From Chloroherpetonaceae bacterium (GTDB taxonomy: Bacteria > Bacteroidota > Chlorobiia > Chlorobiales > Thermochlorobacteraceae): DNA of 64,000 bases. The stretch lies in NCBI GenBank assembly GCA_025055975.1, contig JANWWM010000061.1, positions 1-64,000 on the forward strand, given 5' to 3'. Below, piece after piece: positions 1-64,000 of the stretch. Numbering within the stretch: the first letter of the stretch is position 1; the number at the start of each line of letters is the position of its first letter. The translations under genes were made by a program, and so were the position numbers. The notes under the pieces are model-generated. The model saw only the letters and a list, made by a program, of their open reading frames with translations. It ran no database searches and was not told where the DNA came from.

Positions 1-2
1 AC

Positions 3-980
3 GCGCCGAAGGACTTTGCGCCCTCGCCGCTCTCTCGCGTCGCGCTCGTTCTGAACGAGGGCTTGTTTCAACGCAACAACTCAACGCTCACCTACTACGA
101 GATTGATTCCAATCGCGCCTTCACGGATTTCTTCGAGCGGCAAACGGGCAGGCGGCTCGGCGACACGGGGAACGACATCGCGCAATACGGCGGCAAAATT
201 TACATCGTCGTCAATGTCAGTAGCACGATTGAAGTGCTCGATGCGGCAACCTTCGCGCCAATCAAAACGATTTTGTTTTTCAACGGCGCGCAACCCCGAC
301 AGCCGCGCCACATCGCGTTTCACGGGCGAAATGCGTTCGTGAGTTGCTACGACGGCACAATCGCCGTGATTGACACGGCTTCGCTTTCCATCGCGCGAAA
401 CATTCAAGTCGGTTCGTATCCCGAAGGCGTGGCGATTCAAAACGGCAAACTCTACGTCGCCAATTCGGGCGGACTCAACTTCCCCAACTACGACAGCACG
501 GTTTCCATCATCGACCTCAATTCGCTTGCGGAAATCAAACGGCTCGCGCTTCGCATCAATCCGACGAGCGTCGACGCCGATGCTTATGGCGACGTGTATG
601 TGATTTCCAACGGCAATTACTCCACCGTCCCGATGCGCCTTTTGGCGATTGATTCGCGCGCCGACACGCTCAAAAAAATCTTCGACTTCGATGCGAGCCG
701 CATCGCCATCATTGATAGCCTCGCGTTCATCGCTTCAAACAACGGCGTGATGACGCTCGATGTCAGAAACGAGCGCGTCATCAAACCGAATTTCATCGCG
801 CCCTCAAACTTTCAAATCCTTTACGCGCTCAGCATTGACAAGGCGCGGCGCGAACTCTACTGCGCCGACGCGAAGAACTACGTCGTGAGCGGCGAAATGA
901 AGGTCTTTGATTTCAACGGTCAATTCAAACGGAGTTTTCAGACGGGCTTAATCCCGAACAAAGCGGTTTTTGTTCGGTAA
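3..980 (+). CDS. BtuG/YncE-like beta-propeller surface protein, 5' end outside window
   Basis: The frame is open to the left edge, so the N-terminus, including any signal peptide or lipobox, lies outside the window. The visible 325 residues form a repeat-rich beta-propeller with blades of the type GxxPxGVAI...LYVANSGG. Motifs such as LVLNEG near the start and VVNVSSTIEVLD match my memory of the DUF5074/YncE-like family. That family includes the Bacteroides surface corrinoid-binding protein BtuG. The protein ends in VFVR with no T9SS sorting domain, so it may be a lipoprotein or periplasmic. It lies 28 bp upstream of another propeller gene and two genes from cobO, which supports a role in B12 capture. 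Substrate binding is inferred from family and context only. Confidence 0.7.
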   Translation, partial: APKDFAPSPLSRVALVLNEGLFQRNNSTLTYYEIDSNRAFTDFFERQTGRRLGDTGNDIAQYGGKIYIVVNVSSTIEVLDAATFAPIKTILFFNGAQPRQPRHIAFHGRNAFVSCYDGTIAVIDTASLSIARNIQVGSYPEGVAIQNGKLYVANSGGLNFPNYDSTVSIIDLNSLAEIKRLALRINPTSVDADAYGDVYVISNGNYSTVPMRLLAIDSRADTLKKIFDFDASRIAIIDSLAFIASNNGVMTLDVRNERVIKPNFIAPSNFQILYALSIDKARRELYCADAKNYVVSGEMKVFDFNGQFKRSFQTGLIPNKAVFVR

Positions 981-1008
981 TTCATCAAACGCATAAAAGG
1001 AGGAAAAA

Positions 1009-2661
1009 ATGAACAGGATTTTCACGCTTCTCGTCGCGCTCTGCCTTTTTGGCAACGCTTGGCTGAACGCGCAACCGCAGAGGGTCATCTTTGCGATTCG
1101 CGGGTTCAGCAACCAAGCCCTGACCTACATCAATCTCACGTCGGGCGTAGTGATTGATAGCCTCGCGCCGCTTGGTCCCGTGGCGAATGAACTGCACGTC
1201 TTCAACAATCGCTTGTATGTGATCAATTCAGGTCAGTTTCCGAATGGCGCAAACGCCTCGATCCAGCACGGGCGACTGGCGAACTTCGTCGTTGGCGCCG
1301 CGCCCATCAAGACGCAATCGATTGCGACGGGCTTGAACCCGTATTCTATCGCAAGGTTCAGCGTGCCGACGAATGAAACCTTCGGCGTGGTCTCGAACTT
1401 GCTCGATAGTTCCATTTCGCTCTATCGCTTGAACGCGCCCTCGTTCAACCCGAATCAAGACACGATTCAGTTCGTCCGCAAAATCAGCATCGGGCGACGC
1501 GGACCCGAAGGCGTCGCCATCGTGCCTGAAACCAATGGCGCGCGCGTTTACATTGCCAATGCCTACAATCCATCGACTTTTGATTACGACAGCGTCGTAA
1601 CGGTTTGGCGATTCTACAACAACGGCGCAAACGATAGCTTGGTAACGCGCATTCAAGTTCGCTTGAATCCGCAGAGCGTTGCCGTCGATGGAAACGGTCG
1701 TTTGCATGCGGTTTGCACGGGCAATTATGGCTTCGGTTCGCCCGCCGTTTTTGGAAGAATCTCCGTCATCAACCCCGCGACAAACGCGGTCGTAGCGACG
1801 ATTAACGTGGGCGCGTCGCCATCGCAAGTCGTGTTCAATTCGCAAAACATCGGCATTTTGAGCGGCGGTTTCGTGAGCGATCGTTTGATTCGTTACAACG
1901 CGAACACGTTTGACACGATCCCAACCCCGCCGATTGCGGGCGGAAGCCTTGCTTTGTTGGGCGACACGCTCATCATTGGGCGAACTGGCAGAATCACGCT
2001 CTACAACGCCATCACGCTCGACAGCATCACGCAGTTCAACTTGAAACCGGGCGAGCCTTACGCGGGCATCGTGGCATTCACGGTCGACGCGAGCGTTCTG
2101 CCCGTCGAGCTCGTGGAGTTCGTGGGGCGCAAAACGAGCGACGGCGTGTGGCTCTCGTGGAAAACCGCGTCGGAACGGAACAACGCAGGCTTTGAAATTC
2201 AGCGCAAATCGCAAGGCGGCGAGTGGAACGCGCTCGGCTTCGTTAGAGGCAAGGGCACGACCACCGAAGCGCAATCCTACTCCTTCTTGGATAGAACCGC
2301 GTCGGGCATCGTTCAATATCGCTTGAAGCAGATTGACTTCGACGGTCAGTTTGAATACAGCAACGTGATTGAAGTCGACGCGGGCTTGCCGAAGACCTTT
2401 GCGCTTGAACAAAATTACCCCAACCCGTTCAACCCGACGACCATCATCGCGTATCAACTGCCGATTGCGAGCGACGTGAGGCTTGAACTGTTCGATATGC
2501 TTGGCAAGAAGGTCGCCACGCTGGCAAATGGTCGGCAAGAAGCGGGCGCATACAACATACGGCTGGATGCGTCGCGCTATGGGCTTGCGTCGGGAATGTA
2601 TTTCTACCGATTGCAAGCGGGCAATTTCGTTTCGACGAAGAAGATGATGTTGGTGAAATGA
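1009..2661 (+). CDS. Secreted YncE-like beta-propeller protein with T9SS sorting domain
   Basis: The 550-residue protein starts at an ATG preceded by a strong AAAGGAGG ribosome binding site. It has an N-terminal signal peptide (about residues 1-22, ending NAQP). Residues about 25-360 are beta-propeller repeats resembling the upstream gene. A short linker domain around residues 365-455 (VELVEFVGRKTSDGVWLSWK) is typical of Bacteroidota/Chlorobi surface proteins. A type A T9SS sorting domain begins at QNYPNPFNPTT near residue 468 and ends KKMMLVK. The protein should cross the outer membrane through the type IX system and be anchored or released outside. Its stop overlaps the next start by 4 bp, so translation is coupled. 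The proposed ligand, a corrinoid, is inferred from the cobO neighbour. Confidence 0.75.
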   Translation: MNRIFTLLVALCLFGNAWLNAQPQRVIFAIRGFSNQALTYINLTSGVVIDSLAPLGPVANELHVFNNRLYVINSGQFPNGANASIQHGRLANFVVGAAPIKTQSIATGLNPYSIARFSVPTNETFGVVSNLLDSSISLYRLNAPSFNPNQDTIQFVRKISIGRRGPEGVAIVPETNGARVYIANAYNPSTFDYDSVVTVWRFYNNGANDSLVTRIQVRLNPQSVAVDGNGRLHAVCTGNYGFGSPAVFGRISVINPATNAVVATINVGASPSQVVFNSQNIGILSGGFVSDRLIRYNANTFDTIPTPPIAGGSLALLGDTLIIGRTGRITLYNAITLDSITQFNLKPGEPYAGIVAFTVDASVLPVELVEFVGRKTSDGVWLSWKTASERNNAGFEIQRKSQGGEWNALGFVRGKGTTTEAQSYSFLDRTASGIVQYRLKQIDFDGQFEYSNVIEVDAGLPKTFALEQNYPNPFNPTTIIAYQLPIASDVRLELFDMLGKKVATLANGRQEAGAYNIRLDASRYGLASGMYFYRLQAGNFVSTKKMMLVK

Positions 2662-3635
2662 TGAACGGAACGATTCGGCGCGGGGCGGCTCTCTGCCTCG
2701 CGCTTTGGGTTTTGAGCCTTGCCGCGAAAGCGCAGTTTGCCGACAGCGTCGTGAGCGTGAACTTCGGACCGAATTTCAACGCGGGTTACGGACCTGACAA
2801 CCCGAACTTTCCGCGATGCGTGCTGGGGCGACCCGACTCGACGGCGCGTCCGTGCGCGCCCGCGTTTTCGCCAACGGAACTCTTGTCGCTTGGCACGGGC
2901 GGCTCGATTACGCTCTACTTTCGCCGTCCCATCGTGAATTTGCCGGGCGTTGATTTCACGGTGTTCGAAAATCCGTTCTACGTCGGTTGCGACACGACGC
3001 GCGTTTTCGCCGAAACGGGCATCGTGAGCGCTAGCAAAGACGGCGTCGCGTTTTTTGAGTTCCCGTTTCAGGTGATTGATTCGCTTCCCATCAATTCGCC
3101 ATTGCGTTATCGCGGGTTGGCGGGCGTTACGCCCACGAATGGCGCGGCAAATCCGCTCTTGCCTGGCTCGCCCAACCAAAATCGGAGCGGCGGCGATTCG
3201 TTTGACCTTGCGACCATTGGACTGGACACGGCGTATTTCGTGCGCATTGCGGACGCAGGCAACCGCGTCAATGATGGCGGCGCGATGGCGGCGTCGTTCG
3301 ACCTCGATGCCGTCGCCGCCATTCATCAAGCCGCCCTTTCCGCGCCAACTCCAAGCGAGCGACCCAAATCCTTCGCGCTGTTTCAAAACTATCCGAACCC
3401 GTTTAACCCGACGACCGTCATCGCTTACGAGCTTGCGGAGCGAAGCGACGCGCGACTCGAACTCTTCGACGCGCAAGGCAGAAAAATCGCAACCCTTGTG
3501 AACGCGACGCAAGACGCGGGGCGACACGCGGTCTGGCTTGATGCGGCGCGCTACGGGCTGTCGTCGGGAGCGTATTTTTATCGGCTTTCAACGCCAACAT
3601 TTTCTCAAACCAAATCGATGCGGTTCATCAAGTAA
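2658..3635 (+). CDS. Secreted cell-surface protein with T9SS sorting domain, function unknown
   Basis: The protein has 325 residues and starts inside the stop of the preceding gene (ATGA overlap). A signal peptide ends near AKAQ at residue 25. The middle domain (about residues 28-225) contains VSVNFGPNFNAGYG and DFTVFENPFY. It reads like the adhesive or ligand-binding surface modules often found beside BtuB-type receptors, but I do not recognise a named family with certainty. The C-terminal T9SS domain starts at QNYPNPFNPTT and ends MRFIK. Tight packing between a propeller gene and cobO makes it part of the same unit. A part in B12 or other cofactor capture is inference. Confidence 0.7.
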   Translation: MMNGTIRRGAALCLALWVLSLAAKAQFADSVVSVNFGPNFNAGYGPDNPNFPRCVLGRPDSTARPCAPAFSPTELLSLGTGGSITLYFRRPIVNLPGVDFTVFENPFYVGCDTTRVFAETGIVSASKDGVAFFEFPFQVIDSLPINSPLRYRGLAGVTPTNGAANPLLPGSPNQNRSGGDSFDLATIGLDTAYFVRIADAGNRVNDGGAMAASFDLDAVAAIHQAALSAPTPSERPKSFALFQNYPNPFNPTTVIAYELAERSDARLELFDAQGRKIATLVNATQDAGRHAVWLDAARYGLSSGAYFYRLSTPTFSQTKSMRFIK

Positions 3636-4199
3636 ATGCGCAAACTTCACCTTTACTACGGCTACGGCAAAGGCAAAACGACGAGCGTGATTGGACTGGC
3701 GATTCGGGCGTTGGGCGCAGGTCAGCGCGTCGCCATCGTGCAGTTCGACAAGGGCTACGATGGGCAGAACGAGCACTACTCGGAGCGAAAAATTCTGCGA
3801 GAGTTGAAGGAGAAACTTGGCTATCCGATTGAACTCGTGCCGACGGGCGCGGAGCGAATGATGCCCGACGGCACGTTTCGCTTCAAGAACGAAGCGCAAG
3901 ATTTCGCCGAAGCCGAGCGCGGCTTGGAAGCGTCAAGAGCGTTCATTGAATCGGGCGAACTCGATTTGCTCATTCTCGACGAAGGGCTTGCCGCCGTCGC
4001 TTACAACCTCATTTCAAAGGAAACCTTGCTCGCGCTCATCGACTTGTGGGAAGAGAGAGACCGCCCGTGCGAACTCGTGATTTCGGGGCACAAAATTTGG
4101 GACGAGCTCGCCGAGCGGGTCGACCTCATCACCGAGATGCGAAAGGTCAAGCACTATTTCGACCAAGGCACGCCCGCGCGCTTGGGCATCGAGTTTTGA
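3636..4199 (+). CDS. cobO: Cob(I)alamin adenosyltransferase, CobO/CobA/BtuR family
   Basis: The 187-residue protein carries an N-terminal P-loop GYGKGKTTS (residues 9-17). It also shows the family pattern IVQFDKGY, a LDLLILDEG Walker-B-like segment and a C-terminal HYFDQGTPARLGIE. Enzymes of this family transfer the adenosyl group of ATP to the corrinoid cobalt, giving the coenzyme form of B12 in the cytoplasm. The ATG follows the previous stop directly, so the gene is translationally coupled to the surface proteins upstream. This placement suggests that corrinoid captured outside is adenosylated on entry. The length is normal for the family. The gene converges on ilvE with no spacer at all. 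Confidence 0.92.
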   Translation: MRKLHLYYGYGKGKTTSVIGLAIRALGAGQRVAIVQFDKGYDGQNEHYSERKILRELKEKLGYPIELVPTGAERMMPDGTFRFKNEAQDFAEAERGLEASRAFIESGELDLLILDEGLAAVAYNLISKETLLALIDLWEERDRPCELVISGHKIWDELAERVDLITEMRKVKHYFDQGTPARLGIEF

Positions 4200-5156
4200 T
4201 TACGCCTTGACGGCTTCTTTGCGCGCGCCGCTCGGTTGAGTTTTGGCTTCGGGCAAAAACGTAAGCCAACCGAATTTGTCGTTTCCGTTCTTGACGATGT
4301 CGTAGAAAGCGTCTTGCAGGGCTTTGGTGATTTCGCCGCGCTCGCCCGTTCCGATTTTGTAGTGGTCGATCGAGCGCACGGGCGTGATTTCCGCCGCCGT
4401 GCCCGTTGCGAAGACCTCGTCGGCAAGATACAGGCTTTCGCGGTTGATGAGCGTTTCGCGCACTTCGTAGCCAAGCGATTTGGCGAGTTTGATGACGGCG
4501 TTGCGCGTGATGCCGGGCAAGAGCGATTGCGCCGACATTGGCGTGTAAATGACCCCGTCGCGCGCAAGGAAAATGTTTTCGCCGCTGCCTTCGGCGACCA
4601 AGCCGTTCATATCGAGCGCGATTCCTTCCGAGTAGCCATCGAGCACGGCTTCCATTTTGATGAGCGACGAGTTCAGGTAGTTGCCGCCCGCTTTGGCGCT
4701 CGCGGGCATCGTGTTCGGCGCGATGCGTCGCCACGACGCGATGCGCATGTCCACGCCCTTCTCGATGGCGTCTTCGCCCAAGTAACTGCCCCACTCCCAA
4801 ACGGCGACCGCCACTTCGACTTTGGATTTGAGCGGATTAACGCCCAACGCGCCTTCGCCTCTGAACGCGATGGGGCGAATGTAGCAGGCTTCCAAGCCGC
4901 TCGCCATCACGGTCTCCACGATGGCTTCGCGCAATTCCAACTGCGTGAAAGGAATGTCCATTCGGTAAATTTTCGCCGAATCATACAGGCGACGCACATG
5001 CTCTTTGAGAAACAAAATCGCCGAGCCTTTCTTCGTGCGATAGCACCTTATGCCTTCAAAAACCGACGAGCCGTAGTGAACGACGTGCGACAAAACGTGA
5101 ATTTTCGCGTCTTCCCATTTTGTCAAGCGTCCGTTCATCCAGATTTTTGGTTGCAT
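4200..5156 (-). CDS. ilvE: Branched-chain amino acid aminotransferase
   Basis: The enzyme moves the amino group between glutamate and branched-chain 2-oxo acids, using PLP. The start chosen is the ATG at 5156 (MQPKIWMNG), giving 318 residues. An AGGAG site lies 6 bp upstream at 5163-5167, and an in-frame ATG 81 bp further out lacks this support. Class IV motifs are visible: [18 protein letters not shown] near the N-terminus, the lysine-bearing segment [14 protein letters not shown], and EGSGENIFL. The length fits bacterial IlvE. It is a single gene, divergent from the lipoprotein gene and abutting cobO tail to tail. Confidence 0.93.
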
Positions 5157-5330
5157 TTTTGTCTCCTTTTTGAACGTTGAAAAAAGTTGAAGGCACAGGC
5201 GCCTTTTGAGATTCAATATAGAATTTTTGCGACGCAACGCGAGAACGGCTCGAAAATTTTACGTTTTCGCAACTTTGCGTCGCCTTATTTTCGACCGCAA
5301 GTTTAACGCTTTTTCTTTGCTTTTTGCAAG

Positions 5331-6209
5331 TTGAAATTGATTTTTCCTAAAATTTTAAGGCTTTGTCGCGCTCGCGTCGTTTCAATCGCGCTCGCCGTTT
5401 GCGTTTTGGGTTGCCGAACTCCGCGAGAGATTTCAAAGCCCGACCTTGCCGCAACATCGGAAACGCGACTCGATGCGCGGCTTCTCGAACTGTTCGCCAA
5501 AGCGACCGCAAACGCGGCGGACTTCAAGACGATGCGGGGTTACGGCACGATGCAAATTCGCTCGCCCGAACTCGACCAACGCCTGAACTGCGCGCTTCGC
5601 ATCAAGCGCGGCGAAGCGATGCAACTGACAGGCTCGGTCTTCTTTGGCATCACGGCGTTTGACGCGCTCATTCGCGCCGATAGCGTGTTTCTTTACAGCC
5701 CGCTCGAAAAACGCCTCTACGTCGGCGCAAACTCTCCCGCCAATCTTCAACGCATCACGGGGCTTTCCGCAAGTTTCGCCGACTTGCTCGACGCTTTTTT
5801 GGGACTTCCGCGAATCGATACCAACGCGGCGAAACTCTACAAGGTCGCAACGGGCGAAGGCAAGGTCGCCTTCTTTCTCAAAAACGGCGCGCTTGACGAG
5901 GTCGTCGAAATCAATCCCGAAACCGAGACGATCGAATCGCTCCGAGCGCTCGATGCTTCGGGAAAAACCGTCGGCGCGATTCTCTTCAAATCGTTTGAGC
6001 GTCTCTCGCCAAATCTGCGACCGCTTCCGAAAGAAATCGAGCTGGTCGCCTACGACTACCCAAACGACAGTTCCTACGTGGCGCGGCAACTTCTGCTGCG
6101 CTACGACGAGCGCGAACTCAATCCCGACGATTTCCGATTCACCTTCGAGCCGTCGAAGCGCGCGAAGGCGTATCGCATCGAGCAATTTCAAATGCGGTTG
6201 AGGCGATGA
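5331..6209 (+). CDS. DUF4292-like outer-membrane-type lipoprotein
   Basis: The 292-residue protein reads from a TTG start. No ATG precedes the export signal in frame and the ribosome binding site is weak, so the start is uncertain. Residues 13-28 form a lipoprotein signal with lipobox VLGC (Cys28). The mature part (about residues 45-290) is a predicted mainly beta LolA/LolB-like fold with TMRGYGTMQIRSPELDQ and YDERELNPDDFRF. This resembles the DUF4292 lipoproteins of Bacteroidota and Chlorobi. A role in carrying or inserting lipids or lipoproteins at the envelope is inferred from the fold class only. It lies 75 bp upstream of ndk on the same strand. Confidence 0.65.
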   Translation: MKLIFPKILRLCRARVVSIALAVCVLGCRTPREISKPDLAATSETRLDARLLELFAKATANAADFKTMRGYGTMQIRSPELDQRLNCALRIKRGEAMQLTGSVFFGITAFDALIRADSVFLYSPLEKRLYVGANSPANLQRITGLSASFADLLDAFLGLPRIDTNAAKLYKVATGEGKVAFFLKNGALDEVVEINPETETIESLRALDASGKTVGAILFKSFERLSPNLRPLPKEIELVAYDYPNDSSYVARQLLLRYDERELNPDDFRFTFEPSKRAKAYRIEQFQMRLRR

Positions 6210-6284
6210 GATTCTCGCGGCGAGGTTGTATTTTTGCGCCGCTTTTTTTCGCGTCAAACTTTTCGCAATCAACCAACGTCACAC

Positions 6285-6710
6285 GTGGAAAGAACGCTCG
6301 CCATTTTGAAGCCCGACTGCGTGCGCAAAAACCTCATCGGCGCCGTCATTGAAAAAATCGAAAAAGCAGGCTTTAAGATCGTCGCTATGAAGATGACGCA
6401 TCTCACCAAAGAGGTTGCGGGCGAGTTCTACGCCGTTCACAAGGAACGACCCTTCTACGGCGAACTCGTCGAGTTTATGTCGAGCGGCGCATGCGTGCCG
6501 ATGATTTTGGAAAAAGAGAAGGCCGTCGAGGATTTTCGAAAACTCATCGGCGCGACCGACCCGAAAAAAGCCGAAGAAGGCACGATTCGTCGGCTGTATG
6601 CGGACAGCGTCGGCGAGAACATCATTCACGGTTCGGATTCCGTCGAGAACGCCAAAATCGAAGCGGCGTTTTTCTTCTCGACGGCGGAAGTCATCGCCAA
6701 TCGCCGTTAA
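6285..6710 (+). CDS. ndk: Nucleoside diphosphate kinase
   Basis: The enzyme exchanges the gamma phosphate between nucleoside di- and triphosphates. I chose the GTG at 6285 ([11 protein letters not shown]), giving 141 residues, the usual size. An upstream in-frame start would add 17 residues unlike the family. The active-site histidine is His115 in NIIHGSDS. The substrate motifs [13 protein letters not shown] and IRRLYAD are intact. It sits between the DUF4292-like lipoprotein and ddl, and its 3' spacer contains an imperfect palindrome. Confidence 0.94.
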
Positions 6711-6735
6711 GCGACGGCGCGCGAACCCGAAGGCG

Positions 6736-6799
6736 CAAGGCGCATTCTCGCTCGAAAGTCGGCGCGATTCCAGAGCTTTCGAGTTCGCCTCGCGCCTTG
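6736..6799. repeat. Nested inverted repeat between ndk and ddl
   Basis: Two perfect 8-bp arm pairs are nested: CAAGGCGC (6736-6743) with GCGCCTTG (6792-6799), and CTCGAAAG (6751-6758) with CTTTCGAG (6776-6783). They are separated by a short internal loop and a 17-nt apical loop. No T tract follows, so it does not look like a standard intrinsic terminator. It may be an mRNA stabiliser or a REP-like element. Confidence 0.5.
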
Positions 6800-6818
6800 C
6801 CTGATTTGACCAAGCCCA

Positions 6819-7910
6819 ATGAAAAAAACGCTCGCGCTGCTTTTTGGAGGACGAAGCGGCGAACACGAAATTTCCATCATTTCGGCGCGTTCCGTCGCCA
6901 ACGCCGTCGACCGCTCGGCGTTTCATCTGCTTCCCATCTACATCACGCGAGAGGGCAAGTGGTTGAGCGAAGCGGCGTCGCGCTCGGTTTTGGAACGCGA
7001 CTACGAGGCTCTCGTCAAAAATCCCGACGCGCTCGCCGAGGAGCGTCGGCGCGTCGCCAAGCTCAGAGGCGCGTTCAAGTTCGATTTCTCTCGCATCGAT
7101 GTCGTTTTCCCCGTCTTGCACGGCACGTTTGGCGAAGACGGCACGGTTCAAGGCTTGCTGGAAATGATGAACGTGCCCTACGTGGGCAACGGCGTTCTGG
7201 CTTCCGCGCTCACGATGGACAAAGCGATGGCGAAAGCCGCTTTCAAAGAAGCAGGCTTGAACGTCGTCGACTATGTCGTCGCGTTTCGGCGAGAAATCGA
7301 AAGCGAATTGCGCCTCGTCGTCAAGCGATGCGAAAACGCCTTGCGCTATCCGATGTTCGTCAAGCCCGCCAACTTGGGTTCTTCGGTTGGCGTTTCGAAA
7401 GCCAAAACCCGCGCGCAGCTGGAAGACGGACTGAAACTCGCCGCTCGATACGACCGCAAGGTCTTGATTGAACAGGGTCTTGACGCGCGCGAATTGGAGG
7501 TCGCCGTCTTGGGAAACGACGAGTTGCAAGTTTCCGTCGTGGGCGAAATCGTGCCGTGCAACGAGTTCTACGACTACGAAGCCAAATACGTCAAGAGCGA
7601 TTCGAAACTCTACATTCCCGCTCCGCTGCCGAAGCGACAAAGCGAAACGATTCGCAAGCAAGCCGCCATCGCCTTCAAAGCCGCCGGTTGCGAGGGAATG
7701 GCGAGAGTCGATTTCTTCTTGGAAAAAGGCGCGAACAAACTCTTCATCAACGAAATCAACGCGATTCCGGGCTTCACGTCCATCAGCATGTATCCCAAGA
7801 TGTTTTTGGCGACGGGCGTGTCGTATCCCGAACTCATCTCGCGCCTGATTGAACTGGCTTTCGAGCGCTTCGAAGAGACGCGCAAAAATCAAACTTCCGT
7901 GGTTTTCTGA
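6819..7910 (+). CDS. ddl: D-alanine--D-alanine ligase
   Basis: The 363-residue ATP-grasp enzyme makes the D-Ala-D-Ala dipeptide for peptidoglycan. Visible family signatures are FGGRSGEHEISIISA near residue 9, HGTFGEDGTVQG around residue 106, the ATP-binding FVKPANLGSSVGVSK around residue 184, and the C-terminal metal-binding loop EINAIPGFTSISMYP. The length is normal. It starts at ATG 6819, 108 bp after ndk, and may share that transcript unless the intervening palindrome interferes. Confidence 0.95.
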   Translation: MKKTLALLFGGRSGEHEISIISARSVANAVDRSAFHLLPIYITREGKWLSEAASRSVLERDYEALVKNPDALAEERRRVAKLRGAFKFDFSRIDVVFPVLHGTFGEDGTVQGLLEMMNVPYVGNGVLASALTMDKAMAKAAFKEAGLNVVDYVVAFRREIESELRLVVKRCENALRYPMFVKPANLGSSVGVSKAKTRAQLEDGLKLAARYDRKVLIEQGLDARELEVAVLGNDELQVSVVGEIVPCNEFYDYEAKYVKSDSKLYIPAPLPKRQSETIRKQAAIAFKAAGCEGMARVDFFLEKGANKLFINEINAIPGFTSISMYPKMFLATGVSYPELISRLIELAFERFEETRKNQTSVVF

Positions 7911-8011
7911 ACGCCTTCGCTCAATCCGACGAGGGTTTGAACTTCCTGCTCGTTCTTTTGGTTAGTTGGCGTAGCGCATTTCTTCAAATCACGCTTAACT
8001 CGCATCAAACA

Positions 8012-9430
8012 ATGACCGACGCAACGACCCTTGACGCGCCTTCCGTAACCACGGGCGGCAACAAAGTTTTGATTTTGGGCGGCGGCTTGGCGGGACTCGC
8101 CGCCGCGAAACGCTTGGTCGACAACGGCTTCCAAGTCCAACTCGTCGAGAAACGCGACATCTTCGGCGGCAAAGTCTCGGCGTGGAAAGACGCGGAGGGC
8201 GATTGGGTGGAAACGGGCTTGCACTGCTTCTTCGGCGCTTATAGCGAACTCTACGACTTGATGAGGGAGATTGGGACTTACGACTGCATTCTTTGGAAAA
8301 AGCACGAACTCAACTACACGCTCTCGAAGGGCGAGCGATTCGCGTTTCGCACGTGGGATTTGCCCTCGCCGTTTCACCTCACGCCCGCGCTCTTCGCAAA
8401 CGGATATTTTTCCCTTCCCGAAATGCTCGCTTTCGCCAAAGTCTTGATTCCGATTCTCTTCGGCGGCGAGCGATACTACGAAGCCCAAGACGGAATGACC
8501 TACAAGGAATGGCACGAGCGACAAGGCTTGAGCGAGCGAATGATGAAGAAGATGTTTTTGCCGATGTCGCTCGCGCTCAAGTTTTTGCCGCCCGCGGAAA
8601 TTTCGGCGAACATCGTCTTGGCGGTTACGGGCGAATTTTTGCGTCGCCCCGACGCTTCAATGATGGGCTTTCTGAAAGGCTCGCCCGAAGATTACCTCAT
8701 CGGTCCGCTCGTCAATTATCTGCGCAAAAAAGGCGCGACGATTCAAAGCGGCAGAAAGGCGCTCTCGCTCATCTACGACGGCAATCGAATCGCGGGCGCG
8801 AAAATGGACGATGGCGAAACGCTCGTCGCCGATTACTACCTGACGGCGCTGCCCGTTCACAACCTCAAAAAAGTTCTGCCCGAAAATCTCAAACGAGCGC
8901 ATCAATTTTTCCGCGACATCGACGAGTTCGTCGGCGTGCCCGTCGTTACGGTTCAGGTTTGGTATGACAGACAAATCACGACGATTGACAACATTCTCTT
9001 CTCGCCCGACGGCGTGATTCCGTTTTACGCCGACCTTGCGCTCACCACGCCCGAATACGCCGTTCTGCGCGGCGCGTCGCATCAAGGCAAAACGCGCTTT
9101 CAAGTCGGCGTTGCGCCCGCCAAGGAAGTCATCAAGCTTTCGGACGAGGAAATCGTCGCCAGAGTCGACGCGAGCGTCAAAGACCTTTTCCCTGAAACCG
9201 CCAAAGACGCGAAGATTTTGAAGCACGCGATCGTGCGCATTCCGCAATCAGTCTATGCGCCTTATCCTGGCTTGGAAAGCAAGCGCCCGACGCAAAAAAC
9301 GCCCGTCGATAATCTTTTCATCGCGGGCGGCTACACGAAGAACCGCTTTTACGACTCGATGGAAGGCGCGGTCTCGACGGGCAATTCCGCCGCGCGCGAG
9401 TTGATGATTCGGCACGGCGTCAAGATTTGA
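8012..9430 (+). CDS. Plant-type carotene desaturase (CrtP/CrtQ family)
   Basis: This 472-residue flavoprotein introduces double bonds into phytoene or zeta-carotene in the poly-cis carotenoid pathway shared by cyanobacteria and green sulfur bacteria. The FAD-binding dinucleotide motif ILGGGLAGLAAAKRL is at residues 20-34. It is followed by the family motif GDWVETGLHCFFGAY, and the C-terminus has NLFIAGGYTKN and DSMEGAVSTGNSAA. The start is the ATG at 8012, because an upstream in-frame extension is hydrophobic and unlike the family. Overall wording is close to both CrtP and CrtQ. I lean slightly to CrtP from the segment around residues 65-80 but cannot decide. A strong terminator follows at once. 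Confidence 0.88.
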   Translation: MTDATTLDAPSVTTGGNKVLILGGGLAGLAAAKRLVDNGFQVQLVEKRDIFGGKVSAWKDAEGDWVETGLHCFFGAYSELYDLMREIGTYDCILWKKHELNYTLSKGERFAFRTWDLPSPFHLTPALFANGYFSLPEMLAFAKVLIPILFGGERYYEAQDGMTYKEWHERQGLSERMMKKMFLPMSLALKFLPPAEISANIVLAVTGEFLRRPDASMMGFLKGSPEDYLIGPLVNYLRKKGATIQSGRKALSLIYDGNRIAGAKMDDGETLVADYYLTALPVHNLKKVLPENLKRAHQFFRDIDEFVGVPVVTVQVWYDRQITTIDNILFSPDGVIPFYADLALTTPEYAVLRGASHQGKTRFQVGVAPAKEVIKLSDEEIVARVDASVKDLFPETAKDAKILKHAIVRIPQSVYAPYPGLESKRPTQKTPVDNLFIAGGYTKNRFYDSMEGAVSTGNSAARELMIRHGVKI

Positions 9431-9446
9431 TTGGCTTCGCGCCCCG

Positions 9447-9475
9447 AAAAGCCCTCTTTCGCGGAGGGCTTTTTC
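9447..9475 (+). terminator. Rho-independent terminator after the carotene desaturase
   Basis: A perfect 10-bp stem, AAAAGCCCTC (9447-9456) with GAGGGCTTTT (9464-9473), encloses a 7-nt loop. It runs into a short T tract 16 bp after the desaturase stop. The next gene starts only 25 bp beyond. Confidence 0.85.
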
Positions 9476-9499
9476 GTTTGAACGAAACCAAATCCGCCA

Positions 9500-10315
9500 A
9501 TGGAGAACGACATTCTCGCGCAGTTTGGAAGCCGATTGAAACGAATCAGGACGGCAAAAAACCTGTCGCAAGAGGAGTTGTCGCGTCTGTCGGGGATAGA
9601 CCGCACCTACATCAGCGACGTGGAGCGCGGCATAAGAAACATCTCCATCGCAAACGTAACCGCGCTTGCCAATGCGTTGGAAGTCCCTGTCTATCAACTG
9701 TTTCTTTGGAACGACAATCTGCTCGAGCGTTGGCAAATCAGCTTTGCGGAGATGGAAGCGCTCATTCGGGACAATCCAAGTCTTCGGGGTTTCTTGATTG
9801 GTTATTTCGCGGAATCCAAACTCCGCGAAACCCTTGCGAAAGACAAGCGCGTCACGAATCTGAGAAAATTCGATGACCACGACAGAAGTCGCAAGCACGA
9901 TCTTGTCGTCGTCTACAAGGGCAACGAGTATTCCTTTGAGGTGAAATCCTTGCAAACGGGGAGCGTGAAACGATCGAGGCGAGAAGGCATCGAGTGGGAA
10001 GGGCGTTTTCAATGCGATGCGTCGGACAGAAGAAAAATCAAGCTCGGAAGCGGTCAAGAAGTGGAAACGACGTGCTTGACGTTTGGAGAGTTCGATATTC
10101 TTGCCGTCAATCTGTTCGCGTTCAGAGAAAAGTGGGAGTTTGCCTTCGCGCTCAACGAGGAGTTGCCCCATTCCGATTACAAGCGCTATCCCGAAAGCGT
10201 CCGAAAACGGCTCATCAAGTCCATAATTCCAATAACCCTTCCGCTTCAAGCGCCGTTTGAGTCCGACCCTTTCGCTTTGCTCGATCGGCTACATCGACGA
10301 CGCGAGCGCTCTTGA
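9500..10315 (+). CDS. HTH (XRE)-nuclease fusion, candidate type II restriction endonuclease
   Basis: Residues about 8-66 of this 271-residue protein are a canonical XRE/Cro helix-turn-helix ([19 protein letters not shown]...). This is the fold of restriction-modification control proteins. The C-terminal part has a PD-(D/E)XK nuclease pattern, with Asp134 in KHDLVVVY and Glu147-x-Lys149 in YSFEVKS. It converges with a DPPY methyltransferase and the two coding regions overlap by 101 bp at their 3' ends. The pair is read as a restriction-modification system in which the DNA-binding domain might also repress transcription. No recognition site can be inferred. A solitary regulator with a nuclease-like effector domain is the alternative. 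Confidence 0.6.
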
Positions 10316-11045
10316 CCTTGCTTTTCTGCTTGACGAACACGATGAAGTAGGAATGATTTTTCCGAGCATGTCGCTGCGCAAGCATTCGGCTCACGACAGG
10401 CTTGTTGGCTCTGACGACGACGAACAAGTCTTTGGCATAAAACCCGATGGATTCATATGCGGTAATGATTTCGACGTGAGTTAAGCGTTGCGTGTTCGCG
10501 CTCACTTCGTCTTGACATTTCACGATGAGAACGCCGTTGCGTTTGAGAACGCGATGGGCTTCCAAGCCCGCTCTCACATACGTCTCCACCACCGCTTCGT
10601 GCCACTTCGCTTCCGCTTTCTCCGCGCCATTCAAAGAGGAATAGGCTTCTCTGAACGAGCGATGCGTTCCGACTCCGCCCACGTGATTTTTGTTCGCTCG
10701 GTAAAAACTTTCCAAATACGGCGGATCCAAAACGACGCAATCAAACGACGAATCCCGATAAGGCAGATTCCGACAATCAATCCCCGATTGAAATTCGACG
10801 TTCTGAAAGTTCTTCGCCACGTCCTCTTTCAAGCAAAGGTCGGAGGCGCAAAGCTTGTATTTGGACAAATCCACGAGTTTCCAAAACACGCCTTTGCCGA
10901 AGGTTACGTCGGCGATTTTGCTTCCTTCCTTCACGTGAAGGGCAAGAATATCTTTGAACACGACGTCGTTTTCCGCGACGTATGCGGAGCAGATGACGTT
11001 CGTCGTCGCCGCGCCGCCTTGAACCCTTTTTTTCTTTTCCGTCAT
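10215..11045 (-). CDS. DNA methyltransferase (N6-adenine/N4-cytosine, DPPY type)
   Basis: The start chosen is ATG 11045 ([11 protein letters not shown]), giving 276 residues. A SAM-binding motif I lies at residues 46-54 (ADVTFGKGV) and the catalytic motif IV DPPY is at residues 107-110. A later strand [10 protein letters not shown] fits motif VI/VII. The enzyme should methylate an exocyclic amino group of adenine or cytosine. No large target-recognition domain is seen between the motifs, so the specificity region is small. Its 3' end overlaps the convergent HTH-nuclease gene by 101 bp, giving the layout of a compact type II restriction-modification pair in which this protein protects host DNA. 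Confidence 0.78.
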
Positions 11046-11317
11046 CTTGATGCAACGTATTTCCGACAAGATAAAACCGCGCTGGAACGGCGACAAATCG
11101 CGCCGTCAAGATATTCAACGCGCCCGTTCGATGACAAATCGCTCGAACTTTGTCGTGAGCGCGGCAACGGCGCGCGTTTCGAGCGGAAATCGCCCATCGT
11201 TCCAAGCGCGATCGAGAATCCAAGAATCGCCTGATTTCGCCCGTCGCGCCAAAGCGGTTTTGACGAATTGAACGTGGCGAATAAATTGCTTGACGCGGAC
11301 AAAACGCAATCGCCTCA

Positions 11318-13078
11318 ATGACATTATCGCTTCTCGATTTCAGCGTCATCGCCATCTACCTTCTGTTCAGCCTTCTTGTCGGAGTTTGGCATTCGCGCCG
11401 CGCTTCCGAGAGCGCGACGGAGTTTTTCCTTTCGGGCAGAAAGTTGCCGTGGTGGCTGGCGGGGACGGGAATGGTGGCGACGACGTTCGCCGCCGACACG
11501 CCGCTCGCCGTTGCGGGCATCGTCGCCAAAAACGGCGTCGCGGGAAATTGGATTTGGTGGTCGTTTGTCGCGGGCGGAATGTTCACGGCGTTTTTCTTCG
11601 CGCGCCTGTGGCGCAGAACGCAGATTCTCACCGACCTTGAATTCATTGAGCTTCGATACGGCGGCAAACCCGCCAGTTTCCTGCGCGGGTTCAAGGCGAT
11701 TTACTACGGGCTTTTGATGAACTGCGTCATCATCGGTTGGGTGAATTTGGCGATGCTGAAAATCGTCAAGATTATGTTCCCCGAATGGAACGCCGAACTG
11801 ACGGTCGTCGGGCTGGCGCTTTTGACGACGCTTTATTCGGGCTTGGGCGGCTTGTGGGGCGTGAGCGTTACGGACGCGATTCAATTCGGCATCGCCATGC
11901 TTGGCTCGATCGTCTTGGCGGTTCTCGCCGTTCAGCACCCTGCGATAACGACGCAGGGCGGCTTGATGAAAATTCTGCCCGATTGGATGTTCGCTTTTCT
12001 GCCGCGCATCGCGGATTCTACGCCTGCGACGGAAGCGAGCGGCGTTTTCGCCTTGAGCGCGAGCGCGTTTTTGGCGTTCATCGGCGTGCAATGGTGGGCG
12101 AGTTGGTATCCGGGCGCGGAGCCGGGCGGCGGCGGCTACGTCGCGCAACGCATGATGTCCGCCAAAGACGAAAAACACTCGCTCTTTGCGACGCTGTGGT
12201 TCGTCGTGGCGCACTATTGCTTGCGTCCCTGGCCGTGGATCTTGGTCGGATTGACGAGCGTCGTCTTGTTTCCGACGCTTCCGATGGATCAGAAAGAAGA
12301 CGGTTTCGCGTTGGTGATGCGCGACATTCTGCCCAACGGGTTGAAGGGATTGCTCGTTGCGGCGTTCTTGGCGGCGTATATGTCGACGCTCTCGACGCAC
12401 TTGAACTGGGGCGCGAGTTACCTTCTGAACGATTTTTACAAACGCTTCTTGAAGCCCAACGAAAGCGAGGCGCATTATGTCGCCATATCGCGTCTCGTTA
12501 CCGCGCTCGTTACGCTGGTCGCGTTGCTCATAACGTTTTTCGCTTTGGAGACGATTGCGGGCGCGTGGACGTTCATTTTGCAATGCGGCGCGGGCGTGGG
12601 CTTCGTTTTGATCGGGCGATGGTTTTGGTGGCGCTTGAACGCATGGTCGGAAATCGCCGCAATGATTGCGCCCTTCTTGGCGCACGGGTATCTCTACTTT
12701 TTCACCGACGCGCAATTTCCCGAAACGCTCTTTTACATCGTTGGCTTCACCATCGCCGTTACGCTCGCGGTTACGTTTCTAACGCCGCCCGAAAACATTG
12801 AGCGCCTGAAAAATTTTTATCGACGCGCGCGCGTCGGCGGCGCGTTTTGGAAGCCCATCTCCGACCTGATTCCCGAAGTCAAATCCGACGACAATTACTT
12901 TTCGCTGGTTCTCAACTGGATTTTGGGCGTGATTTTGGCGTATGCGTTTCTGTTTGGAATCGGCAAGATGATTTTCGGGCAGTGGCTCTACGGCTTGATT
13001 TTATGCGCGATTGGCGTTGCCGCGGGCGCGGGCATTTATTACGATCTCAACCGACGCGGCTGGACGCGGCTCGATTAA
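11318..13078 (+). CDS. Sodium:solute symporter (SSS family)
   Basis: The 586-residue membrane protein has about 13 or more hydrophobic segments spread over its whole length. The family hallmark FFLSGRKLPWWLAGTGMVAT is at residues 36-55. Further hallmarks are DLEFIELRYG and the TLYSGLGGLWGVSVTDAIQF segment. Members use the sodium gradient to import sugars, amino acids, vitamins or carboxylates. The substrate here cannot be read from the sequence. The C-terminal 80 residues include a soluble stretch (about 500-530), then two more hydrophobic segments. The gene is followed after 51 bp by a second transporter gene on the same strand. Confidence 0.88.
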   Translation: MTLSLLDFSVIAIYLLFSLLVGVWHSRRASESATEFFLSGRKLPWWLAGTGMVATTFAADTPLAVAGIVAKNGVAGNWIWWSFVAGGMFTAFFFARLWRRTQILTDLEFIELRYGGKPASFLRGFKAIYYGLLMNCVIIGWVNLAMLKIVKIMFPEWNAELTVVGLALLTTLYSGLGGLWGVSVTDAIQFGIAMLGSIVLAVLAVQHPAITTQGGLMKILPDWMFAFLPRIADSTPATEASGVFALSASAFLAFIGVQWWASWYPGAEPGGGGYVAQRMMSAKDEKHSLFATLWFVVAHYCLRPWPWILVGLTSVVLFPTLPMDQKEDGFALVMRDILPNGLKGLLVAAFLAAYMSTLSTHLNWGASYLLNDFYKRFLKPNESEAHYVAISRLVTALVTLVALLITFFALETIAGAWTFILQCGAGVGFVLIGRWFWWRLNAWSEIAAMIAPFLAHGYLYFFTDAQFPETLFYIVGFTIAVTLAVTFLTPPENIERLKNFYRRARVGGAFWKPISDLIPEVKSDDNYFSLVLNWILGVILAYAFLFGIGKMIFGQWLYGLILCAIGVAAGAGIYYDLNRRGWTRLD

Positions 13079-13129
13079 GCCGTCGCTCGCCGTTTTGAAC
13101 GCGACGCTCAACTTCCAACTCCATTCTCG

Positions 13130-14839
13130 ATGCGCGACGCAGATTTGCTTTCCGCGATAGCGATTTCCGTCATCGCCGCCACGCTCGTGGCGTTCATAGC
13201 GCGTTTCGCGCGCTTGCCGTTGCTCGTCGCCTACATCGCCGCTGGCGCGCTCATTGGCGACAAGATCGGCTTTGGGTGGATTCACGACGAAGCGCAAATC
13301 GAGCGCGTCTCCGAAATCGGCTTGATTCTGCTGCTTTTCATCATCGGGCTTGAAATCGATTTGAAAAAGCTCTTCAAGGCGGGCAAAGCCGTTCTGCTCA
13401 CGGGCGGCTTGCAAGTTCCGGCGTGCTTCGCCATCTCGTTTGGCGCGTTGGCTCTGGCGGGGTTCGCGGGCGGATACGACCTTATCTATCTCGCCTTCTG
13501 CCTGTCGCTAAGCTCGACGATGATCGTCGTGAAAACGCTTTACGACAAACGCGAAATCGATACGCTCGCGGGGCGCGTCACGCTTGGAATTCTGGTCATT
13601 CAAGACATCTGGGCGATTCTTTTCATAGCGATTCAACCCAATCTCGATCGCCCCGAAGCGCAAGCGGTTTTGCTTTCGTTTGCCGAAGGGGTCGGCTTGG
13701 TGGCGGCGTGCTTGCTCGCCAGTCGATACTTGCTTCCGAAGTTTTTTCATTCCATCGCCAAACTGCCCGAATTCATGCTCGTCGCTTCGCTCGCATGGTG
13801 CTTTGCGGTGAGCGGCGCGGCGCAACTGGCGGGACTATCGAAGGAGATGGGCGCGCTCATCGCGGGCGTGAGCATCTCGACGTTTCCCTACAATCTTGAC
13901 GTCGTCGCCAAGGTCATCAACATTCGGGATTTTTTCATCACGCTGTTTCTCGTCGCGCTCGGAATGAAGATTCCGAAACCGACGGCGGAGACGCTCCTCG
14001 TTGGCGCGTCGCTTTCGGCGATTTTGATCGTCTCGCGTTTCGTCTCGGTTTTCCCGACGCTTCGCGCGTTGGGGCTGGGCAATCGAGTCGCCATCATCTC
14101 GTCCATCAACCTCTCGCAGATTTCGGAGTTTGCGCTCGTCATCGGCGCGCTCGGCGCGTCTTGCGGGCATATTTCCGACGCGACGGTTTCCTACCTTGTC
14201 TTCGCGCTCGTCATCACGGCGACGCTCTCGACATTTTGGATCGAGAAATCGCACGAGAGTTTTCTTCTCATCAACGATTGGCTTGCGAAAATCGGCTTGC
14301 GCGAACCCTTGTCGGAAGAGGAAAGAACGGGCGACATTGACAAGCAGATTTTCATCTTGGGCTTCCACAAAATCGCCAGCTCGCTCCTCTATGAAATCGA
14401 AAAATCGCGCTCGCCGATTCGAGACAAAATTCGCGTCATCGATTTCAATCCCGAAACGTTGCAGAAACTCCGAGAAAAAGGCATCGACGCGCAATACGGC
14501 GACATTTCGCACATCGAGACGCTTCATCACTTGGGCATTCGCCATGCGAGAATCGTGGTCTCGACGATTCCCGATTCTCTGCTCAAAGGCGCAAGCAATC
14601 TCAACATTCTCAAAGCCATCAAGGCGCATGCGCCCGAAGCCAAAACGATTATGACGTCCGAAGATCTGCAAACGACCATCGCGCTCTACGAAGCGGGAGC
14701 GGATTACGTGCTGATGCCGCGCTTGCGAGCGGCGAGCAACTTGCTTGAAATGATCGAGCGCGCATCGAGCTGGTCGCGCAAAGGCACGGAGACGCTAAGC
14801 TACAAAGAGTTCAAAGCCCGCTCCGAGATTCTGGATTGA
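13130..14839 (+). CDS. Monovalent cation:proton antiporter, CPA2 family with TrkA-N domain
   Basis: Residues 1-375 are a membrane exchanger domain of the KefB/CPA2 type. It shows GALIGDKIGFGW, LLLFIIGLEIDLKKLFK and the QDIWAI segment expected in the ion pathway. Residues about 405-540 are a cytoplasmic TrkA-N (RCK) domain with the family elements VIDFNPE, YGDISH and GADYVLMPRL. The usual glycine-rich GxGxxG of RCK domains is here GFHKIA (in FILGFHKIASS), so nucleotide binding may be altered. It should exchange K+ or Na+ for H+ across the inner membrane. Total length is 569 residues, normal for the family. Confidence 0.88.
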   Translation: MRDADLLSAIAISVIAATLVAFIARFARLPLLVAYIAAGALIGDKIGFGWIHDEAQIERVSEIGLILLLFIIGLEIDLKKLFKAGKAVLLTGGLQVPACFAISFGALALAGFAGGYDLIYLAFCLSLSSTMIVVKTLYDKREIDTLAGRVTLGILVIQDIWAILFIAIQPNLDRPEAQAVLLSFAEGVGLVAACLLASRYLLPKFFHSIAKLPEFMLVASLAWCFAVSGAAQLAGLSKEMGALIAGVSISTFPYNLDVVAKVINIRDFFITLFLVALGMKIPKPTAETLLVGASLSAILIVSRFVSVFPTLRALGLGNRVAIISSINLSQISEFALVIGALGASCGHISDATVSYLVFALVITATLSTFWIEKSHESFLLINDWLAKIGLREPLSEEERTGDIDKQIFILGFHKIASSLLYEIEKSRSPIRDKIRVIDFNPETLQKLREKGIDAQYGDISHIETLHHLGIRHARIVVSTIPDSLLKGASNLNILKAIKAHAPEAKTIMTSEDLQTTIALYEAGADYVLMPRLRAASNLLEMIERASSWSRKGTETLSYKEFKARSEILD

Positions 14840-14983
14840 CGCTTCAAGCGACCCGACGCGAATTGTTCGTTTTTCGCTATTATCGGCGCAAGTCGAGCGA
14901 AACGCTTTTCCAAAGTCGTTCAACGCGAACGCAACGGCTCGACGATCGTCGTTTTCTCAACGCATCAACTCGCAAAAATCCCC

Positions 14984-17620
14984 GTGTCGAAGCGCGACGA
15001 AACGCCGCTGATGCGGCAGTATGAAAAAATCAAATCGCAACATCCGGGCGTGATTTTGCTCTTTCGCGTCGGCGATTTTTACGAGACCTTCAACGAGGAC
15101 GCGAAGGAAGTCTCCGAAGCGCTGGGCATCGTTCTGACGAAGCGCGCCAACGGCGCGGCGGCGGACGTGCCAATGGCGGGCTTTCCGCATCATTCGCTCG
15201 AAAGCCACGTGGCGCGGCTCGTCAAGAAAGGCTATCGCGTCGCCATCTGCGAGCAGATGGAAGACCCAAAGTTCGCGCGCGGCGTCGTCAAACGCGAGGT
15301 CGTCGACATCATCACCCCCGGCGTGAATTTCAGCGACCGCCTGCTCGACGAAAAAAAGAACAACTATCTCTGCGCCGTTCATTTTCAAAAAGAGCGGCAG
15401 TTCGAGTTCGTCGGGGTCGCGTTCATCGACGTAACGACGGCGGAATTTCAAGCGACCGAAGCGCCCATCGGCAAAGTTGGCGAAGTTCTGCAAGCGATTC
15501 AGCCGTCGGAAATCATCGTGTCCAAAAAGCAACGCGAGCGGAAAGACTTTCTGCGCGAAGCGTTGGGACGCGACGTCGCCTTCACCGAGCAAGACGAGTG
15601 GCAGTTCAGCCTCGATTACGCCGAGCAAACGCTGCGAAATCATTTCAAAACGCATTCGCTCAAAGGCTTCGGCATCGAAGACCTTGCCGCCGCCAAAGTC
15701 GCCGCCGCCGTCATCTTGAACTACCTCGAAGAAACCCAACGCGGCAAACTGCAATACATTCGTCGCCTCTCGCGCTTCGAGACGGGCGAGTTCGTCGCGC
15801 TCGATCCGCAAACGAAACGCAACCTCGAACTTGTCGCCTCGATGCGAGACGGTTCGCGGGACGGCACGCTGCTCGACGTGATGGACAAGACCCAAACCGC
15901 GATGGGCGCCAGGCTTTTCAAGAAGTGGCTATCGCGCCCGTCGAGAAACTTGGCGTTGATTCAATCGCGCCTAAACGCCGTCGAGGAGTTGGTTCAAAAC
16001 CGCGCTTTGCGCGAGGAAAGCCGCTCGGCGCTCAAACGCATTTGCGACCTTGAACGCGCCCTTTCGCGCATTGCGACGGGACGCGCCACGCCGAGAGAAG
16101 TTCTTTCGCTTGGCGCTTCGCTCCGAGAGTTGCCCGCGCTCAAAGCGACGCTCTCGACGACGCGAGCCGAACCGTTGCGAACGCTCTGCGCGCAACTCGA
16201 TCCCTGCGCCGACATCGCCGACCTCATCGAGCGCGCCATTTCGCCCGACGCGCCTGCGAACGTCGCCGATGGCGGCGTCATCAAATCGGGCTTCAACGCC
16301 GAACTCGACGACTATCGCCACGTCGCCAACGTCGCCAAAGACCGCTTGCTCCAAATCCAAACCGAAGAGCGCGACAAAACGGGCATCGCCTCGCTCAAAG
16401 TGCTCTACAACAAAGTCTTCGGCTACTACATCGAAGTCAGCAACGCCAATCGCGCCAAAGTCCCCGCCTATTACGAGCGCAAGCAAACGATGGCTAACGC
16501 CGAGCGATACACGATTCCCGCGCTAAAAGAGCTGGAAAGCAAAATTCTCGCGGCGGAAGAAAAAATGGGCGAACTCGAAGCGCGACTGTTTCAGGAGGTT
16601 CGCTTGGAAATCGCGGCGGAATCGGAACGCTTGCAACAAAACGCCGTCGCGCTCGCCACGCTGGATTGTCTTGCCTCGCTGGCGGAATGCGCCGCGCAAT
16701 ATGGCTACGTCAAGCCCGTCGTGAACGACGGCGATGGCGTCGTCATCAAAGACGGACGGCACCCCGTTTTGGAGCGCCTTTTGCCCGAAGGCGAAACGTA
16801 TGTGCCAAACGATTGCGCGCTCAATCAAGACGAGAGGGTTTTAATCATCACGGGTCCGAACATGGCGGGCAAGAGTTCGTATTTGCGTCAGGTCGGGCTA
16901 ATCGTGCTGCTCGCGCAAGTCGGAAGTTTCGTGCCCGCTTCGAGCGCGGAGATCGGACTGGTCGATAAAATCTTCACGCGCGTCGGCGCGTCCGACAATC
17001 TCGCCGCGGGCGAAAGCACCTTCCTCGTCGAGATGAACGAAGCGGCGAACATCTTGAACAACGCCACCGAAAGAAGCCTCATCTTGCTCGATGAAATCGG
17101 ACGCGGCACGAGCACCTACGACGGAATGTCGATCGCGTGGGCGATAACGGAGCACATTCACGACCGAATCGGCGCGAAGACGCTCTTTGCGACCCACTAT
17201 CACGAACTTGCCGAATTGGAAACGCATCTTGCGCGCGTCCGCAACTACAACGCCACCGTCGCCGAGACCGCCGACAAGGTCATCTTTCTGCGCAAAATCG
17301 CGCGCGGCGCGGCGGATAACAGTTACGGCATTGAGGTCGCCAAAATGGCGGGCTTGCCGCCAAGCGTCATCGAGCGAGCGAAAGAGATTCTCGCCGAGTT
17401 GGAAGCGGGCGACCAAGAAGCGCGCGCGACGGGCAAAGCCGCCCTCAAAGGCAAAGTCAAAGCCATCAAACCCAAAGAGCCAAGCTATCAAATCTCGCTC
17501 TTCGAGATGGGCGATTCCAAGCTCAAAGACGCGCTCCGCGCCATCGATGTCAACAAACTCACGCCCATCGAAGCCTTGATGAAACTCGTCGAACTCAAAC
17601 GCTTGGCGGAAAGCGATTGA
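14984..17620 (+). CDS. mutS: DNA mismatch repair protein MutS
   Basis: MutS recognises base mismatches and small loops after replication and uses ATP to signal excision. The 878-residue protein starts at a GTG (14984). The mismatch-wedging Phe-x-Glu motif is at residues 32-34 in VGDFYETF. The Walker A GPNMAGKSS begins near residue 624. Walker B and the signature loop appear as LLDEIGRGTSTYDG, followed by the ATHYHEL histidine segment. All MutS domains I-V are present at normal length, so this is MutS1 rather than MutS2. It runs tail to tail into mfd with a 9-bp spacer. Confidence 0.97.
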   Translation: MSKRDETPLMRQYEKIKSQHPGVILLFRVGDFYETFNEDAKEVSEALGIVLTKRANGAAADVPMAGFPHHSLESHVARLVKKGYRVAICEQMEDPKFARGVVKREVVDIITPGVNFSDRLLDEKKNNYLCAVHFQKERQFEFVGVAFIDVTTAEFQATEAPIGKVGEVLQAIQPSEIIVSKKQRERKDFLREALGRDVAFTEQDEWQFSLDYAEQTLRNHFKTHSLKGFGIEDLAAAKVAAAVILNYLEETQRGKLQYIRRLSRFETGEFVALDPQTKRNLELVASMRDGSRDGTLLDVMDKTQTAMGARLFKKWLSRPSRNLALIQSRLNAVEELVQNRALREESRSALKRICDLERALSRIATGRATPREVLSLGASLRELPALKATLSTTRAEPLRTLCAQLDPCADIADLIERAISPDAPANVADGGVIKSGFNAELDDYRHVANVAKDRLLQIQTEERDKTGIASLKVLYNKVFGYYIEVSNANRAKVPAYYERKQTMANAERYTIPALKELESKILAAEEKMGELEARLFQEVRLEIAAESERLQQNAVALATLDCLASLAECAAQYGYVKPVVNDGDGVVIKDGRHPVLERLLPEGETYVPNDCALNQDERVLIITGPNMAGKSSYLRQVGLIVLLAQVGSFVPASSAEIGLVDKIFTRVGASDNLAAGESTFLVEMNEAANILNNATERSLILLDEIGRGTSTYDGMSIAWAITEHIHDRIGAKTLFATHYHELAELETHLARVRNYNATVAETADKVIFLRKIARGAADNSYGIEVAKMAGLPPSVIERAKEILAELEAGDQEARATGKAALKGKVKAIKPKEPSYQISLFEMGDSKLKDALRAIDVNKLTPIEALMKLVELKRLAESD

Positions 17621-17629
17621 AGTCGCTGG

Positions 17630-20600
17630 CTACGACGACATCAGGCGCAGGACGTCTCCCGCCGCCTCGATGGCGCGTTCAGGCGAATCTTTGCAACTCC
17701 GCTCAAACGAAATTTCAAGTTTCAAGCGCTTTTCGTTCTTGAAGGCGGGCTGATACTTTTTCATCGCGCTTGATTGAATCGCGTCGAGAATTTTGCCGAA
17801 GGTTTCGCTTTGGTAGAAGGCTTGATGCGTTTCGCCGTCGGGGAAAATGAAGACGCACTTTCGTTCGCCGATTTCGAGGCGAGCGAGCGAAAGGCGCGTG
17901 GCTTGAACGCGCAAGCGCGCCACGGCGACGAGATAGCGCGCTTCGTCGGGCATTTTGCCGAAACGATCTTCCAACTCGCGCTCGAAGCGATCGATGTCTT
18001 CGAGCGAATTGGCTTTGGAGAGTTTTTCGTAGAGCGCGAATCGCTCCGAAGCGGATTCCACGTAGAAGCTTGGAATGAACGCGCTGAAAAAGAAGCTCGC
18101 CTCGCACGGCTTTTCGTCCGCTTCCTTCCGTCGTTCCGCTTCTTTGAAGAGGTTTTGAAACTCGGTGGATTTGAGTTCGGCGACGGCTTCTTCCAAAATT
18201 TTTTGATACAAATCGAAGCCGAGTTCATAAACGAAGCCCGATTGTTCCGCGCCGAGCAAGTTGCCCGCGCCGCGAATGTCCAAGTCGCGCAAGGCGACGT
18301 TGAAGCCCGACCCAAGTTCCGTGAACTCTTCGATGGCGGCGAGGCGTTGCAGAGCGTCTTGCGAGAGCGTCGAGGGGGGCGGCGTGAAAAGGTAGCAGTA
18401 GGCTTTGCGATCGCTCCGCCCCACGCGCCCGCGCAGTTGATACAAATCCGACAAGCCAAACGTATCGGCGCGATTGATGATGATGGTGTTCACGTTCGAG
18501 ATGTCCAGCCCCGACTCGATGATGGTGGTGCAAATCAGCACGTTGATTTCCTTTTGCAGAAAGTCCATCATCGTCTGCTCCAAGTCCTTCGAGGGCATTT
18601 GTCCGTGCGCGATTCCGACGCGCGCTCTTGGCGCGAGGCGTTTGACCACGTCGCCCATCGCGTCAAGCGACTCGATGCGGTTGTTGAGAACGAAGACTTG
18701 TCCGCCGCGTCCCAGTTCGCGCAAGATGGCTTCTTGCAAAATCGCCTCGTCGTATTCGCAAACGATGGTCTCGATGGGCTGGCGATTTTTCGGGGGCGTG
18801 GAGATGATGGAAAGGTCGCGCGCGCCCATCATCGAGAACTGCAACGTGCGCGGAATCGGCGTGGCGGTGAGCGTCAGCGTGTCGACGGTCGGAAATTGCT
18901 CGCGCAGTTTTTCTTTCGTCGCCACGCCGAAATGCTGTTCTTCATCGATGATGAGCAACCCCAAATCTTTGAACGCGACGTCTTTGGAAACGAGCCGATG
19001 CGTGCCGATGGCGATGTCGACCTTCCCCTCTCGAATGTCCGCGACGATGCGTTTGAGTTCTTTTGGCGGAACGAAGCGCGAAAGGACTTCGATGCGGACG
19101 GGAAAATTTTGAAAGCGCAGTTTGAAACTGTTGTAATGTTGATGCGCGAGAATCGTGGTCGGAACGAGCACGGCGACCTGCTTGCCCGACTCGACGGCTT
19201 TGAAGGCGGCGCGCATCGCCACTTCGGTTTTGCCGAATCCCGCGTCGCCGCAGATGAGCCTGTCCATTGGCGCTTCCGACATCATATCGGCTTTGACGGC
19301 TTCGATGGCGGCAAGTTGGTCGGGCGTTTCTTCGAAGATGAAGGCGGCTTCGAACTCGCGTTGCCAAACGCTGTCGGGCTTGTGCGCGAAACCTTTGGTG
19401 GCTTTGCGTTTGGCGTAGAGCTCGATGAGGTTGCGCGCGATGTCTTTGAGGCGCTTTTTGATTCTCTCTTTTTGCGCCTTCCATTTGTCCGACCCCAAGC
19501 GCGAGAGCGCGGGCTTTGCGCCTTCCGCCGACGAATGCTTCGAGAGCAAATGCAGGCTTTGCAAATTCACGTAGAGGCTATCGCCCTTGTCGTATTGAAT
19601 CAAGACGGCTTCTTGCTCGGAGTTGCCGACCTTGACGCGCTCCAAGCCCATAAACGCGCCGACGCCGTAATCCTCGTGCACGACGTAGTCGCCGACTTTG
19701 AGGGCGCGAAGTTCTCGAAGCGAAATTTGCCGACGCTTGCGCTTCTTGTGGCGTTTTCGCAAATGCAACTTGCCAAACACGTCCGATTCGGCGTAGAGCG
19801 AAACGCCTTCGAAGACGAACCCTTCGTAGAAATTTTCGGGGAGCGCGCGCAAAACGATCTCTCGCGTTTCCGCCTCGCCGTTGTCGTCGCGCTCGGCTTC
19901 GACTTGCAGAAAGTCAACAATGTCGTCGATTTCCTTCTGCGACGTCGATGCGACAATCGCCGTCTTGCCGCTTTCCGCGTCGCGTCGAATCGCTCTGCCG
20001 AACTCGGAAAAATTCGAGTTGAATTTCGGTTGCGAGCGCGCGCCGAACTCAACGTCGCCCGCTCCGATTTTGCGAATCTCGACGCGCCGAAACGAGCCGA
20101 GGCGCGAGACGACGTCGTCTTTTTTGAAAAACTCTCCGTTCTCCACGTCCGCTCCGTAATCCGCCGCGTCGTCCATAACGACGAGGCTTTCGGGGCGAAG
20201 GTAATCCAAAAGCGATTCGGATTCGGGCGAGGGCGCGACGAGATTGGCGACGATTCGGGTTTCGGAGAGTTTCTCCGTCGAGAGTTGCGAATTGACGTCC
20301 ATCGCGCGAATCGACTCCGCCTCGTCGCCGAAAAACTCAATGCGAACCGCGTCGCTTGCGCCGAAGGAAAACACATCGACGATGGAGCCTCTGATGGCGA
20401 AGTCGCCCTCCGCCTCGACGAAATCTTTGCGAACAAAGCCGTTCCGCGACAGGAAGGCTTCCAATCGCTCGTAGCCGACGCATTCGCCTTGTTTGATGGT
20501 CAAGATGCGCTCTTGCGCCAAAGTTCTCGGCTGAACTTTTCGACACAATTCGGCGGGCGTGGAGACGACGAGTCTTTTTTCGCCCGAAAGAAGCGCGGCA

Positions 20601-20929
20601 AGCGCGAGCGACGGCTCGGCGACAAAGTCAATCAGCGCGTCTTTGCCCAAGAGAATCGGCAGGTCGTTTTCGTAGCGATCGATGTCGTCGTCTTGACAAA
20701 CGAGCAAGAGCGATTCGCCTTGACGCTTGAACAGTTCGGCGACGACGATCGAAGCGAGCGAGCCGCGAAGACCCGAAACGGCGACGGCTCGCGTCGGATT
20801 TTGAAGCGCGGCGACGAGCGATTGAAACGGCGATGAAGCGCTGATGGTCGAGAGAAGTTGAGCGAGGCGGAATTTTTCGGTCTCGATGCGAATCGCGTCG
20901 GTCGCGGCGACGATGTGGTTTGGATTCAT
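17630..20929 (-). CDS. mfd: Transcription-repair coupling factor
   Basis: Mfd pushes stalled RNA polymerase off damaged DNA and recruits UvrA. The 1099-residue protein shows the expected order: a UvrB-like N-terminal module, then an RNA-polymerase-interacting domain (KVGDYVVHEDYGVGAFMGLE, about residues 410-470). A RecG-like motor follows, with Walker A GDAGFGKTE near residue 560 and DEEQHFGV near residue 661. The C-terminus holds the UvrA-masking domain. The Walker A has Ala where GDVGFGKTE is common, which should not matter. It converges on mutS, putting two repair genes tail to tail. Confidence 0.97.
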   Translation of the reverse strand: MNPNHIVAATDAIRIETEKFRLAQLLSTISASSPFQSLVAALQNPTRAVAVSGLRGSLASIVVAELFKRQGESLLLVCQDDDIDRYENDLPILLGKDALIDFVAEPSLALAALLSGEKRLVVSTPAELCRKVQPRTLAQERILTIKQGECVGYERLEAFLSRNGFVRKDFVEAEGDFAIRGSIVDVFSFGASDAVRIEFFGDEAESIRAMDVNSQLSTEKLSETRIVANLVAPSPESESLLDYLRPESLVVMDDAADYGADVENGEFFKKDDVVSRLGSFRRVEIRKIGAGDVEFGARSQPKFNSNFSEFGRAIRRDAESGKTAIVASTSQKEIDDIVDFLQVEAERDDNGEAETREIVLRALPENFYEGFVFEGVSLYAESDVFGKLHLRKRHKKRKRRQISLRELRALKVGDYVVHEDYGVGAFMGLERVKVGNSEQEAVLIQYDKGDSLYVNLQSLHLLSKHSSAEGAKPALSRLGSDKWKAQKERIKKRLKDIARNLIELYAKRKATKGFAHKPDSVWQREFEAAFIFEETPDQLAAIEAVKADMMSEAPMDRLICGDAGFGKTEVAMRAAFKAVESGKQVAVLVPTTILAHQHYNSFKLRFQNFPVRIEVLSRFVPPKELKRIVADIREGKVDIAIGTHRLVSKDVAFKDLGLLIIDEEQHFGVATKEKLREQFPTVDTLTLTATPIPRTLQFSMMGARDLSIISTPPKNRQPIETIVCEYDEAILQEAILRELGRGGQVFVLNNRIESLDAMGDVVKRLAPRARVGIAHGQMPSKDLEQTMMDFLQKEINVLICTTIIESGLDISNVNTIIINRADTFGLSDLYQLRGRVGRSDRKAYCYLFTPPPSTLSQDALQRLAAIEEFTELGSGFNVALRDLDIRGAGNLLGAEQSGFVYELGFDLYQKILEEAVAELKSTEFQNLFKEAERRKEADEKPCEASFFFSAFIPSFYVESASERFALYEKLSKANSLEDIDRFERELEDRFGKMPDEARYLVAVARLRVQATRLSLARLEIGERKCVFIFPDGETHQAFYQSETFGKILDAIQSSAMKKYQPAFKNEKRLKLEISFERSCKDSPERAIEAAGDVLRLMSS

Positions 20930-21165
20930 TCGCGCGATGGTTCGAATTCGGTCGCGCTATAATACGGTTTTCGGCGAAAAGACGTTCCGCTCGCCGAGCC
21001 TTGCCCGAAGTCGCCAAGCGAGCAGCCGACGCGCGTTTGTTCGCGGGCGAAAAAGGCTAAATCGTCCAAACGGAATCGCGCCCCGATTTGAAAACCCTAA
21101 CGCGAGGCGTAACTTTGAACGAAGCGGTCAAACCTTTTCAACGCTCGTTCAAAAGGAGAACAAAG

Positions 21166-21549
21166 ATGCCAGAGCCGAAGAAACTTTCCCCGATGATGCA
21201 GAAGAAACTTGCCGAACAGCAAGCCAAAGCCGCCGCCGCGCCCGAAGCGAAAACGGAAGCCCCCGCCGCCGAAGCGCCCGCGGCGGAACCAACGCCCGCG
21301 CCGAAAGCCGCGCCCGTGGTCGCAACGTCTGCGCCGAAAGTCGAGGGTCCTTCAACCAAACCCGAGACGACATGGAAACTTGAAAAAAATCCAAACGGCG
21401 AGCGATACGGCTACGGCGATGGTTATGCGTCGGTGTTCGGCACGCCGCCCGCAATCGACGACGCTTACGAGACGATTCGCATCGTCTCGAAAATTCCCGC
21501 GACGGTCTTGGATGGCGCGATTCGTTTCTTCAAAAAGGTCATCAGTTAA
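21166..21549 (+). CDS. Ala/Pro-rich small protein with conserved-looking C-terminus
   Basis: An AAAAGGAG site precedes the ATG at 21166 and sets a 127-residue protein. Residues about 20-70 are a low-complexity Ala/Pro/Glu/Lys linker, the composition seen in N-terminal tails of some green sulfur bacterial photosynthetic proteins such as PscB. Residues about 75-127 look folded: a WKLEKNPNGERYGYGDGYAS segment, then a C-terminal helix that reads amphipathic (TIRIVSKIPATVLDGAIRFF). No cysteines, signal peptide or membrane segment are present. I do not recognise the family. A terminator follows directly, so it can be transcribed alone. TATAAT occurs at 20958-20963 upstream, without a good -35. Confidence 0.65.
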   Translation: MPEPKKLSPMMQKKLAEQQAKAAAAPEAKTEAPAAEAPAAEPTPAPKAAPVVATSAPKVEGPSTKPETTWKLEKNPNGERYGYGDGYASVFGTPPAIDDAYETIRIVSKIPATVLDGAIRFFKKVIS

Positions 21550-21576
21550 TCGCCAGCGATTTCTTTCGCCTCGAAG

Positions 21577-21613
21577 GGCGCGCAGGAAAGCCTTGCGCGC
21601 CTGATTGTTTTTT
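21577..21613 (+). terminator. Rho-independent terminator after the Ala/Pro-rich protein
   Basis: The arms GGCGCGCAGG (21577-21586) and CCTTGCGCGCC (21591-21601) pair with one bulged T around an AAAG loop. A T-rich tract (TGATTGTTTTTT) follows. Confidence 0.8.
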
Positions 21614-21723
21614 GCCCTTCGCTCCTCAACTCGCTCCCGCGTTCCGACGAGAGGCGCGTTTGCGATTTGACGCAAATGCGTATTTTGATTCGTCAAGTCT
21701 CGCCAACCGCTAAATGTTCATCG

Positions 21724-24264
21724 ATGTCCGATTTCAAAGACTCCGGCATTCGCAAGGCGATTTTGATGGCGGGCGGATTCGGCACGCGCTTGCGCCCCTT
21801 GACCATCAACATTCCCAAACCTCTCGTGCCGATGATGAACCGCCCGATGATGCATCACATCGTCAATCTCCTGAAAAATTACGGCGTAAAAGAAATCACC
21901 TCTCTGCTCTACTATCAACCCGAACACATCCGCAACTACTTTGGCGACGGCAAGAAGTTCGGCTTCAAGATGAACTACATTCAAGCCGACGCGGACTACG
22001 GCACGGCGGGAAGCGTGCGCAACGCTTACGATTTCGTTGACGGACGCTTCATCGTGATGAGCGGCGACGTGCTCACCGATTTCGACTTGGCGAAAGCCGT
22101 CGCTTTTCACGACGAACGCGGCGCAAGAGCCACGATGGTTTTGACGCGCGTCAAAAACCCGCTCCAATTCGGCGTGGTCATCACCGAAAAAGACGGCAAG
22201 GTGACGCGCTTCCTCGAAAAGCCCTCGTGGGGCGAAGTGTTCAGCGACACTATCAACACGGGCATCTACATCTTGGAGCGCGACGTGATGGACTTGATTC
22301 CGTATCGAGAAGAGTATGATTTCTCCAAAGACTTGTTCCCGCGAATGCTCCGCGAGAACTTGGGGCTATATGGCTACATCGCCGATGGCTATTGGCGCGA
22401 CGTCGGCACGCTCGGCGAGTATCAAGAAGCGCACCTCGATTGCTTGCACGGGCGAGTGAATGTCGATTTCTACGAAGGCTACGAGAAAATCGCCACGGGC
22501 ATTTACGCGCACAAGACCGCCAAATTCGACCCGACGAAGTGCAAACTTTCAGGCTCGGTCTTGATTGGCAAGAACTGCAAAATCGGCGACGGCGCGAGCC
22601 TGCACAACGCGGTCATCGGCGACAACGTGCACATCGGCGAAGGCTCGCGGCTCGATAAGGCGGTCGTTTGGGAAAACTCGCGCATCGGAAGCGGTTGCAA
22701 AATCACCCTCGCCGTCATCTGCGCCAACGTCAAAATCGGCGACGACGTCAAAATCGATGAGCAAGCGTTCATCGCCGATCGATGCACGGTCGGCAACGGC
22801 GCGTCGATTCGCGCCAACGTCAAAATTTGGCCCGAAAAAGACATCGAAGCGGGCGCGATTCTGACGCAGAGTTTGATTTGGGAATCGCGTTGGTCGCGCG
22901 AACTCTTCGCAGGCTCGCGCATCACGGGTTTGGCGAACATCGAAATCAATCCCGAATTCGCCGCCAAGCTCGGCGCGGCTTACGGCACGATTCTGCCCGA
23001 AGGCTCGACGGTTACCGTCAGCCGCGACGTCGATAAAGTCTCCCGAATGATCAATCGCGCCTTGATTTCAGGCTTGCTTTCGGCGGGCGTGAACGTCAAT
23101 GACCTGCAAGCCACGCCCATTCCCATCGCGCGCCATCGGCTCAAAAACGGCACGGAAATGGGTGGCGTGCACGTGCGCAAATCGCCCTTCGACAAACGCT
23201 TGTGCGACATCATCTTCTTCGACAAGGGCGGGCAAGATCTCTCCGTCGCCAAGTCCAAGAGCGTCGAGCGCACCTTCTTCGGCGAAGATTATCGCAGAGC
23301 CAGTTACGACAGCGTCGGCACGCTCAACTTCCCTGAACGCACGCTGGAAAGTTACACCGACGCTTTTCTCAACAACATCGACGCGGAGGCGATTCGCAAG
23401 GCGCGATTGCGCGTCGCCATCGATTACTCCAATGGCGCGGCGGCGACGCTTTTTCCAAGCATCATCGGCTCGCTGGGGCTCGACATCATCTCGCTCAACG
23501 CTTACTTGGATTCCTCGCGCTTTACGCGCAGCGCGGAAGAATTTTTCGAGGCGGCGGACAAACTTTCGGGCGTCGTCTTGCAACTTGGCTACGACATCGG
23601 CTTTATGCTCGACGGCGGCGCGGAGCGCATCTTCGTCGTCGATGAACGCGGCAGATTCTTGGAGCACCAACGCCTGCTGACGCTCGTTACGATTCTGTAT
23701 CTGGAAACTCACCCCGAAACGAAAAAAATCGCCGTGCCCATCACCGCCTCGCAACAAATCGAGGAAATTTGCCGCGAGCGCAACGTGACCGTCGTGCGCA
23801 CGGGCGACAATCATCTGGACTTGATGCGCACCGTTCTGAGCGACCCTGAAATTTCCTTCGTGGGCGGCACGAAGGGCGGGTTCATCTTTCCGAAGTTTCT
23901 CTTCGCCGTCGACGCGATGTTTTCCGCCGTCAAGATTATGGAGCTGATGGCGAGAGCCAAAACGCGCATCGCCGAACTCGATGCCCGCTACCCTGAACGC
24001 TATTTCCTCGTCAAACGCAACGTGGCGTGCCCGCGCGACCTCAAAGGCAAAATGATGCGCAAGATTATGGAAGACACGTCGGGCAACTATCGCATTTTGA
24101 TCGACGGCGTGAAAATCATCTACGACAACGAAACGTCGCTCCTGCTTCTGCCCGACCGCGAGCGCGACATTTTCCACATCAACGCCGAATCGCGCTCCAA
24201 AAGCCGCGCCACGCGCCTCGTCTCCGAATACGAAAAGAAACTTCTCGAATGGATTGGCGAGTGA
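21724..24264 (+). CDS. Sugar-1-phosphate nucleotidyltransferase fused to degenerate phosphomannomutase
   Basis: The start chosen is ATG 21724, giving 846 residues. Residues 10-235 are a nucleotidyltransferase domain with the GGFGTRLRPLT signature and FLEKPSW. Residues about 265-375 are left-handed beta-helix hexapeptide repeats (IGKNCKIGDGASLHNAVIGD). Residues about 410-846 align with phosphoglucomutase/phosphomannomutase. Such fusions are usually annotated as mannose-1-phosphate guanylyltransferases. The mutase active-site loops are eroded: the phosphoserine loop reads VRKSPFD (Ser487) instead of TASHNP, the metal loop reads DGGAER (630-635) instead of DGDGDR, and the sugar loop lacks ExSGH. 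The first domain should be active and the second probably structural or regulatory. The nucleotide and sugar are not certain. Confidence 0.85.
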   Translation: MSDFKDSGIRKAILMAGGFGTRLRPLTINIPKPLVPMMNRPMMHHIVNLLKNYGVKEITSLLYYQPEHIRNYFGDGKKFGFKMNYIQADADYGTAGSVRNAYDFVDGRFIVMSGDVLTDFDLAKAVAFHDERGARATMVLTRVKNPLQFGVVITEKDGKVTRFLEKPSWGEVFSDTINTGIYILERDVMDLIPYREEYDFSKDLFPRMLRENLGLYGYIADGYWRDVGTLGEYQEAHLDCLHGRVNVDFYEGYEKIATGIYAHKTAKFDPTKCKLSGSVLIGKNCKIGDGASLHNAVIGDNVHIGEGSRLDKAVVWENSRIGSGCKITLAVICANVKIGDDVKIDEQAFIADRCTVGNGASIRANVKIWPEKDIEAGAILTQSLIWESRWSRELFAGSRITGLANIEINPEFAAKLGAAYGTILPEGSTVTVSRDVDKVSRMINRALISGLLSAGVNVNDLQATPIPIARHRLKNGTEMGGVHVRKSPFDKRLCDIIFFDKGGQDLSVAKSKSVERTFFGEDYRRASYDSVGTLNFPERTLESYTDAFLNNIDAEAIRKARLRVAIDYSNGAAATLFPSIIGSLGLDIISLNAYLDSSRFTRSAEEFFEAADKLSGVVLQLGYDIGFMLDGGAERIFVVDERGRFLEHQRLLTLVTILYLETHPETKKIAVPITASQQIEEICRERNVTVVRTGDNHLDLMRTVLSDPEISFVGGTKGGFIFPKFLFAVDAMFSAVKIMELMARAKTRIAELDARYPERYFLVKRNVACPRDLKGKMMRKIMEDTSGNYRILIDGVKIIYDNETSLLLLPDRERDIFHINAESRSKSRATRLVSEYEKKLLEWIGE

Positions 24265-24268
24265 CGAC

Positions 24269-24832
24269 ATGACGACGCTCGGCATCGACCCTGGAACGCT
24301 CTTCACGGGCTTCGGCGTGGTGGAACGCGACGGCAAAACGTTTCGCGCCGTCGACTTCGGAGTCATCGCCACGAACCCGAACGACGAAATGCCCAAACGC
24401 TTGAAGCGCATTTACGACGAACTCTCGCGCGTCATCGAGACGCATAAGCCGCAGAGGGTCGCGCTCGAAACCGCCTTCTATGGCAAGAACGCGCAGTCGG
24501 CGTTGAAATTGGGGCAAGCGCGCGGCGCGGCGATGATTTTGGCGATGAACTACGCGCTCCCGATTTCCGAATACGCCCCGCGCGAAGTCAAAAAAGCCAT
24601 CACGGGCAACGGCAACGCCGCAAAAGCGCAGGTGGAATTTATGGCGAAAAAATTGCTCTCGCTCGAAACCGAGACGGCGCGCGCCGACGCTTTCGATGCC
24701 CTCGCCATCGCGCTCTGCGACGCTTTCTCGCTCTCGCCGCCGCGCCAAACCGAGCCACGCCGACCCGCGCCGAAAGCGAAAACTTGGAAAGCGTTTCTCG
24801 ACGCGAATCCGCATCTCATCGCAAGCCAATAG
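24269..24832 (+). CDS. ruvC: Holliday junction resolvase RuvC
   Basis: RuvC is a dimeric nuclease that cuts four-way recombination junctions held by RuvAB. The 188-residue protein starts at ATG 24269, 4 bp after the previous stop. The four acidic catalytic residues are all present: Asp7 in GIDPGT, Glu67 in ALETAFYGKN, and Asp140 and Asp143 in RADAFDALA. The region after residue 150 is a basic, proline-rich tail about 15-20 residues longer than in many RuvC proteins. The gene converges on the large PorU-like gene with a 5-bp spacer. Confidence 0.95.
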   Translation: MTTLGIDPGTLFTGFGVVERDGKTFRAVDFGVIATNPNDEMPKRLKRIYDELSRVIETHKPQRVALETAFYGKNAQSALKLGQARGAAMILAMNYALPISEYAPREVKKAITGNGNAAKAQVEFMAKKLLSLETETARADAFDALAIALCDAFSLSPPRQTEPRRPAPKAKTWKAFLDANPHLIASQ

Positions 24833-24837
24833 TCGCC

Positions 24838-27800
24838 TCATCTCACGATGGCGAGCTTCTCGGTTTTGCGAATCGTCTGCTTCGGCGTCTTGATGGTAAC
24901 GCGGTAGATATAGACCCCGTTGGCGAGGAGGTCGCCGTCGTCATCGCGCCCGTCCCACCGCACGCGATACAGCCCAAAGCCGTTGCCGTTGAACGATTCG
25001 TTCAACGTTGGCATCACGTCGATTTCTTTGACGAGCCTGCCCGAAACGGAATAGATGCGAATTTTGAATTCCGTCGGACGCTCGTCGGGTTCGCCCGTCA
25101 TTCGAAACGCGAAGAACGTTTCGTCGCGGAAGGGATTAGGGTAGTTATAGAGGTTTTGAATTTTGAAGTCGGATTCGACGGAAAAGATGGCGATGGATTG
25201 CGCGCTATCGGCGAGGTTGCCCGAAGCGTCGCGCGCGACGACGCGCAGGGTGTCGCGTCCGTCGGGCAGTTCAGGCGCAAAGACGATGGTCGCGGTTCGA
25301 TTGCCCATGTTGGCGGGCGTGAACGAAACGCGCGCATCGTTGAAATAGATGGGCTTCTGACCCAGTTTGATGGAAAAGAGCGACGTGTCGGCGATGGGCA
25401 TTGGTCCCTCGTCGGTCGCCGAGATGACGATGCGCGGCTTGCGCGGCACGAGTTCGCCGTTGGCGATGCGCTTGCCGTTGAAGGTGATGTCAAGGCGTGG
25501 TTTTATCGTGTCGCCCGCGATGAAGACTTGGCGAAGGGCTTGATTGTTGAGGCGCGAAATTTCTTGCAAGCGATTGTCGGGGTCAAGTTCCGCGCTGAAA
25601 AGTTGCGCGCCCGAAAGCGTCGTCGTCGGCACGACGAAATTCACCGAGCGGCGTTGATTGGGCGCGAGCGGCGTGTCAATCACGACGCTTTGCAAGAATC
25701 GGCGCGATTGCGTGCCGAGCGTTTGCGCCGAAAGGTCGATGCGAATCGGCGCAAGGCTCGCCATTCCGATGTTTTGAATTTGCAAGCGCAGATTGAGCGG
25801 CTCGCCTTGGCGCAAGGAATCGCGCGAGGCGGAAAAAAGTCGGTTCGAGGTCGCAAGGTCGCCCGTCGTCGCAAAGGTTAGCGAGAGCGAATGGAGAGAC
25901 GGCGCGGCGCCGCTTGGCACGTCGCGCATCAAGCGGACGCGCAGTTTGAGAAAGGGATACTGCGCCGCCGAAAGATTCCCCAAGTTGAATTGATTGCCCG
26001 ACGCGATCGTCAGAACGGAATCGTCGGTGCCGTCGCGCCGAATGCCGACGACGGTAATCGCCACGCGAGCGTTGGGCGTGGGCGACGTGGCTTGCCACGA
26101 GAGCATTCCCCACTGCGCCGCAGGTCCAATCGGGTCGGTTTCAATCAACGCCATTCGTCTCGGAACGCGAATGAGCGTATCGATGACCGTCGGTCGAGAC
26201 GCGGTGTCGCAGGCGCGGTTCGGCAAGCATCGTCGTCCCCAATCCTCAAAATAAACGCGCCTGTCCTTCGAGCCTGCGAAAACCCACGACTCGCGGAAGC
26301 GCAAAGAGCCAAATCGCGCGCTCCCCAGTTGCACGAAACGGTTTAAGAGTTGAGGCGCAAATGGCAAGAACGCAAAGCCGTCGGGAATGTCTTGCACCGC
26401 GTCGACGAGCGAAATGAGCAACACGGCATGTTGCGGCAAGCTGTCAATCAACGCCAAGAGGCGCGGCAGAACGGTCGTGTCGCGCGGACCATCAACGCCA
26501 ATCGCGCGCAAGAAATCGAAGTTCTGAACGGGCGTTGGAAAAAGGCTTTTCGCCGTGTCCAACACCGACACGTTCAAGCCGCGAATGTTGCCATTGAACG
26601 GCGGAAATTGATTGAACAACACGCAATCGCCAACGGCGATTTCGTAGAAGAACCGCCCGAAATAATCATACATCAACGCGCCGACGGAGCGCAAGCGCAA
26701 GCGTTCTTCGGCGGTTGAAATCGTAACCCCGTCGGAATTGACGCGCAGATTTTCGGTTTTGTTCAGCGCAAGTTGCTTGCCGCGTTGCGACCAGCGAACT
26801 TGGTTCATGGCGACGTTGAGCGTATCGAAACGAACCGTCTGCATTCGCCACGGCGTTACGCTTCCGTCGGGATTGCGAATGCGGACGCGCCAGTAGTAGG
26901 GCACGTGAAGAATCGGATTGAACTGCGGTCGCCACTGCGTTACGAGAGTGTCTTCGGGCAAATCGCCGCTGACGCGCTTGGCGGGGCTGTCGAAAGTCAT
27001 CGTCGTATCCAACTCAAACTGATACGTCCTGCCGCTTGCCAAGCCCGCGCTGCCGCTGATGATGCTGAAAACGGGCGCGCTCGCCGAAACGACCGAATGA
27101 TTGAACGGCATCGCGCCAACCACGTCGTTTGGAAAAACGACGATCGAGACGCGAGCGACGTTGTTCGCAAAGCTGACCTCATCGATCGCGCCGCTTTCGT
27201 TCAGGCGAAACTCCAATTCCCGAATGCCTGAGCGATTGCGAAAATTCAGGCGCAGAACGAGCGAATCTTGAACGAGGATTCTCGAAAAAAGCGTGTCGGC
27301 GATTTTCGAAAACGCGCCGCCGCCTTGCGCGCGCTCGTAGACGCGAAGGCTCACGCTGTCGGGCGGGGCGATGCCGAAGTTTCTCGCCGAAACTTTCACG
27401 AATTGGTCGTCTTGCTCGAAAATCGTCTGCGATTGAAACGCGACGTCGCTCGGCTGGATGTCGAAATCGGGCTTGCGCGGTACGACGATGGGTTGCGCGG
27501 GGTCGCCTTGAATGTTGTATTGGTCGAGCGAACAGACGTTGATGGCGATCCAAAACGGCGTTTGCGCCAGCAGGGTTTGATACGCGGCGTTCCAAATCAA
27601 GCCGACCTCGCGGAGCGTATCGGCGATGGCGCGGTAGGCGGCGCGGTTCAACACGTCGTCGGGTCCAATATAGCCATAGCCCGCCGTGCCAATGAAGTGG
27701 CTCGCGCCCGCTTGCGGCACGAACACGAACGTCTCGCCAAAGGTGCGCCGATTCGGTTCGGCGAAGCGTCCCGTGTGGCACGTCCAACTCATCACGAGCG

Positions 27801-30390
27801 GATACTTGCCCGCGTTGCGAAGCACTCTGGGGTCGCCGAGCGTGAAATCCCACGTTTCGCTTCCCGCGTGTCCGACGAAGTTCACGACCGCCGTTCCCGA
27901 ATTGATGCGGTTCTGAATGCGCTCCGCCGCCAGCGAACTGACGAAGGGATTGTTGTCGTCTCGAAAAATCGTATCCGCGACGCCTGCGGTTGGCGGCGGC
28001 AAAACAAACGAGTTGATGATGCTCAAAGCGTTGCTTCGAAAAAGCGCTTGCTCAAACGTCCCGATGCCGCCCGTGATGAACGTGAATTGCTTGCGCCACG
28101 CTTGCGAAGGCGGCAAGTTGGCGGTCTCGATGATCTTGTCGACATAGAGCGTCGCTTCGTCGAGCGTAACGGCGGGAATGCGCCCAATGTGCATTTTGGG
28201 AATGTTGACAAACGGACGGCTCGGCGAGTTCTCGAAACTCACGAACCAAATTTCGCTCACGGGGTTGCCATAGACGGGAACGAGCGGCGGCTTGCGAAGC
28301 GGCGAAAAGCCCAAGTTGTTTTTCGGATCCCACGTGCCGCTTCCCATCAGCAAAACATACTTCGGGCGCGGCGGTTGCCAGTTGTTGTAAGCGTATTTGA
28401 GAAACTCTTGAATCGCTTTCGGCGCGAAAAACCCGTCGCTGAACTCGGCGAAGACTTCTTCGGTCGTAACGACTTTGGTTCGATAGCCGCCGCCGAGCGC
28501 GGTTTGTCGGAATTGCGCCAAGCGATTGGCTTGCGAAAGAAAGAGCGGGTGCGCGATGATGATGTAATCCGCGCCGTTGTTCGGGTTGCGCAAGTCGCCG
28601 TTTTGATGCGCGCGAATGACGGGCGAAAGGTATGCGTTGGGCGTGGTGGCAAGATAGCGCTTGCCCTCTTGCGCTCTGAATCGAACCGCGTTGCCCGTTT
28701 GCGAAACGTCCGCGAGAAGAGTGGTGTCGGAAAGGTTGTAAATCGCGTAGTTGGCGCTTTGCGCGCCCGAAAGAACGATGTCGCCCGTCGCGCTCGCGCC
28801 GAACTCGAACTGTTGGCTCTGTTCGGGAAGCGCGTAAAGAAACTCGCCCTCGATATCGAACCAATCAAAATCCACGACGCTGTTGCCCGCGCCTTGCGTT
28901 AGGCGAAGCATCAAGCGATTTTCGCCCGCTTGCAGAAGCGACATTGGGAAAGTCGCCGTCCGCAAAATCTCGCCGCGCGTGCCGATGGAAATGGTCGCAA
29001 CGAGAGACCCGTTCAGAAGCACGTTGAGCGTGGCGGGCGTGAAGGTCGCGCTTACGACGCGCAGGCGCAGTTCGGCGTTGCCTGTCGGCGCGGGGTTGCG
29101 AACGATGAAGGGTTGAATGAGCGAATCCGTCGTGGCGAAATTGTTGACCTGCAAGCGTTTCCAAATCCAGCCCTCGCCTGGCACGCGCTCCGTCGTGATG
29201 GCATCGAAGCTCGTGAAGCCCGTGACATAAATCGTGTCGCGCTCGAAGTGGCGCGTTTCGCGGTAGGAAGCGAGCGGCGCGTCGTTGTTGGGCGGAGCGT
29301 TTTGCGTCGTCATGCGTCTGCCCAACGCCCCGCCCCAAGTGAGCCAATAGACGCACGTGTCGGAGTGGACGTTGAGGTATTCCGTGACGGTGGCGATTTG
29401 CGCGCCCGTGTTGGGATTCAAAATCGGTTCGGGTTCGCCGCGATTGATGGCTCCGATGAACTCGATGAAATCGTTTGGGTCGAGTTGATTGTCGTCTTCG
29501 CCCACGACGCGAATCGGAACTTCTCTGCCTTTGAAGAAGAGTTTGAACGTGCGCGGATTTACGCCCGAAAGGTTCAAGCCTGAGGCGGCGAGCGCCGCTC
29601 CCGCAACGCGATAGACGCCATCTTTCGCCGTGTAGAGTTTGAGGTAAGGGTTCGCGGGATTATACCACGAACTCGTTGGGCGCATCGCGCGTGGCGGTTC
29701 GGGTTGTCGCCATCGTTTCGCCTCGTCGTAATTGAGGAGCAAGCGTTTCAAGGTCTCTTCGTCAAAGGCGCTCGTCGTGTGGCGTTCCGTGGGAACGAAG
29801 TTCGCGTCGGGCGGCAGAATCTCGATGTCCAATTTCGCCAAGCGATGCCACGTGAGCGCGCGTTTCTCTGGCAGATATTGCAACATCGAAACGCGAATTT
29901 GCGCCACGTATTGCCCGCCGATGTAGGCGTAGCCTTCGACTTTGGCAAGTTCGCTCGGAAAAAGCGTGGCGGATCGGTAGAACGGATTGTCGAGATATTT
30001 CTCCTTGTAAGCGAGCGCGAGGCTATCCTGCGACTCGAAGGGCGAGAGCAGAACGCCGTTCCGCGTTTCCGACGCAAGCGACTTTGCGGCGACGCGCACC
30101 CTTGCTCCATCGGGAATGCCGACGAACGCGAACTTCGTCGCCAAAGCGGGTTGAAAACTCTTTCCGACGCTCTGCGCGGGCAAGTAACCGCCATCGGCGC
30201 CTCTGAACCCGAAAGAATGAAATTCCGTCCCCTGAACTTCGGTCTTGAATTCTCGCAGATCGTAGCCTTGAACGTAATGCTCAATCTTCAAGGGCGACTG
30301 CGCAGCGGCAGAGAGCGTCAGCGTTGCCAGCGCGCCAACGAGCATCGAGCGACGCAAGCGCGATTGCATCGAGTTGAAAATTCGGCGCAT
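24838..30390 (-). CDS. porU: PorU-like type IX secretion C25 cysteine peptidase, oversized
   Basis: PorU is the T9SS sortase that removes cargo sorting domains at the cell surface. The 1850-residue protein has a signal peptide (ending SAAAQS, about residue 32). A C25 gingipain-type domain covers about 600-965, with catalytic His841 (FVGHAGSETW) and Cys871 (SWTCHTGRF). Fibronectin/Ig-like regions follow. Around 1245-1385 a segment with RGLNVSVLD and LRFRESWVFAGSKD resembles the ILEI/PANDER lectin-like fold. A CARDB-like region lies near 1500-1620. From 1743 a FlgD/T9SS-like end with NYPNPF closes the protein. Usual PorU proteins are about 1100-1200 residues, so 600 or more are extra. Assignment as the sortase rather than a cargo C25 protease is likely but not proven. 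Confidence 0.75.
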   Translation of the reverse strand: MRRIFNSMQSRLRRSMLVGALATLTLSAAAQSPLKIEHYVQGYDLREFKTEVQGTEFHSFGFRGADGGYLPAQSVGKSFQPALATKFAFVGIPDGARVRVAAKSLASETRNGVLLSPFESQDSLALAYKEKYLDNPFYRSATLFPSELAKVEGYAYIGGQYVAQIRVSMLQYLPEKRALTWHRLAKLDIEILPPDANFVPTERHTTSAFDEETLKRLLLNYDEAKRWRQPEPPRAMRPTSSWYNPANPYLKLYTAKDGVYRVAGAALAASGLNLSGVNPRTFKLFFKGREVPIRVVGEDDNQLDPNDFIEFIGAINRGEPEPILNPNTGAQIATVTEYLNVHSDTCVYWLTWGGALGRRMTTQNAPPNNDAPLASYRETRHFERDTIYVTGFTSFDAITTERVPGEGWIWKRLQVNNFATTDSLIQPFIVRNPAPTGNAELRLRVVSATFTPATLNVLLNGSLVATISIGTRGEILRTATFPMSLLQAGENRLMLRLTQGAGNSVVDFDWFDIEGEFLYALPEQSQQFEFGASATGDIVLSGAQSANYAIYNLSDTTLLADVSQTGNAVRFRAQEGKRYLATTPNAYLSPVIRAHQNGDLRNPNNGADYIIIAHPLFLSQANRLAQFRQTALGGGYRTKVVTTEEVFAEFSDGFFAPKAIQEFLKYAYNNWQPPRPKYVLLMGSGTWDPKNNLGFSPLRKPPLVPVYGNPVSEIWFVSFENSPSRPFVNIPKMHIGRIPAVTLDEATLYVDKIIETANLPPSQAWRKQFTFITGGIGTFEQALFRSNALSIINSFVLPPPTAGVADTIFRDDNNPFVSSLAAERIQNRINSGTAVVNFVGHAGSETWDFTLGDPRVLRNAGKYPLVMSWTCHTGRFAEPNRRTFGETFVFVPQAGASHFIGTAGYGYIGPDDVLNRAAYRAIADTLREVGLIWNAAYQTLLAQTPFWIAINVCSLDQYNIQGDPAQPIVVPRKPDFDIQPSDVAFQSQTIFEQDDQFVKVSARNFGIAPPDSVSLRVYERAQGGGAFSKIADTLFSRILVQDSLVLRLNFRNRSGIRELEFRLNESGAIDEVSFANNVARVSIVVFPNDVVGAMPFNHSVVSASAPVFSIISGSAGLASGRTYQFELDTTMTFDSPAKRVSGDLPEDTLVTQWRPQFNPILHVPYYWRVRIRNPDGSVTPWRMQTVRFDTLNVAMNQVRWSQRGKQLALNKTENLRVNSDGVTISTAEERLRLRSVGALMYDYFGRFFYEIAVGDCVLFNQFPPFNGNIRGLNVSVLDTAKSLFPTPVQNFDFLRAIGVDGPRDTTVLPRLLALIDSLPQHAVLLISLVDAVQDIPDGFAFLPFAPQLLNRFVQLGSARFGSLRFRESWVFAGSKDRRVYFEDWGRRCLPNRACDTASRPTVIDTLIRVPRRMALIETDPIGPAAQWGMLSWQATSPTPNARVAITVVGIRRDGTDDSVLTIASGNQFNLGNLSAAQYPFLKLRVRLMRDVPSGAAPSLHSLSLTFATTGDLATSNRLFSASRDSLRQGEPLNLRLQIQNIGMASLAPIRIDLSAQTLGTQSRRFLQSVVIDTPLAPNQRRSVNFVVPTTTLSGAQLFSAELDPDNRLQEISRLNNQALRQVFIAGDTIKPRLDITFNGKRIANGELVPRKPRIVISATDEGPMPIADTSLFSIKLGQKPIYFNDARVSFTPANMGNRTATIVFAPELPDGRDTLRVVARDASGNLADSAQSIAIFSVESDFKIQNLYNYPNPFRDETFFAFRMTGEPDERPTEFKIRIYSVSGRLVKEIDVMPTLNESFNGNGFGLYRVRWDGRDDDGDLLANGVYIYRVTIKTPKQTIRKTEKLAIVR

Positions 30391-30588
30391 CGTTTTTGCG
30401 GAAAAGAAGCGTCAAAAAAACGAGAAAGCGGGGAGTTTTCAAATACCCGCTCGTTTCCCGAAAGGCTTTGAATCGGCGCGCGTCGTCGGGAGCGATCGTC
30501 GCCGAGAGGTTCGGCGCGTTCCTTGCGAGCGCTTTTCTTCGTAACTTCGCGCCTTTTCATTCAACGCGAAAAACTCAACGAGGCGAAC

Positions 30589-31404
30589 ATGACGCAATTT
30601 TCTCTCGACGGAAAAGTCGCCGTCGTAACGGGCGCGGTGGGCTTGCTTGGCAAACAGCATTGCTACGCGCTTGCCGAAGCGGGCGCGACTGTCGTCGTTA
30701 CCGACGTTAGCCACGACCAATGCGCCGCCTTCGCCGACGAACTCGCTCAAAGATTCAACCGCAAAACGCTTGGCTTCGCGGCAGACATCACCAAGCCCGA
30801 TTCGCTCAAAGCCTTGCGCGACGCGATTCTGGAAACCTTTGGCAAGCTCGACGTGCTCGTCAACAACGCCGCCATCAACGATATGTTTGAAAACCCCACC
30901 GCCGCCGCCGAACTCTCGAAGTTCGAAAACTATCCGCTCGACTTGTGGCAGAAGTCGCTCGACGTGAATGTTACGGGCGTGTTTCTGTGCTCGCAAATTT
31001 TGGGCGCGGAAATGGCAAAGCGCGGTTCGGGAAGCATCATCAACATCGCATCGACCTACGGCGTCGTCGCCCCTGACCAATCCATCTACAAAAAGCCCGA
31101 TGGATCGCAGAATTTCTGGAAGTCGGCGGCGTATCCCGCCACCAAAGGCGCGGTCATTTCCTTCACGCGATTCTTGGCGGCGTATTGGGGCAACCGCGGC
31201 GTGCGCGTCAACGCGCTTTCGCCCGGCGGGGTCGAAAACGCGCAAGACGATTACTTCGTCAGAAACTACGCGGCAAGAACGATGCTGGGCAGAATGGCGG
31301 AGCCAACCGACTACAAAGGCGCCATCGTGTTTCTGGCTTCCGACGCCTCGGCGTATATGACGGGCGCGAACCTCATCGTCGACGGCGGCTGGACGGCTTG
31401 GTGA
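30589..31404 (+). CDS. Short-chain dehydrogenase/reductase
   Basis: The 271-residue Rossmann enzyme starts at ATG 30589 (MTQFSLDGKVAVVTGA), because an upstream in-frame start adds a non-family leader. The cofactor motif TGAVGLLG (residues 14-21), NNAA (92-95) and the catalytic Ser155, Tyr182 and Lys186 (YPATK) are intact. The stretch between Ser155 and Tyr182 is about 15 residues longer than in FabG. This is seen in SDRs linked to nonulosonic acid and surface sugar pathways such as PtmA. A closely packed GNAT and a methyltransferase follow, so a small-molecule or surface-sugar modification role is plausible. The substrate is unknown. Confidence 0.85.
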   Translation: MTQFSLDGKVAVVTGAVGLLGKQHCYALAEAGATVVVTDVSHDQCAAFADELAQRFNRKTLGFAADITKPDSLKALRDAILETFGKLDVLVNNAAINDMFENPTAAAELSKFENYPLDLWQKSLDVNVTGVFLCSQILGAEMAKRGSGSIINIASTYGVVAPDQSIYKKPDGSQNFWKSAAYPATKGAVISFTRFLAAYWGNRGVRVNALSPGGVENAQDDYFVRNYAARTMLGRMAEPTDYKGAIVFLASDASAYMTGANLIVDGGWTAW

Positions 31405-31416
31405 ACGGCGACGACG

Positions 31417-31935
31417 ATGAACGCTCAACCCGCGACGCTCTCGTTCCGACCCGCGACGGAACAGGACATTCCGACCATTCAACGCCTCGCGCGGCAGATA
31501 TGGCGCCAACACTATCCGAGCATCATCTCGATTGAACAAATCGAGTATATGCTCGAATGGATGTATTCGACGGAAAAAATCCGTAGCGACCTCGCCGACC
31601 CGCAAGCCCGCTACGACCTCTTGCTCTTCGACGAAAAGCCCGTTGGTTACGCCTCCTATCGCCTCGAGCCGCCAAGCGCGTTTTTGTCCAAACTCTACCT
31701 TGACCCCGAACTGCACGGCAGAGGGTTCGGACGGCGCGCGTTGGAGCGCATCGAAGCGTTCGCCAAAGAAAACGGCGCCAGTTCGATTTACCTTTTCGTC
31801 AACAAGCGCAACGAAAAAGCCATTCGCGCCTACTTGCGATTCGGCTTCGAGATGGAAGAAGCCGTCGTCAATCCCATCGGAAACGGCTTCGTGATGGACG
31901 ATTTCAAAATGCGAAAGCGCTTCGCCAATGTCTGA
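31417..31935 (+). CDS. GNAT family N-acetyltransferase
   Basis: The 172-residue protein has the GNAT acetyl-CoA binding pattern LYLDPELHGRGFGRRAL (about residues 91-107). It is preceded by the strand YASYRLEPP and followed by YLFVNKRNEKAIRAYLRFGF. The ATG lies 12 bp after the SDR stop, and its end overlaps the next gene by 8 bp, so the three genes probably form one transcript. The acceptor, protein or small amine, cannot be told from sequence. Confidence 0.88.
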   Translation: MNAQPATLSFRPATEQDIPTIQRLARQIWRQHYPSIISIEQIEYMLEWMYSTEKIRSDLADPQARYDLLLFDEKPVGYASYRLEPPSAFLSKLYLDPELHGRGFGRRALERIEAFAKENGASSIYLFVNKRNEKAIRAYLRFGFEMEEAVVNPIGNGFVMDDFKMRKRFANV

Positions 31936-32902
31936 ACCTTTGATTCAAGAAGCGGCGCGAACCGAGACCATCGTTTCGCCCATCGACCCAAGCGAAAGGC
32001 TCGCGCCGTTTCTGCGCGTGCCCGACCGATTCAATTTGTCGCAAGGCGACGCTTGGCAACTCGTCAAAGGCGAAAGGTCGGGATTGGTGTTTCTCAACCC
32101 GCGCCCGACCGCCGAAACGATTGGCAAATTTTACGAGCCGACCGATTACGACCCGTTCCTTTCGCTCAAACCAACGCGGTCGTTTCAAGACCGCATCTAT
32201 GCGTTCTTGCGCCGATTCGTTACGCTTCGCCACAAAGCCGACGCGACGCTAAAGCGCGCCAAGTTTCAAGCGGGCGAGCGATACCGCGCGCTCGATGTGG
32301 GGTGCGCCACGGGCGATTTCTCCGTTGAACTCCAACGCCGCGCCAAAGGCGTGAAACTGGATTTATACGGGATTGAAATGTCGGAGAAAGCCGTCCGATT
32401 CGCCATCGAAGAACGCGAACTCTGCGTCAAGCAAGGCGAAACGCTAACGGTTGATTTCGACGTGGAGTTCGACTTGATTACGATGTGGCATGTGTTGGAA
32501 CACGTGCTTCTCCTGAACGAAACGCTTGAAAAGTTGCGCCGAATCTTGAAGCCCAACGGCTTGCTCGTCGTGGCGATGCCGAACCCCGACAGTTGGGACG
32601 CTCGGCATTACGGCAAACATTGGAACGGCTACGACGCGCCGCGTCATCTCTATCACTTTTCGCCGAAAACCTTTGCCCGATTGCTCGCCAAGCATCGATT
32701 CAGAATCGAGGATATGCATTCGCTTCCGCTCGATTCCTACTACAACGCGCTGCTTTCGGAGAAAATCCGCGCCGAAGCGGAAGGTCGGAAGGTCGGACTT
32801 GGCGCTTGGCTCAACGCGATTTGGAAAGGTTCGATAGCGGCAAGCGCCGACGTCGAGCGCGCATCGAGCGTCGTCTACTACGTTCGCAAAGCGAGAGAGT
32901 AG
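31928..32902 (+). CDS. Class I SAM-dependent methyltransferase
   Basis: The 324-residue protein carries an N-terminal segment of about 85 residues (FYEPTDYDPF). A Methyltransf_23-type Rossmann domain follows, with motif I ALDVGCATGDFS near residue 125 and the post-motif FDLITMWHVLEHV. The layout is typical of methyltransferases acting on sugars, lipids or polyketide-like quinone heads in envelope pathways. It overlaps the GNAT gene by 8 bp and converges on the PpiD-like gene. No substrate assignment is possible. Confidence 0.85.
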   Translation: MSEPLIQEAARTETIVSPIDPSERLAPFLRVPDRFNLSQGDAWQLVKGERSGLVFLNPRPTAETIGKFYEPTDYDPFLSLKPTRSFQDRIYAFLRRFVTLRHKADATLKRAKFQAGERYRALDVGCATGDFSVELQRRAKGVKLDLYGIEMSEKAVRFAIEERELCVKQGETLTVDFDVEFDLITMWHVLEHVLLLNETLEKLRRILKPNGLLVVAMPNPDSWDARHYGKHWNGYDAPRHLYHFSPKTFARLLAKHRFRIEDMHSLPLDSYYNALLSEKIRAEAEGRKVGLGAWLNAIWKGSIAASADVERASSVVYYVRKARE

Positions 32903-32908
32903 CGACGC

Positions 32909-35017
32909 TCAATAGAACATCGCGCGGTTGTCTTCGATGTCGGCTTTCTTTTTCAACGCCTGCAACCAGTTCTGCTGAATTTGATTCCTCTTTTCTTGCC
33001 AGAGTTGGTTGCGAAGCGTTTCCTTTTGCGACTCGAACTCTTCGTCTTTGCCCGTTTCCTTCGCCGTGAGCATTGCGACCGCCACGCCCCGATTGGTGTC
33101 GATGGGCTTTGAGAGTTGATTGACTTCGAGCGCGGAAAGAATCGAGACGAAATTGGCTTCGCGTCCCAAACCCGGAATGTTGGGGCTTTGAAGCGAAACG
33201 CCGTTAAACTCGCGCGCGACGTTGCCCGAATCGAGCGAGGCGAATTTTTGAATGTCGTTGCCCGCTTGTTCGAGCAGTTTCTTCGCCTTTTCGCGCAGTT
33301 CGGCGAGCTTCTTTTCGCGGATGATTTTGTTTTTGATGTCGCGTTTGAGATTGTCGTCGAGTCGTCGATAGCCGTCGTCGTTCTTCTCGGTGAGTTGCAT
33401 CACGGCGAAGCCGTCCTTGACGGCGATGACGTCGCTGATTTGATTTTCTTTGGCGTTGAAAGCGAACTTCGTTACGCCGTTGCTTACGCCGAGCATCGGA
33501 ATGAACCCGCCTTTGAAGAATTGCCCCGTTTGACGCACTTCGTAGCCCTTGCGCTCGGCTTCTTTGTCGAAGCCCTCTTCGGAGGCGAAGTATTGAAACT
33601 CGCTGGCGGCGCGGCGTTGGCGTTCAATCGTCGAGGGACTTGGAACGATTTTCTTGATGAGTTCAACGCCTCTGACCTCGCGCGAATCGCGTCCCGTGAT
33701 CTTGATGAGATGCACGCCGAATTGCGTTTGAACGGGTCCAAGCAGGTCGCCGACCTTGCCCGAAAACGAGGCGTCTTCGAAGGGCTTGACCATTCTGCCC
33801 TTGCCGAACCAGCCCAAGTCGCCGCCGTTTTGCGCCGAGCCGTCTTTGGAGTATTGACGAGCGGCGTCTTCAAACGAGATTTTTCCTTTCTTGATGCGAT
33901 TGAGCAGGTCTTTGGCTTCGGCGATGGTTTTGAGCGTGTCGGCTTTGGAAGAGCCCGACGGTTGCAACAAGACGTGCGAAGCGCGCACGAGCGGCTCGGC
34001 GTTTTCTTTGACTTCGGTGATTTTGATGAGCTTGAACTCGCCAAATTCGCGGATTGGACCGAAAACCATTCCCGCTTTGAGTTCGCCCTTGTAGAGAAGC
34101 GAATCGAGTTCGGGGCTAATCATTCCGCGCGTGAAGATTTTGCCGAAGTTCGGCGGCGCGTCGCCGTGAATGTTGATGAAATCGGTGTCGTTTTTGGTTT
34201 CGGCGAATTCGCGGATGAGTTTTTTGAGGTCGTTTTCGATCGAGAGCGTGTCTTCGGACGTGGGCGTGTTGGGAAAGAACACGAACTTGGCGGCGCGAAC
34301 AGGCTCTTGCTTGTAGTCGTCGCGGTGGTCGCGGTAGTAGGCGGCGATTTCGCCGTCGCTGACGGCATACATCGAGTCGGGCTTCGTTTGCGAGAAATCC
34401 AGCAGAACGAATTTGCCCGTTAGGCGCAATCGGTCTTGAAGGAATTTTTGTCGCGCCTCTTCGTCGCTGGCTCGCGCCGACGCGAGCGTCAGGCGTTCCA
34501 ACTTCTCGCGCATTTTGAGCTGACGGACATAATCCTCGACCTGAATCCACGCCTTTTTGTTTTCGGGCGCGGCGGCGGCTTGCATCAAGGCTTCCTTGTT
34601 GATTTTGCCCGTCTTCTGATCGCGAAACTGTTGCGCGATGAATTCAGGCGGATTGTCGGAGAAAATCGCGTCGACGATTTCTTGGTCGCTGACGCTGATG
34701 CGTTGCGTTTCATACTCCTTTTCCAAAATCTCGCGCTCGACGAGGTCGCTCCAAACTTGGTCTCGAATGCGCATATCCAACGCCTCGTCGATTTCAGCGC
34801 CTTTGACTTGCTGACGATAGTTGTCGATGTAGAGTTTGCAGAGACGCTCGTATTCTTTGAGCGTGATGGGCTTTCCATTGACGCGCCCCGCTTCGTTGGG
34901 TCGACTTTGCATTCCCGTAAAGTCCATTCCCCACTCGAAAACGATCGTGATGACGAATGAGACGATGAGCGCGATGAAAAGCCATTTTGCGCTTTCGCGC
35001 ATTTTGTTCATTACCAT
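32909..35017 (-). CDS. PpiD-like membrane-anchored peptidyl-prolyl isomerase chaperone
   Basis: Starting at ATG 35017 (MVMNKMRESAKWLF) gives 702 residues, and an ATG at 35011 is equally possible. An inner-membrane anchor covers about residues 10-32 (WLFIALIVSFVITIVFEW). A SurA_N-like alpha-helical chaperone region and a parvulin PPIC domain (about 345-455, RASHVLLQP ... GDLGWFGKGRM ... FGVHLIKI) follow. A C-terminal helical region completes the SurA/PpiD architecture. The protein should help outer-membrane and secreted proteins fold in the periplasm, which suits a cell with many T9SS substrates. It is transcribed alone, divergent from the PhoD-like gene. Confidence 0.85.
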   Translation of the reverse strand: MVMNKMRESAKWLFIALIVSFVITIVFEWGMDFTGMQSRPNEAGRVNGKPITLKEYERLCKLYIDNYRQQVKGAEIDEALDMRIRDQVWSDLVEREILEKEYETQRISVSDQEIVDAIFSDNPPEFIAQQFRDQKTGKINKEALMQAAAAPENKKAWIQVEDYVRQLKMREKLERLTLASARASDEEARQKFLQDRLRLTGKFVLLDFSQTKPDSMYAVSDGEIAAYYRDHRDDYKQEPVRAAKFVFFPNTPTSEDTLSIENDLKKLIREFAETKNDTDFINIHGDAPPNFGKIFTRGMISPELDSLLYKGELKAGMVFGPIREFGEFKLIKITEVKENAEPLVRASHVLLQPSGSSKADTLKTIAEAKDLLNRIKKGKISFEDAARQYSKDGSAQNGGDLGWFGKGRMVKPFEDASFSGKVGDLLGPVQTQFGVHLIKITGRDSREVRGVELIKKIVPSPSTIERQRRAASEFQYFASEEGFDKEAERKGYEVRQTGQFFKGGFIPMLGVSNGVTKFAFNAKENQISDVIAVKDGFAVMQLTEKNDDGYRRLDDNLKRDIKNKIIREKKLAELREKAKKLLEQAGNDIQKFASLDSGNVAREFNGVSLQSPNIPGLGREANFVSILSALEVNQLSKPIDTNRGVAVAMLTAKETGKDEEFESQKETLRNQLWQEKRNQIQQNWLQALKKKADIEDNRAMFY

Positions 35018-35235
35018 AATGAAGTCGTCAGTTGTTGCTTGGTTGAAGCGATTTTGATTGAAAGCCGCAAATATACGGCGCGCCTTTCGCAAAACTAAAC
35101 GCGACGTCGCGCTCGCGCGTTGGCGACGCGCCTTTCGAGCGAGCCAAAACTTCACGAAAGTTTAACGCTCTCGCGTTGCCCGACTTGCGCCCAGCGAGTA
35201 ATTTTCGCGCCGTTTAACTTCAACCGCTTTTTGCG

Positions 35236-36564
35236 ATGAAACGCGTCGTTCCGTTGATTCTGTTTCTGCTCCACTCCGCCGCGCTGATGGCGCAAGCCGA
35301 CCTGCTGCAATCGGGTCCAATGCTCGGTTACAGCGAAATGAAAGAGGTTTTGCTGTGGGTTCAAACCAAAGCGCAAGCGAGGGTGAAGTTCGAGTATTGG
35401 GAAAAAGGCAAGCCCGAAACGAGAGCCTCGACCGACGAGGTTCTGACGAACAAGCAAACCGCTTTCGTCGCCAAGCTCGTTGCCGACAAGGTCGAGCCCG
35501 GTCGTCGCTACGAGTATGCGCTCTACATCAACGGGCAGAAAGTCGATCGTCCCTATCCGCTGGAATTTCAGACGCAACCCTTGTGGCAATGGCGAACCGA
35601 CCCGCCCGAATTCACCATCGCGCTTGGCTCGTGCTACTATCGCAACGAAGAGCGATACGATCGCCCTGGGCGCGGCTATGGAAGCGATTACGAGATTTTC
35701 AGCGCCATTCACGCCAAGCGTCCCGATTTGATGCTTTGGCTTGGCGACAACATCTACCTGCGCGAACCCGATTGGAACGCGCGCGAAGGCATTTTCCATC
35801 GCCATGCGCACCAACGCGCCCTGCCCGAACTTCAACCGCTTCTCGCCTCCACGCACCACTACGCGATTTGGGACGATCACGACTACGGTCCTAACGACCA
35901 CGACCGCAGTTTTTGGAACAAAGAACAAACCCTCGAAGCCTTCAAGCTCTTTTGGGGCAATCCCGCCTACGGCGTGGCGGGTTTGAACGGCATCACGGGA
36001 CAAGCGCAATGGGGCGACGTGGAACTCTTTCTCTTGGACAATCGCTACAACCGCTCGCCCAACGACCGCAAAACCGAAACCCGAACCATCTTGGGCGAGG
36101 CGCAGTTTCGATGGCTCATCGACGCGCTCGTTAGCAGCAAAGCCACCTTCAAAATCGTCGCCATTGGCGGACAGGTGCTCAATAGCGTCGCCCGATACGA
36201 AACCTATCAAAACGTCGCCCCCGAAGAAAAAGCCCGTCTCATCAAAGCCATCACCGACGAAGGCGTCAAAGGCGTGGTGTTTGTGGACGGCGACCGACAT
36301 CACACCGAACTCTCCAAACTTGACCGCGCGGGCACGTATCCGCTCTACGACCTGACCGTCTCGCCGCTCACGTCGGGCGTGAACGTCAATGCCGCCAAAG
36401 AAGAAAACGCCTATCGCGTGCCCGACACCATCGTTACCGAGCGCAACTTCGCCATCTTGAAATTTTCAGGACCGCTCAAAGACCGCGCGATGACCATCAC
36501 GATTTACAACAAAGACGGCAACGCGCTTTGGAGCCGAACCATCAAAGCCAGCGAGTTGCAGTGA
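35236..36564 (+). CDS. PhoD-like alkaline phosphatase/phosphodiesterase
   Basis: The 442-residue protein has a signal peptide (residues 1-20, ending LMAQ) and an N-terminal Fn3-like domain typical of PhoD. The metallophosphatase core contains FTIALGSCYY, MLWLGDNIYL, WDDHDYGPND and VVFVDGDRHHTE, holding the metal ligands. The enzyme should hydrolyse phosphate mono- or diesters in the periplasm. The Asp-His pair of WDDHD and the DRHH motif are intact, so activity is likely. The gene precedes the ATP synthase genes by 92 bp on the same strand without a visible terminator. Confidence 0.88.
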   Translation: MKRVVPLILFLLHSAALMAQADLLQSGPMLGYSEMKEVLLWVQTKAQARVKFEYWEKGKPETRASTDEVLTNKQTAFVAKLVADKVEPGRRYEYALYINGQKVDRPYPLEFQTQPLWQWRTDPPEFTIALGSCYYRNEERYDRPGRGYGSDYEIFSAIHAKRPDLMLWLGDNIYLREPDWNAREGIFHRHAHQRALPELQPLLASTHHYAIWDDHDYGPNDHDRSFWNKEQTLEAFKLFWGNPAYGVAGLNGITGQAQWGDVELFLLDNRYNRSPNDRKTETRTILGEAQFRWLIDALVSSKATFKIVAIGGQVLNSVARYETYQNVAPEEKARLIKAITDEGVKGVVFVDGDRHHTELSKLDRAGTYPLYDLTVSPLTSGVNVNAAKEENAYRVPDTIVTERNFAILKFSGPLKDRAMTITIYNKDGNALWSRTIKASELQ

Positions 36565-36656
36565 ATCCCTCGCCGATTCGCAGCGTCGCAGGCGCGCTGA
36601 TGAGGCGAGCCTCGTTTGAGAACTTCCTTGCGAAGTTTTACCTTCGCGCAAAATCA

Positions 36657-36923
36657 ATGGAAGCGATGCCGTCGCCGCAAGAAGAACTCGCCAAAGTTTA
36701 TCGCGCCAACGAATCCTATCTCGCGCTTGGGATAAAAATCGTCGTGAGTTTCTTTTTCTTCGTCGTGGGCGGCTATTGGCTGGATTCGGCGTCGGGAACG
36801 TCGCCGCTCTTTTTGATAGTCGGCGCGACGTGCGCGTTGATGTCCGTGATGGCAATCTTGTGGAAACTTGCGCGCCCGCAGAATTCCCCATCTTCCAACA
36901 AACCTTCGGAGGAGCGACGGTGA
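36657..36923 (+). CDS. AtpZ/AtpI-like small membrane protein
   Basis: Starting at ATG 36657 (MEAMPSPQEELAKVYR) gives 88 residues with two transmembrane helices (about 22-45 and 50-70) separated by a short DSASGTSPL turn. This is the AtpZ/AtpI pattern of proteins encoded ahead of atpB, thought to help assemble the c-ring or to move Mg2+. Its stop TGA overlaps the GTG start of the next gene, and a GGAGGAG site in its 3' end serves that gene. Length and position support the call more than sequence identity does. Confidence 0.7.
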   Translation: MEAMPSPQEELAKVYRANESYLALGIKIVVSFFFFVVGGYWLDSASGTSPLFLIVGATCALMSVMAILWKLARPQNSPSSNKPSEERR

Positions 36924-37339
36924 AGCCCGTTTTTGATTTCTTTTTGAAGATGTGTATCTTAGCAATCCTTTTTTGGCTGTCGCTCTCGCTCACGGGACTT
37001 GCCGAAGCGATAGACTTGCGCTCGGTCTTCTGGGCTTGGTTGATTTGCGCCGCGAACGCCTCCGTTGGCTACCTGCTTTACGAATATGCGTATCACAAGG
37101 GGAATCAAGAGTTTTACAAAATCGTCTTGGGCGGGCACGGCGTTCGAGCCTTGCTGACTTTGTCGAGCGTCGCTTGGCTCGTTCTCGCGTCAGCCGTCTC
37201 GCGCGAGGAGTTCGCGCTCACGTTCTTTGCGCTATACTTCGCGCACTTGATTCTGGAAGTCCTCGCGTATCTGAAAAAAAATCAGTTCGAAAAACGCTCT
37301 TCGAGCAATGGAGCATCTTCTACGTTTGCTAACCGCTAA
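36920..37339 (+). CDS. Second AtpI-like four-helix membrane protein upstream of atpB
   Basis: The GTG at 36920 overlaps the preceding stop and gives 139 residues with four hydrophobic helices (about 10-27, 34-51, 65-87, 92-118). A basic, serine-rich tail (KKNQFEKRSSS) follows. Size, helix count and position just ahead of subunit a match the ATP synthase protein I group, though the sequence is divergent. It overlaps the atpB start by 32 bp, so translation is probably coupled. It most likely acts in F0 assembly at the inner membrane. Confidence 0.65.
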   Translation: MKPVFDFFLKMCILAILFWLSLSLTGLAEAIDLRSVFWAWLICAANASVGYLLYEYAYHKGNQEFYKIVLGGHGVRALLTLSSVAWLVLASAVSREEFALTFFALYFAHLILEVLAYLKKNQFEKRSSSNGASSTFANR

Positions 37340-38255
37340 CTTGCCTTCGAGACGTTTGCCCCAAAAGCGATTTCTCGCCGTCGCGTTAGCCCTTCTTTGC
37401 GCCTGCGCGTTGGCGATGGCGGGCGAGCCAAGTTCCGACGAAACAGGCGACGAACACGGCGGCGAAAAGTTGGACGTCATCCATCACGTTACCGACGGCG
37501 ACGTGATTGAACTCGAGCCTTTCGGCGAAATTCATCTGCCCGCGATTAAAATCGGCGACTTTGACATTTCCATCACTCGCCATGTGGTGATGATGTGGAT
37601 TGCGGCGATTCTGCTCGTCGTGATTTTCTCGTCGGTGGCAAACGCCTACAAGAAAATGAGCCGTCCCCAAGCGCCAAAAGGCTTCGTGAACTTGATGGAA
37701 ACGATGATCGAGTTTGTGCGAACCGACGTCGTCAAAGCCAACATCGGCGAGGGTTACGAGCGATTTCTGCCGTATTTGCTCACGGTCTTTTTCTTCATTC
37801 TGACGTGCAACCTGTTGGGGCTGATTCCATATGCGGCGACGGCGACGAGCAACATCTCCGTGACGTTCACGCTCGCGGTTTTCACGTTCGTTATCGTTCA
37901 ATTCACGATGTTCAAGGAGCACGGGTTGAAGGGGTGGCTATCGCACTTGACGGCGGGAGCGCCCGTCGCGCTTTGGCCCATTATGGTTCCGATCGAGTTT
38001 CTCAGCATGTTCGTCAAGCCGTTTGCGTTGATGGTGCGTTTGTTTGCCAACATGACGGCGGGGCATGTGGTCATCGTAACGATGATTGGTCTGATTTTCA
38101 TCTTCAAGAGTTGGCTCGTCGCGCCTGCGGCGGTGGGCATCGCGCTGATTATGTATGCGCTCGAAATTTTCGTGGCGTTCATGCAAGCCTACATTTTCAC
38201 GATGCTTTCGAGCCTGTTCATCGGAATGGCGGCGGCGCATGAGGAGCATCATTGA
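37308..38255 (+). CDS. atpB: F0F1 ATP synthase subunit a
   Basis: Subunit a forms the proton half-channels next to the c-ring. The 315-residue protein has an N-terminal hydrophobic leader (about residues 20-38, ending AMAG) and a soluble stretch before the core helices. This is seen in Bacteroidota/Chlorobi AtpB. The essential arginine lies in KPFALMVRLFANMTAGH in the fourth core helix. Family segments LVVIFSSVANAYKKMS and GLIPYAATATSNI are present. It is followed by atpE after 56 bp with a GGAGG site. Confidence 0.95.
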   Translation: MEHLLRLLTANLPSRRLPQKRFLAVALALLCACALAMAGEPSSDETGDEHGGEKLDVIHHVTDGDVIELEPFGEIHLPAIKIGDFDISITRHVVMMWIAAILLVVIFSSVANAYKKMSRPQAPKGFVNLMETMIEFVRTDVVKANIGEGYERFLPYLLTVFFFILTCNLLGLIPYAATATSNISVTFTLAVFTFVIVQFTMFKEHGLKGWLSHLTAGAPVALWPIMVPIEFLSMFVKPFALMVRLFANMTAGHVVIVTMIGLIFIFKSWLVAPAAVGIALIMYALEIFVAFMQAYIFTMLSSLFIGMAAAHEEHH

Positions 38256-38311
38256 GAATTTTCGCATCATTTCAATTTTCACATAACGCTTTTTTGGAGG
38301 ACTCAACCACA

Positions 38312-38539
38312 ATGGAAAATCAAGCATTCGCCTTTTTGGGCGCGGGCATTGGCGCGGGATTAGCCGCGATTGGCGCGGGTCTTGGCATCGGCAGAGCCGC
38401 TGGGTCGGCTGTCGAGGGGATTGCGCGTCAGCCCCAAGCCGTCGGCGACATTCGCACCACGATGATTATCGGCGCCGCGCTCGTCGAAGGCGTCGCGGTC
38501 ATCGCGCTCGTCGTTTGCTTCCTGTTGGCAACGAAATAA
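38312..38539 (+). CDS. atpE: F0F1 ATP synthase subunit c
   Basis: The 75-residue hairpin proteolipid forms the rotor ring. It starts at ATG 38312 after a TGGAGG site. The polar loop ARQP is at residues 38-41. The ion-carrying carboxylate is Glu59 in GAALVEGVAV. The residue after Glu59 is Gly, not the Ser/Thr of the sodium-binding pattern, so proton coupling is expected. A stem-loop in the following spacer separates it from atpF. Confidence 0.96.
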   Translation: MENQAFAFLGAGIGAGLAAIGAGLGIGRAAGSAVEGIARQPQAVGDIRTTMIIGAALVEGVAVIALVVCFLLATK

Positions 38540-38554
38540 ACCGCTCGCGCATGC

Positions 38555-38584
38555 AAGGCGCAGTGAGCGAGTTCATTGCGCCTT
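38555..38584 (+). promoter_or_regulatory. Stem-loop in the atpE-atpF spacer
   Basis: The arms AAGGCGCA (38555-38562) and TGCGCCTT (38577-38584) form a perfect 8-bp stem around a 14-nt loop. No T tract follows. The position suggests partial termination or 3'-end protection of atpE mRNA, which could help supply the extra c subunits. This role is inference. Confidence 0.5.
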
Positions 38585-38626
38585 TCGGTTCAACGCGCGA
38601 CTGTCTGAATTTCAACTTCGCCACCA

Positions 38627-39151
38627 ATGCTTTCCAGCTTGATATTCGCCGCAGGGTTGCTTAGCCCGAATCCTGGGCTCATCTTTTGGACGGCGGTTAC
38701 GTTTCTTCTGCTCGTCTTCATTCTCTCCAAAGTCGCTTGGAAGCCCATCGTCGAGGCGCTGAGCGAGCGCGAAAAGAACATTCAATCCGCCATCGACCGC
38801 GCCGAGCAAGCCAAAGCCGAAGCGGAAAAAACTTTGGCGGAACTCAAAGCCGAGCGCGCCAAAGCGCAAGCGGAAGCGGAAAAAATCGTCAGCGACGCGA
38901 AAGCCTACGCCGAAAAAATCCGCGCCGAACTCTTGGAAAAAGCCAACGCCGAAGCGCGAAAAACCCTCGAAGACGCGAAAGCCGAAATCGAGCTCGCCAA
39001 ACGACGCGCGATGGCGGAACTCAAAGACACGGTCGCCGATTTGGCTATCGAAGCCGCTTCCAAAATCATTCAACACAATTTGGACGCGGAGCGACACAAA
39101 GATCTCATCGCCAGCGTCATCAACGACCTTTCAACCGTTCAAAAACAATGA
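38627..39151 (+). CDS. atpF: F0F1 ATP synthase subunit b
   Basis: The 174-residue stator protein has one N-terminal membrane helix (about residues 15-36, [17 protein letters not shown]). A long charged coiled coil rich in Ala, Glu, Lys and Arg follows. The family motif [18 protein letters not shown] starts at residue 35. Its C-terminus binds the delta subunit, whose gene starts in the atpF stop codon (ATGA at 39148-39151). Confidence 0.94.
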
Positions 39152-39693
39152 GCGCGCTTGTCGGACGACGCTACGCCGTCGCGCTATACGAAATCGCCAA
39201 AGAGCAAAACAAGGTCGCCGAGTTCGCCAAAGATTGCCAATTCGTCGCCGAAACGCTCCAAAACTCGCGGCAACTCTTGAACGCCGTCAAAAGTCCCATC
39301 ATCAATCAAGAGAAAAAGATCGCGCTCTTGAAGGCGGTCTTTTCGGGCAAGGTGAGCAAGTTGGTCGAAGACGCGCTCGCGCTTCTGGCGCGAAAGGGTC
39401 GCTCGCCGCTCATTCTCGACGTGATGAGGGAGTTTCAAGCCTTGCTTGACGAGCAGAGCGGCGTCGTAACCGCGCAGGTTGAAAGCGCCGTTCCGCTTGG
39501 GGAAGCCGAAACGCAAGCCATCGCCGAAAAGTTGGAAGCCTATTCGGGAAAGAAAGTTCGCGTCGAGGTCAAGGTCAATCCCGCGCTCATTGGCGGCTTT
39601 GCGGCGCGCATTGGCGACACGGTCATCGATGGAAGCGTCAGGCGGCAATTGGAACGTTTGAAGGAGCGTTTCAAGCAAGTTTCGCTCAACTAA
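39148..39693 (+). CDS. atpH: F0F1 ATP synthase subunit delta
   Basis: The 181-residue peripheral stator protein links subunit b to the alpha3beta3 head. The N-terminal helical domain begins [16 protein letters not shown]. The C-terminal signature is [19 protein letters not shown] followed by [12 protein letters not shown], both intact. The start overlaps the atpF stop. A clear terminator lies 18 bp downstream, so the alpha, gamma, beta and epsilon genes are not in this operon. Confidence 0.95.
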
Positions 39694-39711
39694 CTTGGCG
39701 CGTCGGGCTTG

Positions 39712-39743
39712 AAAGGAACGGATTTTCGCCGTTCCTTTTTTAT
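39712..39743 (+). terminator. Rho-independent terminator closing the ATP synthase F0/delta operon
   Basis: The perfect 10-bp stem AAAGGAACGG (39712-39721) with CCGTTCCTTT (39729-39738) and a 7-nt loop runs into a T-rich tract after atpH and before hemE. Confidence 0.88.
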
Positions 39744-39773
39744 TTTCGGTTCTCGATTAATTTTCGTCGTAAA

Positions 39774-40859
39774 ATGCTTCGCAACGATTTGGTTCTTCGC
39801 GCTCTGCGGCGAGAGCCTTGTCACAGAACGCCCATCTGGATTATGCGTCAAGCGGGACGCTACCTTCCCGAATACCGCGAAGTGCGACGCAAAACCGATT
39901 TCCTCACGCTTTGCAAAACGCCCGAACTGGCGGCGGAAGTTACGATTCAGCCCGTCGACATTTTGGAGGTCGACGCGGCGATCATTTTCTCCGACATTCT
40001 CGTCGTGCCCGAAGCGATGGGAATGAAATTGGAACTGTTGGAATCCCAAGGTCCGAAGTTTCCGAACCCGATTCGCTCGCGCGCCGAGATTGAAAAACTC
40101 GCCACGCCCGACGTCTCGCAAGCCTTGCGCTACGTGGAAGACGCGATTCGCCTCACGAAACGCGAACTAAATTTTCGCGCGCCCATCATCGGCTTTAGCG
40201 GCGCGGCTTGGACGCTCTTCGCTTACGCCGTCGAAGGCAAAGGAAGCAAAGATTTTCGCCACGCCAAGCGAATGATTTTCGAACAGCCCAAAGACGCGCA
40301 CGCTTTCCTGAAAAAACTCGCCAAAGTCGTCGGCGATTACTTGCTGCTGCAAATCGAGGCGGGCGCGGACGTCGTGCAGATCTTCGACACGTGGGCGGGC
40401 TTGCTGTCCGAAGAGCATTACAAAGAGTTCTCTCTGCAATACATTCAAGAAATCGTGCAGACCGTCAAGCTCAAACATCCGAAAGTTCCCGTCATCGTCT
40501 TCGCCAAAGGCGCCAACGGACTGCTCAAGGAAATCGCCGAGACGGGTTGCGACGCGGTGGGGCTGGATTGGACCATTGACATCGGCAAGGCGCGATGGCA
40601 ACTTTCAGACCGCGTCGCCTTGCAAGGCAACTTGGATCCGATTATGCTGTTCGCCTCGCCCGAAAGAATCCGTCAAGAAGCGGCGCAAATTCTTCGCAAG
40701 TTCGGCGAACACTCCGAGCAATCGGGACACGTGTTCAATCTCGGACATGGCGTTCTGCCCGAAACCGACCCCGCGCGTCTGAAAACCTTGATTGACTTCG
40801 TGAAGACTGAAAGCGCCAAGTATCACAAGCAATCGATTCAAAACCCAAGTCTGAATTAA
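39774..40859 (+). CDS. hemE: Uroporphyrinogen decarboxylase
   Basis: HemE removes the four acetate carboxyls of uroporphyrinogen III to give coproporphyrinogen III, the branch leading to heme and bacteriochlorophyll. The 361-residue protein shows the N-terminal signature PIWIMRQAGRYLPEYR, FSDILVVPEAMG with the conserved Asp, GFSGAAWTLF, and the C-terminal FNLGHGVLPETDP. Length is normal. It starts its own unit after the atp terminator, 11 bp ahead of the sugar dehydrogenase gene. Confidence 0.97.
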   Translation: MLRNDLVLRALRREPCHRTPIWIMRQAGRYLPEYREVRRKTDFLTLCKTPELAAEVTIQPVDILEVDAAIIFSDILVVPEAMGMKLELLESQGPKFPNPIRSRAEIEKLATPDVSQALRYVEDAIRLTKRELNFRAPIIGFSGAAWTLFAYAVEGKGSKDFRHAKRMIFEQPKDAHAFLKKLAKVVGDYLLLQIEAGADVVQIFDTWAGLLSEEHYKEFSLQYIQEIVQTVKLKHPKVPVIVFAKGANGLLKEIAETGCDAVGLDWTIDIGKARWQLSDRVALQGNLDPIMLFASPERIRQEAAQILRKFGEHSEQSGHVFNLGHGVLPETDPARLKTLIDFVKTESAKYHKQSIQNPSLN

Positions 40860-40870
40860 ACGCGCCCGAA

Positions 40871-42202
40871 ATGTCGCTCAAAGAAAAACTGCAAAAAAAA
40901 TCCGCCGTCGTCGGCGTGGTTGGGCTTGGCTACGTCGGGTTGCCGCTTGCCGTCGAGTTCGCTCGCAAAGGCTTCAAAACCATTGGCATTGATTTGGACA
41001 AGCGCAAAATCGAAAGCCTCAACGCTGGGAAAAACTACATTCAAGACATCAAGGAGGACGAGTTCAAAGAGGCGCTCAAAAACGGGTTCAGAGCGGCGGA
41101 CAACTACGACCATGCGGGGCTTTGCGACGTCATCTACATCTGCGTGCCCACGCCCTTTACGGCGAACAAAGAGCCTGACATTTCCTACATCGTGTCGGCG
41201 ACGGAATCCATCGCCAAGCATCTGCGCAAAGAGCAACTCGTCATTCTCAAATCCACGACCTTTCCGAACACGACCGAAGGCTACGTGCTCCCAATCCTTG
41301 AAAAAACGGGGTTGAAGGTCGGCAAAGATTTTTACCTTGCGTTTTCGCCTGAACGCATCGACCCTGGAAACCCGAAGTGGAACACGAGCAACACGCCCAT
41401 CGTCGTCGGCGGCGTAACGCCGCGTTGCGCCGATCTGGCCGCGCTCGCCAGCGAACAAGTCGTCGCCAAAGTTCACAAGGTCTCTTCGCCAAAAGTGGCG
41501 GAAATGGAAAAACTTTTGGAAAACATCTTCCGAAGCGTCAACATCGCGCTTGTCAACGAACTGGCGATGCTCTGCGACCGAATGGGCGGCGTCAATGTGT
41601 GGGAAGTCATCGAAGCGGCATCGACAAAGCCCTTTGGCTATATGCCGTTCTACCCTGGACCTGGCATCGGCGGGCACTGCATCTTGATCGACCCCTACTA
41701 CCTCGCGTGGCAGGCGCGCGAACACGACTTTCAAACCAAGTTCATCACGCTGGCGGCGGAAACCAACGAGAACATGCCGTTCTACGTGCGCGACCTCGCC
41801 ATGAAGGAAATCGCCAAAATGCCCATCGCCTTTCAAGACGCGAAGTTGCTGTTTCTCGGCGTGGCGTTCAAGAAAAACGTCGACGACATTCGGCACTCGC
41901 CCGCCATCAAAATCATTGAGCTGTTGCGAAAAGAAGGCGCCAGGCACATTCAATACTGCGATCCGCATGTGCCGCATTTCAAGGAAGTCGCAACGGACAA
42001 GAGCGTCATCGAGATGACCGCCGCGCCACTGACGGCGGAAACGCTCGAATCCGCCGACCTCGTCGTCATCACCACCGACCATGCGGCGTTTGACTACGAC
42101 CTCGTGCTCAAACATTCCAAGCGCATCATCGACACGCGCAACGCCCTGAAAAACGCCGCCGAACATCGAGACAAAATCGTTTTGCTGGGCGACGGCAGAT
42201 AA
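40871..42202 (+). CDS. UDP-N-acetylhexosamine 6-dehydrogenase family (WbpA/WecC type)
   Basis: The 443-residue enzyme oxidises C6 of a UDP-sugar to the uronic acid in two NAD+-dependent steps. It has the NAD motif GVVGLGYVGLPLAVEF (residues 15-30). The substrate segment SPERIDPGN and the catalytic Cys270 in GPGIGGHCILIDPYYL are intact, as is the C-terminal YCDPHVPHF. The SPERIDPGN version and LNAGKNYIQDI point to the N-acetylhexosamine subgroup rather than UDP-glucose dehydrogenase. The product would feed O-antigen or capsule. The gene lies between hemE and cysS on the same strand. Confidence 0.9.
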   Translation: MSLKEKLQKKSAVVGVVGLGYVGLPLAVEFARKGFKTIGIDLDKRKIESLNAGKNYIQDIKEDEFKEALKNGFRAADNYDHAGLCDVIYICVPTPFTANKEPDISYIVSATESIAKHLRKEQLVILKSTTFPNTTEGYVLPILEKTGLKVGKDFYLAFSPERIDPGNPKWNTSNTPIVVGGVTPRCADLAALASEQVVAKVHKVSSPKVAEMEKLLENIFRSVNIALVNELAMLCDRMGGVNVWEVIEAASTKPFGYMPFYPGPGIGGHCILIDPYYLAWQAREHDFQTKFITLAAETNENMPFYVRDLAMKEIAKMPIAFQDAKLLFLGVAFKKNVDDIRHSPAIKIIELLRKEGARHIQYCDPHVPHFKEVATDKSVIEMTAAPLTAETLESADLVVITTDHAAFDYDLVLKHSKRIIDTRNALKNAAEHRDKIVLLGDGR

Positions 42203-42217
42203 CCAACCCGACCCAAC

Positions 42218-43657
42218 ATGACCATCGCCGACGACATCTACCTCTACAACTCGCTTTCAAGGCAAAAGGAAAAATTCGTTCCGCTTCGAGAGGGTTTCGT
42301 CGGAATCTACGTGTGCGGTCCGACCGTCTATGGACATTCCCACGTCGGACATGCCAAGAGCTACGTCTCGTTTGACGTCATCGTCAAGTGGTTTCGCTTC
42401 GTGGGCTACAAAGTGCGCTACGTGCAAAACATCACCGACGTCGGACACTTGCTGGGCGACGACGGCGAGGGCGAAGACCGCATCTTGAAGACGGCGCGCC
42501 TCGAGCAAATCGAGCCGATGGAAGTCGCGCAGTCTTACGCCCGCTCCTACTACGAGGATATGGACGCGCTCGGCGTGGATCGTCCGAACATCGCGCCAAC
42601 GGCGACGGGACACATTCCCGAACAAATCGAACTCATCAAAGCGCTCATCGCCAAGGGGCATGCCTACGAAGTCAACGGCTCGGTGTATTTCGATGTCAGT
42701 TCGTTCGAAGGTTACGGCAAACTTTCAGGGCGACGCAACGTGGACGAGATGGAGCCGGGCACGCGCGTTCAAGTCCGAAGCGAAAAGCGACATCCGTCGG
42801 ATTTCGCGCTATGGAAAAAAGCCGACCCGAACCACTTGATGCGCTGGAACTCGCCGTGGGGCTGGGGCTTTCCGGGCTGGCATATTGAGTGCTCGGCGAT
42901 GTCGATGAAGTATCTCGGCGAAACCTTCGACATTCACGGCGGCGGAATGGACAATCAGTTTCCGCATCACGAATGCGAAATCGCCCAATCCGAAGCGGCG
43001 ACGGGCAAGCCGTTTGTTCGGTATTGGCTTCACAACAACCTCGTAACCGTCAATGGTCAAAAAATGAGCAAGTCGCTCGGCAATTTCACGACCATCAAAG
43101 ACTTGCTCAAAAAATACGCGCCAACGGTTCTGCGTTTTTTCATCTTGCAATCGCACTACCGCTCCACGCTGGATTTTTCGGACGGCGCGATCGCGGCGGC
43201 GAAAGCGGGCTTGGAAAAACTCGTCGAAACCTATCGTCGCCTGCGAGAATCGCCCGTCGGAACGGGCGCGATTGACCTCGATGCCTACAAGGCGAAATTT
43301 CACGCCGCGATGAACGACGACTTCAACGCGCCGCAAGCCATCGCGCTGCTCTTCGAACTTTCGCGCGACATCAACGTCGCCATCGACAAGGGCGGCTTGC
43401 GCGAACCCGAAAAGTCAAACGCGCTCGCCTTCTACGACGCTTACGCCAAAGGCGTGCTTGGCATTATCCCAAAAGAATCTCTCCAACCCTCGTCGAATCC
43501 GCTCCCGAAAGTGATGGAACTCGTTTTGGACATTCGCCAAGAGGCGCGAGCGAGAAAAGATTTCGCCACGAGCGATAGGATTCGAGACCGATTGAAAGAA
43601 GCGGGCATCGAGGTCAAGGACGGCAAAGACGGCGCGACGTGGCGAATCGTCGGCTGA
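42218..43657 (+). CDS. cysS: Cysteine--tRNA ligase
   Basis: The class I synthetase charges tRNA-Cys. In the 479-residue protein the HIGH-type motif appears as HSHVGH in [18 protein letters not shown], with the zinc cysteine just before it. Further zinc ligands lie in WHIECSAMS and the [13 protein letters not shown] region. The KMSKS loop is exact ([11 protein letters not shown]). The C-terminal anticodon-binding helices end in DGATWRIVG, typical for CysS. It starts 15 bp after the sugar dehydrogenase stop. Confidence 0.97.
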
Positions 43658-43720
43658 ACACGCATTGCCGACGAGCGTTTCGAGATTTCGCCAAAGCGCG
43701 AGGGGAGACGAGAAAACGGT

Positions 43721-43750
43721 TTGAGCGTCAAGGCTTGAACGTGTTATTTT
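43721..43750 (+). promoter_or_regulatory. Candidate sigma-70-type promoter upstream of the GH13 gene
   Basis: TTGAGC (43721-43726) and TATTTT (43745-43750) are spaced 18 bp, 64 bp before the GH13 start. The match is modest and the lineage's promoter consensus may differ. Confidence 0.3.
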
Positions 43751-43813
43751 CCCGCGCATCAACGGAGGCTCTGCCCTTCTTTGAAGTTCCAACAATCCAA
43801 AACAGCGTCAACT

Positions 43814-46693
43814 ATGAGACGAACTTTCCTCGCCCTTCTTCTGCTGTGCGCGTCGAGCGTCGCTTTCGCGCAAGATTCCATCAACGTGTTTTTTCGCTAC
43901 AAATCGAGAGCCAACGCGATTCGCGCCTTTTTGCCCGGCGCCTTTTACGGACCGAACAATCCGAACAACTGGGGTCCGAACAACAACGGACAAATCGCCC
44001 CAAACGCGATTTCGCTGATGACCTACGACAGCGCCAATGGCTATTGGTTCAAGGTGATGCGCCTGCAAGTGGGCGGCGGCGATGGCTTGCTCGGCGGACA
44101 GCCCGCGTATCAATACAAAATGCACGAGCACTACAACGCGAGCGGCTCGCAATGGGAATGGTTCACCGACCCGCTCAACCCAAACACGTTTGGCTCGTTC
44201 AACAACTCCGTCGTGCGCGTGACGCACCCGATGATTTTTCAAATCGAACCGAATAGCATCGGAGGACGCTTGGTAACCTCCGCTTCCGTGCCCGTCATTG
44301 CGACGGTTGCGGCAAGGGACAACGACCCCATCAATCCCGCGCAATCGCGCGTCTTTTTGAACGACACGCTCGTAACGACCTTTGGTTCGTTCTACGACGC
44401 TTCGCGCCAACTGCTCAAAATTCCGTCGCTCGTCGCGTTGGGAGCGAACATTCGCAGCGGTCTGAACAAGCTCAAGATCGTCGCCGTGACGCAAAGCGGC
44501 GCGACGCGAGCCGACTCGACCACGTTCCAACAACTTCAACCGCCGCCCATCGTCAACGAACCCGTGCCCGCAGGCTTGAAAGACGGCATCAACTACAACA
44601 GCCCCACTTCCGTCACGCTCGTGTTGCTGGCGCCCTACAAGCGCTTCGTCTATGTCATCGGCGATTTCAACAACTGGGAACTGCGCCCCGAATACTTTAT
44701 GAAGCGCGACTCGCTCAAAGCCGATAGCGTGCGCTGGTGGCTGACCATCAACAATCTCACGCCCGGTCAAGAATACGCCTTTCAATACCTCATCGATGGC
44801 GAACTGCGCATCGCCGACCCTTACGCCGAAAAGGTGTTGGATCCCTTCGACGACGTCTTCATTCCGCCAAACACCTACCCGAACCTCAAACCCTACCCGA
44901 CGGGACAAACGAGCTTTCAAGTTTCGATTCTGCAAACGAATCAGCCTCCGTATCAATGGGCGGTTCCAAACTTTCAGCGTCCCGACAAGCGCGACCTCGT
45001 GATTTACGAGCTGCACATCCGCGACTTTTTCGCCAATCCGAATCGCAATTTCCAAACGCTCATCGATACGCTGAGCTACTTCAAACGCTTGGGCATTAAC
45101 GCCATCGAACTGATGCCCATCAACGAGTTCGAAGGCAACTCGAGTTGGGGCTACAACCCGTCGTTCTACTTCGCGCCCGACAAATACTACGGCACGAAGT
45201 TCAATCTCAAACGCCTTATCGACTCCTGCCATGCGAAAGGCATCGCCGTGATTTTGGACATCGTGCTCAATCACTCCTTCGGTCAATCGCCGATGGTGCG
45301 CCAGTATGCGTCGGGCGATTACGGTCCGCCCACGCCGCAAAACCTTTGGTATAACGTGGGCTACTTGCATCCGTTCAGCGTGGGCTACGACTTCAATCAC
45401 GAGAGCAAATACACGAAGGACTTTGTCTTTCGCGTCTGCAAGTTTTGGCTTCAGGAATACAAAATCGATGGCTTCCGCTTCGATTTGTCCAAAGGCTTCA
45501 CGCAGTTCAATTCGGGCAACAACATCGCGTTGTGGAATCAATACGACCCGACGCGCATTGCGATTTGGAAACGCATCTACGACACGCTTCAAGCCACGAC
45601 GCCTGGTTGCTACTGCATTTTGGAGCATCTTTCCGACAATCCGGAAGAGACGGAGCTGGCGAACTACGGCTTGATGCTGTGGGGCAAAATGGTCGCCAAC
45701 TACAACGAAGCCACGATGGGTTGGCATGCGAACAACATCTCGAATTTGAGTTGGGGCTACTTCGCCAATCGCGGCTGGGCGCAAAACAACCTCGTAACCA
45801 TCATCGAAGACCACGACGAAGAACGACTGATGTTCAAAAACTTGATGTATGGCAACTCGTCGGGCAGTTACAACGTGCGCGACACCGTCACGGCGCTCGA
45901 CCGAATGAAAGCCGCAGGCGCGTTCTTCTTCACGATTCCGGGCGCAAAGCACTTTTGGCAATTCGGCGAGTTCGGCTATCACATCAGCATCGAGTTCAAT
46001 GGGCGCACGGGCGAAAAGCCCGTCGGGTGGAACATCTTGAACTCGAACCCGAACCTGCGCGTCGCGCGCGAAAAGTTGATGAAAACTTGGGCGGCGATGA
46101 TCAAACTCAAAACCGAAAACGTCGCCTTCCGCGAGGGGGTTCTGGCGATGGACGTGGCGGGCGCGGTCAAGCGAATGAACCTCTCGCATCCGACGCTGAA
46201 CGTAACCATCATCGGCAATTTCGATGTCGTGCCGCGACAAGCCAATCCGAACTTTCAAAGCGCGGGCGTGTGGTATGATTACTTCGAAGGCGATAGCATC
46301 ACGGTAACGAATCCGAGCGCGCCAATTACGCTGCGTCCGGGCGGCTTCAAAATCTACACCTCGCGCCGCTTGCCGCCGCCCGAACCCGGCTTGCTCGACG
46401 CGCCCGAACCCTCGATGTCGTCGCGTCCCTTCGCGTTTGAACTCGCGCAGAACTATCCGAACCCGTTTAACCCAACGACGACCATTTCCTACTCGCTTGC
46501 GACGACGAGCCACGTGCGCTTGAAGGTCTACGACCTTCTTGGACGCGAAGTCGCCACGCTCGTCAACGAGCGCAAGCCCGCAGGCAATTACGCCGTCCGC
46601 TTCGACGCTTCAAACCTTGCGAGCGGCGTTTATTTCTACCGACTCGAAACCGAAAACTTCATGGCGACGAAAAAAATGATGCTTGTCAAGTGA
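43814..46693 (+). CDS. Secreted GH13 alpha-amylase-family enzyme with T9SS sorting domain
   Basis: The 959-residue protein starts at ATG 43814 with a signal peptide (residues 1-20, ending AFAQ). Beta-rich N-terminal modules cover about 21-240. A glycogen-binding E-set domain (VYVIGDFNNWEL) lies at about 265-345. The GH13 barrel runs from about 390 to 770, with nucleophile Asp557 (GFRFD), acid/base Glu604 (CILEH) and Asp668 (EDHDEE). A small C-terminal beta domain precedes the T9SS domain QNYPNPFNPTT at about 879-959. All three catalytic acids are intact, so it should hydrolyse or remodel alpha-glucans outside the cell. The architecture is close to branching-enzyme or pullulanase-like GH13 members, and the exact activity is open. 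Confidence 0.88.
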   Translation: MRRTFLALLLLCASSVAFAQDSINVFFRYKSRANAIRAFLPGAFYGPNNPNNWGPNNNGQIAPNAISLMTYDSANGYWFKVMRLQVGGGDGLLGGQPAYQYKMHEHYNASGSQWEWFTDPLNPNTFGSFNNSVVRVTHPMIFQIEPNSIGGRLVTSASVPVIATVAARDNDPINPAQSRVFLNDTLVTTFGSFYDASRQLLKIPSLVALGANIRSGLNKLKIVAVTQSGATRADSTTFQQLQPPPIVNEPVPAGLKDGINYNSPTSVTLVLLAPYKRFVYVIGDFNNWELRPEYFMKRDSLKADSVRWWLTINNLTPGQEYAFQYLIDGELRIADPYAEKVLDPFDDVFIPPNTYPNLKPYPTGQTSFQVSILQTNQPPYQWAVPNFQRPDKRDLVIYELHIRDFFANPNRNFQTLIDTLSYFKRLGINAIELMPINEFEGNSSWGYNPSFYFAPDKYYGTKFNLKRLIDSCHAKGIAVILDIVLNHSFGQSPMVRQYASGDYGPPTPQNLWYNVGYLHPFSVGYDFNHESKYTKDFVFRVCKFWLQEYKIDGFRFDLSKGFTQFNSGNNIALWNQYDPTRIAIWKRIYDTLQATTPGCYCILEHLSDNPEETELANYGLMLWGKMVANYNEATMGWHANNISNLSWGYFANRGWAQNNLVTIIEDHDEERLMFKNLMYGNSSGSYNVRDTVTALDRMKAAGAFFFTIPGAKHFWQFGEFGYHISIEFNGRTGEKPVGWNILNSNPNLRVAREKLMKTWAAMIKLKTENVAFREGVLAMDVAGAVKRMNLSHPTLNVTIIGNFDVVPRQANPNFQSAGVWYDYFEGDSITVTNPSAPITLRPGGFKIYTSRRLPPPEPGLLDAPEPSMSSRPFAFELAQNYPNPFNPTTTISYSLATTSHVRLKVYDLLGREVATLVNERKPAGNYAVRFDASNLASGVYFYRLETENFMATKKMMLVK

Positions 46694-46709
46694 GCCAGTC
46701 GCAACGGGA

Positions 46710-46747
46710 AACGAAGCGGGCAGAGCAATCTGCCCTTTCGTTTTTTG
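46710..46747. terminator. Bidirectional terminator between convergent genes
   Basis: The arms AACGAA...GGGCAG (46710-46723) and CTGCCC...TTCGTT (46730-46742) surround a 6-nt loop. A T tract follows on the plus strand and an A/T-rich stretch on the other side. It lies between the GH13 gene and the minus-strand zinc-ribbon gene and could serve both. Confidence 0.8.
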
Positions 46748-46760
46748 GTTGAAATCGCAA

Positions 46761-47012
46761 TCAATGCAGCGTTCTCGGTTTGGCTTTCAAACGGCACTCG
46801 TCGCAGATGCCGTGCGAAACGATGGTCGCGCCGTCAATCGCTCTCGTCGAGAGGGTCTTGCCGCACCAAGCGCACACGACGGCAAAAACGCCCAAAACGG
46901 GAAGCGCGCTCGAATGGCGAGGTTCTGGCTTGGCTGGCGGCGTTGAAGCGTCAAACGTTTGGGGCGTTTCTTGGGGCGAATGGCTCGGCGTTAAACCATT
47001 GGCGTCGTTCAT
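46761..47012 (-). CDS. Small zinc-ribbon protein (CAWC...SHGIC-EC type)
   Basis: ATG 47012 has a good AAAGGAGG site 10 bp upstream and sets an 83-residue protein. Residues about 5-35 are Pro/Ser/Thr-rich. Residues about 36-52 are hydrophobic (ALPVLGVFAVV). A two-knuckle zinc ribbon then reads CAWCGK ... SHGICDECRLK. This CAWC/SHGIC pair is common at the ends of sensor kinases and response regulators in diverse bacteria, but rarely stands alone. It lies downstream of an orphan response regulator on the same strand. I would call it a possible redox or metal-sensing accessory, with the function inferred only from the motif. Confidence 0.6.
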   Translation of the reverse strand: MNDANGLTPSHSPQETPQTFDASTPPAKPEPRHSSALPVLGVFAVVCAWCGKTLSTRAIDGATIVSHGICDECRLKAKPRTLH

Positions 47013-47354
47013 TGCTGGCAACCCTCCTTTCCCGTTGTGGTTGTCCTCTCCCGCCGATAGAACGCCAAAAAATCGTCGCTTTGCGACCTTTGAGCGAAAT
47101 ATAAGCGTCGTTTCAATAAAAACCACGTCGCGCTGCGTGGGGGTAGCAGCGCGGCATGGCAAACTTCGCAAAACGCATTTCAAAAGGGGGAATCACCTTG
47201 AAACGACGCGGGGGCAAAACTCAACGATGCTCGTCCTGCACGCTCTCTTGCGGGGATAATTTCGTGGGAAGATGGCCGTGGGGCTGGGAAGCGCGAGCGC
47301 AAAACTCACGATGCAAATATCGGCAATGACGGAGAGAGGGAGGTAATCAAATTG
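47013..47354. other. 342-bp non-coding spacer with a strong hairpin
   Basis: No convincing gene is present. The region lies between the stop of the response regulator and the start of the zinc-ribbon gene (both minus). It holds an 8-bp hairpin (47129-47153). Its plus strand also holds a 43-codon reading frame from a TTG at 47198 to a stop at 47329, with an AAAAGGGGG site ahead of it. Confidence 0.6.
47129..47153 (-). terminator. Hairpin, possible terminator or leader element upstream of the zinc-ribbon gene
   Basis: CGCGCTGC (47129-47136) pairs perfectly with GCAGCGCG (47146-47153) around a 9-nt loop. Read on the minus strand it is followed 8 bases later by TTTTTATT. It may end the response-regulator transcript or attenuate the next gene. 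Confidence 0.4.
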
Positions 47355-48368
47355 TTACGTTTTTTTGCTCGAATGTTGCTTTCTGGCGCATTTTTCGGCG
47401 AATTCGGAGGGCGAGCACCCAAATCGCTCCTTGAAGCGTCGGGCAAAGTGGCTTTGGTTCGCGCCGAAGCCGACGAGCATAGAAACATCGGCGATAGAGG
47501 TTTTGCCTTCCTTCAACAGTTGCGCCGCGCGCGAAAGGCGAATCGAGGTGATGTATTCCAGCGGCGATAGCCCAATGAGCGATTTGAGCTTGCGGAAGAG
47601 TTGGACGCGAGACAGGCACACGTCGTAAGCCAAGCGGTCGACGGAATAGGTCTCGTCGGATAGGCGTTTTTCGATCGTCGCGCGGACTTTGGCGACGAAA
47701 GGGTCTTCGCGGGGCGGAAGCGCGTCGGTAGCGGATTGGGTGAGTTGTCGCAGGAAAGCGTCGCGCAGGGCTTTGCGTTGCGCGAGCAAGTTGCGCGCCC
47801 GCACCGTCAGCTCTCTGATGTCAAACGGTTTGCAGATGTAGTCGTCGGCGCCGACTTCCAGCCCTTGCAGTTTGTCGTCGAGTTCCTTTTTCGCCGTCAG
47901 CAACACGATGGGAATGTGGCTCGTCGCCAAGCGAGACTTGAAAATTTTGCAGAGCGCGTAGCCGTCCATTCCGCTCATCACGATGTCGCTGATGATGAGG
48001 TCGGGGACGCGCTCGTCGGCGAGCTTCAGAGCTTCTTCGGCGGTGGTGGCTTCGAGCGTGACGAAACGTTCGGCGGCGAAGTGATTTCTGAGCAAAGCGC
48101 GTACGTTCTCGTCGTCTTCGACGATTAAAATCGTTTCTTGGTTCAATTCCGACTCGGCGATCGGGGGGGATTCGTTGGGCGAAACCGCGTCGCAATACAG
48201 CGACGCGCGAAGTTCCGCCGCCAGCGCCACAAGGCTCTGCAAACGCTCGCGGTGCGACATCTCGATTGCGCTCGTTTCGGAAAAGGCTTGGTGCAGCGCG
48301 TTCAATTCTTCGTGAAGGCGCGTCAATTTTTGCAGCAGGTCGTTTTCTTGCTCGCGCGAAAAGCGCAT
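47355..48368 (-). CDS. Response regulator with AraC-type DNA-binding domain
   Basis: The 337-residue protein has an N-terminal helical region (about residues 5-58). A receiver domain follows at about 78-195, with acidic pair Asp85/Asp86, phospho-acceptor Asp128 (LIISDIVMSGMDG) and Lys180 (YICKPF). An AraC/HTH_18 domain covers about 225-330 and ends with a GFGANQSHFARRFKERFG second helix-turn-helix. The layout equals the output half of hybrid two-component proteins of Bacteroidota, detached from any kinase. No kinase gene is adjacent, so its phosphodonor is elsewhere. It may control the neighbouring zinc-ribbon or esterase genes. Confidence 0.9.
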   Translation of the reverse strand: MRFSREQENDLLQKLTRLHEELNALHQAFSETSAIEMSHRERLQSLVALAAELRASLYCDAVSPNESPPIAESELNQETILIVEDDENVRALLRNHFAAERFVTLEATTAEEALKLADERVPDLIISDIVMSGMDGYALCKIFKSRLATSHIPIVLLTAKKELDDKLQGLEVGADDYICKPFDIRELTVRARNLLAQRKALRDAFLRQLTQSATDALPPREDPFVAKVRATIEKRLSDETYSVDRLAYDVCLSRVQLFRKLKSLIGLSPLEYITSIRLSRAAQLLKEGKTSIADVSMLVGFGANQSHFARRFKERFGCSPSEFAEKCARKQHSSKKT

Positions 48369-48399
48369 AAACGACGCAGGTTTGAATTGGGCGACGAGA

Positions 48400-49860
48400 C
48401 TATCGGACGGAAAACATTTTGAACTTCGAGACGCTCGGCGATTTTAGCGCGTAGAAATAAAGTCCGCGTTTCAAGCCTAATTCGGCGCAATCGTAAGAAT
48501 AAAATCCGCTCGCTTTTCGTTCATTGAACGCGGTGAATAGCTCGTTGCCGTAGATGTCGTAAAGCTTCATCGTGGCGTGTTCGATTGGCTCTTTGGGCGC
48601 GAAGTTGAACTTGATGGCGGTCTTGTTTTGCAGATGCGGCGGTTTCGGCTGATGCGCCATGTCGGGCAGTTCGTAGATGACTTGATGCTTGTTCAGCCCA
48701 AAAAAGTAGTAGAGCATTTCGGGCAATCTGCCCCGCCAGTTGCCCCAGGAATGACTTTCGTTGGTTTCGCGGTAGTAGAGCGCGTAATCGTTCTCGATGA
48801 ACAAATCCCGCATTTCGCGCGTCTTCTGCAACGAGTCGTAAATCACGCCCGTCGAGAGATAGATTTTCAGCGGCAAGCGTTTGGCTTTGCGATACATCGC
48901 AAACAGTTCGGGCTTGTTCCAGAACGAGGGCGATTGAATGGCGAGCAAGTTGAAATGCGACGAAAACGCCACGCCGAAATAGCCCGCGCACAAGCCGCCC
49001 ATCGATGTGCCCAAAATCACGCGAGCCTTCGGGCTTGGATTGGTCTTGAACGAAGCATCAATCGTCGGAATGAGCTCCTGCGCGACGAACTTCCCGAATT
49101 GCTCGTTCATCGGATACTCTTTCAGGCGACGGTTTTCGCTCTTGTTATGCGGATTGCGAGGGTCGATGAAAACGCACATTACGGGCGCGATTTTCTTGTC
49201 GTGAATCAAGTTGTCGAGCGTAACGCGCAGCGCGCCCTGCTCGTCGTCCAAGTATTCGTAGCCGTCGGTGGCGTAAATGACGGGCAGTTTTTGCAGTCGG
49301 CGGTAGTGATGCGGCAGATAAACGACATACTCCACGTCGTAGCCCAAGTGCTTGCTCTGAATCGTGAAATGGTGGAGAGTCCCTTTGGCGACGTCGTCGC
49401 GCGGCAGGGTTTCGGTCGGAAATTCGTAATCGGGCATTCGCAGTTCGGAGCTTTTGCCGAAACCGCTTTTGCACTGATGCGGGTTCATCGGGTCGAGCAT
49501 CCACTGCCCGTCGACGACGATTTTGTAGTCGATTCTGGCGTTTCGGGGCAATTCGCGCTCCAAGATCCAGATGTCCGATTTTCCGACGCGCTCGCCGCGC
49601 GAGTCGATGGAGCGAGCATGTCCCCATGCATTGAAGTCGCCGTGCCAATGCACGCTTTGCGCCTCGCCTTTGTAGAGAAACGCCACGCGCGGACCCAGTT
49701 TGAACGGAATTTGCTCCGTTTTGCGGAGCGCGACCCACAGAGCGTCGAGCAAGCCCGCGCGCAGTTCCGCGTCGCGCAAAGAAGCGATTGAAAAGAGCGA
49801 TTCACGAAAGTCGAAGTATGAATGGAAGGGCATTCCAAACGGCTTGTTTTTTAGCGGCAA
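48400..49860 (-). CDS. Esterase (CE1/EsteraseD-like) with E-set domain and T9SS-like C-terminus
   Basis: The 486-residue protein has an E-set/CBM48-like module at about 45-140 (VHWHGDFNAWG). An alpha/beta-hydrolase of the esterase D/enterochelin-esterase type follows at about 165-390, with nucleophile Ser286 in GTSMGG and a likely catalytic His370 in ESHSWGNW. Residues 431-486 (KLYDIYGNELF ... GLYFYALKS ... KMFSVR) align with the end of the T9SS sorting domain but lack the NYPNPFNP start. There is no signal peptide, and an in-frame stop (49864-49866) sits one codon ahead of the ATG. The export signal appears lost or unusual. The substrate may be an acylated polysaccharide or a siderophore-like ester. 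Confidence 0.78.
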   Translation of the reverse strand: MPLKNKPFGMPFHSYFDFRESLFSIASLRDAELRAGLLDALWVALRKTEQIPFKLGPRVAFLYKGEAQSVHWHGDFNAWGHARSIDSRGERVGKSDIWILERELPRNARIDYKIVVDGQWMLDPMNPHQCKSGFGKSSELRMPDYEFPTETLPRDDVAKGTLHHFTIQSKHLGYDVEYVVYLPHHYRRLQKLPVIYATDGYEYLDDEQGALRVTLDNLIHDKKIAPVMCVFIDPRNPHNKSENRRLKEYPMNEQFGKFVAQELIPTIDASFKTNPSPKARVILGTSMGGLCAGYFGVAFSSHFNLLAIQSPSFWNKPELFAMYRKAKRLPLKIYLSTGVIYDSLQKTREMRDLFIENDYALYYRETNESHSWGNWRGRLPEMLYYFFGLNKHQVIYELPDMAHQPKPPHLQNKTAIKFNFAPKEPIEHATMKLYDIYGNELFTAFNERKASGFYSYDCAELGLKRGLYFYALKSPSVSKFKMFSVR

Positions 49861-49943
49861 AATTTAGCGCGATTTTGTCAAACCCTTGGATTGCAAAAGC
49901 GAGAGCTTGAATTGTTTAACTTGGCGCAATCAAGACCGCAACG

Positions 49944-50924
49944 ATGACGCAACATCTGGAACGCTTTTTCGCCTCGCTCCAAAACGAGCGACGGCTTTCG
50001 GCGCACACCTTGACGGCGTATCGGAACGACCTGTCGCAATTCGTCGAGTTCCTCAAAGCGCATTTCGAGGTTCAAGACGAAACGGCGATTTCGCTTGAAC
50101 GAATCGACGCGCTCACGATTCGCCTGTTTTTAGGCGACCTGTTGGAGAAAGGTTACGAGGCGCGCTCCATTGGGCGAAAATTGGCGGCGGTGAAAACGTT
50201 TTTTAAGTTTCTCGTCTCCGTCAAAGTCTTGGAGTCGTCGCCCGCATCGAGCGTCGCCACGCCGAAGGCGAGCAAACGGTTGCCCACGTTTCTCAACGAA
50301 TCCCAAACGGAGAAGCTTTTCGAGGAAGTTCTCGCCAAGTTGGACGACAAGAGCTTCGAGGGCGCGCGCGACAAGGCGATCTTGGAGCTTTTCTACGGCG
50401 CGGGCTTGCGCCTCTCGGAACTCATCGGGTTGAACCTATCGGACATCGATGTGGAGCAAGGCTTCGTGAAGGTCTTGGGCAAGGGCAAAAAGCATCGCAT
50501 CGTGCCCATCGGAAAATCGGCTATTTCGGCGCTCAAAAACTACTTTGAAGTGCGACGAAACTTTGATATGTTTCATCGTATCAACAAAGAGAGAAGTCAA
50601 AACGACGAATCCAATCGGGAGACGACGCCAACCACGCTCGAACAACATAACGCGGCGTTCATCACGGAGAAAGGGCAAAGGGTTTATCCAATGCTTCTGC
50701 AACGATTGGTCAAGAAGCATCTGACCGTCGTAACGGAGCAGAGGAAAAAAAGTCCCCACGTCTTGCGACACACGTTTGCGACGCACCTGCTCAACGCGGG
50801 GGCGGATTTGCGCGTCGTGAGCGAGATGTTGGGGCATAGCAATCTATCAACGACCGAAATTTATACGCACGTCACTTTCGAGCGATTAAAAGAAACCTAC
50901 AAAAAGGCGCACCCGAAAGCCTAA
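49944..50924 (+). CDS. Tyrosine recombinase of the XerC/XerD family
   Basis: The 326-residue recombinase has the N-terminal SAM-like core-binding domain (residues 1-95) and a catalytic domain with all active residues: Arg156 (GAGLRLSEL), Lys in GKGKKHR, His272-x-x-Arg275 (HVLRHTF), His298 (LGHSN) and Tyr307 (EIYTHV). Xer proteins resolve chromosome dimers at dif. Between about 205 and 236 it carries a polar stretch (NKERSQNDESNRETT) that most XerC/D proteins lack. Host housekeeping use is more likely than phage origin because hpf and hprK follow. XerC and XerD cannot be told apart here. Confidence 0.9.
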   Translation: MTQHLERFFASLQNERRLSAHTLTAYRNDLSQFVEFLKAHFEVQDETAISLERIDALTIRLFLGDLLEKGYEARSIGRKLAAVKTFFKFLVSVKVLESSPASSVATPKASKRLPTFLNESQTEKLFEEVLAKLDDKSFEGARDKAILELFYGAGLRLSELIGLNLSDIDVEQGFVKVLGKGKKHRIVPIGKSAISALKNYFEVRRNFDMFHRINKERSQNDESNRETTPTTLEQHNAAFITEKGQRVYPMLLQRLVKKHLTVVTEQRKKSPHVLRHTFATHLLNAGADLRVVSEMLGHSNLSTTEIYTHVTFERLKETYKKAHPKA

Positions 50925-51015
50925 TCCGCTTGCGAAACGGGCGCGCGTCCGCAACCCGCATCGCGCTGGCGCGGTGCGAAACTCCGTCAACTCTTATCTC
51001 TGAAAGGAAGCCACT

Positions 51016-51360
51016 ATGGGAAAGCATCATCTCAACGGGCACGCAGTTAGCGAGAACCAAATGCGCGTTCAATTCACGCTCCGCCACGCCAAAAGCCACC
51101 CCGAACTCGAACGATACGCCCGAGAAGCCGTGATGGATTTCCAGAAGCACTTCAACGGCGTTACCGATTGCCACATCATTCTCGACCATCAAAAGCACGA
51201 CTACGTGAACAACAAGCGAGCCGAAATCACGGCGCATGTTCACGACCACACGTTCGTCTCCAAAGAAGCCGCGCCGACCTACAAGCAGGCTATCGATTTA
51301 TGCGTCGAGCACATCTGCCGACAGCTCCAAAAACACAAAGAGAAAGTAAGAGGTCTCTGA
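51016..51360 (+). CDS. hpf: Ribosome hibernation promoting factor, short form
   Basis: The 114-residue protein starts at ATG 51016 after a GAAAGGAAG site. It shows the HPF/RaiA/YfiA fold: QMRVQFTLRHAKSHPELERYA, then a central strand HIILDHQKHDY, and the C-terminal KQAIDLCVEHICRQLQKHKEK. It binds the 30S decoding centre in slow growth and silences ribosomes. The C-terminal dimerisation domain of long HPF is absent. The hprK start lies 20 bp downstream, a common pairing in bacteria. Confidence 0.92.
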   Translation: MGKHHLNGHAVSENQMRVQFTLRHAKSHPELERYAREAVMDFQKHFNGVTDCHIILDHQKHDYVNNKRAEITAHVHDHTFVSKEAAPTYKQAIDLCVEHICRQLQKHKEKVRGL

Positions 51361-51380
51361 CAATCAAGGCTTCGCGCTGA

Positions 51381-52496
51381 ATGGCGGGCGAGCGCGAGCG
51401 CCTGTCGTTCAGCGCGATGGTTTTTCGACCGATGGATTTCAACAAGTCGCCGCTCAAAAAGAAAGACATCACCGTCGCCGATTTTTTCAACGCCCTCACG
51501 GAGCGGCTTGGCGTGCCGTTGGAACGCTTGAACCACGCGCCCATGACGCGCAAAATCGTCGAGCGCGACATTCATCGCCCCGGACTCGCCCTCGCGGGCT
51601 TCACCAATCTTTTCACCTATCAGCGCGTTCAGATTTTGGGCAACACCGAATCGCGCTTTCTCAATCAACTCCCGCCCGAAAAGCGCAAGGAAGCCTTCGC
51701 CAACATCACGTCCTACAAAATCCCTTGCGTTTGCGTTACCGATAGCAACGAGTTCGTTCCCGAACTGTTGGAGATGGCGACCAAAGCCAAAATCCCCGTT
51801 TTTCGCACCACGCTCTCGACGACGAAGTTCATCTACATCGTGACGGACTTCCTCGATGACCAATTCGCGCCGTATCAGATTTTTCACGGCTCAATGGTCG
51901 ATGTGTATGGAATTGGGATTTTCTTCGCGGGGCGAAGCGGCATCGGCAAATCCGAGGTCGCGTTGGACTTGGTCGAGCGCGGACATCGTCTCGTCGCCGA
52001 CGACGCGGTCGTCATCACGCGCAAAGGCGAATCGGTCTTGATGGCGAGCGGCACGGATACGATTGGGCACTTTATGGAAATTCGCGGCTTGGGCATCATC
52101 GATGTCGAAGCCATCTTCGGCGTGCGCGCCGTGCGATACCAAAAGCGCGTCGAAATCGTCGTCGAACTCTTGGAATGGGACAACGAAACCGAATACGACC
52201 GCACGGGACTTGAACCAAAAACCGTCGAAATTCTCGGCGTGCCGATTCAGCACGTTCGACTGCCGATTTATCCGGGCAAAAACATCACCGTGATTGCGGA
52301 AGTAATCGCGCTGAACTATCTTCTCAAACATTACGGCTACGACGCGGCGCAAGAAATGGATAAGCGCATACGCGACAAAATCGCTTCAAATTCCAAGCGC
52401 GGCAAAAAACGACGCTCGACGCGCAACGGCGAGAAAAAACGACGCAACCATTTCAACGACCGCGCCATCGACTACTTCGAACACGACTTCGAGTGA
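51381..52496 (+). CDS. hprK: HPr kinase/phosphorylase
   Basis: HprK phosphorylates or dephosphorylates a serine of HPr in response to metabolites. The 371-residue protein has the N-terminal DRTGG-like domain and a kinase core with P-loop GRSGIGKSEVALDL (about residues 187-200). The catalytic HRLVADDAV and the signature EIRGLGIIDVEAIFG also fit. It is longer than usual because of a short N-terminal extension (later ATGs at 51417 and 51432 are possible) and a C-terminal basic tail (SKRGKKRRSTRNGEKKRR, then an acidic end). No HPr or PTS gene is nearby. Confidence 0.92.
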   Translation: MAGERERLSFSAMVFRPMDFNKSPLKKKDITVADFFNALTERLGVPLERLNHAPMTRKIVERDIHRPGLALAGFTNLFTYQRVQILGNTESRFLNQLPPEKRKEAFANITSYKIPCVCVTDSNEFVPELLEMATKAKIPVFRTTLSTTKFIYIVTDFLDDQFAPYQIFHGSMVDVYGIGIFFAGRSGIGKSEVALDLVERGHRLVADDAVVITRKGESVLMASGTDTIGHFMEIRGLGIIDVEAIFGVRAVRYQKRVEIVVELLEWDNETEYDRTGLEPKTVEILGVPIQHVRLPIYPGKNITVIAEVIALNYLLKHYGYDAAQEMDKRIRDKIASNSKRGKKRRSTRNGEKKRRNHFNDRAIDYFEHDFE

Positions 52497-52522
52497 ATCT
52501 GAACCACAAAAACCATCGAGTT

Positions 52523-54262
52523 ATGACCGTCAAAACTCTCTTCGCATGCCTTGCGGCGCTGACGCTTCTGGCAACCGCCAGTTGCAAAAAGAAAGATGGC
52601 GGAGAACAAGCCCAAACGAATAATCCGTTAGCCACCACGCTCGTGCTTGCCGACCGAAGCGATGTCGATAACTTCAATCCCGTCATCAGCTCCACCGTCC
52701 CCGGCGGCAACGCGATTTCAATGATTTATCCCTCGCTGTTGGGCGGCACGTTCGATACCGCCAATGGCTACCTCGTCTATGAACCCGCCGTCGCAAAAAG
52801 TTGGACGATCGCGCCCGACTTCAAATCCATCACCTACAACTTGCGCGGCGACGTCAAATGGACGGACGGAACGCCCCTGACCTCGCGCGACTTCAAGTTC
52901 TCTTACGAACTCTACGGAGATCCCATCATCGCCAGCGCAAGACAAGACTACCTTGAAGACCTCGTCAAACTGCGCGGCAAAGACGGCAAACCCACCGAGC
53001 AAGTCGACTTCGACAAAGCTATTCTCGCGCCCAACGACACGACGCTCATCTTCAACTTCGAAAAACCCCTCGCCAAATCGGTCATTGAGTTTAAGACCAG
53101 TCTTACGCCCGTGCCAAAGCACGTGTGGGAAAAGGTCGACCGCAAAGAGTTCCGCACGCACGAATTGAACTCCAACCCGACGGTAAGTTGCGGTCCGTTC
53201 AAGTTCAAGGAGTGGAAGCGTCAGCAGGAATTCACCGTCGTCTCGAATCCCGATTTCAACGTGCCTGCGCCCGCCAAAATCCCAACGGTTACGATGCGCG
53301 TCATTCCCGACTACACCGTGCAACTCACGCAGCTCAAAACGGGCGCGATCGACGTGATGGACGGCATCAAGCCCGAAGACGCCATCAAAATCGAGAAGGA
53401 AAATCCCGACATCGACATCAAAATCGTCAAGTATCGCACGTATTCTTACCTGATGCTCTCGAACATCGATTGCGAAGCCTATCAAAACGGCAAGCAAATC
53501 AAGCCGCACCCGCTTTTCGGCACGAAGAAAACGCGCCTTGCCATCGCAATGGCTATCGATCGCGAGCGCATCTTGGACGGCTACTACTTCGGCAAATACG
53601 CCGAAATCATGACCTCGCCCATTTCGCCCGCGTTCAAGTGGGCGTTCAATGGCGACATCAAACCATACCCCTACGATATGAAACGCGCCAAAGAACTGCT
53701 CGCCGAAGACGGCTGGAAAATGGGAAGCGACGGCATCTTGGAACGCAACGGCAAGAAGTTTTCCTTTACGCTCGTCATCTCCAAAGGCGCGACCGCCTCC
53801 GAGTATATGTCGCCCATCATTCAACAAAGCCTCAAAGAGCTTGGGATTGACTGCAAAATCGAAACGATGGAGTTCAACACCTTCGTCGAAAAAGGGCGCA
53901 AACACGCCTTGGACGCTTCGCTCAACGGGCTTTCCATCGGACTTGAAATCGACCTGATGCCCACGTTTGGAAGCGACCTCGACAAAGCCGCCTTCAACTC
54001 GGCGGGCTATGTCAACAAGCGCGTCGATGAACTCAACAAGTTGGGTCAAGCCAAACTCACGCGCGAAGAAGCCGCGCCGTATTGGAAGGAGTTTCAGAAA
54101 ATTTTCCACGACGACGTGCCCTTCGTGCCGCTCTTTTGGGGCAGTCGAATCGTTGGCTTTAACAAGCGCGTCATCGGCGAAAAGCCCGACATTTTGTCGA
54201 TTTATACCGACCTCGATAAATGGACGCTCTCGACAATGCCCGCGCATGCGGAGTTGAAATAG
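52523..54262 (+). CDS. Peptide/nickel-type ABC transporter substrate-binding lipoprotein
   Basis: Starting at ATG 52523 gives 579 residues with a lipoprotein signal (residues 1-21, LATASC lipobox, Cys21). The SBP_bac_5 fold of DppA/OppA follows: EPAVAKSWTIAPDFKSIT, LRGDVKWTDGTPLTSRDFKF, and RLAIAMAIDRERILDGYY further on. It should capture oligopeptides or related solutes outside the inner membrane and deliver them to the permease encoded 295 bp downstream. The ligand cannot be read. Length is typical. Confidence 0.9.
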   Translation: MTVKTLFACLAALTLLATASCKKKDGGEQAQTNNPLATTLVLADRSDVDNFNPVISSTVPGGNAISMIYPSLLGGTFDTANGYLVYEPAVAKSWTIAPDFKSITYNLRGDVKWTDGTPLTSRDFKFSYELYGDPIIASARQDYLEDLVKLRGKDGKPTEQVDFDKAILAPNDTTLIFNFEKPLAKSVIEFKTSLTPVPKHVWEKVDRKEFRTHELNSNPTVSCGPFKFKEWKRQQEFTVVSNPDFNVPAPAKIPTVTMRVIPDYTVQLTQLKTGAIDVMDGIKPEDAIKIEKENPDIDIKIVKYRTYSYLMLSNIDCEAYQNGKQIKPHPLFGTKKTRLAIAMAIDRERILDGYYFGKYAEIMTSPISPAFKWAFNGDIKPYPYDMKRAKELLAEDGWKMGSDGILERNGKKFSFTLVISKGATASEYMSPIIQQSLKELGIDCKIETMEFNTFVEKGRKHALDASLNGLSIGLEIDLMPTFGSDLDKAAFNSAGYVNKRVDELNKLGQAKLTREEAAPYWKEFQKIFHDDVPFVPLFWGSRIVGFNKRVIGEKPDILSIYTDLDKWTLSTMPAHAELK

Positions 54263-54557
54263 CCTTCGTCGCCCGAAAGAAAAAACGAAACGAGAGTTCA
54301 TTCGCATCTTCGCGGATTTCTCGCTGAACGCTCGGAATGACAGAGCGAAAACGCTTGATGCGGTCATTCTGAACGGAGCGCCGCGAAGCGAAGAGCCACG
54401 TTAGAGAAGCAAAGGCGTTCAATTCGCAATTGACGATTCGCAATTCGCATATTTTTGCGGATTTTTCGATGGCGCTCGGAACGCAAAGGCGCAACGATGG
54501 CGACGACTTGCGCGAATGAGCGACGATTTCATCAACAACGCTAACGCTTGAACGGAG
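54263..54557. repeat. Spacer with inverted GAATGAC repeats and degenerate AATTCGCAATT repeats
   Basis: No gene is visible in these 295 bp between the binding protein and permease genes. GAATGAC (54335-54341) and GTCATTC (54363-54369) form an inverted pair extended by GCTC/GAnCG and GAAGCGAAGAG sequences. This is the pattern of short dispersed palindromic elements common in Bacteroidota and relatives. Further on, AATTCGCAATT (54421-54431) is partly repeated at about 54436-54449. Confidence 0.55.
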
Positions 54558-55523
54558 ATGTTCAGTTACGTGCTTCGGCGGATTTTAGCCGCGATTCCGC
54601 TCATTTTCGGCGTTTTGACGCTGACCTTCTTCATCATTCGCCTGGCGCCGGGCGATCCCGCGTCGTTTTTCATTCAACCCGGCGTGTCGCCAAAAGTGGC
54701 TGAGCAAATGCGCGAACAATATGGCTTGAACGATCCTCTGCTCGTGCAGTATGTCAAGTGGCTTGGGAATGTGTTGCAAGGCGATTTCGGGCGCAGTTTC
54801 AGCCGTCATCGTCCCGTTTTTGAGGTGATTCTCGAAGCCGTGCCGATTACGCTCACGCTGGCGGTGATTGGGATTGCGATGGAGTTCATTTTCGGCATTT
54901 TGCTTGGCGTGATTTCCGCCGTCAAGCAAGGCACGCTGCTCGACCGCTCGCTTACGGTGGGCGCGCTCGTCATTTACTCGATGCCTGAATTTTGGCTCTC
55001 GTTGATGCTCATCATCGTCTTTTCGCTCAAACTGGGGTGGTTTCCCGCGTCGAATCTCAACAGCGTGGGCGCGGATTCGCTGGACACGTTTGACTATCTC
55101 TTGGATCGATTGCATCACCTCGTTTTGCCGATTTTCGTGCTCAGTTTGGGCGGCACGGCGGGGCTGGCGCGCTACGTGCGCGGACAGATGCTCGAGGTGA
55201 TTCGGCAAGATTACATTCGCACGGCGCGCGCGAAGGGATTGAGCGAAAGGGTCGTCATTTTCAAGCACGCCTTGCGCAACGCGCTCTTGCCCGTGGTTAC
55301 GATTCTTGGCGCGTCGCTTCCCGCTTTGTTTAGCGGCGCGCTTTTCATCGAGGTGATTTTTGCGATTCCAGGAATGGGGCGCATCACCGTCGATGCCATC
55401 TTCTCGCGCGATTATCCGCTCATCATCGCCAACACGTTCATTTCGGGAACTCTTATCGTGCTTGGAAACTTGCTTGCCGACGTGCTCTACGCGGTGGTCG
55501 ATCCAAGAATCAAACTCAACTGA
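54558..55523 (+). CDS. ABC transporter permease, DppB/OppB type
   Basis: The 321-residue membrane protein has six hydrophobic segments. The DppB N-terminal hallmark (YVLRRILAAIPLIFGVLTLT ... RLAPGDPA) and the LNDPLLVQYVKWLGN segment are present. The EAA loop that docks the ATPase is YIRTARAKGLSERVVIFKHA. It should form one half of the peptide channel. Its natural partners, DppC and the ATPases, are not encoded here, because the next gene is ccmC 1 bp downstream. The transporter is therefore incomplete in this window and parts must lie elsewhere. Confidence 0.92.
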   Translation: MFSYVLRRILAAIPLIFGVLTLTFFIIRLAPGDPASFFIQPGVSPKVAEQMREQYGLNDPLLVQYVKWLGNVLQGDFGRSFSRHRPVFEVILEAVPITLTLAVIGIAMEFIFGILLGVISAVKQGTLLDRSLTVGALVIYSMPEFWLSLMLIIVFSLKLGWFPASNLNSVGADSLDTFDYLLDRLHHLVLPIFVLSLGGTAGLARYVRGQMLEVIRQDYIRTARAKGLSERVVIFKHALRNALLPVVTILGASLPALFSGALFIEVIFAIPGMGRITVDAIFSRDYPLIIANTFISGTLIVLGNLLADVLYAVVDPRIKLN

Positions 55524-55524
55524 A

Positions 55525-56223
55525 ATGCGACGGAAACTTCCGTTCCAAATCGGCTTGTATGCGTGGATTTCGGGCGTAATCGCTTTTGCGATTCTCTCGC
55601 CAAACAAGGTGGGAATGTTGGCGGAGACGACGAAGAACATCTACTTCCACGTGCCGATGGCGACAACGGCGGTCGTGGCGTTTTTCACGTCGCTCTGGCA
55701 CGGGGCGCGCTATCTCAAAACGCGCGACTTGGAATGCGATATGAAGGCGGAAGCCGCGTCGGGATTGGGATTTTTGTTCAATCTTCTGGCGATGATTACG
55801 GGCGCGATTTGGGCGAAAGTCACTTGGGGCGCGTTTTGGCACTGGGATCCGCGACAGACGACGATTTTCCTCGTTTTCGTGATGTATTCCGCCTATTTCG
55901 CTTTGCGCAACGCGGTCGACTCGGCGGAAAAACGCGCGACGCTTTCGAGCGTGTATAGCATTTTCTCGTTTCCCGCGTTGATATTCCTCTATTTTGTTTT
56001 GCCGCGCTTGGTGCCAGGCTTGCATCCGGGGTCGCCCGAAGGGGGCGAAGCGGGCATCAATCCCGCCGTGTCTTCGACGACCGACCCGATGATTCGCGGC
56101 GTGCTCTACGCTTCCATCGCGGGCTTCGTCGCGCTGTTCTTTTGGCTGCACGATTTGCGCTCGCGCCAGATGAAACTCGCCGAAAAACTCGCCGTCCTCT
56201 CCGCCGACGCATCGCTCCAATGA
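55525..56223 (+). CDS. ccmC: Cytochrome c biogenesis heme-handling protein CcmC
   Basis: The 232-residue protein starts at ATG 55525 and has six membrane helices. The tryptophan-rich heme-binding loop reads WGAFWHWDPRQT (residues 101-112). The two axial-ligand histidines of the family fit His42 (NIYFHVPMA) and His167 (GLHPGS). CcmC loads heme onto CcmE for attachment to c-type cytochromes. No other ccm genes adjoin. It follows the ABC permease by 1 bp and overlaps the next start by 4 bp. Confidence 0.9.
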   Translation: MRRKLPFQIGLYAWISGVIAFAILSPNKVGMLAETTKNIYFHVPMATTAVVAFFTSLWHGARYLKTRDLECDMKAEAASGLGFLFNLLAMITGAIWAKVTWGAFWHWDPRQTTIFLVFVMYSAYFALRNAVDSAEKRATLSSVYSIFSFPALIFLYFVLPRLVPGLHPGSPEGGEAGINPAVSSTTDPMIRGVLYASIAGFVALFFWLHDLRSRQMKLAEKLAVLSADASLQ

Positions 56224-56915
56224 CGCTCGACGCGCTCAAACGTCGCCTCGCCCAAGAGTATCCGCTCGCCGAAGCCACCTACGAAGTCGCGGGCTTTTCG
56301 CTCGTTCTAACGAGCGTGGCGGATAGTTACGCTTTGCTCGATCGCCTCTCGCCCGAAGAGTTCCTCAAAGACGAGCAAATGCCGTATTGGGCGGAAATTT
56401 GGCCCTCGTCCTTCGTTTTGTCGGAGCATCTCGTTGGCGAGGTCGGCGTTGAAGGAAAACGATGCGTGGAACTGGGCGCGGGCGTGGGCGCCGTGAGCGT
56501 CGCGCTGCGCAAGGCGGGCGCGAGCGTGCTGGCGACGGACTACTCGACCGAAGCGCTCGAGTTCATTCGCGCCAACGCGCTCCAAAACGGCATCGCGCTC
56601 GATGACGAGTTTCAAACGATGCGCTTGGATTGGCGCGACGCGCGACTTTCCGAAAAATTCGATGTCGTCTGCGCCGCCGACGTGCTCTACGAAAGGCGCC
56701 ACTTGCTTCCGATTCTGCTCGCCATCGATAAACTCTTGAAGCCCGACGGCGCGGCATTCGTCGCCGACCCGCGTCGCCAAATCGCCAAAGGGTTTTTGGC
56801 GCTTGCCGAAGAAAATCAATTCGTCGTCGAAACCCATTCGCGCCCAATCGTCTTCGGCAAAAAGGCGATGGAAGTCGATATTTACGCGCTCAAAAAACGC
56901 GCCGCAGACGAATGA
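56220..56915 (+). CDS. SAM-dependent methyltransferase, METTL/lysine methyltransferase-like
   Basis: The ATG overlaps the ccmC stop and gives 231 residues. The sequence MPYWAEIWPSSFVLSEHL, followed by motif I CVELGAGVGAVS and the later VVCAADVLYERRHL, is the Methyltransf_16 pattern shared by protein-lysine and nicotinamide N-methyltransferase-like enzymes. The post-motif YERR differs from the DxxY of eukaryotic METTL proteins in detail. Its target is unknown. It sits between ccmC and hemW, so a link to protein or cofactor maturation is possible but unproven. Confidence 0.82.
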   Translation: MTLDALKRRLAQEYPLAEATYEVAGFSLVLTSVADSYALLDRLSPEEFLKDEQMPYWAEIWPSSFVLSEHLVGEVGVEGKRCVELGAGVGAVSVALRKAGASVLATDYSTEALEFIRANALQNGIALDDEFQTMRLDWRDARLSEKFDVVCAADVLYERRHLLPILLAIDKLLKPDGAAFVADPRRQIAKGFLALAEENQFVVETHSRPIVFGKKAMEVDIYALKKRAADE

Positions 56916-56924
56916 TCGCTTGAA

Positions 56925-58133
56925 ATGGCAGGGCTGTATTTCCACGTTCCGTTTTGTCGCCGCCGATGTTGCTACTGCGATTTTTACTTCGTCACCAACG
57001 ACGCGCTCATCGAGCGATTTCTCGTCGCGCTCGAAGCGGAAGTCGTCGGGCGAGCCTCGCTTTTCGAGAGCGAAATCGTCTCGACGATTTACTTTGGCGG
57101 CGGCACGCCATCTATGCTGTCGGGCAAGCAGATTGAACGAATCCTCTCGCTCGTTGAGAAGACGTTTCGTCTCGATTCCGACCTTGAAATCACGCTGGAA
57201 GCCAATCCCGAAGATTTGAGCGACGAGGCGTTGCGAGAATTTTCGCAAGCGGGCGTTAGCCGTTTGAGCGTTGGAGTTCAATCGTTTGACGAGCGCAAGC
57301 TGCGCGCGCTGTCGCGCGAACACTCGGCGAGCCAAAGCCGCGATGGCATCGAGCGCGCGCATCGTTGGTTTCGGAACGTCGGTCTCGATTTGATCTTCGG
57401 CGCGGAAGGCGAAACGCTCTCGGATTGGCGGCGCGACCTTGAAACCGCCATCGAACTTTCGCCCGAACACGTTTCCGCTTACTCGCTCACCGTTGAGCCG
57501 CTCACGCCGCTCGCCAAGCTCATCGCGCGCGGCAAACGACAACCGCCGAGCGACGCGCTTCAAACCGAAATGTTTCTGCAAGCGATAGAGATTCTGGAAG
57601 CAAGCGGCTACGAGCATTACGAGGTCTCCAACTACGCCAAGCCGAACTTCCGCTCGCGCCACAACTCGTCGTATTGGGACAGAACGCCGTATTTGGGCTT
57701 CGGACCCTCGGCGCATTCGTTCTTTTGCGAGAACGGCGACGAAATCCGAACCGCCAACGCTCGAAGCCTGCGACGCTATTTGGAAAATCCGCTTGCGAGC
57801 CAAGATTTCCGCGAAACGCTTTCCGACCTCGACCAGTTCAACGAACTCGTTTTGCTCTCGCTGCGAAGGCGCGAGGGACTTTCGCTGAAACAATTGCGGA
57901 AAAGTTTTAACTTTGCCGCCTCGCATTTGAATGCGCTTGCGCCAACGATTTTGAACTTTCAGAGAGACGGTCTCATCGCGACGACGGACGACGCGACGCT
58001 GAAACTCACGCCGAAAGGCTTTGCGGTCGCCGATTCGATCGCCGAAGCGTTTTTCGTCTCGAAACGAGCGACGCTCGAAAGCGACGACGGCAATCCGCAA
58101 CGAACCTTGTCAAAAGCAAACGGACAACCTTAA
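56925..58133 (+). CDS. hemW: Radical SAM heme chaperone HemW
   Basis: HemW binds heme and hands it to respiratory proteins. Older annotations call it an oxygen-independent coproporphyrinogen oxidase. The 402-residue protein has the radical SAM CxxxCxxC at Cys11, Cys15 and Cys18 (FHVPFCRRRCCYCDF), then the GGGTPS motif (STIYFGGGTPSML) and SVGVQSFDERKL. The short N-terminus before the cysteines and the final HTH-like region (LRKSFNFAASHL) match HemW rather than HemN. It lies in a run with ccmC and a methyltransferase. Confidence 0.93.
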   Translation: MAGLYFHVPFCRRRCCYCDFYFVTNDALIERFLVALEAEVVGRASLFESEIVSTIYFGGGTPSMLSGKQIERILSLVEKTFRLDSDLEITLEANPEDLSDEALREFSQAGVSRLSVGVQSFDERKLRALSREHSASQSRDGIERAHRWFRNVGLDLIFGAEGETLSDWRRDLETAIELSPEHVSAYSLTVEPLTPLAKLIARGKRQPPSDALQTEMFLQAIEILEASGYEHYEVSNYAKPNFRSRHNSSYWDRTPYLGFGPSAHSFFCENGDEIRTANARSLRRYLENPLASQDFRETLSDLDQFNELVLLSLRRREGLSLKQLRKSFNFAASHLNALAPTILNFQRDGLIATTDDATLKLTPKGFAVADSIAEAFFVSKRATLESDDGNPQRTLSKANGQP

Positions 58134-58137
58134 CTCC

Positions 58138-60960
58138 ATGCCAACGCATAACCGCCTTAACGCTTATCTCGCCTTCGCGGTCTTCATCGTTTCGGAAATC
58201 GTCTATGTTCTCACGATGGCGCCGACGTTCTCGTTTTGGGATTGCGGCGAGTTCGTTGCCGTCGCCTACACGCTGGGCGTGCCGCATCCGCCGGGCACGC
58301 CGATTTTCACGACGCTGGGGCGGCTCTTCACGATGATTCCCTTTGGCGACATCGGGGCGCGCGTCAATTTCATCAGCACGCTGTTCAGCGCGCTGACCGT
58401 GATGATTACCTACCTCGTCATCATTCGCTTCATTCGCATCTATCGGCAAACAAGCCCCGACAAGTGGTCGCTTCCCGAAAAAATCTCGGCGTATTCGGCG
58501 GGCGTGATTGGCGCGTTTGCGCTCGCGTTCTCGGATAGTTTTTGGTTCAACGCCGTCGAAGCCGAAGTCTATGCGATGTCAATGTTCTTCAACTCGGTGG
58601 TCGTGTGGCTGATTTTGAAGTGGCACGAAGTCGCCGATGAAGAAGGCAACGAGAAGTGGCTCTTGCTCATCGCCTACGCCTTTGGGTTGGCGCTCGGCGT
58701 GCATCTGCAAGCGCTCTTGGCGTTCTTTGCGATCGCGATGGTTTATTACTACAAGCGCTACGAGGTTACCTTGGAAAGTTTTGCGATGCTGGTCGTGATT
58801 TCGTCGGCGATGTTTCTCGTCATTTATCCAGGCGTCGTCAAAGGCTTGCCCGCGATGATGCGCGATTACGGACTTTGGACGATTTTCGCGCTCGTCGCGG
58901 GTTTGATTTACGCCGTCTATCACACGCATCAAAGGAAGCTTCGACTCTGGAATCTCGCCGCCGTCTCGCTCTTGCTCATCATCATCGGGTATAGTTCTTT
59001 CACGATCATTTATTTGCGCTCCAAGACCAATCCGCCCATCAACGAAAACGCCCCCAACACGATGGAAAAACTCTACTCCTACCTCAACCGCGAGCAATAC
59101 GGCGACTACCCGATTTTCAAGCGTCGTTGGTCGCAAGACCCGCAACATCAAGAGAACTACAAGAAGTATTCGAGCGATTTGGATTTCTTCTTGAAGTATC
59201 AAGTAACGCACCTGTATTTGCGCTATTTCGGCTGGCAATTCATCGGGCGCTACGGCGACGTGCAAGACGACGGGATTGACTTCTCGAAGTTCTGGGGGAT
59301 TCCGTTTGGGATTGGCTTGTTCGGAATGCTGTATCATTTCAGGCGGCAGTGGAACATGGCTCTCGTGGTGCTGGCGTTGCTCTTGCTTACGGGCGTGTTC
59401 ATCAACATCTACGCCAACCCGCCCGAACCGCAACCCCGCGAGCGCGACTATGTGTATGTCGGCAGTTTCTTCGCGTTTGCGATTTGGATTGGCATCGGCA
59501 TCGATGGGCTTTTCGAGACGATTCGGGAAAACTTGCGAGAAAATTTGAAAGGCGAAACGCAATTGACGACGGCGACGGTCGGGCTTTGTCTCTTCGGCTT
59601 GATTTTCGTCAACGGCAGAATGTTGCAGGTCAATTACCACTCGCACGATCGAAGCGGCAACTACGCGCCGTGGGATTACGCCTACAACTTGCTCAACAGT
59701 TGCGCCAAAGACGGAATCCTTTTCACCAACGGGGACAACGACACGTTTCCGCTTTGGTATTTGCAGGAAGTCGCGGGCGTGCGGCAAGACGTGCGCGTCG
59801 TCAATCTCTCGCTCGCCAACACCGATTGGTATGTGCGCCAACTCATCTACGAATCGCCCCGTGGCGCGAAGCCAATTAAAATGAACATCTCCGAGCGCGA
59901 ACTCAAAAACTTTGGCTACGAGCCGTGGAGCGCGAAGGTCGTCGAACTGCCCGTGCCGCCAAGCCTCAAAGAAGCCGTCCGCTTCTACGACGCGGGCAAT
60001 AGAACGCCTTTGAACCTCGACTCCAACGCGACGGCGATTCGCAACGCGGTCGATACGATTCGTTGGACGTTCGAGCCTTACATCAGGCTTCAAGGCGGAC
60101 AAGGATACATTCGGGCGCAAGACCGCGTCGTCTATGAAACCATCGTCAACAACTACAAAGACCGTCCCATCTACTTCGCCGTAACCGTGAGCGACAACAA
60201 TCGCATCGGCATCGATAGCTACTTGCGAATGGATGGCTTCGCCTACCGCGTCGTGCCCGTCAAGACCGATAGTTACGGCTACATTGAGCCTGAAATTATG
60301 TGGGACAAATTGATGAACGTGTATCGCTATCGCAACTTGGACGACACGACGGTCTACTACGACGAAAACTCGCGCCGAATGGTCGGCAACTATCGCACGG
60401 TGATGCTTCAACTCGCGCAACGCTACGCCGAAAAGCCCAACGGCGTTTCGACGATTCGGGACGCGGATGGCAACTTGAAATCGGTCTCGAACAAGGAACT
60501 GGCGACGCGCTTGCTCGATAAATCCGTCGCCATTTTGCCCAACGCGCTTCAAGAGATGGATTATCGCCTCGTTCAAGCCATCGTTCAACTCTACTCGAAG
60601 GTCGATGGCAAGGCGCAAATCGCAAGGCTTCTGCCGATTTTGGAAGACGCGGTCGAGCGTCGCTTGCGACTTAACCCGATTGATCTTTCTCCGCGCTATG
60701 CGTTGGCGAGCGCGTATCGCGTCGCTGGCGATTACGACAAAGCCATCGTGATTTTGCAATCGCTCTCGCAACAGTATCCGCAAGATGCGTTCTTGAAACA
60801 AGAATTGGCGGACGCATATCGCTCGGCGGGCAAGGGCGACAAAGCCGACGAGATTATGCGGTCGCTCGCGCCTGAGCCATCGCCCAGCGATTCCGCGAAG
60901 CAAAATCTTCAAAGCGCGGGCGAAGCCAACGGCTCAACTTCCAAGCGCGACAAAAAATAA
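58138..60960 (+). CDS. DUF2723 multi-pass membrane protein with TPR-like C-terminus
   Basis: The 940-residue protein starts at ATG 58138, because an upstream in-frame extension lies inside hemW. It has about 10-12 membrane helices in the first 500 residues. The DUF2723 hallmark (SFWDCGEFVAVAYTLGVPHP, then PGTPIFTTLGRLF) is near residue 30. The family is regarded as GT-C-like glycosyltransferases acting on lipid-linked sugars at the membrane. The soluble C-terminal half ends in TPR-like repeats (about 870-920, LASAYRVAGDYDKAIVILQ). A role in surface protein or lipid glycosylation is inference from the fold. It precedes lpxA by 12 bp. Confidence 0.85.
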   Translation: MPTHNRLNAYLAFAVFIVSEIVYVLTMAPTFSFWDCGEFVAVAYTLGVPHPPGTPIFTTLGRLFTMIPFGDIGARVNFISTLFSALTVMITYLVIIRFIRIYRQTSPDKWSLPEKISAYSAGVIGAFALAFSDSFWFNAVEAEVYAMSMFFNSVVVWLILKWHEVADEEGNEKWLLLIAYAFGLALGVHLQALLAFFAIAMVYYYKRYEVTLESFAMLVVISSAMFLVIYPGVVKGLPAMMRDYGLWTIFALVAGLIYAVYHTHQRKLRLWNLAAVSLLLIIIGYSSFTIIYLRSKTNPPINENAPNTMEKLYSYLNREQYGDYPIFKRRWSQDPQHQENYKKYSSDLDFFLKYQVTHLYLRYFGWQFIGRYGDVQDDGIDFSKFWGIPFGIGLFGMLYHFRRQWNMALVVLALLLLTGVFINIYANPPEPQPRERDYVYVGSFFAFAIWIGIGIDGLFETIRENLRENLKGETQLTTATVGLCLFGLIFVNGRMLQVNYHSHDRSGNYAPWDYAYNLLNSCAKDGILFTNGDNDTFPLWYLQEVAGVRQDVRVVNLSLANTDWYVRQLIYESPRGAKPIKMNISERELKNFGYEPWSAKVVELPVPPSLKEAVRFYDAGNRTPLNLDSNATAIRNAVDTIRWTFEPYIRLQGGQGYIRAQDRVVYETIVNNYKDRPIYFAVTVSDNNRIGIDSYLRMDGFAYRVVPVKTDSYGYIEPEIMWDKLMNVYRYRNLDDTTVYYDENSRRMVGNYRTVMLQLAQRYAEKPNGVSTIRDADGNLKSVSNKELATRLLDKSVAILPNALQEMDYRLVQAIVQLYSKVDGKAQIARLLPILEDAVERRLRLNPIDLSPRYALASAYRVAGDYDKAIVILQSLSQQYPQDAFLKQELADAYRSAGKGDKADEIMRSLAPEPSPSDSAKQNLQSAGEANGSTSKRDKK

Positions 60961-60972
60961 CCCCTGCGACGC

Positions 60973-61773
60973 ATGAGCGTTGAGATTCACCCAACGGCGA
61001 TCGTAAGCCCGAAAGCCAAGCTCGCCGACGGCGTTTCGATCGGCGCGTTTGCGGTCGTCGAAGACGACGTGGAAATCGGCGAAGGCACGCTCGTTCAGCC
61101 GCGCGCGCACATTGCGAGCGGGGCGCGCATCGGCAAACGATGCCGAATTTTCGTCGGCGCCGTCGTCTCGATGATTCCCCAAGATTTGAAGTTCAAGGGC
61201 GAAACGTCGTTTGTCGTCGTGGGCGACGAGACGACGATACGCGAATACGCCACGCTGCACAGGGGCACGGGCGAAAACGGCAAAACGGTCGTCGGCTCGA
61301 ACTGCTTGATTATGGCGTATGTCCATCTTGCCCACGACGTCGTGGTCGGCGACCATGTCATCATTTCCAACGCGACGCAGGTCGGCGGGCATTGCGAGAT
61401 TGGCGACCATGCCACGATTGGCGGCGTGTGCGGCATTCATCAATTCACGCGCGTCGGTCGGCATGCGATGGTCGCCAGTTCGTCGCGCGTCGTCTACGAC
61501 GTGCCGCCTTTCGTGATGGCGGGCAGAGAACCGTTTCGCTACGAGGGCTTGAACCTCGTGGGCTTGAAGCGACGCGGCTTTCCGCCCGAAACGCTCAAAA
61601 CGTTGCGCGACATTTATCGCGTCATTTTTCAAACGGGTTTGTTGCTCCCCAACGCGCTTGAACGGGTCAAAGCCGAGTTTCCGCCCTCGCCTGAACGCGA
61701 CGAAATCATCGCTTTCTTCGAATCGGGCAATCGTCGTCAGTTCATTCGCGGTCAGTTTCGCGGCGAGAGTTGA
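60973..61773 (+). CDS. lpxA: UDP-N-acetylglucosamine acyltransferase LpxA
   Basis: LpxA adds a hydroxyacyl chain to the 3-OH of UDP-GlcNAc, the first step of lipid A synthesis. The 266-residue protein is a left-handed beta-helix with hexapeptide repeats from residue 2 (IHPTAIVSPKAKLADGVSIG). The catalytic histidine is in VHLAHDVVVGDHV. The C-terminal helical part has YEGLNLVGLKRRGFPPE. Length is normal for the family. It implies an outer membrane with lipid A. Confidence 0.95.
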   Translation: MSVEIHPTAIVSPKAKLADGVSIGAFAVVEDDVEIGEGTLVQPRAHIASGARIGKRCRIFVGAVVSMIPQDLKFKGETSFVVVGDETTIREYATLHRGTGENGKTVVGSNCLIMAYVHLAHDVVVGDHVIISNATQVGGHCEIGDHATIGGVCGIHQFTRVGRHAMVASSSRVVYDVPPFVMAGREPFRYEGLNLVGLKRRGFPPETLKTLRDIYRVIFQTGLLLPNALERVKAEFPPSPERDEIIAFFESGNRRQFIRGQFRGES

Positions 61774-61796
61774 CGCTTCGCCCCGAACCCTCGCGC

Positions 61797-61825
61797 TTGT
61801 CGCTCCGCGAAAGTTTTTGCATAAT
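61797..61825 (+). promoter_or_regulatory. Candidate promoter for bchY
   Basis: TTGTCG (61797-61802) and CATAAT (61820-61825) are separated by 17 bp, 26 bp before the bchY start. A CGGAGT ribosome binding site lies at 61841-61846. The spacing is ideal for a sigma-70-type factor. The match is seen, the activity is inferred. Confidence 0.5.
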
Positions 61826-61851
61826 GCGAGCAGAAGAAAACGGAGTCAAAA

Positions 61852-63186
61852 ATGAACGCCACATCGAGCACGAAACCGCTTGAATCGGACGGCGATTTTT
61901 CGCGCCTGTTCGAGATTCTCCGCGAGCAAACCAAGAGCGAAAAGGAAGCGGAAACCAACCTGCACCCGCAAACGATGTGTCCGGCTTTCGGCGGCTTGCG
62001 CGTGCTGACGCGCATCGACGGCGCGCAGGTTTGCCTTGCGACCGACAAAGGCTGCATGTATGGCTTGACCTTCGTTACGCATTTCTACGCCGCCAAAAAG
62101 TCCATCGTCTCGCCCGAAGTGATGTCGACTCAACTATCGAGCGGCACGATGATCGACGACATTCGCAAAACGCTCGAAGAAATCGCAAAAGACAAATCCA
62201 TTCGTCTGATTCCCGTCGTGAGCTTGTGCGTAGCGGAAACGGCGGGAATCGCCGAAGAACTTCTGCCCAAGAAGGTCGGCGAGGCGGAGGTCGCGCTCGT
62301 GCGCATTCCCGCCTACCTCATCAAGTCGCACCCCGAAGCCAAAGACATCGCCGTCGAAGCCTTGCTCAAACGCTTCGCGCTTCCTCCGACGAGAGAACTC
62401 AAAAAATCCGTCGCCATCGTCGGAGAAATTTTCCCTCTCGATGCGATGATGATTGGACAAGTTCTGCAAAGAATCGGCGTTGAATCCGTCTTGGTTCTGC
62501 CGTCGCAACAGTTGGAAGATTATAAGGACGCGGGCGACGTGGGGTGCGCCGTCGCGCTTCACCCGTTCTACGAGCGCGTCGAGCAGTTCTATCGAGAGCG
62601 CGGAACGCCCGTCATCGCGGGCAATCCCGTCGGCGCGAACTCGACTTACAAGTGGATCAAAGACATTGGCGACGCGCTGAATCTGGACGCGGAACTCGTC
62701 GAGCGAGTGGCGCAGGAAGAAAAAGAAAAAATCAAAGCCGTCATCGCTGCCAAGAAAATCAACGCGACCATCATCGTCGCGGGCTACGAAGGAAACGAAT
62801 TCCCGCTCGTGCGCTTGCTCTTGGAAGCGGGCGCCAACGTGCCCTACGCCTCGACTTCCATCGCGCGCACGAAACTCGGCGACGACGACCACAAACTGCT
62901 CACGACGCTCGGCACGGAACTGCGCTACCGAAAATATCTCGAAGAAGACCGACGCGCCGTTCTCAAACACAAGCCCGATTTGGTTTTGGGCACCACGTCG
63001 CTCGACAGTTACGTCAAAGAGCAAGGCATTCCCGCCGTTTATTACACCAACATCGTGTCGTCGCGCCCGATTTATTTCGCGCAGGGCGCGAGCGCGATGC
63101 TCGACTTGATTCAATCGCTCATTCGAAGGCGCGGCGCGTTCGAAAAGATGAAGCGATTTTTTGAAGGCGACGGCGATTCGGCGTAA
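61852..63186 (+). CDS. bchY: Chlorophyllide a reductase subunit Y
   Basis: BchY and BchZ form the catalytic component of chlorophyllide reductase, the nitrogenase-like enzyme that reduces ring B toward bacteriochlorophyll a. The 444-residue protein has three cysteines placed as cluster ligands: Cys43 (PQTMCPAFGG), Cys68 (DKGCMYGLTFVTHFY) and Cys126 (SLCVAETAG). The rest keeps the alpha/beta nitrogenase-like architecture. The YGLTFVTHFYAAKKSI segment is characteristic of BchY as against BchB or NifK. bchX and bchZ are not in the window. A likely promoter at 61797 suggests its own transcript. This gene is the main evidence for phototrophy. Confidence 0.9.
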   Translation: MNATSSTKPLESDGDFSRLFEILREQTKSEKEAETNLHPQTMCPAFGGLRVLTRIDGAQVCLATDKGCMYGLTFVTHFYAAKKSIVSPEVMSTQLSSGTMIDDIRKTLEEIAKDKSIRLIPVVSLCVAETAGIAEELLPKKVGEAEVALVRIPAYLIKSHPEAKDIAVEALLKRFALPPTRELKKSVAIVGEIFPLDAMMIGQVLQRIGVESVLVLPSQQLEDYKDAGDVGCAVALHPFYERVEQFYRERGTPVIAGNPVGANSTYKWIKDIGDALNLDAELVERVAQEEKEKIKAVIAAKKINATIIVAGYEGNEFPLVRLLLEAGANVPYASTSIARTKLGDDDHKLLTTLGTELRYRKYLEEDRRAVLKHKPDLVLGTTSLDSYVKEQGIPAVYYTNIVSSRPIYFAQGASAMLDLIQSLIRRRGAFEKMKRFFEGDGDSA

Positions 63187-63235
63187 ACTCGTCGCAAAGC
63201 CCTCGACGCATTCTCGTTCTTTCGCTTGCCGGGAA

Positions 63236-64000
63236 ATGTCAAATTATTTCAGGATCGTTCAACATCGTCTCGCGTTGCGCGGTTGGTTCGCGCTTCGAAC
63301 GCGCTTTTTTCGCAAAAGCCTTTCGGATGCGGAGTTTTTCAAGCTCTTCGCCTTTGAAGCCAAAAGCGCGGAAGAATTTTTGAGGCTCTTCGCTCGTCAA
63401 TCGCGCCACGACTTTTTCTTCAATCTCGGCAATCGCAAAGAATTTTTCTTGCAACTGCTCTCGCGCCACGATTCTCCGCAGAACGTCATTATGCGCGCCG
63501 AAGCGCTTTTAGGCGACAAGGTCTCGCTGTTCGGCGCAAGTCATCGCTTCGAGAACGGCTGGAACTGGGGATTGGACTTGAAAACCAAGCGAGAGTTCGA
63601 TACGTCGTCGTTTTTCACGAAAGTTTCGATTCCGTCGGGAAGCGGCTCCGACATCAAGTTTCCTTGGGAACTTTCGCGCTTTCATTTCGCGTGGACGCTC
63701 GGAAAAGCTTATTGGCTGACGAATCGCCTCGCCTACAAAGAAAAATTCATCGCGCTCGTTTCCGATTGGCAAGCGAAAAATCCTTTCGGCTACGGAATCA
63801 ATTGGCACAACGCGATGGAAGTCGCCATTCGCGCCGCGAATCTCGTCGCAGGCTTCTACTTTTTCTGCGACGGCGAAAGCGACGCGCCGTTTTGGATTTC
63901 GTTGCTCAAACTGCTCTATGAGCACGGCGACTACATTGAACACAACCTTGAATACACGCGCCGAAGCGGCAATCATCTCGTCGCCGACGCGCTTGGTCTT
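63236..64000 (+). CDS. Heparinase II/III-family protein, 3' end outside window
   Basis: The frame starts at ATG 63236 and stays open for 255 codons to the window edge. The sequence has the N-terminal alpha/alpha-toroid pattern of alginate lyase/heparinase II/III proteins: HRFENGWNWGLDLK, FPWELSRFHFAWTLGKAYW, and GYGINWHNAMEVAIRAANLV, the substrate-cleft asparagine/histidine region. No signal peptide is seen at the start. Related proteins occur in capsule or exopolysaccharide clusters, where they degrade or trim uronic-acid polymers. The catalytic and C-terminal beta-sandwich regions would lie beyond the window. Confidence 0.75.
   Translation, partial: MSNYFRIVQHRLALRGWFALRTRFFRKSLSDAEFFKLFAFEAKSAEEFLRLFARQSRHDFFFNLGNRKEFFLQLLSRHDSPQNVIMRAEALLGDKVSLFGASHRFENGWNWGLDLKTKREFDTSSFFTKVSIPSGSGSDIKFPWELSRFHFAWTLGKAYWLTNRLAYKEKFIALVSDWQAKNPFGYGINWHNAMEVAIRAANLVAGFYFFCDGESDAPFWISLLKLLYEHGDYIEHNLEYTRRSGNHLVADALGL

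Follow-up and report, generated by a model that had tools for sequence, protein, structure and literature searches.

A probable vitamin B12-scavenging operon of Chlorobiales that supplements the BtuBG system with two T9SS-sorted relatives of BtuG and BtuH

The window, a DNA stretch of 64,000 nucleotides, starts at base 1 of contig C88 of a Candidatus Thermochlorobacteraceae-type bacterium (Chlorobiales), a heat-loving, photosynthetic organism whose close relatives include Candidatus Thermochlorobacteriaceae, uncultured Chlorobiales and Candidatus Thermochlorobacter aerophilum. According to the open reading frame list of the window, four genes lie on the forward strand at this contig edge (Table 1). 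Genes 1 and 2 are 28 bp apart, genes 2 and 3 overlap by 4 bp, and genes 3 and 4 adjoin with 0 bp between them, which agrees with the initial annotation of four contiguous genes with such junctions. Because the window begins at the edge of C88, inside gene 1, this gene is cut short. Its reading frame is open at the 5' end and lacks approximately 24 N-terminal codons compared with its relatives, and no upstream DNA is present on C88. Gene 4 belongs to the CobA/CobO/BtuR family (156 bits with PF02572, against a cut-off of 25.7), with scores falling under the NCBIfam equivalog cut-offs.

Table 1 Genes and domains of the operon segment located at the start of the window
Feature	Position	Strand	Evidence
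btuG (gene 1), 5'-truncated by contig edge; predicted surface lipoprotein lid of the B12 receptor	3..980	+	phmmer against PDB; lipobox Cys in relatives
Gene 2: BtuG-like propeller, Sec signal peptide, T9SS type A tail	1009..2661	+	TIGR04183, AF2, Foldseek, hhalign
Gene 2 propeller domain (modelled region)	1072..2118	+	AF2 model
Gene 2 T9SS type A C-terminal sorting domain	2416..2649	+	TIGR04183 E=2.5e-12
Gene 3: Sec signal peptide, BtuH-like domain, T9SS type A tail	2658..3635	+	Family scans, AF2, Foldseek, PDB profile search
Gene 3 BtuH-like domain, without Pfam family	2733..3332	+	AF2 pLDDT 93; profile against PDB sequences
Gene 3 N-P-F codons (Asn105, Phe107), putative equivalents of BtuH2 Asn399 and Phe401	2970..2978	+	Invariant in 42/42 homologues
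Gene 3 T9SS type A C-terminal sorting domain	3390..3632	+	TIGR04183 E=2.3e-9
cobO (gene 4), corrinoid adenosyltransferase	3636..4199	+	PF02572 E=1.2e-45

The family scan of gene 1 returned a beta-propeller, and phmmer searches against the PDB matched it to BtuG1 of Bacteroides thetaiotaomicron (8ptf, 8ptd and 8blw, E of about 6e-57) and to BtuG2 (8bmy, E=6e-19). Judged from its sequence, gene 1 is a true BtuG that is closest to BtuG1, and its product is predicted to bind corrinoid. A lipobox Cys was found in every orthologue with an intact start (L019, L020 and the rest of alignment A5), while the start of the window copy lies off the contig. The relatives thus indicate that the gene 1 product is a predicted lipoprotein and not a substrate of the type IX secretion system.

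Gene 1 is linked to btuB and a cobalamin riboswitch, directly in relatives and, very probably, across a contig break in its own genome. The complete six-part order of cobalamin riboswitch (RF00174), btuB, btuG, gene 2, gene 3 and cobO was present in G001 and G003, and the order and tight junctions were conserved in these two and a third genome of the same genus, G002, which begins inside btuG. Furthermore, the riboswitch immediately precedes btuG, gene 2 and gene 3 in G005, G007 and G008. The arrangement is not a matter of chance, since order and junctions are conserved across the genus and the btuG-gene 2-gene 3 block recurs in these three other genomes. Two genomes (G009 and G012) have the riboswitch followed by btuB, btuG and cobO without genes 2 and 3, and the related G004 and G006 have retained btuG with genes 2 and 3 missing. 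In all relatives with intact contigs, the cobalamin riboswitch lies directly upstream. A proline iminopeptidase-type gene occurs just upstream of the riboswitch in the genus (L030:2270-3253, on contig C50 of this genome).

An Rfam scan of the window alone gave no match, because the riboswitch sits on another contig. The single RF00174 match of the genome (114.9 bits) is located on C50. Downstream of it lies the gene of a receptor of the BtuB type (TIGR01779, E=8e-37; PF00593 and Plug), for which the B12 receptor model was the top NCBIfam match. C50 and C88 are very probably neighbours separated by a gap of roughly 70 bp, because the btuB frame of C50 runs to the first base of that contig and closes with ATGA, the 4-bp overlap of btuB stop and btuG start that is also seen in G001. 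The operon is controlled by a B12-sensing RNA in relatives and, most likely, in this genome as well. The link to B12, which the initial annotation had drawn from family resemblance and cobO, is thereby well supported: both btuB and the riboswitch were found upstream in relatives and very probably, across the contig break, in this genome, and gene 1 is a genuine BtuG.

The product of gene 2 has a signal peptide ending in LNA-QPQ and no lipobox, with a T9SS type A tail, scoring above the TIGR04183 cut-off, in its place. Its AF2 model, obtained from only 8 input sequences and with one of the five models clearly best, reached a pLDDT of 84. When this model was compared with PDB structures including BtuG2 using Foldseek, the first 13 chains were all BtuG1, BtuG2 or BtuG3. 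Profile alignment with a BtuG alignment (hhalign) gave a probability of 99.6 and E=1.9e-23, with 24% identity over 234 columns. Gene 2 is a T9SS-sorted remote BtuG paralogue rather than a canonical BtuG, because it has a T9SS tail and no lipobox and so is not of the surface-lipoprotein type. A propeller equipped for type IX secretion had been proposed previously as a substitute for the lipoprotein. The T9SS tail and the BtuG fold of gene 2 agree with the first part of this proposal, but the T9SS propeller is an addition and not a replacement, because gene 1, the genuine BtuG, encodes a lipoprotein in all relatives with an intact start. A locus of another family (L079 in G068) independently combines a riboswitch, a gene 3 homologue, BtuB, BtuG and a T9SS-tailed propeller.

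Gene 3 had been described only as a second T9SS-sorted surface protein. Its T9SS type A tail, again above the TIGR04183 cut-off, is in line with that description, which nevertheless missed a remote BtuH-type domain. No credible Pfam match was found for the N-terminal domain in any of 42 homologues. The AF2 model of this domain was of high confidence (pTM 0.91), and its best PDB match by fold was a BtuG1 chain that includes the BtuH domain (E=5.5e-6, TM 0.53), a modest match with large gaps; BtuH2 ranked fifth, and CBM32/discoidin folds came next. A profile of the 42 sequences searched against all PDB sequences returned two matches below E=10, namely the BtuH domain of BtuG1 (8blw_B, residues 395-497, E=4.8e-6) and BtuH2 (7biz, E=0.0024). 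The diversity of the 42 sequences was needed, as a profile built from six close orthologues gave nothing meaningful against the PDB. The profile and fold matches share one target, the BtuG1 chain, and are hence not fully independent. Alignment of gene 3 with a three-sequence BtuH alignment (hhalign) gave E=1.5e-7, and the likeness covers the N-terminal half only.

In BtuH2, B12 is contacted at its phosphate by Asn399, at its lower base by Phe401 and at its ribose by Gln333 (PMC8941943). One constant numbering offset of 100, deduced from the published construct, places Q, N and F at these positions of the PDB chain. With this numbering match, the putative equivalents of Asn399 and Phe401 are invariant among the gene 3 homologues, whereas the Gln333 position varies and is Phe in the window protein. 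The corrin contacts of BtuH2 (Tyr510, Trp511, Trp577 and His476) fall in the half that is not alignable with gene 3. Homology of the gene 3 domain to the BtuH domain is well supported, and the gene 3 product is predicted to bind corrinoid. Two other assignments were rejected. DUF4465/BtuJ gave no match at E≤0.1 in the 42 homologues, and a plain CBM32/discoidin module would leave the B12 linkage unexplained, such folds also scoring below the BtuG1 chain. The NCBIfam family LIC_13355 (NF033170) is a sub-threshold relative that matched 41 of the 42 homologues (best E=2.6e-13), the window protein scoring far under the curated family cut-off.

The linkage of the gene 3 family was assessed by searching with its profile irrespective of genomic location. 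Among Bacteroidota outside the order, 28 of 37 homologues, from 9 families, had BtuG, BtuB or both encoded on their own strand at a distance of at most 3 kb, and these linked genes commonly overlap by 4 bp or so. Three further homologues (L097-L099) lie downstream of a riboswitch, bringing the number to 31 of 37. In Verrucomicrobiota, homologues were present in 50 of 289 genomes. RF00174 occurred within 6 kb of 52 of the 99 homologues from the two phyla, and all 52 were downstream of it on the same strand; the chance of a gene lying within 6 kb of RF00174 is about 0.5% per gene. These counts are inflated by related genomes, yet the pattern is common to nine Bacteroidota families and a second phylum. 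A search for related loci recovered mainly close relatives and one Limisphaerales locus, which lies directly downstream of the only cobalamin riboswitch of that genome. A T9SS tail (E≤0.01) was present in 28 of 41 full-length Bacteroidota proteins of the gene 3 type. The gene 3 homologues form a hitherto unnamed family, distantly related to BtuH, that is widespread in Bacteroidota and Verrucomicrobiota.

Several individual loci of this family differ in their composition. PEP-CTERM-like tails occur instead of T9SS tails on four Verrucomicrobiota homologues (L107, L108, L111 and L035), and the one in L035 is directly downstream of the sole cobalamin riboswitch of its genome. In L097-L099, a short ORF lies between the riboswitch and the gene 3 homologue. 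It contains DUF6580 (Pfam) in L097 and L098, a resembling ORF adjoins btuG in another locus (L139:4208-4774), and it may encode a B12 transporter component. Two loci from genomes without RF00174 (L081:7600-12080 and L082:8160-10317) have a gene 3 homologue beside a different propeller, L081 also having a TonB receptor, and these homologues perhaps serve another ligand. Furthermore, a BtuG-matching ORF that runs off a contig end (L092:7228-9150) also spans a gene 3-type domain and is a possible fusion in the reverse order to BtuGH.

The host is apparently unable to make vitamin B12. We found no CbiC in this genome, in G010 or in eight additional genomes of the family; it was present in G009 and G012 as well as in two Chlorobiaceae-type genomes. 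With this genome at 85% completeness, the evidence for absence comes mainly from its near-complete relatives. Two Chlorobiaceae-type genomes (G011 and G028) have cobalamin riboswitches, but neither CbiC nor BtuG was found in them; they may have another uptake route or a missed gene. The SprA translocon is present in this genome (SprA_N, E=6e-72) and in all BtuG-bearing genomes tested, and is absent from four Chlorobiaceae-type genomes without BtuG. Proteins with T9SS type A tails usually end up anchored to the lipopolysaccharide of the cell surface.

Our preferred explanation, to which we assign a probability of roughly 75%, is that the genes form a B12-regulated operon for corrinoid scavenging: two T9SS-sorted corrinoid catchers, probably bound to the surface, would act in addition to BtuBG, and CobO would process what is imported. 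The window would hold the 3' part of an operon consisting of a cobalamin riboswitch, btuB, btuG, the T9SS-sorted BtuG paralogue, the T9SS-sorted BtuH-like protein and cobO. The operon would be expressed when B12 is low. BtuB and its BtuG lipoprotein lid would form the outer-membrane uptake complex, and the products of genes 2 and 3 would be exported and probably, being type A substrates, anchored to the cell surface. There they could catch corrinoids and pass them to BtuBG, and CobO would then adenosylate the imported corrinoid.

Alternatively, only BtuB, BtuG and CobO may handle corrinoid, genes 2 and 3 encoding T9SS-anchored structural or adhesive proteins, for example a glycan-binding jelly-roll and a propeller, whose place in the operon would be coincidental. 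The likeness of the gene 3 fold to CBM32/discoidin domains, the low identity of gene 2 to BtuG (about 24% in the profile alignment) and the retention of btuG without genes 2 and 3 in G004 and G006 are all consistent with such a division. It nevertheless seems unlikely, given that in two phyla gene 3 homologues recur close to the riboswitch, BtuB and BtuG, that the sole PDB sequence matches of gene 3 are B12-binding BtuH domains and that BtuG structures head the fold list of gene 2. A more far-reaching proposal, which we also regard as improbable, is that the two T9SS-exported corrinoid binders, one a propeller of the BtuG type and the other a minimal jelly-roll of the BtuH type, are released as cobalophores and that the gene 3 family comprises phylum-crossing exported B12 binders, which carry T9SS tails in Bacteroidota, end in PEP-CTERM in some Verrucomicrobiota and perhaps include the LIC_13355 lipoproteins of Leptospira.

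Release of the exported proteins as protein cobalophores, which would bind corrinoid at a distance from the cell and either bring it back to BtuBG or keep it from neighbours, is in itself quite unlikely. The type A tails of genes 2 and 3 provide for export, but such cargo is usually retained on the surface, and no release signal was identified. Precedents are provided by the vesicle-borne BtuJ of B. thetaiotaomicron, which acts in a siderophore-like manner (PMC12751083), and by the quenching of corrinoid sharing by added BtuG (PMC13374852). Action on another ligand such as heme or another metal complex, with cobO as a chance neighbour, is highly improbable: BtuB-like receptors are remotely similar to heme receptors and the gene 3 family occurs beside a non-BtuG propeller in genomes without RF00174, but the riboswitch in all intact-contig relatives, the homology of gene 1 to BtuG1 and the best NCBIfam match of BtuB all point to B12.

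The preferred reading, a surface-bound supplement to BtuBG, would extend the BtuBG/BtuH system, described mainly in gut Bacteroides, to B12-scavenging Chlorobiales phototrophs, with its binding modules re-equipped with a different export route. It also suggests a testable B12 role for a Pfam-less family, one relative of which, a surface protein of Leptospira, has until now been characterized only as an adhesin. Should the exported proteins turn out to bind corrinoid, the range of secreted proteins that capture nutrients would go beyond lipoproteins and vesicles.

The operon is a variant of the known BtuBG/BtuH system, and its most novel component is the unnamed, BtuH-related gene 3 family. It resembles the BtuB1-BtuGH (BtuG1) locus of B. 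thetaiotaomicron (PMC10404256, PMC12751083) in riboswitch control, as known from Bacteroides loci, in its BtuB receptor, in a BtuG propeller that is the one most similar to gene 1 and in the BtuH domain within the locus. In that BtuGH, the G and H domains each bind cobalamin alone, and BtuH was proposed to hand cobalamin to BtuBG (PMC12751083). In B. thetaiotaomicron, BtuH occurs either as a fusion with BtuG or as a lipoprotein. Here, by contrast, the BtuH-like domain forms a T9SS-sorted protein of its own, and the locus also contains a second propeller, which is T9SS-sorted as well. Compared with BtuH2 (PMC8941943; PDB 7biz), the domain of gene 3 is, at about 200 aa, shorter and has neither Ig-like domains nor an alignable C-terminal half, and the protein has a T9SS tail in place of the lipid anchor. 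The LIC_13355 family lipoprotein (NF033170), a sequence relative of gene 3, has been studied only as a laminin- and plasminogen-binding protein of Leptospira, in literature that does not mention a B12 role (PMC11891782). Finally, like the vesicle-linked B12-binding BtuJ/DUF4465 proteins (PMC12751083, PMC13398666), gene 3 encodes an exported jelly-roll protein of a B12 locus, for which capture away from the transporter is conceivable, although it differs from them in that its family does not match DUF4465.
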